From a virus: a stretch of DNA of 24,417 nucleotides. Made by a program: the position numbers and the translations under genes. The notes beneath the pieces were generated by a model. The model saw nothing but the letters and a program-made list of their open reading frames with translations. It searched no databases and was not told where the DNA came from. Location of the stretch: positions 1 through 24,417 of the IMG/VR virus record IMGVR_UViG_3300042466_000307; one strand, given 5' to 3'. Shown piece after piece: positions 1-24,417 of this stretch; the first letter of the stretch is position 1; each line of letters opens with the position of its first letter.

Positions 1-2
1 AT

Positions 3-74
3 TCCGCATATTTGCAACGCAAAGCGGATCGACGAAAATTGTTGTTCGGGCGTTTTTATGAAAATAAAGATTAA
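3..74 (+). CDS. C-terminal end of an upstream phage gene (partial)
   Basis: Reading from base 3 gives 23 residues, including KADRRKLLFGRFYENKD, and a TAA stop at 72-74. The codons (TTG, CGA, AAA, GAT) match the rest of the phage. The other two forward frames also stop early: one at 59-61 and one at 85-87. The frame choice therefore rests on codon style and on a plausible charged protein tail. No family can be assigned from so short a piece. It would be the last gene before the terminase operon leader. Confidence 0.4.
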   Translation, partial: SAYLQRKADRRKLLFGRFYENKD

Positions 75-131
75 ATTGAAATTATGATTGTATATTTTAT
101 TCAGCGGATTAATAGGAAAATTTCACAATTA

Positions 132-139
132 TACATTTG
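132..139 (+). promoter_or_regulatory. Candidate Bacteroidota -7 promoter element
   Basis: TACATTTG fits the Bacteroidota sigma-ABfr -7 consensus TAnnTTTG exactly and lies about 90 bases before the small terminase start. I do not see a convincing -33 TTTG box at the usual 19-21 base spacing, so this is tentative. If it is used, transcription would start near 146 and the repeats at 163-217 would lie in the 5' leader. Confidence 0.3.
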
Positions 140-217
140 TTATCAAATGAAAATTGTTTCGATTGATCAAATCACTTTTGTTGATCAATTTACGTTAATC
201 AATACGGAATTAATCAA
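140..217 (+). repeat. Clustered TTGATCAA / TTAATCAA octamers upstream of terminase
   Basis: The octamer TTGATCAA occurs at 163-170 and 181-188. The variant TTAATCAA occurs at 195-202 and 210-217, and a looser TTATCAA at 140-146. Spacing between the four octamers is 18, 14 and 15 bases. TTGATCAA is a perfect palindrome. The site could be an operator for a late-gene regulator or part of a packaging (pac/cos) recognition region next to the small terminase gene. The same octamer also arises in coding DNA from Asp-Gln codons, so only the clustering is notable. Confidence 0.4.
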
Positions 218-229
218 AACATTAAAATA

Positions 230-634
230 ATGACACAAAAAAAAACAATTTGGCAAATTTACGGGGCGCGTGGCGGTCGTCCCCGTAAATATGCAACCGA
301 AAAAGCATTCACAACCGCCGTTGATCAATATTTTGATTTCTTGTTGGAATACGATGAAAAACCGACAATTACGGGAATGATTTTATTTTTAGGATTTTGC
401 GATCGTCGATCGTTTTACGATTACGAAAAAACGTCCCCGTTTTCTCACGCCGTAAAAAGGGCGCGTTTAATGATTGAAAATCACTATGAAAAATTAATCC
501 AAACACAATCAAACGCCGGATCAATTTTCGCCCTTAAAAATATGGGTTGGGTTGACAAAACAGAAGTCGAACAAACAATCACGGAAAACAAACAAGTTTT
601 TCAAATTGGCGATCAAACCATTGAATTTGACTAA
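230..634 (+). CDS. Terminase small subunit
   Basis: This 134-residue protein most likely recognises phage DNA and delivers it to the large terminase for packaging. The N-terminus contains GARGGRPRKY, a basic patch common at the start of small terminases. A helical DNA-binding region follows (about residues 25-75), then a middle region ending SNAGSIFALKNMGWVDK. The ALKNMGW-DK signature is typical of phage small terminases related to P22 gp3-type DNA-packaging proteins. It lies directly upstream of the large terminase, as usual. The start at 230 follows an AT-rich leader and opens with ATGACACAAAAAAAA, almost the same start as the portal gene, consistent with A-rich initiation in Bacteroidota. 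Family call is from motif and position; oligomeric state cannot be seen. Confidence 0.8.
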   Translation: MTQKKTIWQIYGARGGRPRKYATEKAFTTAVDQYFDFLLEYDEKPTITGMILFLGFCDRRSFYDYEKTSPFSHAVKRARLMIENHYEKLIQTQSNAGSIFALKNMGWVDKTEVEQTITENKQVFQIGDQTIEFD

Positions 635-635
635 T

Positions 636-833
636 ATGAAATATGAAAATGAAAACGATCCATTCGAAGAAATGGAACGCGAAATAAAATTGATTGTTGT
701 CATTATTTCGACAATTAGTTGCGCAATTATTATTCTTTTGTTTTGGTTCACAATGTCGATTTTTACGGCGTGCGGATCGACTAAACAAAAGGAAATTTGT
801 CCCGCATACAAAGTTTATGAAAGAAAACATTAA
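636..833 (+). CDS. Small membrane or lipoprotein-like peptide between the terminase genes
   Basis: This 65-residue ORF starts one base after the small terminase stop and overlaps the large terminase start by 17 bases, so it is probably translationally coupled. An acidic/basic N-terminus (residues 1-18) is followed by one strong hydrophobic segment (about 19-42, including VVIISTISCAIIILLFW). Just after it comes FTACGSTKQ, which resembles the lipobox and post-cysteine residues of Bacteroidota lipoproteins, then CPAYKVYERKH. It may be a single-pass inner-membrane protein or a lipoprotein with an unusually long N-region. I recognise no family. A start further upstream (552) would overlap the small terminase and is unlikely. 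Confidence 0.6.
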   Translation: MKYENENDPFEEMEREIKLIVVIISTISCAIIILLFWFTMSIFTACGSTKQKEICPAYKVYERKH

Positions 834-2256
834 TGTTTTATTCAAACCATTTCCGAAGCAAATCGAATTTTTGAACGCGATTTTTTCCGGGAATTTTGAT
901 TTCGTTTTATACGGGGGTTCAATCCGTGGCGGGAAAACGTTTTCGGGAATTGGCGCATTGTTGATCCTTTGTCGCGCGTTTCCTGGTTCACGGTGGGCGA
1001 TCGTCCGAACCGATTTGCCAACGTTAAAGCGGAACACAATTCCGTCGTTTTGGAAAATTTGTCCCGTGAATTTTTTACGGGGCGGATCAATTAAAACCGG
1101 ATACAACCAGGACACGCAAACCGTGACATTCAAAAACGGATCGCAAATTTTGTTTTTTGCTGAAAATTTCGATCAAGACAAAGAATTGAACCGTTGGAAG
1201 GGATTAGAAGTAAACGGATTTTTGTTGGAAGAAATAAACGAATTGCAACAAAAATCATTCAACAAAGCAATTGAACGCGCCGGATCGAATATCATTGCCG
1301 GCGCAACCAAACAACCGCGTCCGATAATTATTGCAACGTGCAACCCGGCTCAAAATTGGGTAAAAAAACAAATTTATGATCCTTGGAAAAATGGATCGTT
1401 GCCGAATCGTTGGACATATATTCCGGCAAAAATATTCGACAATCCGTTCATTTCGGACGATTATTTGAACGCGTTGAAAAATATGCCGGCGTTCGAATAT
1501 GAAGTTTTTGTCAATGGGAATTGGGACATTGAATTGAAATCCGGCGGGGAATTTTACAAATCATTTGATATGTCCGCGCATACCGGATCGGTTGCGTATG
1601 ATCCGACAAAGGCGTTGCATATTTCATTCGATGAAAACGTCAATCCTTATATCACGGCGGTTGTTTGGCAAATTCACAAAGACGAAATTCGAACGGATTT
1701 GAATATGATTGCGGAATATTGTTTGCCGTCCCCGAATAACACCGTCCGGAAATTATGCGACGCGATCGCGCGTGATTTCAACGGACATTCGTCCGGGTTG
1801 TTTATTTACGGCGACGCAACGTCGCGCAAAGCGGATACAAAGTTGGAAAAGGGACATAATTTTTTCACGTTGATACGCGATTATTTGATCCAATTTGCGC
1901 CAAATTTACGCGTCCCATTATCAAACCCGTCGGTTGTTATGCGCGGGAATTTTATCAATACAATATTTGAAAAAAATTATTCCGGCGTTGCAATCAAAAT
2001 TTCGTCCGATTGCGTCAATACAATTTCCGATTTTAACAACGTCAAAGAAGACGCGGACGGGACAAAGAAAAAAGAAAAAGAACGCAACGCAACAACCGGG
2101 ATCACGTTTGAAAAATACGGTCACACGTCCGACGCGTGCGATTATTTTATTTGCGAAGTATTAAAACCCGAATTCAATCAATATTCGTCCGGTCGCCCAA
2201 CATTTGATCACGTTCGGATCGGATACAACAAAAATAATTCGGCGAATTATTATTGA
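817..2256 (+). CDS. Terminase large subunit (packaging ATPase and nuclease)
   Basis: This 479-residue motor protein pumps DNA into the prohead and cuts it. The ATPase half shows a Walker A motif, GGSIRGGKT (33-41), a Walker B with catalytic Glu, GFLLEE (134-139), and a coupling motif, IIIATCNPA (170-178). The C-terminal RNase H-like nuclease shows the expected spaced acidic residues: D272 in HISFDEN, D333 in FIYGDATS, and D439/D442 in HTSDACDYF. The length is typical. I chose the ATG at 817 (MKENINVLFKPFPKQ) because it puts the usual short adenine-contacting N-terminus just before Walker A. Reading on to 694 adds 41 residues that overlap the small membrane gene and look unlike terminase sequence. 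All key catalytic residues appear intact. Confidence 0.93.
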   Translation: MKENINVLFKPFPKQIEFLNAIFSGNFDFVLYGGSIRGGKTFSGIGALLILCRAFPGSRWAIVRTDLPTLKRNTIPSFWKICPVNFLRGGSIKTGYNQDTQTVTFKNGSQILFFAENFDQDKELNRWKGLEVNGFLLEEINELQQKSFNKAIERAGSNIIAGATKQPRPIIIATCNPAQNWVKKQIYDPWKNGSLPNRWTYIPAKIFDNPFISDDYLNALKNMPAFEYEVFVNGNWDIELKSGGEFYKSFDMSAHTGSVAYDPTKALHISFDENVNPYITAVVWQIHKDEIRTDLNMIAEYCLPSPNNTVRKLCDAIARDFNGHSSGLFIYGDATSRKADTKLEKGHNFFTLIRDYLIQFAPNLRVPLSNPSVVMRGNFINTIFEKNYSGVAIKISSDCVNTISDFNNVKEDADGTKKKEKERNATTGITFEKYGHTSDACDYFICEVLKPEFNQYSSGRPTFDHVRIGYNKNNSANYY

Positions 2257-2291
2257 TTTTTTTAAATTTGTAAAAATGATTTTTTTTCGAT

Positions 2292-2990
2292 ATGGGTTTG
2301 ATAATTAGAACCGATTTTGATCAAATGATTGATCAAACGGATTTGGATATAATTTTGAACGCGGACGATCACGTTTTGAATGAAGCAATAGCAAGTTCGA
2401 CGCGTGAAATGATCGCATATTTGGGCGGGCGTTTTGACGTTTCAAAAATGTTTTTTGATGTTGTTTCTTGGTCAAAAACGACAACGTTTGCATTGACGGA
2501 CGTTGTGTTGTTATTTGCGCCGGCCTGGACAAATAAAGCATATACGTTGAACGATATTGCGTCGGACATTGCAACCGGCAACGTTTATGTTTGTATCCAA
2601 ACAATGACAAACAACAACAAACAACCGTTGACAAATTCGGCGTTTTGGACGTTGATAGGATCACAAAATTCATTATATAAAGTAATATTATCAAACACCG
2701 GGCAAAATCCAAATAACGCAACATATTTTTCGAAATCGGATCCGCGCGATCCGTTGTTGTGCCGTCAATTATGCGATTTGGTATTGTATGAATTACATTC
2801 GCGGATAAATCCGCGTTTTATACCGGAATTTAGAATTCAACGTCGTGACGATGTGATCAAATTTTTGCGCGATTGCGCGGATCCGCGAAAAAATTTGGGC
2901 GTGAATTTTCCGTTGCCAACACAAACGGACGGTAAAGGATTTGACATTTCGTTCGGGAATAGTTCATTGACAACAAATCATTCATATTAA
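2292..2990 (+). CDS. Head-tail connector, DUF1320 (Mu gp36)-like, with inserted carbohydrate-binding-like module
   Basis: The 232-residue protein resembles Mu gp36/DUF1320 connector proteins. The N-terminal helical part (1-60) contains EAIASSTREMIAYLGGRFDV, and the C-terminal part (150-200) contains DPLLCRQLCDLVLYELHSRI and RRDDVIKFLRDCADP, the helical signature of this family. Between them, residues 74-125 form a separate segment with AWTNKAY, GNVYVC and FWTLIG. This Y-x-C ... W pattern resembles type 3 chitin-binding (CBM5/12) modules. It would form part of the neck ring between portal and tail. It lies between large terminase and portal, earlier than in Mu, where the gp36 gene follows the head genes. 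Connector role is inferred from similarity and context; the module's ligand is unknown. Confidence 0.7.
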   Translation: MGLIIRTDFDQMIDQTDLDIILNADDHVLNEAIASSTREMIAYLGGRFDVSKMFFDVVSWSKTTTFALTDVVLLFAPAWTNKAYTLNDIASDIATGNVYVCIQTMTNNNKQPLTNSAFWTLIGSQNSLYKVILSNTGQNPNNATYFSKSDPRDPLLCRQLCDLVLYELHSRINPRFIPEFRIQRRDDVIKFLRDCADPRKNLGVNFPLPTQTDGKGFDISFGNSSLTTNHSY

Positions 2991-2995
2991 AACAA

Positions 2996-4243
2996 ATGAC
3001 ACAAAAAAAACGAACACCACAAACAACCGTTCAAAATCCCGTTAACGTTTCAAAAAATGTTCCGGAATATTTGAAAGTAATTCAAAAAGTCGTAAAACGT
3101 GAATTGACACGAACGTCACAAAATATACAAAAGTGGCGATCCGCGACAATTTCCGCCGAAAGCATATTGAACCCGAATCGCGTCAAATTGTTGGAAATAT
3201 ACAAAGACGTAATTTTGGACGCGCATTTGTCAAGCGTAATGAACACAATCAAATTGAAGGTAAAATCCGGCGAAATATATATTTGCAACGCGGACAAATC
3301 GGAAAATGAAGACTTGACAAAAAAAATCCGCGACAAATGGTTTCGCGATTATTTGGATTTTTATGTTGACGCGTTGTTTTATGGTCATTCATTAATCCAA
3401 ATAAACGGAATTTCAAACGATCGTTTCATTGATTTGGAATTAGTTCCGCGTGAAAATGTCGTTCCGGAATTTGGGATCGTTAAGACAAACGCCTGGTCAC
3501 ACGCAACCGACGGCGTTGATTTCCGTTCCGAACCCTATTCAGATTGGTTGATCGAGATCGGTCAAAAAAATGATTTGGGAATATTACACAAAGCAACACC
3601 GTTGACGTTGTGGAAAAAGGGCGTTTTCGGGGCGTGGTCGCAATATGCCGAATTGTTCGGAATGCCGTTGCGAATTGGAAAAACCGACATTTTGAATCCG
3701 GCGAATCGCGTCAATATGGAAAAAATGTTGGAAAATATGGGTTCCGCAAGTTGGGGCGTTTTCAACCTGGACGATCAAATCGAATTCATAAACGGGAACG
3801 GATCAACAAGTTCGTTCGAAATTTACGATAAAATGATTGATCGCGTCAATACTGAAATTTCTAAATTAGTTTTAGGGCAAACGGGAACGACGGACGAAAA
3901 ATCGTTCACGGGTTCGGCAAACGTTCACGCGTCAATTTTGGCGGATTACATTTCAGCAATCAAAACCGACATTGTTGATCACGTTCACAAAATAATCATT
4001 CCTAAAATGAAAATGTTCGGAATGTTACCAAACCAGGATTTGACATTCAAATTTGAAGACAATGAACAAATTCCGATTGACAAACATTTTGAAATAACAA
4101 AAGAATTATTGAATTTTTACAATATACCGGCCGAATGGATCGCGGAACGTTTCAACGTGCCGGTCGAAGAAAAAGACATTCAAACGCAAACAACGTCCGT
4201 TTTGCCGGACGTGGCGAACCTATATAAAAACGCAATTGTTTAA
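2996..4243 (+). CDS. Portal protein, DUF935 (Mu gp29)-like
   Basis: This 415-residue protein most likely forms the dodecameric portal ring at the capsid vertex through which DNA enters and leaves. The diagnostic region is around residues 200-230, GVFGAWSQYAELFGMPLRIG, which matches the W-x-x-Y-x-E-x-F-G-x-P-x-R-x-G core of Mu gp29/DUF935 portals. An acidic stem-like region follows, with the tail at 330-390 reading HKIIIPKMKMFGMLPNQDLTFKFED. The gene lies between the connector and the MuF gene, with only two bases to MuF, as expected for an operon. It starts ATGACACAAAAAAAA, nearly the same as the small terminase start. Length is at the short end for the family but no domain appears missing. 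Confidence 0.88.
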   Translation: MTQKKRTPQTTVQNPVNVSKNVPEYLKVIQKVVKRELTRTSQNIQKWRSATISAESILNPNRVKLLEIYKDVILDAHLSSVMNTIKLKVKSGEIYICNADKSENEDLTKKIRDKWFRDYLDFYVDALFYGHSLIQINGISNDRFIDLELVPRENVVPEFGIVKTNAWSHATDGVDFRSEPYSDWLIEIGQKNDLGILHKATPLTLWKKGVFGAWSQYAELFGMPLRIGKTDILNPANRVNMEKMLENMGSASWGVFNLDDQIEFINGNGSTSSFEIYDKMIDRVNTEISKLVLGQTGTTDEKSFTGSANVHASILADYISAIKTDIVDHVHKIIIPKMKMFGMLPNQDLTFKFEDNEQIPIDKHFEITKELLNFYNIPAEWIAERFNVPVEEKDIQTQTTSVLPDVANLYKNAIV

Positions 4244-4245
4244 AA

Positions 4246-5769
4246 ATGTCAAAGTCGATCAATTATTCAAAAGAACAATTGCAAAATTTGATCCGGGACA
4301 TTTATTCCGGATCAATTAATCCGTCACGTTTGCCGGTTGATCTTTATAATACGATTTATGAAACATTATTGGACGGCGTTTTCAAAGGATTTGGAAATAC
4401 AATCGACGAATTGGCGGACGGATCGCCGGAAAAACTTTTGGCGGAATATTTTCAACACAATATCGCGATATTTTCCGGGGCGAAAACATTTCAACAGGTC
4501 AACGATATGTCGAACGCCGTTTTCACGCCCGAAGGATATAAACGCGAATTTTCTGAATTTAAAAAATTGATCACGGGCGATAAATTTCACAACGGTTTGT
4601 TTTCGCTTTATAATGTGAATTATTTACGGACGGAATACAACACCGCCGTTCGTGTTGCTCAAAACGGGCGACAATTCACGGAATATATGAAGGACGCGGA
4701 TATTTTTCCATATTTAAAATATATTGCCGTTCACGACGAACGCGTCCGCGAAGAACATTTGCATTGGGACGGAATCACGTTGCCCGTTGGTCACAAATTT
4801 TGGGACACACACGTCCCGCCAAATGGTTTCAATTGCCGTTGTCGAATGGTTCAATTGTCGGAATATGATGAATTCACAATCACGCCCGAAAACGAATTGA
4901 AAAACGCGCCAAAACCCGACGAACCATTGTTCGAATTTAATCCGGCGAAAACGGGTTTTATTTTCGATGAAAGTAAACACCCATACACCGTGAAAATTGG
5001 CGAACGATTTAAACCGGCGCAATCAGTCAATTTTGGATTTCCAACACCAAAAAAACCAACGCAAAAAATCGTCGTTCCGGAGTTGCCAACAAACCCACAA
5101 CCGAAATTTAAACCCGAAAATTTAGATGAAATTTTTAATGTTGAAACAGATCCGAAATTTTGGGCGTTATTAAAAAAACCAACAACCGTAAAAGCAAACT
5201 ATAAAGGAAAAAGTTTTGCGCGCGGAAATTCCGTTGACGTTGATGTTGTCCGTTTCACAACTGAATACGGAATGAAAAAAATAATTTATCACGAATTCGG
5301 ACACGTTATTCACGATCAACTAAATTGGAATGCAATCGGATTTTTTGAAAATATTGTTGATCCGTTAATCGAAGAAACATTTTCAAAATGGAAAAAATAT
5401 TTTAAATTTTCAAAAAAACAAGCCGACAAATTTTCGTATTTATCGAAATTTAGATCAAATGAATTTAAAAATCGAATGCGAGATAAATTTCCGGAAATAG
5501 ATATAAAAGATTTTAACGAACAATTTTCGGCGATGAATGACACAATTGCGTCGTTGACAAAAGGTCGTTTAGGTTGGGGGCACGACTTATCATATTGGAA
5601 AGAAGGGCGCGGATATTTTGATCGCGCGGAATTTATTGCGCACGCCTTTGAAAATAGGTTTTTAGGCAATGAATTATTCAAATATGAATTTCCGGATCTT
5701 TATAATGATATGATAAAAATGATTGACGATTTAATCTTAAAAGAAAATTTAAAAAATGGATCAAATTGA
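4246..5769 (+). CDS. MuF head morphogenesis protein fused to a C-terminal zincin-like metallopeptidase domain
   Basis: The 507-residue protein has two parts. Residues 1-210 are a Phage_Mu_F domain: an N-terminal helical region, then HDERVREEH (163-171), the WDGITLPVGHKFW segment, and PPNGFNCRCRMV with the conserved C-x-C at 197-199. MuF proteins attach to the portal and are carried in the virion. A proline/lysine-rich linker (about 225-290) leads to a second domain with HEFGHVIH (349-356), a canonical HExxH zinc-peptidase motif. FDRAEFIAHAFENRF follows, where E462 could be the third zinc ligand. The C-terminal DNA is visibly more AT-rich than the first half, suggesting a separate origin. MuF proteins are known carriers of swappable C-terminal toxin domains, so this may be an effector. 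A virion-assembly protease role is possible, but a separate ClpP-like protease exists at 7116. Confidence 0.82.
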   Translation: MSKSINYSKEQLQNLIRDIYSGSINPSRLPVDLYNTIYETLLDGVFKGFGNTIDELADGSPEKLLAEYFQHNIAIFSGAKTFQQVNDMSNAVFTPEGYKREFSEFKKLITGDKFHNGLFSLYNVNYLRTEYNTAVRVAQNGRQFTEYMKDADIFPYLKYIAVHDERVREEHLHWDGITLPVGHKFWDTHVPPNGFNCRCRMVQLSEYDEFTITPENELKNAPKPDEPLFEFNPAKTGFIFDESKHPYTVKIGERFKPAQSVNFGFPTPKKPTQKIVVPELPTNPQPKFKPENLDEIFNVETDPKFWALLKKPTTVKANYKGKSFARGNSVDVDVVRFTTEYGMKKIIYHEFGHVIHDQLNWNAIGFFENIVDPLIEETFSKWKKYFKFSKKQADKFSYLSKFRSNEFKNRMRDKFPEIDIKDFNEQFSAMNDTIASLTKGRLGWGHDLSYWKEGRGYFDRAEFIAHAFENRFLGNELFKYEFPDLYNDMIKMIDDLILKENLKNGSN

Positions 5770-5953
5770 TGAAAAATTATTTCAATATTCAAAAGAATAT
5801 TTGGAAAAATATCCCAACGGCGTTTGGTTGTATGGATTAAGTGAAATAAAATCGCGGGAATGGTTGATTGATTTATACGAAAAATCAAATGGTCGGGAAA
5901 TTTTGGTTTCGCCAAACAATACAATTGATGATTGCGAAATAACTTATATTTAG
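5756..5953 (+). CDS. Small unknown protein overlapping the MuF-zincin gene (possible partner or immunity protein)
   Basis: This 65-residue ORF starts inside the end of the MuF gene (14-base overlap) and ends one base before the gpG-like start. The protein is acidic and soluble-looking, with no membrane segment or signal peptide. It opens MDQIDEKLFQYSKEYLEKYP and includes GVWLYGLSEIKSREWLIDLY. I recognise no family. It is absent from the standard Mu order between MuF and gpG, and it shares the AT-rich composition of the MuF C-terminal domain, so the two may have been acquired together. Its position fits an immunity protein for a MuF-borne effector, but this is inference only. Confidence 0.6.
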   Translation: MDQIDEKLFQYSKEYLEKYPNGVWLYGLSEIKSREWLIDLYEKSNGREILVSPNNTIDDCEITYI

Positions 5954-5954
5954 T

Positions 5955-6374
5955 ATGTCGAACCGAATTGATTTTAAAAAAAAGTTAAAGGAATTCAACG
6001 CCTTTAAACGCAAAGTTCCCAAAATTGCCGGAAATTTGGCGTTGCAACATTTTTTAAAAGCGTTTGACGATGAAGCATTTTCGGACGGATCGCAAAGTTC
6101 GGATCCGTGGGCGAAACGCAAAACAAAAACAAAGCGCGACAAAAAAGCGGGGCGACGGGCGTTGTTGGTTCAATCCGGCGCGTTGAAAGGATCGTTGTCG
6201 GTTCGGTCGGCAACCTGGAAACGGATTGTTGTCGGTTCATTTGGGATTAAATATGCGCCGTATCACAACCGCGGGACAAAGGTTTTGCCGAAACGTCAAT
6301 TTATAGGTCGTTCAAAATTATTAGATCGAAAAATCAAAAAATTAATTAGTGTTGAATTAAAGAAATTTTTATAA
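5955..6374 (+). CDS. Virion morphogenesis protein, Mu gpG / phage tail S-like
   Basis: The 139-residue protein looks like the Mu gpG / P2 gpS group, which acts in tail completion or head-tail joining. The N-terminus is basic and helical. The middle contains DPWAKRKTKTKRDKKAGRR followed by LLVQSGALKGSLSV, a common pattern (residues that define an L-x-x-SGxLxxS core). The end carries APYHNRGTKVLPKRQFIG (about 106-123), equivalent to the H-N/Q-x-G ... P-x-R-x-F-I/L-G signature of the family. It lies between MuF and the gp37-like gene with almost no intergenic space. Start at 5955 follows the previous stop by one base. Confidence 0.78.
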   Translation: MSNRIDFKKKLKEFNAFKRKVPKIAGNLALQHFLKAFDDEAFSDGSQSSDPWAKRKTKTKRDKKAGRRALLVQSGALKGSLSVRSATWKRIVVGSFGIKYAPYHNRGTKVLPKRQFIGRSKLLDRKIKKLISVELKKFL

Positions 6375-6375
6375 A

Positions 6376-6879
6376 ATGTTCAAAGAATTTTTTCAAGTAA
6401 TCCGCACGCGATTACAAACCGAAATCCCAACGATCAAAACGATCGACGTTTTCAACAATCAATTTGAAAACGAACCAAACGAAAAACCGTTCCGTTTCCC
6501 GGCCGTATTTTTTGAATTTGTCAATTTGCCGTATAGATCCGAAGTCAACGGAATTCAAAAAATCGACGTTGAATTCACGTTGCACGTTGCAACGTCTGAA
6601 TTGCGACAATCATTCGATTTATGGGATCTTTGCGAACAAATCGGAACGTCTTTGCATAATTATTCCGGCGATAATTTTTCAGACATTACACAACGAAACG
6701 CAATCCCGGACAATGATCACGATAGGATCAATATTTGGCGATTGACATTCGGTTGCACAATTACAGACGATACAAAATTCAAACCAGGAAAACAAACGGT
6801 TGTTTCGGGAATTTCATTGAATATCACGCGCGATTTAGACATCGACAATGTTGTCATTAAAACCGGCGACGGGTTGTGA
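6376..6879 (+). CDS. Probable tail terminator / Mu gp37-like protein
   Basis: The 167-residue protein starts one base after the gpG-like gene. Its pattern fits small tail-terminator or completion proteins: an N-terminal helix (MFKEFFQVIRTRLQTEIPTI), a strand with FPAVFFEFVNLPYRSE, IDVEFTLHVAT, and a mid helix LWDLCEQIGTSLHNYSG. The assignment is based on position (after gpG, before the capsid genes) and on alpha/beta pattern, not on a diagnostic motif, so other connector roles are possible. The 3' end overlaps by 45 bases, antisense, with the HTH gene on the other strand. Confidence 0.55.
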   Translation: MFKEFFQVIRTRLQTEIPTIKTIDVFNNQFENEPNEKPFRFPAVFFEFVNLPYRSEVNGIQKIDVEFTLHVATSELRQSFDLWDLCEQIGTSLHNYSGDNFSDITQRNAIPDNDHDRINIWRLTFGCTITDDTKFKPGKQTVVSGISLNITRDLDIDNVVIKTGDGL

Positions 6880-7044
6880 TTTGGCGTTTTGTAAATCGCG
6901 CCAAATTGTTGACGGGCGCAAAAATAATTTTTCCGCAATGTCATTGATCACGTTTTCGATTTTTTCGCCTTTGCGCGTTTGGATTTCATTTAATACGAAC
7001 GATTGACGGCGTTCAATATCGGATTTATTTTTTTTGCCGGACAT
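6835..7044 (-). CDS. Small helix-turn-helix DNA-binding protein, antisense within the head operon
   Basis: This 69-residue protein is read against the surrounding genes. Its codons (AAA, CGC, GAA, TTG) match the phage, supporting a real gene. Residues 15-55 contain ERRQSFVLNEIQTRKGEK then VINDIAEKLFLRPSTIWRDL, which fits a helix-turn-helix with the recognition helix near RPSTIWRDL. I chose ATG 7044 (MSGKKNKSD); a start five codons earlier at 7059 is also possible. Its 3' end overlaps the gp37-like gene by 45 bases. It may be a small regulator, perhaps of the late genes or the divergent protease gene at 7116. Function is otherwise unknown. Confidence 0.65.
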   Translation of the reverse strand: MSGKKNKSDIERRQSFVLNEIQTRKGEKIENVINDIAEKLFLRPSTIWRDLQNAKSQPVAGFNDNIVDV

Positions 7045-7115
7045 TTTTACTATATACAATTAATTATTCGCGCATAAAGATAAATAATTTAATTTTTTTT
7101 TGTTCATTTTGGCGT

Positions 7116-8252
7116 ATGGATTTAAAACACGTTAAGAATATAACAATTGACGGAACGGCGGAAATGTATTTGTTTGATACAATCGGACGATCATACAACG
7201 AACAAACCGGCCGTTTTGAAGGAATCGACGGACAATCATTTGCGGACGAAATTCAATGGTTGAATTCAAATCCGGATATTTCAGCAATAAACGTTCGTAT
7301 AAATAGCGCGGGCGGATCAGTAATTGACGGATTTTCTATTTTTTCGGCGATTAAGACATCGAAAAAACCGGTATCAACATTTATTGAAGGTTTGGGCGCG
7401 TCAATTTCGGGAATAATTTTTCAAGCGGGAAAAAAACGATATATTTCGGATTTTGGGCGTTTAATGGTTCACGATCCAAGTTTCGGAACACCGCCGGAAT
7501 TTATGTCGGAAAAACAAAAAACGGCGTTAAATTCATTCCGTGATCAATTGATCACAATTTTGACAAATAATTCGAAAATGAATGAAAACGAAATTTCGAA
7601 TTTAATGTCGCGCGAAACGTGGTTCACGGCGGAACAAACAATTGAAAACGGGTTGGCGGACGAAATTATTTCAACCGGGCGCGTAATGAATGAAACGTCA
7701 ACCGCGGATCAAATTTTGGAATTAGTAAATTCAATGTTTAATCAAAATAAAAATCAAAAAATGGATTTAATCAAAAATCATTTTGGTTTGGACGCAAAAG
7801 CCGACGAAACGTCGATTTTGAACAAAATCAAAGAAAAAGAAACAATTTTGGCGGACGTTCAAAATAAAGTTTCGGAATTAGAAACAGAAAAAACGGCGTT
7901 GCAAGAAAAAAACGCGGAATTAGAAACAAAGATCCAAGAACAAAACGACGCGGTTGCGGTTGAAAGCGTTGAAAACGCAATCAAAAACGGATTGATCGAA
8001 GAAAGTTCGAAAGATCAAATGATCGAAGTTGCAAAAAACAATTTGGACACGTTCAAAACGATTTTAAAATCGGTAAAAAGAACACCGGTTCGCGTTACGA
8101 ACACCGTTCAAACAAACAACGGCGGGAAAAATGTTTCATTGCGTGAAATGGAAAAAAACAACCCGAAAGAAGTTCAAAGAATTTTAAATGAAGAACCGGA
8201 AACATACAAACAAATGTATTTCGAACAATACGGCGTTGAACCAACGGTTTAA
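7116..8252 (+). CDS. ClpP-like head maturation protease fused to scaffold
   Basis: The 378-residue protein has a ClpP/S14-type serine protease domain (about 15-195). It shows INSAGGSVIDG (62-72), a nucleophile region GLGASISG with predicted catalytic S96, and RLMVHDPSF with predicted H119. The S-to-H spacing (23) is close to that of ClpP. The acidic member is probably in the LMSRETWFTAEQ-type segment that follows. From about 216 onward it becomes charged and coiled-coil-like (EKETILADVQNKVSELETEK, then LQEKNAELETKIQEQND), typical of a scaffold that is cleaved and leaves the prohead. This matches the Mu I/Z and lambda C/Nu3 arrangement. It lies directly before the major capsid gene. Confidence 0.86.
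   Translation: MDLKHVKNITIDGTAEMYLFDTIGRSYNEQTGRFEGIDGQSFADEIQWLNSNPDISAINVRINSAGGSVIDGFSIFSAIKTSKKPVSTFIEGLGASISGIIFQAGKKRYISDFGRLMVHDPSFGTPPEFMSEKQKTALNSFRDQLITILTNNSKMNENEISNLMSRETWFTAEQTIENGLADEIISTGRVMNETSTADQILELVNSMFNQNKNQKMDLIKNHFGLDAKADETSILNKIKEKETILADVQNKVSELETEKTALQEKNAELETKIQEQNDAVAVESVENAIKNGLIEESSKDQMIEVAKNNLDTFKTILKSVKRTPVRVTNTVQTNNGGKNVSLREMEKNNPKEVQRILNEEPETYKQMYFEQYGVEPTV
7761..8252 (+). CDS. Possible nested scaffold protein (internal start of the protease gene)
   Basis: An in-frame ATG at 7761 (protein residue 216, MDLIKNHFGLDAKADETS) is preceded by an A-rich run, AAATCAAAAA, like the leaders of the major capsid and other genes here. Translation from it would give a 163-residue protein containing only the coiled-coil scaffold half and none of the protease residues. 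Mu (I/Z) and lambda (C/Nu3) make their scaffolds in exactly this way. Start use is inferred from context and leader sequence. Confidence 0.5.
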   Translation: MDLIKNHFGLDAKADETSILNKIKEKETILADVQNKVSELETEKTALQEKNAELETKIQEQNDAVAVESVENAIKNGLIEESSKDQMIEVAKNNLDTFKTILKSVKRTPVRVTNTVQTNNGGKNVSLREMEKNNPKEVQRILNEEPETYKQMYFEQYGVEPTV

Positions 8253-8288
8253 TTTTATTAGTGTTTAATCAAAAAAAAATCAAAAAAA

Positions 8289-9206
8289 ATGGGATTACAA
8301 AAAGAAATTTGGATTGCGGACATAATGGAAACATTACACGAAGGTTCGGAATTCATCAAAGCGGGAACAGATCATTCGGCGTTCGTATCAAACAAAACGG
8401 TTCACATTCCACAAAGCGGATCCGCGCCTGGTATATCTAAAAACCGCGGGACGTTGCCGGCAACAATCGGACAAAGAACGGATACCGTGTTGGATTACAA
8501 TTTAAATGAGTTTTCAACGGATCCAATTGTTGTGACAAATTTAGAAGAATTACAGGTTTCCTATGCAAAAAGAAATTCAGTATTAGGACAACACGCGTCA
8601 ATTCTTAATGAAAGAATTGGAACGGAAACGGCGTTTGCGTGGACACCGGACGGATCGTCAAGTTTAGTTTTGAGAACGACGGGTTCGGCAACATCTGAAT
8701 TGCCACATTCAACGGCAACGGGAACACGTAAATTGATCACAAAAGAAGACATCGCGAGAATGTCAAGAAAATTGGATTTGGACAATGTTCCGGCAAATGA
8801 TAGATATTTAGTTTTACCAACTAATATGTATTATGAATTATTTGGAATTGACGCATTAGTTCGCGCGGATTTCGGACGCGTTGCGGATCAAACGTCGGGC
8901 GTTGTGAATGAAATTTTCGGTTTCAAAGTGTTCAAACGCGCAACAACAATTTTGTTTGACGCACAAGCGAACGCAACGAAAAAAGCGATCGGAAGTTCAG
9001 CAAGCGCAACGGATTGTTTGGGGGCGTTCGCATTCCAAAAACAATCAGTTGCACAAGCGTTGGGAAGTGTTAACGTTTTTGCAAATATGGGAGTTGCGGA
9101 ATATTACGGCGACGTAATGTCGGCGTTAATTATGCACGGCGCGTCAAAAATGAGAACCGACAACAAAGGAATTGTCGCATTAGCGCAAGGATATGTCGCA
9201 CCATAA
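8289..9206 (+). CDS. Major capsid protein (HK97-fold)
   Basis: The 305-residue protein directly follows the protease-scaffold gene, the standard position of the major capsid protein. N-terminal residues 1-60 (EIWIADIMETLHEGSEFIKAG) resemble the helical arm seen in many Bacteroidota phage capsids. The middle holds DYNLNEFSTDPIVVTNLEEL, and later RYLVLPTNMYYELFGID and FGFKVFKRATTILFD, consistent with the P-domain and A-domain of the HK97 fold. The end reads ASKMRTDNKGIVALAQGY. The gene is preceded by a poly-A-rich leader (AAAAAAATCAAAAAAA), fitting high expression. No lysine/asparagine crosslink pair can be assigned by eye. Confidence 0.83.
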   Translation: MGLQKEIWIADIMETLHEGSEFIKAGTDHSAFVSNKTVHIPQSGSAPGISKNRGTLPATIGQRTDTVLDYNLNEFSTDPIVVTNLEELQVSYAKRNSVLGQHASILNERIGTETAFAWTPDGSSSLVLRTTGSATSELPHSTATGTRKLITKEDIARMSRKLDLDNVPANDRYLVLPTNMYYELFGIDALVRADFGRVADQTSGVVNEIFGFKVFKRATTILFDAQANATKKAIGSSASATDCLGAFAFQKQSVAQALGSVNVFANMGVAEYYGDVMSALIMHGASKMRTDNKGIVALAQGYVAP

Positions 9207-9218
9207 TTGACATAAAAA

Positions 9219-9524
9219 ATGTTAGAAACAAAGGCAAAATCGTTTTTTGCGTCCAACCCGGACGCAAAGGGCGTTTGTCTAACAAGCGACGGCACGTTGT
9301 TTGATTTAGACAATTTCCGATTTGCGGACGCGCATTCACAAACGTTGGAAAATAGAGAAATTCAAATTTTCGCAAAAAATGAAAACGACATCGACGAACC
9401 GATCAAACGTTTGTTTTTTGAAGGTTCAATTTGGATTTTGAAATTGATCGTTGGCGAAATAATTGAAGCAATCGAAGAAAGACGCGCGAAAAAAAGCGCA
9501 CCAAAAAAGGCGAGAAACGATTAA
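9219..9524 (+). CDS. Hypothetical protein between capsid and sheath
   Basis: This 101-residue protein has no family I recognise. The first half is mixed (FFASNPDAKGVCLTSDGTLF, DLDNFRFADAHSQTL). A helical stretch FFEGSIWILKLIVGEIIEAI follows, and the end is strongly basic (EERRAKKSAPKKARND). The LTSDGTLF-D segment looks like a short beta-hairpin. It starts after an A-rich leader, 12 bases past the capsid stop, and ends 13 bases before the sheath gene, so it belongs to the same operon. A structural or assembly role in head-tail joining is plausible by position only. Confidence 0.6.
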   Translation: MLETKAKSFFASNPDAKGVCLTSDGTLFDLDNFRFADAHSQTLENREIQIFAKNENDIDEPIKRLFFEGSIWILKLIVGEIIEAIEERRAKKSAPKKARND

Positions 9525-9537
9525 AAATATTTAAAAA

Positions 9538-10719
9538 ATGGGAATTTCGAAAATCACGGTTAACCGTGGAAAAGGCGGATTAGGTCGCCCGTTAGCGACA
9601 AACGATCATATTTCCGGGTTTGTTATGCCGTTCACAAACGCAAATTTGCCGGCGGGATTTTCGACAACGGATCGAATAAAAGTTGTTTATTCGATTGCGG
9701 ACGTTGAAACGTTGGGAATTGTAAAAGCGGGAACATATACTAAACAAATTTGGTATCATTTAAACCAATTTTTCAAAAAACAACCGGACGGCAAATTGTA
9801 TGTCAATTTAATTGACGATACGTCAATTGATTACGCGTCAATTGAAACATTGCAAAGATACGCAAACGGCGAAATTCGTCAAATTGCGTTTTATGATCCA
9901 AACACAACATTTGCAACGGGAAAAGTTCAATCGTTACAAACAAGCGCGTCAATTTTAGAAGGCGAAGATATGCCGGTTTCTGTAATTTATTCAGCAAATA
10001 CGCGCGGTATTGCGAACGTTGGTTCGTTTGTAGATTTACGCGCTTTAAATTGCAAAAACGTTTCGGTTTGTATTGGCGAAGACGGGGCGAATGAAGGAAC
10101 GGCAATTGCAAGCGCAACGGGAAAATCGTTGGGTTGTATTGGGGCGGTTTTGGGAATGGTTGCATTGTCAAAAGTTCACGAAAATATCGGTTGGGTTGGT
10201 CAATTCAACGTTGTTGACGGATCTGAATTTGACGTTCCGGCAATTTCCGTGAATTCCGCGTCGGTTTTAGTGAAAACGATTTCACAATCGGCGTTGAACA
10301 ATTTGTCCGATTATGGTTACATTTTTTTAATAAAAAGACCAGGATACGGCGGAACATTTTTCAACGACGCGCCGACGTGCGTATCTGTTACAAGTGATTA
10401 CGCGTATATTGAAAGCAACCGAACAATCGACAAATCGGTTCGAAACGTTCGTTCATTTATGTTGCCGTTTGTAAATTCGCCTTTATATGTCAATGAAGAC
10501 GGAACATTGGACGAAAATACAATTTCATTATTCAAAAATGAAGCGTCACGCGGTTTGGAAAGTATGCAAATTGACGGCGAATTGTCCGCATATAGCGTGA
10601 CAATTAATCCGGCGCAAAACGTTTTATCAACCGCACAATTGACAATTGCAATCAAATTGGTTCCGGTTGGCGTTGCGCGTGAAATAGTGTTGAACATTGG
10701 GTTTGCCCTTAATATTTAA
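9538..10719 (+). CDS. Tail sheath protein, DUF2586-like
   Basis: The 393-residue protein is the contractile sheath candidate. It starts MGISKITVNRGKGGLGRPLA, a start shared by DUF2586-type sheath proteins of Bacteroidota phages and prophages. The middle carries YHLNQFFKKQPDGKLYVNLI and a domain around GIANVGSFVDLRALNCKNVS. The C-terminal part (about 330-393) includes SRGLESMQIDGELSAYSVTI and VPVGVAREIVLNIGF, typical of the sheath handshake region. The tube gene follows after 11 bases, the conserved sheath-then-tube order. Contractile-tail assignment for the phage rests mainly on this gene and the tube, hub and wedge genes around it. Confidence 0.78.
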   Translation: MGISKITVNRGKGGLGRPLATNDHISGFVMPFTNANLPAGFSTTDRIKVVYSIADVETLGIVKAGTYTKQIWYHLNQFFKKQPDGKLYVNLIDDTSIDYASIETLQRYANGEIRQIAFYDPNTTFATGKVQSLQTSASILEGEDMPVSVIYSANTRGIANVGSFVDLRALNCKNVSVCIGEDGANEGTAIASATGKSLGCIGAVLGMVALSKVHENIGWVGQFNVVDGSEFDVPAISVNSASVLVKTISQSALNNLSDYGYIFLIKRPGYGGTFFNDAPTCVSVTSDYAYIESNRTIDKSVRNVRSFMLPFVNSPLYVNEDGTLDENTISLFKNEASRGLESMQIDGELSAYSVTINPAQNVLSTAQLTIAIKLVPVGVAREIVLNIGFALNI

Positions 10720-10730
10720 TAAAAAAAATT

Positions 10731-11144
10731 ATGTTACCATTAATTAACGGACGCGCATACGATTTCGCGCAAATAATCGTCACAATTTTAGGGGTTCCGG
10801 TTGCGTCGGTTTCGGCGATTGATTATGAAGAAACGCAAGAAAAAAAGAACAATTACGGGGCGGGAAATCGCCCGGTTTCAAGGGGGGCGGGCGCGATCGA
10901 ATGCACCGCGTCAATTGAAATGTCAATGAATGACATCGAAGCAATTCGCAACGTTGCGCCAAATGGTTCATTGTTGCAAGTTCCGGCGTTTGACATTACG
11001 ATTTTCTTTGGAAATGCGCAATCGCCAAAAACACACGTTTTGAAAAATTGTGAATTTACAAAAGACGGCGTTTCGGGATCACAAGGCGACACCGATTTGA
11101 AATACAAATTTGATTTGTTGCCGTCGCATATTGTATGGAAATAA
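10731..11144 (+). CDS. Tail tube protein
   Basis: The 137-residue protein follows the sheath and should form the inner tube. It begins MLPLINGRAYDFAQIIVTIL and has alternating beta strands (VASVSAIDYEETQEKKNNYG, IECTASIEMSMNDIEA, FDITIFFGNAQSPKTHVL, KNCEFTKDGVSGSQGDTDL). FTKDGVSGSQGDTDL-YK resembles the closing strands of P2 FII / Mu M tube proteins. A strong terminator lies 27 bases downstream. Identified by position, length and strand pattern rather than a catalytic motif. Confidence 0.78.
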   Translation: MLPLINGRAYDFAQIIVTILGVPVASVSAIDYEETQEKKNNYGAGNRPVSRGAGAIECTASIEMSMNDIEAIRNVAPNGSLLQVPAFDITIFFGNAQSPKTHVLKNCEFTKDGVSGSQGDTDLKYKFDLLPSHIVWK

Positions 11145-11170
11145 AAAAATTCAAACAATAAAATTTGATA

Positions 11171-11201
11171 AAAACCCGGACAATATCGTTCGGGTTTTTT
11201 T
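11171..11201 (+). terminator. Rho-independent terminator after the tail tube gene
   Basis: AAAACCCGGAC pairs with GTTCGGGTTTT (11171-11181 with 11188-11198), with one G-U pair and a 6-base loop, followed by further T residues. It is a good intrinsic terminator between the tube and the tail assembly chaperone. The AT-rich 40 bases before 11244 may hold a promoter, but I see no exact match to TAnnTTTG at the right spacing. Confidence 0.85.
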
Positions 11202-11243
11202 GTATTTTTACGGTTCAAATTAATAATATAAATTTTTGAAGTT

Positions 11244-11540
11244 ATGGAAACAAACGACACAAAAGAAATGATCCCAAACGGCGCAAAATACGTTTTGGAA
11301 ATTGAAGGAAAAAAATGTTATTTAAAAGCGATTACGCGTCCGGTAATGGAGCAAGCGTTGGGATTGATTATGCCGTTGACGGGATCGCCAAAAATGATAA
11401 CGGCGGGCGAAATGATTTTGAATTCGTGTTGGATTTCGGGCGACGATGAAATCAAAACCGATCCGGAATTGTATGTTGACGCGTGTTTGAACGCGGTTCA
11501 ATTAATTGAGCGCAAAGCGTCAAGCCTAAAAAAGTTATAA
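11244..11540 (+). CDS. Tail assembly chaperone, short (zero-frame) product
   Basis: The 98-residue protein sits between tube and tape measure, where phages encode the tail assembly chaperone. It includes VLEIEGKKCYLKAITRPVME and a mostly helical C-terminal half (VDACLNAVQLIERKASSLKK). The gene ends at TAA 11538-11540, immediately downstream of a -1 slippery heptamer at 11528-11534. Most ribosomes should make this short form. It binds the tape measure during tail assembly (established for lambda G and P2 E; inferred here). It follows a terminator, so it may start a separate transcript. Confidence 0.85.
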   Translation: METNDTKEMIPNGAKYVLEIEGKKCYLKAITRPVMEQALGLIMPLTGSPKMITAGEMILNSCWISGDDEIKTDPELYVDACLNAVQLIERKASSLKKL

Positions 11541-11725
11541 GCCGGACGGCAATACGTCCGGGCGATCGCGACGATGAAATTCGAAAAATGTCCGCGTTGA
11601 TCCGGTTTCATTTTAAAATTGATCCGGATCCGTTGGACGATTATCAATTTGCGCGGTTGTGGAATGATTTAAAATATTGTTTGGATTATGAAGCCAAACG
11701 ATTTGGAATGCAAGAAGAAAACTAA
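11244..11725 (+). CDS. Tail assembly chaperone, -1 frameshift fusion product
   Basis: Ribosomes slipping back one base at A AAA AAG (11528-11534) avoid the zero-frame TAA and read 63 more codons, ending at TAA 11723-11725. The fusion has 160 residues. The extension contains RDDEIRKMSALIRFHFKIDP, DPLDDYQFARLWNDLKYC and LDYEAKRFGMQEEN. It uses the phage's typical codons, so it is real coding sequence. It has no good start of its own except a late ATG at 11588. This is the G/GT (lambda) or E/E' (P2) arrangement: the long form joins chaperone to a tape-measure-binding domain. The tape measure gene starts 13 bases later. Confidence 0.85.
11528..11561 (+). other. Programmed -1 ribosomal frameshift signal
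   Basis: The zero frame reads CTA AAA AAG TTA TAA, giving the slippery heptamer A AAA AAG (11528-11534), the same as in E. coli dnaX. A 7-base spacer containing the zero-frame stop follows. Then CCGGACG (11542-11548) pairs perfectly with CGTCCGG (11555-11561) around a 6-base loop. Spacer length, GC-rich stem and stop position all fit a stimulated -1 frameshift. Confidence 0.88.
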
Positions 11726-11737
11726 AATAAAACAAAT

Positions 11738-13405
11738 ATGTCGGACAATCGCGAAACGTATATAATTGAATTGATTGATCGAAATTTCGGATCGTTAAAA
11801 GCGATTGCGGATCAAATGGATCATTTGCGAAATAAGGTTGACGGGTTGTCCGATAATTTGGGCGACGGATCAAACGGTTTAGCGGGAAAATTGGGCGGAT
11901 TGACGCGGATTGTTGGTTGGACGGCGTTAGCGGGGGGCGTTGCATTGGCCGGGCGTGAAATTTATCAGTTAGGCGCAAATATGGAACAAACACGCGTTGC
12001 GTTTGGGACGTTGTTAGGTAGTCAAAAAGAAGCAAATCAATTGATTGAACAAATGCAACAATTCGGCGCGGTCACACCGTTTGAAACAACAGAATTGTTG
12101 AACGCGTCGCGAATGTTACTATCCGCGGGAATTGGCGCAAAAGATATTCAAGAAAATTTAAGAATGATCGGCGACGTTGCGTCCGGAACATCAGTTCCAA
12201 TTGAAGAATTGGCGCAAATATTCCAAAAAGCAACAAACAAAGGAAAATTGCAAGCCGAAGAATTGAACCAAATGTCGGAACGTGGTATTCCGATAATGTC
12301 CGAATTGGCGAAAATGTTCGGTCGTTCAAAGGAAGAAGTTTATAAAATGGCGGAACAAGGATCCATTTCATCAAACGTAATGAACCAGGCGTTTATCAAT
12401 ATGACATCACAAGGCGGAATTTATTTCGATATGATGAACAAACAATCCCAAACAACCGCCGGCCGAATGTCAACCGTTATTGACAATTTGAAAAATTTAG
12501 GGATTAAATTATTTGATTTATTCCAACCCGTGATCAATGGTTTCATTTCATTGGCGGGCGCATTATTAGAAAATAAAGCATTATTAAAAGACATTGCAAT
12601 TGTTGTCGGTATTTTGACGGGCGCGTTTGCCCTTTACAAAATTGGCGTTGGTTTAGCAACATTATTCACGGGCGGATTTTCGACGGCGTTTGCTACATTA
12701 AACGCGATAATGTATGCCAACCCAATTGGCGTGATCGTTGGCGCAATTGCGTTGTTGGTTGCCGGGGTTGTGATTGCAATCCGACATTTTGAAGAGTGGG
12801 GATCTGTTGTCCTTATGTTGTCCGGTCCGTTAGGTTTTATTATTAATATTATTCAAGCATTACGCCGAAATTGGGACGGATTAAAAGAAGCATTTTCAAC
12901 GGGCGGAATGATTGCGGGTTTCAAAAAATTGGGAATGGTTATAATTGATTCATTGTTATATCCAATTCAACAATTTTTAGGATTGTTGGCGAAAATCCCT
13001 GGTTTGGGAAGTATTGCCGGAAACGGGGCGGAATGGATTAAAAATATGCGAAAAAATTTGGGCGTTGCCGTTCCCGAAGAAACAAAAAAAACCGTCGAAG
13101 GAGTTAAACAAAAAACGCAAAAAGGAAAAATCCAAGGCGTTGACAATGCGACGTTGAAAAATATTGCGGAAACGCAATTGGACAACAAAAAGAAAACAAA
13201 ATTGAAGGGCGTGAAATCGGATTTGCAATCCGGAATTTCGGACATTTCAGCCGGTGCGCCAAAAGTTTTCAATATAAATATTGGATCATTGATAAAAGAA
13301 CAAAAATTCGAAACAAACAAAGATTTTTCGGATATGAAATCAATAATTCGATCCGAAGTTTCACGCCTTTTGTTGGGCGTTGTTAACGACGTGCAAACAA
13401 CATAA
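11738..13405 (+). CDS. Tail tape measure protein
   Basis: The 555-residue protein should set tail length and be ejected with DNA. The N-terminus is helical (LIDRNFGSLKAIADQMDHLR, then VDGLSDNLGDGSNGLAGKLG). Residues about 90-200 hold the conserved tape-measure region (FGTLLGSQKEANQLIEQMQQ, PFETTELLNASRMLLSAGI, SERGIPIMSELAKMFG). Several hydrophobic segments follow (e.g. DIAIVVGILTGAFALYKIGV; GVIVGAIALLVAGVVIAI). The C-terminus is lysine-rich with FNINIGSLIKEQKFETN and a terminal helix. Using about 1.5 angstrom per residue, the tail would be roughly 80 nm (inference). It directly follows the chaperone fusion, its expected partner. Confidence 0.88.
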   Translation: MSDNRETYIIELIDRNFGSLKAIADQMDHLRNKVDGLSDNLGDGSNGLAGKLGGLTRIVGWTALAGGVALAGREIYQLGANMEQTRVAFGTLLGSQKEANQLIEQMQQFGAVTPFETTELLNASRMLLSAGIGAKDIQENLRMIGDVASGTSVPIEELAQIFQKATNKGKLQAEELNQMSERGIPIMSELAKMFGRSKEEVYKMAEQGSISSNVMNQAFINMTSQGGIYFDMMNKQSQTTAGRMSTVIDNLKNLGIKLFDLFQPVINGFISLAGALLENKALLKDIAIVVGILTGAFALYKIGVGLATLFTGGFSTAFATLNAIMYANPIGVIVGAIALLVAGVVIAIRHFEEWGSVVLMLSGPLGFIINIIQALRRNWDGLKEAFSTGGMIAGFKKLGMVIIDSLLYPIQQFLGLLAKIPGLGSIAGNGAEWIKNMRKNLGVAVPEETKKTVEGVKQKTQKGKIQGVDNATLKNIAETQLDNKKKTKLKGVKSDLQSGISDISAGAPKVFNINIGSLIKEQKFETNKDFSDMKSIIRSEVSRLLLGVVNDVQTT

Positions 13406-13415
13406 TTTTTTTTTT

Positions 13416-13970
13416 ATGACAATTGGAAAATATACATTGACGGGCGCGGGAATTGGATTGTTGAAAACAAAAGTTTTCAGAACTTTATCAGTTGAAAGCG
13501 ATGAAGCGACAAAAACGTCCTATTTGGGAACGCCCGTTTTTTCGAATATAGAAATAAAACCGTTTAAATGGGACACGTTGGACGGGCAAACAATCGAAAT
13601 CAAAAACGGAATTTCGATTGATCATTGTTTGATTTCAATATCACAACAAAAAAACATTGTGACAACACCGATCGCGGGATTAAATGGGACGGTCAAAGAA
13701 TATATTTCGGACGGCGATTTTGCGATTGATATTGAAGGAACAATCAGTTCAAAATTTAATAAATATCCCGAAACGGAAGTCAACGAATTGATTCAAATTT
13801 TAAACGCCCAAACAAATTTGACAATTATTTCGGAGTTTTTAAATTGGTTCGGGATTTCGTCAACCGTTGTGACAAATTACGATTTCCCGCAAACCGAAGG
13901 ATTTCGAAACATTCAAGAATTTAAAATTTCATTATTGTCGGACAACCCGGTTGAATTAGAAGAAATATGA
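13416..13970 (+). CDS. Tail/baseplate protein, possibly DUF6046-like
   Basis: The 184-residue protein lies between tape measure and hub, the position of LysM-type or gpN/U-like initiator proteins. It begins MTIGKYTLTGAGIGLLKTKV and holds YLGTPVFSNIEIKPFKWDT and GTISSKFNKYPETEVNELIQ, ending in NIQEFKISLLSDNPVELEE. I recall DUF6046 proteins of Bacteroidota phages with similar features, but cannot confirm this. The start at 13416 follows a T-rich run past the tape measure stop. An upstream ATG at 13380 would overlap the tape measure gene and add a poor extension. It overlaps the hub gene by 4 bases (ATGA), so the two are coupled. Confidence 0.6.
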   Translation: MTIGKYTLTGAGIGLLKTKVFRTLSVESDEATKTSYLGTPVFSNIEIKPFKWDTLDGQTIEIKNGISIDHCLISISQQKNIVTTPIAGLNGTVKEYISDGDFAIDIEGTISSKFNKYPETEVNELIQILNAQTNLTIISEFLNWFGISSTVVTNYDFPQTEGFRNIQEFKISLLSDNPVELEEI

Positions 13971-14917
13971 ATAGATTATTTTGCAATATGACAATTGGAA
14001 ATAAATTTTTTCGTTGGGCGACGGAAATTTCCATTCAGTCAAGTTGGAAACAATTCACGGACAACGTGAAAATTGTGATCCCTAAAAATATTCGTTCCGG
14101 CGGTCAACCGATTGTCAACGGCGAAAATTCATTGTTTAAACGTGGCGACAAAGTTTCAATTGAATTAGGGTATTTCCCGAATTTAACAAAAGTTTTTGAC
14201 GGATATGTTTCGGACATAAAGATCAACACGCCAATTGAATTGACGTGCGCGGACGCAATGTTTTTATTGAAAAACAAATCATTTTCCCAAACCTGGAAAA
14301 AAGTTTCATTGAAACAATTATTGACATTTATAACGGACGGAACCGGAATTCCGTTTGATTGTCCGGACGCGGATTTGGGATCGTTCCGCGTTGTTAATGT
14401 CACGGCGGTTCAAATTTTGGACGAATTAAAAAAAACATATTTTTTGGACGCGTTTATTCAAAACGGCAAATTGTATGTCGGGCGACAATATATTGCGGAA
14501 AATGAAATAATTCACGAAATAACAATCGAACAACAAGTCATTGAAAATTCATTGGTTTGGCGCGATGAAAAAGATATAAAAATAAAATTAAAAGCGGTTT
14601 CAATGATGCCGGACAACACAAAAATTGAAGTCGAAGTCGGCGACGGCGACGGCGAAACAAGAACGGCGCACTATTATAATTTAGATAAAAAAACATTGAC
14701 AAAAATCGCAACGAATGAAATCAATAAATTCAAATTCACGGGATTTCGTGGCGGGTTTGAAACATTCGGCGAACCGGTAATAAAACACGGCGATTTGATT
14801 GAATTAAAATCGTTAAAAATACCGGAACGATCCGGACGATATTTTGTCGATAGTGTTGAAACAACATTCGGAATGAATGGTTTTCGCCAAAAAATTGAAT
14901 TAGGTCGCAAAGGTTAA
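13967..14917 (+). CDS. Baseplate hub protein (gpD / late control D-like)
   Basis: The 316-residue protein resembles the P2 gpD / Mu gp45-48 hub group that links tube to spike. It starts with beta structure (FFRWATEISIQSSWKQFTDN, VKIVIPKNIRSGGQPIV) and carries a hub-like segment, KVFDGYVSDIKINTPIELTC, followed by SLKQLLTFITDGTGIPFDC. The C-terminal part shows GDLIELKSLKIPERSGRYFV, then the closing FGMNGFRQKIELGR, a pattern common at the end of hub proteins (G-x-x-Q/F ... I-x-L). It overlaps the previous gene by 4 bases and precedes the spike. Confidence 0.75.
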   Translation: MNRLFCNMTIGNKFFRWATEISIQSSWKQFTDNVKIVIPKNIRSGGQPIVNGENSLFKRGDKVSIELGYFPNLTKVFDGYVSDIKINTPIELTCADAMFLLKNKSFSQTWKKVSLKQLLTFITDGTGIPFDCPDADLGSFRVVNVTAVQILDELKKTYFLDAFIQNGKLYVGRQYIAENEIIHEITIEQQVIENSLVWRDEKDIKIKLKAVSMMPDNTKIEVEVGDGDGETRTAHYYNLDKKTLTKIATNEINKFKFTGFRGGFETFGEPVIKHGDLIELKSLKIPERSGRYFVDSVETTFGMNGFRQKIELGRKG

Positions 14918-14920
14918 AAT

Positions 14921-15487
14921 ATGAGTGAAAACAACAATAAAAATATTCGCGATTTGTTGCGCGAAATAACAAGCGATAAAACGGCGCAAATTTATTCCGT
15001 TGCCGTCAAAATTACGGCGGTTGACGAAACGGCGCGAACGTGCGATTGTGAACCATTGAACGGCGATCCGGAATTTTTCGACGTGCGATTGCAATCAGTT
15101 ATTTCGGGGACGGACGGATTTGTTTTAATACCGTCGGTTGATAGTATTGGGATCGTTACATTTGTAAATAATACAACCGGCTATTTGGCGACGTGTTCAA
15201 AGGTTGACAAAGTGATTTTGAAATCGGACATTCAAATTTTAATTGATTGCGAAGACATTCAATTCAACGGCGGAACAAACGACGGGTTGATCAAAATAAA
15301 CGATTTGATCACAAAATTGAACGCGGTTGAAAATGATTTGAATGATTTAAAAACGGTTTTGTCGGCGTGGGTTCCGGTTCCACAGGACGGGGGCGCGTCT
15401 TTGAAAACCGCGTCCGCAAATTGGTCAACCGCAATAATCACACCGACGCAAAAATCCGACATTGAAAACGATAAAATAAAACATTAA
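14921..15487 (+). CDS. Baseplate spike / gpV-like protein
   Basis: The 188-residue protein follows the hub, as gpV-type spikes do. Residues 20-105 fit an OB-fold (QIYSVAVKITAVDETARTCD, CEPLNGDPEFFDVRLQSVIS, GFVLIPSVDSIGIVTFVNN). Beyond it a short repetitive beta stretch (VILKSDIQILIDCEDIQFNG) may form the start of a trimeric beta-helix needle. A helix (LITKLNAVENDLNDLKTVLS) and a Pro/Gly-rich tail follow. The tail end GASLKTASANWSTAI-TPTQKSDIENDKIKH is typical of Bacteroidota phage baseplate proteins. The puncturing tip's metal-binding histidine motif is not evident. Confidence 0.7.
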   Translation: MSENNNKNIRDLLREITSDKTAQIYSVAVKITAVDETARTCDCEPLNGDPEFFDVRLQSVISGTDGFVLIPSVDSIGIVTFVNNTTGYLATCSKVDKVILKSDIQILIDCEDIQFNGGTNDGLIKINDLITKLNAVENDLNDLKTVLSAWVPVPQDGGASLKTASANWSTAIITPTQKSDIENDKIKH

Positions 15488-15491
15488 TACA

Positions 15492-15800
15492 ATGAGTTAC
15501 AAAGACATTATCACGGACGAAAACGGCGACATTGAATTCGTGAACGGCGATTTGAAAATTGATGAAAGCGACGCGCAACACGTCGATCACATTGTCACGG
15601 CGGACAAAGGACAATTTCGTCAATTTCCGTTGGTTGGCGTTGGGATCGGTCGTTTGCTAAATGGAACACCGAATAAAATCGAAGTTCAACAACAAATCAA
15701 AGTTAATTTAGAAAGTGACGGATACAACGTTCGACAAATAACAATTGATCAAACGAACGGATTTGATATAAATATTGACGCGGAACGCAAAAACGTTTAA
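15492..15800 (+). CDS. Baseplate wedge protein, gp25/gpW-like
   Basis: The 102-residue protein matches the T4 gp25 / P2 gpW fold by size and pattern. ITDENGDIEFVNGDLKIDES is followed by the helix AQHVDHIVTADKGQFRQFPL, then GVGIGRLLNG, and a beta-rich end GYNVRQITIDQTNGFDINID. The 'GQFRQFP..GvGi' region is common among Bacteroidota gp25-like proteins. It starts four bases after the spike stop and would initiate sheath polymerisation from the baseplate. Confidence 0.75.
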   Translation: MSYKDIITDENGDIEFVNGDLKIDESDAQHVDHIVTADKGQFRQFPLVGVGIGRLLNGTPNKIEVQQQIKVNLESDGYNVRQITIDQTNGFDINIDAERKNV

Positions 15801-15802
15801 AA

Positions 15803-16093
15803 ATGGAAAAACATATAATTTCAGAAGGACAAACGGCGATTGACGTTTCGATCCAATATTTCGGCGACATTGAAACGGGATTGTTTCAAATTTTGACGGC
15901 AAACAATTATTCGATAAATGAAACATTGAATTCGGGCGTTGAATTAACTATAAACAACGAACAACCGGGCGACGCAAAATCGGTTCAATTTTTTAAAAAT
16001 CGTAATTTTACAATAATTAACGCCGAACAACCGGAAACGATTATTTCGGGCGGGGATTTTAACAACGATTTTTCAAACGATTTCAATAATTAA
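15803..16093 (+). CDS. LysM-like tail protein (gpX-like)
   Basis: The 96-residue protein opens HIISEGQTAIDVSIQYFGDI and continues TGLFQILTANNYSINETLNS, then GVELTI. This is the LysM layout (G-x-T ... Y-G ... I ... N ... L ... G-x-x-L-x-I), about residues 8-51. Small LysM proteins (P2 gpX family) join tail and baseplate parts. The C-terminus is Asn/Asp/Phe-rich (GGDFNNDFSNDFNN), an unusual repetitive tail. It lies between the wedge and a fibre-associated gene. Confidence 0.65.
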   Translation: MEKHIISEGQTAIDVSIQYFGDIETGLFQILTANNYSINETLNSGVELTINNEQPGDAKSVQFFKNRNFTIINAEQPETIISGGDFNNDFSNDFNN

Positions 16094-16096
16094 AAT

Positions 16097-16699
16097 ATGA
16101 GTGTAAAAGACCGCGCAACGTTGATCAGTCAAATAAATTCCGTTATTACAACAAACGGGAACAATGAGATTGACGCGACAAAATTACGCGCCCAATTAAT
16201 TGATATTGTCGATAGTTACACAAATAACATATCGGACACGAATATTGTCGGATTGAAAGTTTATGATAGTTCAAAAACATATTTGGCGGGAACAACTTGT
16301 TTGTATTCCGGCGATCTTTATTTGTGTAATACAACAACAACCGGAACGTTTAATCCTTTGCATTGGACAAAACAAGGGAGTTCGCAAATTTCAACGCCAA
16401 CGGGCGTATTATTCGGGACACCGAATGCCGTTTCAGTTAATAACGGCGACACGGGATTGACGTTGCCGTCCGATCCGCCGGCAAATTGTCGCATTGATAT
16501 TTTTGTCAACGGCGAATTGTTGCAAATAGGGGACGGAACAAAATCAAAAGATTTTTATTTGTCCGGGGACAACGGATCGACGGCGCGTCCATTTTCGGCA
16601 ACGACAACGGGCGACAAATTATTTTTCAACGCGGTTGTCACGGGTTGGAATTTAGAAACAACGGACAAAGTTTCAATTCACTATAATTCAGCAATTTAA
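16097..16699 (+). CDS. Fibre-associated protein with carbohydrate-binding-like module
   Basis: The 200-residue protein starts with a helical segment (MSVKDRATLISQINSVITTN, ATKLRAQLIDIVDSYTN) that resembles the baseplate-attachment start of Bacteroidota fibres. Residues 55-95 form VYDSSKTYLAGTTCLYSGDLY then a Cys and NPLHWTKQG, matching the CBM5/12 (chitin-binding type 3) layout with Y75, C77 and W90. The rest is beta-rich (IDIFVNGELLQIGDGTKSKD, FFNAVVTGWNLETTDKVSIH). It overlaps the long fibre gene by one base (TAATG). Glycan binding is inferred. Confidence 0.6.
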   Translation: MSVKDRATLISQINSVITTNGNNEIDATKLRAQLIDIVDSYTNNISDTNIVGLKVYDSSKTYLAGTTCLYSGDLYLCNTTTTGTFNPLHWTKQGSSQISTPTGVLFGTPNAVSVNNGDTGLTLPSDPPANCRIDIFVNGELLQIGDGTKSKDFYLSGDNGSTARPFSATTTGDKLFFNAVVTGWNLETTDKVSIHYNSAI

Positions 16700-18726
16700 T
16701 GAAGGCAAAGCAAATAAAAGATTTTAATTCAGCCGTTGAAAGCAACACAAATGTTGCGGACGCGATTAGTAAAAAACACGCGCACACGGGGACAAATAAC
16801 AAGTTACAAAAATATAACGGTTCCGGCAATTATAACGATTCGCAATTCACGGACAATGGTTCGGTTGTTGCGGTTGGGGACGCGTCAATTGACGCAAATG
16901 TTTTTTTCAATATTGAAAAAGCAATTACAACGGCGAAAAAAATAAAAAACACCAAAACGAACGGCGTTGCCGTGGCGTTGGAATTAATCGCCGAAGCGGT
17001 CAACACCGGGAAAAATATTGCGTTGAAATTAACGGCGAACAATTCAAGTGATGAAAATGTCGCGTTGCAAGTTGTGAACGGAAAATCAATTTTCGGCGGA
17101 ACAACGGGCGACGGATCCGCGGTTGTTGAAATTATTTCAACGACAAAGGGATTTTTATTGCCGAGAATGACAACAACGCAACGAAACGCAATATCAAATC
17201 CGGCAACGGGTTTGTCCGTATATGACACAACCGCAAACGATGTTTTTGTCAACACGGGGACAACAATTGCGCCCGTTTGGATCGGTTTGAAATCGGTTGG
17301 AATTTCCGGATCATTTACGGCAAATAATATTCCAAAAGGCGCAAATTCAACGGAATTGACGCAATCCCAAATCAATGACAATGGGACAAATGTTTCAATA
17401 AATGCAACACCGGACAACGATGTTCGATTGAATGTTGAAGGAACGGCGACACAATCAACGGCGATTTTGGGCGAAACAACCGCAACAAGTGAAAACGGTC
17501 AAGGATTAAGGGGGGTTGCAAAAGGATTCAACCCGTCAAACACAAACAACGGGGTTGTTGGAAAAGCATTTTTAGGACAAAAAAACGTCGGAGTTTCGGG
17601 CGAAACGGGGGTTTTTTTTCCAAATTTATCAACCGGTAAAAATTACGGGGGGGCGTTTGTTGGCGGAAATAATGCCGGAACGCCGGGCGTGAATGTTGGC
17701 GTTTCAGCACAAGCAACCGAAGACAATATCAATGATAATATCGGATTAGAAATTCGCGTTGCAAATGCCGGGGGCGGAAATGCGCGTATTATGAAAGTTG
17801 TGAACGGCGCGGACAATACCGGGAAATCATTTAAAATAATTGATTCAAATGGAAATGTTGCGTTGGCTCAATTTGTTGAAAAAACGGGAACGGTTGTTTC
17901 CGGTCAAGTTGCTATTTTTAACGGCGACGGATCAATTGCGTCGGACACAAATTTCACATATAACCCAACAACAAACGAAATGTCGATTTCCGATCCATAC
18001 GGCGGAACAACAATTTCGCCGTCTTTTGTTTCGGTTGCAACGGACGATTTTGATACAATTATGCAACAAATTGTTGCAAGTTCAAACGTAAATTTTTCAA
18101 ACATTTATTCATTTTGGCGGGCGAATGGATCAGTTGCAACACCAACGGCAACATTGAACACGTCAATAATGTTTAAACGCGAAGGTTGGACATTTGACGG
18201 AACAAATTTCGTGAATTCATTTGTTGAAAAAATTTATGCCGGACAAAACCATTCAGCAACCGCACACGGGACGGAATGGGAAATTCACACCATTTCAAAT
18301 GAAACGGGCGGAATATTAAAACAACGTATTCAAGTTGACGAAAACGGACATACGCGCATAAAAAATGGAAATTTAAGAATTGACAACGGTCAAATTGGTT
18401 TTTCGACATTTTCGCACGCAATTTCAACGGCAACCGCAAGGACGGTCAATTGGGACAACGGCAACACCCAGGAAATGGACATTGATACGGCAACGGGGAC
18501 AATTGTTATCACATTTTCAAATATGATTGAAGGAACGCCGTATTTATTAAACATTATCCAAGGCGCAACACCGCGCGAAGTTACATTTGCGCAATCGGTT
18601 CGTTGGGCGGGCGGATCCGCGGGAAAACCAACATTCGTAAGTTTAACAAACAACCAGGAAACACTAATTTCAATAGTTTATTTGAACGGGAAATTCATTG
18701 CGTCGGCGGTTGTTAATCATTCATAA
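16699..18726 (+). CDS. Long tail fibre protein
   Basis: The 675-residue protein is the main fibre candidate. It begins MKAKQIKDFNSAVESNTN and HAHTGTNNKLQ, a start common in phage fibres. Around residues 151-175 it carries GFLLPRMTTTQRNAI...PATGLSVYDTT, a module widespread in Bacteroidota surface and fibre proteins. The middle is Gly/Asn/Thr-rich and probably a beta-rich shaft (KGANSTELTQSQINDNGTNV; GVVGKAFLGQKNVGVSGETG). The C-terminal half includes RIQVDENGHTRIKNGNLRID and ends FVSLTNNQETLISIVYLNGK. It lacks a chaperone-type (S74) triad that I can see. Receptor specificity cannot be predicted. Confidence 0.75.
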   Translation: MKAKQIKDFNSAVESNTNVADAISKKHAHTGTNNKLQKYNGSGNYNDSQFTDNGSVVAVGDASIDANVFFNIEKAITTAKKIKNTKTNGVAVALELIAEAVNTGKNIALKLTANNSSDENVALQVVNGKSIFGGTTGDGSAVVEIISTTKGFLLPRMTTTQRNAISNPATGLSVYDTTANDVFVNTGTTIAPVWIGLKSVGISGSFTANNIPKGANSTELTQSQINDNGTNVSINATPDNDVRLNVEGTATQSTAILGETTATSENGQGLRGVAKGFNPSNTNNGVVGKAFLGQKNVGVSGETGVFFPNLSTGKNYGGAFVGGNNAGTPGVNVGVSAQATEDNINDNIGLEIRVANAGGGNARIMKVVNGADNTGKSFKIIDSNGNVALAQFVEKTGTVVSGQVAIFNGDGSIASDTNFTYNPTTNEMSISDPYGGTTISPSFVSVATDDFDTIMQQIVASSNVNFSNIYSFWRANGSVATPTATLNTSIMFKREGWTFDGTNFVNSFVEKIYAGQNHSATAHGTEWEIHTISNETGGILKQRIQVDENGHTRIKNGNLRIDNGQIGFSTFSHAISTATARTVNWDNGNTQEMDIDTATGTIVITFSNMIEGTPYLLNIIQGATPREVTFAQSVRWAGGSAGKPTFVSLTNNQETLISIVYLNGKFIASAVVNHS

Positions 18727-18748
18727 AATAAAATAACAAGGAAAAAAA

Positions 18749-19354
18749 ATGTTTCATTCAGTTTTTATAGGTAGGGGGGCGCAACCGGTTTCAAGTTGTC
18801 CCTATGCCGTGCAAAATTTAGAACAACAAGTCGGAACGTATAACACATATTCATTGACAAAGCCGTTTTATGGTTTATACAATTACGGTATTTCGGCGGG
18901 TATTTATACACCGTCACAAATTGGATCCGGCGGAAAAAGATTGACGGCGTTGCAAATTTATCCGCGTGGATTTACTGTTCCTTTTACAGTTACAAACCAG
19001 GAAATTTGGATCGGTGAAATTTCGAATTCAACATTTCCAACAACAACGCCACAAGTTGATTTTTCCGATTTGACATTCATAAAACCATTGACAAAAGTCA
19101 CAACAAAAAACGTCACAATTCCGACTAATTATGCCTGGGTAAGTGTTCCTTTTGATAGTCCGTATTGTTACGACGGAACAAATAATTTGATTGTTGTTTG
19201 GAAAAATTACGACGGTTCGTGGACATCGGGATTCGGCGAATTTCAAGTCGGAAACGTTTCGTCGCGTGGAATGTATAAACACACGGACACGGCGTTCCCA
19301 ACCGGAACGGGAACGCGTGACAATTTCCCTTTATTGTTTAAATTTAATTATTAA
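18749..19354 (+). CDS. Adhesin-like beta-sandwich protein, probable receptor-binding component
   Basis: The 201-residue protein is rich in beta strand, Tyr, Thr and Gly. Residues 38-62 (KPFYGLYNYGISAGIYTPSQ) and later RLTALQIYPRGFTVPFTVTN, TNQEIWIGEISNSTFPTTTP and VPFDSPYCYDGTNNLIVVWK resemble domains found in secreted Bacteroidota adhesins and peptidase-associated modules (P-F-Y-G-L-Y-x-Y ... I-Y-x-x-x-x-I ... YDGTNNL-V). It has no signal peptide, as expected for a virion protein. Position after the fibre suggests a tip or accessory receptor-binding role. Similarity is from recalled motif shape and is not database-checked. Confidence 0.6.
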   Translation: MFHSVFIGRGAQPVSSCPYAVQNLEQQVGTYNTYSLTKPFYGLYNYGISAGIYTPSQIGSGGKRLTALQIYPRGFTVPFTVTNQEIWIGEISNSTFPTTTPQVDFSDLTFIKPLTKVTTKNVTIPTNYAWVSVPFDSPYCYDGTNNLIVVWKNYDGSWTSGFGEFQVGNVSSRGMYKHTDTAFPTGTGTRDNFPLLFKFNY

Positions 19355-19359
19355 AAAAA

Positions 19360-19605
19360 ATGGATTTTTCAAATCTAAAAACAATATTAGAAACGCGCGC
19401 CGTGATCGAATTTTTCGGATATAACGGCGAAGACGTTTCGCGTTGGGTTGTTTGTTTAATTGTCAATGATTCAACGCCTGGAATATTGGCGGAAATCACA
19501 AACGAAATGAACGGAACAATTTTAAACGATTTCCCAAATTTAGAATTTTACGCGGTTGAAGGTCAAATACTAAAAGCCGTTTATAAAGCAAATGAAATAA
19601 ATTAA
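19360..19605 (+). CDS. Hypothetical protein in the fibre region
   Basis: The 81-residue protein begins 5 bases after the adhesin-like gene. It has mixed alpha/beta character with hydrophobic strands (RWVVCLIVNDSTPGILAEIT) and an end FYAVEGQILKAVYKANEIN. I recognise no family and see no membrane segment or metal-binding motif. Position suggests a fibre assembly or attachment helper, or simply a small accessory gene. Confidence 0.55.
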   Translation: MDFSNLKTILETRAVIEFFGYNGEDVSRWVVCLIVNDSTPGILAEITNEMNGTILNDFPNLEFYAVEGQILKAVYKANEIN

Positions 19606-19614
19606 AATAGAAAT

Positions 19615-20505
19615 ATGGCAAGGACAATAATTGAAATATACAACGAAATGATCGCGGAAAAAGAAACAAACGCGAATTTGTCGGCGTTACAACCGGCAAT
19701 CGATAGCGGTCAAACATTATTATCGGATTTGACAAGCGCGTCAAAAGTTGCAATTTGGCGATTGATTTTTTTCGTTGTTTCGGTTGGTATTTGGACACAC
19801 GAAAAAATTTTTGATTTGCATAAATTAGAAATTGAAACAAGGGCAAACGAAATGATTCCGGGGACGTTGCGTTGGTATAGAAATGAAGCATTAAAATTTC
19901 AATACGGGGACGCGTTAATTTGGAATGATCAAACATTAAAATTCACATATCCAACCGGATCAACCGGCACGAAATTAATTGCACAAGCGTCGGCAATTGA
20001 ACCAACGGGCGCAAACAACCAGGTTCGTTTAAAGGTTGCGAAATTAGTTTCCGACAATTTAGTTCCGTTATCGTCAAGCGAAGAAACGGCGTTCACGAAT
20101 TACATTAATCAAATTAAGTTCGCCGGGACAAATGTTTCAGTTACAAATATAAACGCGGATTTACTTAAATTGAATATTGAAATAATATATAACCCATTAA
20201 TTTTAACACCGACGGGCGAATTGATTTCAAATCCGGGCGTTTTTCCGGTTCGTGACGCAATCAATAATTTTATTAAATTTTTACCATTTGACGGCGTTTT
20301 CAATCGAAATAAATTCATTGACGCGATTCAATCCGCGTCGGGGGTTATTGATCCTATAATCAATTTAATTGAAGCGAAAACGGGGGCGTTGCCTTATAAT
20401 CCGGTTTCAAATAATTATGTTGCCGGCGCGGGATATTTGAAAATTGATCCTTTGTTTCCGTTAACGGATCCGGCGGTTGTTACTTATACGGCTCAAATTA
20501 TATAG
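19615..20505 (+). CDS. Baseplate wedge protein, gpJ-like
   Basis: The 296-residue protein resembles P2 gpJ / Mu gp47 wedge proteins. The start, MARTIIEIYNEMIAEKETNA, is followed by the helical SKVAIWRLIFFVVSVGIWTH and a beta-rich middle (GANNQVRLKVAKLVSDNLVP). The conserved C-terminal part contains NINADLLKLNIEIIYNPLIL, VRDAINNFIKFLPFDGVFNR and KFIDAIQSASGVIDPIINLI, the helix-sheet pattern characteristic of gpJ C-termini. It is separated from the gp25-like wedge gene by about 3.8 kb of fibre genes, whereas these are usually adjacent. The gpI-like gene follows directly. Confidence 0.78.
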   Translation: MARTIIEIYNEMIAEKETNANLSALQPAIDSGQTLLSDLTSASKVAIWRLIFFVVSVGIWTHEKIFDLHKLEIETRANEMIPGTLRWYRNEALKFQYGDALIWNDQTLKFTYPTGSTGTKLIAQASAIEPTGANNQVRLKVAKLVSDNLVPLSSSEETAFTNYINQIKFAGTNVSVTNINADLLKLNIEIIYNPLILTPTGELISNPGVFPVRDAINNFIKFLPFDGVFNRNKFIDAIQSASGVIDPIINLIEAKTGALPYNPVSNNYVAGAGYLKIDPLFPLTDPAVVTYTAQII

Positions 20506-20506
20506 T

Positions 20507-21022
20507 ATGAATTTTGAAGTAAATTTCAAACAATTATTCGCGAATATTCGTCCCTATTTTTTAGGGGGCGAAAAGTTCGTCGGAATTTTGGACGCGTTGG
20601 CAAAAGGATTGAAAACGGTCAACGATAAATTCAATGTTTTTCGCAATGATACGCGTTTTTTATTGGCGTTCAATATGCAAATTATTTATATTGAAAAATA
20701 TTTGAATGAAGTTTATCCAAATCCGTATTTGTATCCAAATAACATTCACATTTTAGATTCGTCAAATGTTATGTATAAGTATATATATAATTTTTTGGAA
20801 AATCAATCGCCGGATTACGTTAGAAATAATTCCGAATTAGCGCAACCGTTTTATTTTAGAAATAATTCCGAACAAATTTCCCAGGATTTTATCATAAAGA
20901 TTCCAACATATTGTCAAACGTCAAATGATTACATTGGACAACCTTTTTCAGAAATAACACTAAAAAAACGGGTAAATTTTTATAATTTAGGCGGGAAAAA
21001 ATACGAAATACAATATTTTTAA
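20507..21022 (+). CDS. Baseplate protein in gpI position, with RNNSE tandem repeat
   Basis: The 171-residue protein follows gpJ, the usual position of gpI. The helical N-terminus (FKQLFANIRPYFLGGEKFVG, ILDALAKGLKTVNDKFNVFR) and the segment FNMQIIYIEKYLNEVYPNPY fit a baseplate-fibre adaptor. Two RNNSE units occur 12 residues apart (from DNA copies at 20820-20836 and 20856-20872), a short internal duplication. I chose ATG 20507, just after the gpJ stop, instead of 20477, which would overlap gpJ. Sequence similarity to classical gpI is not obvious. Confidence 0.6.
   Translation: MNFEVNFKQLFANIRPYFLGGEKFVGILDALAKGLKTVNDKFNVFRNDTRFLLAFNMQIIYIEKYLNEVYPNPYLYPNNIHILDSSNVMYKYIYNFLENQSPDYVRNNSELAQPFYFRNNSEQISQDFIIKIPTYCQTSNDYIGQPFSEITLKKRVNFYNLGGKKYEIQYF
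20820..20872 (+). repeat. Two direct 17-bp repeats 36 bases apart
   Basis: TTAGAAATAATTCCGAA occurs at 20820-20836 and again at 20856-20872, exactly 36 bases apart, encoding RNNSE twice in the gpI-position protein. It is a short in-frame duplication consistent with slippage or duplication inside a receptor-adaptor gene. Confidence 0.85.
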
Positions 21023-21025
21023 ATT

Positions 21026-22258
21026 ATGAATAAATTAATCACAACCAACACGGGCGGATTTCCTTTTCAGTTGGACGATTTGCGTTTCATTGATGAAAGC
21101 GTTCGCGAAGTTTTAAAGGCAAATTTAGAACGATATATTGACAAAACAGATCCAAACGACAAAGGGTTTTTAATTGAAAATAGTTTATTGCAAAGACATC
21201 CAAATTTTAATGCAAAAGTCGGCGGAAATAATGGTCAAGCAATGCCGGAAATGTTTGTTTATATATCCGGCGAAATTTATTATTTGCCGGCGGGAAATTT
21301 GCCGGCGGGATTAAGCAATTCAGTTGGATTGTATGTTGAACCGGATATTTCATTCACAAATACAACACCAGGACAAAAAGTTTTTGAAAGCGGGACAACA
21401 TATCAAACATATCAAATAAGACGCGCAAAATACACATTGACACCAACGCAACCGAATTACATTCGAATAAATGCGTCAACGTCAATGAATAGCGATAATA
21501 TTATTGCGGGATATGATTTTGAATTTGCAACACGTTGTTCATTAATTCAAAGAGAATATGAAGCGTTAAAATTAGACGGGTTTGAAATAACAGATTATAC
21601 AATTTTTCAAGTAATACAAAATATAAATTCTAATATAAGTAATATTGAAAATAGATTAAATCCAATTTTAAACGACGATTGGATTTCAGTCCCGCGAAGT
21701 GTTTTAACAAGGACAACAAATCCGGTTGTTTTTATTTCAAGCACGTCGGATCCTAACGCGTCAACATTTAAAAGTTTAAATTCGGTCGGCGGATCAATTC
21801 AAACAAGTAACTATATTTTTAAATTGAAAAGAATTGGCAAAATGGTTATTTGTAGTTTTAGTTTAGACATATTATTCCCAAATTGGCCGGAAGTAACACA
21901 AGGATTTTTTATTGATTTAAATAATTTAGGGGTTTCCGGTTTTACGGGCGGGACGGTTCAAAGTTTTTTTGATTCTGTAAATTGTTACGGTCAAATGTTG
22001 TCGCCCGCGTCCGACAAATTAGAAGTAATTCAAGGAAATAACATTGCCAATGTTACGGGACGAAATGGATTGTTTTTTCGAATGAGAACGGGAACCGGTC
22101 GAAATTATGCCTATTTAAATGCGAATTATCTTCATACTCCGGAAGTATATCCTTGGGTTGGATTTGTAAGGACAAAAACATTTATTAATAACGATTCATA
22201 TCCGGTTAACGATGTTTATTATGATATAAACGGACAAATAATTTTTGAAATGTATTAA
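21026..22258 (+). CDS. Second fibre-like / baseplate-distal protein
   Basis: The 410-residue protein follows the gpI-position gene, where many phages place the fibre. The N-terminus is helical (DDLRFIDESVREVLKANLER) and likely anchors to the baseplate. It then has PEMFVYISGEIYYLPAGNLP with a short LPAG repeat, a helical stretch (IFQVIQNINSNISNIENRLN, a probable short trimeric coiled coil), and a beta-rich C-terminal half. The C-terminal half includes KMVICSFSLDILFPNWPEVT and GRNGLFFRMRTGTGRNYAYL, which look like a receptor-binding head. It lacks the LLPRMTTTQR module of the other fibre, so the two may recognise different targets. Confidence 0.6.
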   Translation: MNKLITTNTGGFPFQLDDLRFIDESVREVLKANLERYIDKTDPNDKGFLIENSLLQRHPNFNAKVGGNNGQAMPEMFVYISGEIYYLPAGNLPAGLSNSVGLYVEPDISFTNTTPGQKVFESGTTYQTYQIRRAKYTLTPTQPNYIRINASTSMNSDNIIAGYDFEFATRCSLIQREYEALKLDGFEITDYTIFQVIQNINSNISNIENRLNPILNDDWISVPRSVLTRTTNPVVFISSTSDPNASTFKSLNSVGGSIQTSNYIFKLKRIGKMVICSFSLDILFPNWPEVTQGFFIDLNNLGVSGFTGGTVQSFFDSVNCYGQMLSPASDKLEVIQGNNIANVTGRNGLFFRMRTGTGRNYAYLNANYLHTPEVYPWVGFVRTKTFINNDSYPVNDVYYDINGQIIFEMY

Positions 22259-22260
22259 AT

Positions 22261-22539
22261 ATGGAATTAGTTTATTTTATTTTATCCGGTGCGGGGATTG
22301 TAGTTTGGTTTTTTTTCCGTCAATTTTTAACAGATCAAAAACAATTAAGAAACGATTTCACAACCTACAAAAACGACGTTGGCGAAAGTTTGGGAAAATT
22401 ACGCGGGCGCGTTGATTTGTTGGAAATGGACATAAAATCGGAAATTAAAACATTCAAACAAGTTTCAGAAATGCAATACAATCAAATTCATTCGGACATT
22501 TCGGAAATCAAAGAATTATTAAAAAAATTAAACAAATAA
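22261..22539 (+). CDS. Membrane-anchored coiled-coil protein, lysis cassette
   Basis: The 92-residue protein has one N-terminal transmembrane segment (about 3-22, VYFILSGAGIVVWFFFRQF) followed by a helical region rich in heptad spacing (LGKLRGRVDLLEMDIKSEIK; MQYNQIHSDISEIKELLKKL). This layout suits an inner-membrane spanin-like or lysis-accessory protein. It opens the probable lysis block and lies two bases after the fibre-like gene. No lipobox partner (o-spanin) was found next to it. Confidence 0.6.
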   Translation: MELVYFILSGAGIVVWFFFRQFLTDQKQLRNDFTTYKNDVGESLGKLRGRVDLLEMDIKSEIKTFKQVSEMQYNQIHSDISEIKELLKKLNK

Positions 22540-22540
22540 A

Positions 22541-22954
22541 ATGAAAATCAAATTTGGATCGTCGCGCGTTGTTTTTTTATTCAAAAATGTTGCAATCAAA
22601 ATTCCATTTTCAAAATGCGGGATTGAACAATCACGCGTTGAAATAGATTTCTATAATAAAAACAAAAACGCAATATTTTTTCCATTCGCGAAAATTTTAA
22701 AAACGCGCGGATCTATAATTTTTGCGGAACGTTGTTCCGGGATCAAAAAAGACGTTGAAAATGCCGAAATAATAAGTCAAGCGGACGCAATAAAAAATTC
22801 ATTCGAACAATTTGATTTTATGTTCGGGGACATTTACCGGGTTGAAAATTGGGGCAAAAATAAGCACGGAAAAATCGTTTTATTGGATTACGGTTTGAAT
22901 GATGAAATTCAGTCAAAATATTATTATAAACAAATAGAAAAATGGATAAATTAA
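22541..22954 (+). CDS. Mini protein-kinase-like protein, lysis cassette
   Basis: The 137-residue protein has a reduced kinase-like layout. FGSSRVVFLFKNVAIKIPF (5-23) resembles a Gly/Ser-rich loop and a VAIK lysine, and a later KHGKIVLLDYGL (near residue 115) resembles the DFG-region strand. GDIYRVENWGKN precedes it, in the place of a catalytic loop. Related small proteins (IKFP ... G ... DYG) are widespread, uncharacterised phage genes. At under half a kinase's length, catalysis is doubtful; it may be a pseudo-enzyme. It overlaps the peptidase gene by 13 bases. Function unknown. Confidence 0.6.
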   Translation: MKIKFGSSRVVFLFKNVAIKIPFSKCGIEQSRVEIDFYNKNKNAIFFPFAKILKTRGSIIFAERCSGIKKDVENAEIISQADAIKNSFEQFDFMFGDIYRVENWGKNKHGKIVLLDYGLNDEIQSKYYYKQIEKWIN

Positions 22955-23403
22955 CGGAACATATTTCGTATGTCGAAGCGACAAAAACGTCGCAAAAATT
23001 AGACAATACACCAAATGAAAAACAATTAAAAGCAATGAAAGAATTGGCGTTAAATGTTTTCGAACCTTTGCGAATTTGGGCGGGCGAACCTATCCGCGTG
23101 AATAGTTTTTTCAGATCCGAAGCCGTAAACCGTAAAATTGGCGGGGCGAAAAATTCGCAACATAAAGCAAACGACGGATCGGCAATTGATATTTCAGCAA
23201 TGTCCAAAAAAAATAACGCTGATTTGTTCAATTATATTTTGAAAAATTTGGATTTTGATCAATTGATTTGGGAATTTGGAAACGACAAAATTCCTGGTTG
23301 GGTTCACGTTTCATATTGCACGGAACGAAAAAACCGCAAACAAGTTTTGAAGGCAATCAAAGTCGGTCATATTACAAAATATTTGCCGTATGCAAAAAAA
23401 TAA
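22942..23403 (+). CDS. Endolysin-type M15 peptidase (peptidoglycan D-Ala hydrolase)
   Basis: The 153-residue protein fits the M15 zinc peptidases used as endolysins. SFFRSEAVNRKIGG (55-68) is the usual region before the metal site. SQH (72-74) plus D83 in GSAIDIS give the first two zinc ligands, WEF (110-112) gives catalytic E111, and GWVHVSY (119-125) gives ligand H122. Between H74 and D83 there are two more residues than in the common SQHxxGxAxD form. It has no signal peptide, so it needs a holin. It overlaps both neighbours, by 13 and 14 bases. All active-site residues are present. Confidence 0.85.
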   Translation: MDKLTEHISYVEATKTSQKLDNTPNEKQLKAMKELALNVFEPLRIWAGEPIRVNSFFRSEAVNRKIGGAKNSQHKANDGSAIDISAMSKKNNADLFNYILKNLDFDQLIWEFGNDKIPGWVHVSYCTERKNRKQVLKAIKVGHITKYLPYAKK

Positions 23404-23638
23404 AATATTGAAATTTATTGTTTCCGTGATAACGGGAATAATAAAAGCAACGCCGTTCGGTCATATTCAATCGGAAATTGACAATAATATCAAAAGCGAT
23501 AAAACAACCGATCCGGGAAAATTGGATAAAACGCGTTTGATTGTTTGGATAATTACAACGGTTTTGTTTTTGTTAAAAGCGTTCGATTTAATTACTTTTG
23601 ATCAACTTTTACAAGTTTTAGAATTGTTTACAAAATAG
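23390..23638 (+). CDS. Holin-like small membrane protein
   Basis: The 82-residue protein overlaps the M15 peptidase by 14 bases. It has an N-terminal amphipathic/hydrophobic stretch (KILKFIVSVITGIIKATPFG), a charged middle (EIDNNIKSDKTTDPGKLDKT) and a strong membrane segment (RLIVWIITTVLFLLKAFDLI). Position next to the endolysin, size, and hydrophobicity suggest a holin or holin partner. The family is not recognised, and membrane topology is predicted only. It is the last gene before the convergent terminator. Confidence 0.6.
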   Translation: MQKNKILKFIVSVITGIIKATPFGHIQSEIDNNIKSDKTTDPGKLDKTRLIVWIITTVLFLLKAFDLITFDQLLQVLELFTK

Positions 23639-23676
23639 TTTTTGCAAGTTTGTTTCCTTGTTTCCTATGCAAAGAC

Positions 23677-23706
23677 AAAAAGGGCGATTTAATCGCCCTT
23701 TTTTTG
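23677..23706. terminator. Bidirectional terminator between convergent operons
   Basis: AAAAAGGGCGATT (23677-23689) pairs with AATCGCCCTTTTT (23691-23703), flanked by A runs on the left and T runs on the right. It can therefore end the + strand late operon and the minus-strand operon that comes from the right. It is the best terminator in the window. Confidence 0.88.
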
Positions 23707-23707
23707 T

Positions 23708-23851
23708 TTAGTTTGCCGTTTGTTTCAATATTCTTTTTACCGTTTCCAATTCGGTATCAATACGCGTCAAATCTCGCGCGTTTAATGTAATTTGATTATT
23801 GTCGCGATAAAATTTCAAACGCGTATAATAATCCAACCAATAATCAAACAT
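23708..23851 (-). CDS. Small hypothetical protein, 47 residues
   Basis: The minus-strand ORF starts at ATG 23851 and stops at 23710-23708. The product begins MFDYWLDYYTRLKFYRDNNQ and contains LNARDLTRIDTELETVKRIL, a helical and charged pattern. Its start overlaps the end of the upstream minus-strand gene by 8 bases, supporting real coupled translation. No family is recognised. Confidence 0.5.
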   Translation of the reverse strand: MFDYWLDYYTRLKFYRDNNQITLNARDLTRIDTELETVKRILKQTAN

Positions 23852-24275
23852 TTTTCGGAAATTTAATCATTAAACTATCTTTTGATTTGTTGTATTTCGG
23901 CAATGAAGGAATTTCGCCCGTTTCCGCGTTGACGTATTGTCCCGGATTAGATTGAACCAAATTGAACATTGATTTCAAACCGGTTTCAATTGTTTCGATT
24001 TCTTTTTTCTTTGTGATCCATTCCGGACAATCTTTGAAATCCCAACGTCCCGCGCCCGCACGAACACCAAAAACAACACCGTTTCGAACGTGTTCGCCTT
24101 TGCCGTATTTTTCCGCGTCGGTCAACGCGTCGGCCGAAATAATTGAAATTTGTTCCGCAACAAATTTTTCAATATTTTTCAAATCAATATAAAGATCCAA
24201 CGCGTCAATTTCGCCGTTGGCGTGATCGTCAACAAGTGACGAAATAATTTGTTTTAAATAGTCAATTTTGTTCAT
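23844..24275 (-). CDS. Phage protein of the minus-strand operon, helical, function unknown
   Basis: The 143-residue protein has a helical N-terminal half (DYLKQIISSLVDDHANGEID, ALDLYIDLKNIEKFVAEQIS), then VVFGVRAGAGRWDFKDCPEW and a helical KEIETIETGLKSMFN. The 'gF/V.V+.G.GRWDFK...W' segment is common in uncharacterised proteins of phage early or recombination regions, which is my reason to place it there. The gene start overlaps the end of the upstream minus-strand gene by 14 bases. It lies convergent to the lysis block across the terminator. No catalytic motif is visible. Confidence 0.7.
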   Translation of the reverse strand: MNKIDYLKQIISSLVDDHANGEIDALDLYIDLKNIEKFVAEQISIISADALTDAEKYGKGEHVRNGVVFGVRAGAGRWDFKDCPEWITKKKEIETIETGLKSMFNLVQSNPGQYVNAETGEIPSLPKYNKSKDSLMIKFPKNV

Positions 24276-24417
24276 AATCGTTTGATATTTTTTCCAATAT
24301 TACATTTTCAATTTCATTGATCAAATTCAAATTATCGAAAAGATCAAAAAATTCAATTCCGTTTATATTTATTTCGTGAATTTCAAATTCGGCCGGTTCG
24401 CCCGGCGTTCCTGGTTC
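24262..24417 (-). CDS. C-terminal part of a minus-strand phage gene (partial)
   Basis: The gene runs off the right edge of the window. The visible 51 residues begin EPGTPGEPAEFEIHEINING and continue with an acidic, helical end (NLINEIENVILEKISNDYEQ), stopping with TGA at 24264-24262. It overlaps the next gene's start by 14 bases, so the minus-strand genes form a tight operon. The proline-rich linker followed by an acidic end resembles a short interaction region. No family can be named from this piece. Confidence 0.65.
   Translation of the reverse strand, partial: EPGTPGEPAEFEIHEININGIEFFDLFDNLNLINEIENVILEKISNDYEQN

Follow-up and report, generated by a model that had tools for sequence, protein, structure and literature searches.

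How many proteins does a phage make from a gene whose end is overlapped by a second open frame? In the 24,417-base IMG/VR virus record IMGVR_UViG_3300042466_000307, which we analyzed over its whole length and refer to as the window, a gene for a 98-residue protein ends inside an open frame that lies one base back and continues almost to the tape measure gene. The initial annotation read this arrangement as a programmed -1 frameshift in the tail assembly chaperone. Reading frames, gene position, predicted fold and comparative evidence support this view, and we conclude that the gene at 11244-11540 very probably encodes a tail assembly chaperone (TAC) which is made in two forms by programmed -1 frameshifting. 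The slippage itself, its efficiency, its stimulation by a stem and the partner proteins are what we infer.

Gene context and zero-frame protein

Profile searches identified a Mu-type portal and gp36, a DUF2586 sheath and a TMP_3 tape measure in the window, with the gene order sheath-tube-TAC-tape measure. The chaperone gene is thus flanked by the tail tube gene on its 5' side and the tape measure gene on its 3' side (Table 1), and among the relatives with enough flanking sequence 85 of 100 carry an ORF of 250 aa or more immediately 3' of the chaperone locus. Between the tube and chaperone genes, at 11170-11199, there is a terminator-like hairpin of 12 pairs with a T tail, given which the two genes may be under separate control; it is a weak signal, with one such hairpin found and 1.4 expected from shuffles.

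The zero-frame product matches phrog_19076 (E 2.7e-12), a family that is itself of unknown function and that was matched by 64 of 64 relatives. In the profile search no Pfam family was found for the chaperone, and both the chaperone and the extension gave scattered chance matches only. The AF2 model of the zero-frame product has a pLDDT of 92.7. Comparison of this model with the PDB returned only four chains at Z 2 or more, including 3fgx (Z 7.6 over 85 residues), YqbN (3klu, Z 4.2) and the HK97 tail assembly chaperone (2ob9, Z 3.1), and values of Z < 8 can reflect a common arrangement. The structure list from BFVD includes viral models named tail assembly chaperone, with weak E-values. We regard the resemblance of the predicted fold to TACs as supportive and as specific.

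Slip site and reading frames in the window

The zero frame runs from ATG 11244 to CTA (11526) AAA (11529) AAG (11532) TTA TAA (11538-40), so that A_AAA_AAG stands in the phase of a slippery heptamer. The -1 frame has no stop from 11510 until TAA 11723-11725, which leaves 63 codons after the slip; the two frames overlap by 28 nt (11510-11537), the heptamer lies inside this overlap, and the predicted fusion has 97+63 = 160 residues. The heptamer, spacer, stem, loop and fusion length given in the initial annotation all proved correct to the base.

Table 1. Features of the frameshift locus and its neighbors in the window
Feature	Position	Strand	Basis or remark
Tail tube protein	10731..11144	+	phrog_4579, tail protein
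Zero-frame product, 98 aa, tail assembly chaperone (gpG-like)	11244..11540	+	ORF; phrog_19076; AF2 fold; gene position
Upstream TGA of -1 frame	11507..11509	+	Shift confined between this TGA and 11538
Slippery heptamer A_AAA_AAG	11528..11534	+	Sequence, phase checked
-1 frame extension (T-like domain), 63 codons + TAA 11723-11725	11534..11725	+	Open frame; homologous -1 extension in relatives; pS/pN; AF2
7-nt spacer TTATAAG, includes zero-frame stop 11538-11540	11535..11541	+	Sequence
Perfect 7-bp stem, 6-nt loop; probable downstream stimulator	11542..11561	+	Folding; arms identical in L002
In-frame ATG within extension, possible 45-aa product; not conserved	11588..11590	+	ATA in L017
Tape measure protein, TMP_3	11738..13405	+	PF20155 E 4.8e-24; phrog_9959 E 5.2e-51

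The main plus-strand genes of the window contain four in-phase copies of A_AAA_AAG in 7552 codons, and the copy at 11528-11534 is the only one at a stop that also has a long -1 run. Lys is encoded by AAG in 46 of 530 cases in these genes. Another in-phase copy, at 9503-9509, belongs to a small ORF between capsid and sheath (9219-9524) and stands six codons ahead of its stop; the -1 frame of this ORF stays open for about 20 codons past that stop. Since the AT-rich composition makes A runs common (14 in-phase A7 runs in the window), one could suppose that the whole arrangement is a chance coincidence, a sequencing error or a decaying gene, and composition is the sole point in favor of this idea. 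The same layout is found in more than 100 distinct contigs and genomes and the extension is under purifying selection. The comparative data already refute this explanation, to which we give practically no credence.

Relatives and the -1 frame extension

Relatives were drawn from IMG/VR, one-per-species genomes and annotated phages, giving 129 stretches including the window. All matches in the genome collection with a named host belong to Bacteroidota; those phages that carry a name are Winoviridae, from Flavobacterium and Winogradskyella. With iterated profiles we detected the chaperone in 127 stretches, the extension in 127 and both in 126, and in 125 of these 126 loci the homologous extension lies in the -1 frame relative to the chaperone. 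The sole exception is L106, a metagenome-assembled contig in which the extension stands in the +1/-2 frame (around 3018) despite a G_GTA_AAG site; a one-base indel or decay is the likely cause, assembly error or a decayed prophage being among the options. L125 (near 2458-2570) has an ORF that the chaperone profile did not match; about ten consecutive A stand at its end, ahead of the extension, and it is possibly a divergent chaperone or a variant that uses transcriptional slippage.

Between the window and its closest relative, L002, the extension shows pS 0.41 and pN 0.11 in the -1 frame, with third positions making up 19 of the 31 differences, and the pattern is reversed or flat in the other frames. 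Judged by these substitutions, the extension is evolving as a protein in the -1 frame only. Its AF2 model consists of two helices (pLDDT 90.3). The search of the PDB gave no convincing match: the hits were mostly helix-loop-helix proteins with Z of 4.2 or less, which we set aside as a generic arrangement, and apart from the family's own ORFs no convincing structural relative was found.

Could the extension instead be a separate small gene that starts at ATG 11588, the overlap being ordinary gene packing? The ATG is in frame and is also present in L002, L003, L004 and L018, and gp039 of Flavobacterium phage lotta8-1 has been annotated from the equivalent codon. However, L017 has ATA at this position, and within the first 25 codons of the 106 extensions 52 have no ATG and 27 have none of ATG, GTG and TTG, which means that the family as a whole cannot depend on a separate start. 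The 18 codons preceding ATG 11588 also argue against it: they are under weaker constraint (against L002 pS 0.30 and pN 0.12; ratio 0.83 when seven relatives are pooled), but they are still open, keep the hydrophobic pattern and align as protein among relatives. Moreover, L106 aside, the extension is always in the -1 frame relative to the TAC, and the selection on slip-site codons described below would serve no purpose for an independently started gene. We therefore consider a separate gene very unlikely, while a minor second product from this start could be made in addition.

The initial annotation had further stated that gene callers would miss the extension. This holds for the records of FPSV-S1 and Peternella_1, where it is unannotated, but not for lotta8-1 and pippi8-1, another Flavobacterium phage, where it appears as a separate hypothetical ORF of 42 aa.

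Slip sites across the family

In 44 of the 106 distinct loci A_AAA_AAG is located exactly one codon 5' of the zero-frame stop, and 8 have A_AAA_AAA there. Another 41 carry sites of the NNA_AAG type, nearly all one codon before the stop: G_GAA_AAG in 21, G_GTA_AAG in 13 and a few GTA, GCA and TTA variants. The A_AAG core is found at the same place in most relatives without A_AAA_AAG. In 23 loci the frames overlap by 13 nt or less and the site still falls within, which fixes the shift site independently of how the motif is defined. According to the initial annotation, relatives lacking both heptamer and stem would speak against the frameshift. Some of the G_GAA_AAG and G_GTA_AAG relatives do lack both, but they keep the A_AAG position and the -1 extension, so the reading is modified and not refuted.

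Codon choice at the site was compared with what the codon usage of the same locus would predict. In the A site AAG was used in 58 of 65 cases, where 21.4 were expected (z 10.4; the loci are related, so z-values here and below overstate independence). All P-site Lys codons are AAA (41/41) and all P-site Glu codons GAA (15/15). The last base of the codon before the P site is A for the heptamer class (Leu, 19/19 against 6.7 expected), and the NNA_AAG class has G there (Leu, 21/23 against 8.6 expected). Hence the latter class is better written G_GNA_AAG, a form in which the first base of P-site pairing is kept. With the slip residues left out of the tree, at least ten changes between the two site classes were counted, six or seven of them forced by well-supported branches.

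These data also bear on the possibility that RNA polymerase, and not the ribosome, slips on the A run. The window has six consecutive A and some relatives have longer runs, although longer runs are usually needed for efficient transcriptional slippage. About 40% of the distinct loci use NNA_AAG at the same place, usually with only 3-4 consecutive A, and the choice of AAG together with an upstream Shine-Dalgarno (SD)-like element are features of ribosomal frameshifting. Transcriptional slippage is thus a highly improbable explanation of the frame change.

The downstream stem

The stem of the window is formed by the arms CCGGACG (11542-11548) and CGTCCGG (11555-11561) around the loop GCAATA (11549-11554). 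It starts 7 nt past the heptamer, inside the range of 5-9 nt for structures at heptamer-type -1 frameshift sites. MFE folding returned exactly this stem, the hairpin alone having about -13 kcal/mol; the 81-nt region as a whole folds no better than shuffles (z -0.68), and the unusual part is the local stem only. An Rfam search of the window gave no match.

The window and L002 are the only stretches that have the stem in common, and both arms are unchanged between them while the flanks have changed. Across the 34-nt cassette a single difference was found, at loop position 11554. A check for conservation over the cassette had been proposed, and its outcome is positive but modest (1/34 against 68/449 differences elsewhere, Fisher p 0.03), other stretches of the gene being equally unchanged. 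In the next relatives, L003 and L004, the stem is absent in register. Hence the description of the locus as a complete cassette is right for the window, where the stem exists as described, but does not extend to the relatives beyond L002.

It might be argued that the frameshift is real and the stem without a role, A_AAA_AAG alone being enough. The loss in L003 and L004 fits this, as does the lack of stable structure in several other A_AAA_AAG relatives (L007, L009, L022). On the other hand, a perfect 7-bp stem with 5 or more G/C begins 5-9 nt downstream of 0.09% of window positions (any perfect 7-bp stem: 0.5%), the arms are unchanged in L002 in spite of the changed flanks, and structure downstream of A_AAA_AAG is enriched family-wide: the region 4-60 nt downstream folds better than shuffles in this class (mean z -0.99, Wilcoxon p 2.7e-6). 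We consider a stem without function rather unlikely. Because the stem is shared with L002 alone and is lost in register in L003 and L004, we see it as probably a local stimulator and not a defining part of the frameshift signal.

The same folding comparison in the G_GNA_AAG class gave no significant excess over shuffles (mean z -0.27, p 0.45). Stronger structure had been expected in this class, given the dependence of published A_AAG sites on strong stimulators, and the reverse was observed. In individual loci of the class (L035, L053, L101, L081) strong long-range stems follow the slip site, as where GTGATGCG pairs with CGCATCAC at a distance of about 20 nt.

An SD-like element upstream of the slip site

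A strict SD-like motif (AGGAG or GGAGG) precedes the slip site in 28 of the 106 distinct loci and is exactly 7 nt away in 26; L012, L034, L042, L044, L065, L105, L109 and others have AAGGAGG at this distance. No such element is present upstream of 11528 in the window. Compared with a synonymous-codon null the motif is in excess (19 of 64 non-redundant loci against 4.4 expected, z 8), and the excess fades within a few codons upstream. Its source is the Glu codon at -5, which is GAG in 25 of 34 cases against 11.1 expected (z 5.7); Glu codons elsewhere in the same stretch follow usage. The spacing is fixed because the K/A-E-A peptide is conserved, and 7 nt is also the spacing between SD and slip site in E. 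coli dnaX. Ribosomes of Bacteroidia largely ignore SD sequences, and those of F. johnsoniae occlude the anti-SD, yet the prfB frameshift keeps an SD-like element (PMC8710568). The element in the chaperone gene is therefore plausible as a second case.

From these sequence patterns we tentatively propose, at somewhat less than even confidence, that this Bacteroidota phage family uses two interchangeable sites, A_AAA_AAG and a half-matched G_GNA_AAG that would rely mainly on the tRNA-Lys slip from AAG to AAA, aided in a subset by SD-like pairing of the mRNA with 16S rRNA during elongation.

Discussion

In the mechanism that we envisage for the window, most ribosomes would terminate at 11538 and produce the 98-aa G-like protein. 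A minority would shift at A_AAA_AAG, where the P- and A-site tRNA-Lys could each move back by one base and pair with AAA/AAA. The 7-bp stem 7 nt downstream would assist in this, and the shifted ribosomes would translate the 63 further codons into a 160-aa GT-like fusion. If the parallel with lambda holds, the tape measure would be bound by the G part and the tail tube protein recruited by the small helical extension, so that the ratio of the two products would matter for tail assembly.

The programmed -1 frameshift of phage lambda G/GT was reportedly described by Levin in 1993 and by Xu, Hendrix and Duda in 2004; its heptamer is G_GGA_AAG. The initial annotation had likened the layout to that of lambda, and gene position before the tape measure, a short chaperone with a longer -1 fusion and a shift near the zero-frame stop all agree, although the slip site of the window is A_AAA_AAG and its phage is a contractile-tailed one of Bacteroidota. 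Lambda G/GT defines this kind of recoding, while Mu uses a -2 shift and other tailed phages -1 or +1 (PMC5009743). The window has a portal and gp36 of Mu type and the gene order that Mu shows around its chaperone gp41, but in the Bacteroidota family the two frames stand in a -1 relation, both in the window and across 125 of the 126 loci, with L106 as the exception, and sequence-profile comparison of the chaperone with gp41 showed no similarity. The contractile-tailed phage P2 has its E/E+E' genes (NC_001895) at the same position with a -1 shift; its slip site, however, is T_TTT_TTG, and no profile similarity to gpE was found either. E. coli dnaX has the same A_AAA_AAG followed by a stem as in the window, and an SD-like element as in the relatives (PMC5009743). 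It is, however, another gene, its shift truncates the product whereas here the tail is lengthened, and the window has no SD-like element.

Few bacterial slip sites are as efficient as A_AAA_AAG, and in E. coli A_AAG tetramers are functional when strong stimulators accompany them (PMC4066793). The G_GAA_AAG and G_GTA_AAG sites of the relatives share the A_AAG core with NNA_AAG sites at which a single tRNA-Lys re-pairs from AAG to AAA, such as CGA_AAG of IS1222 (PMC5009743). They differ in that they are used in a phage chaperone and nearly always have a G before the P-site codon, which may keep part of the P-site pairing.

A literature search covering open-licence papers brought up no earlier description of chaperone frameshifting in a Bacteroidota phage. 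Taken alone, the window is an ordinary, well-made example of the lambda G/GT kind of recoding. What is newer would be the family-level features suggested by the sequences, the interchange of sites and an SD-like stimulator in Bacteroidota. The findings provide a likely function for the unannotated family phrog_19076 together with its missing C-terminal half, and correct the annotation in Winoviridae and many Bacteroidota prophages. As such the family is a natural experiment in which one recoding event is combined with varied slip codons, with or without an SD-like element or stem, in hosts that occlude the anti-SD. SD pairing with elongating Bacteroidota ribosomes beyond prfB thereby becomes directly testable in the chaperone family.
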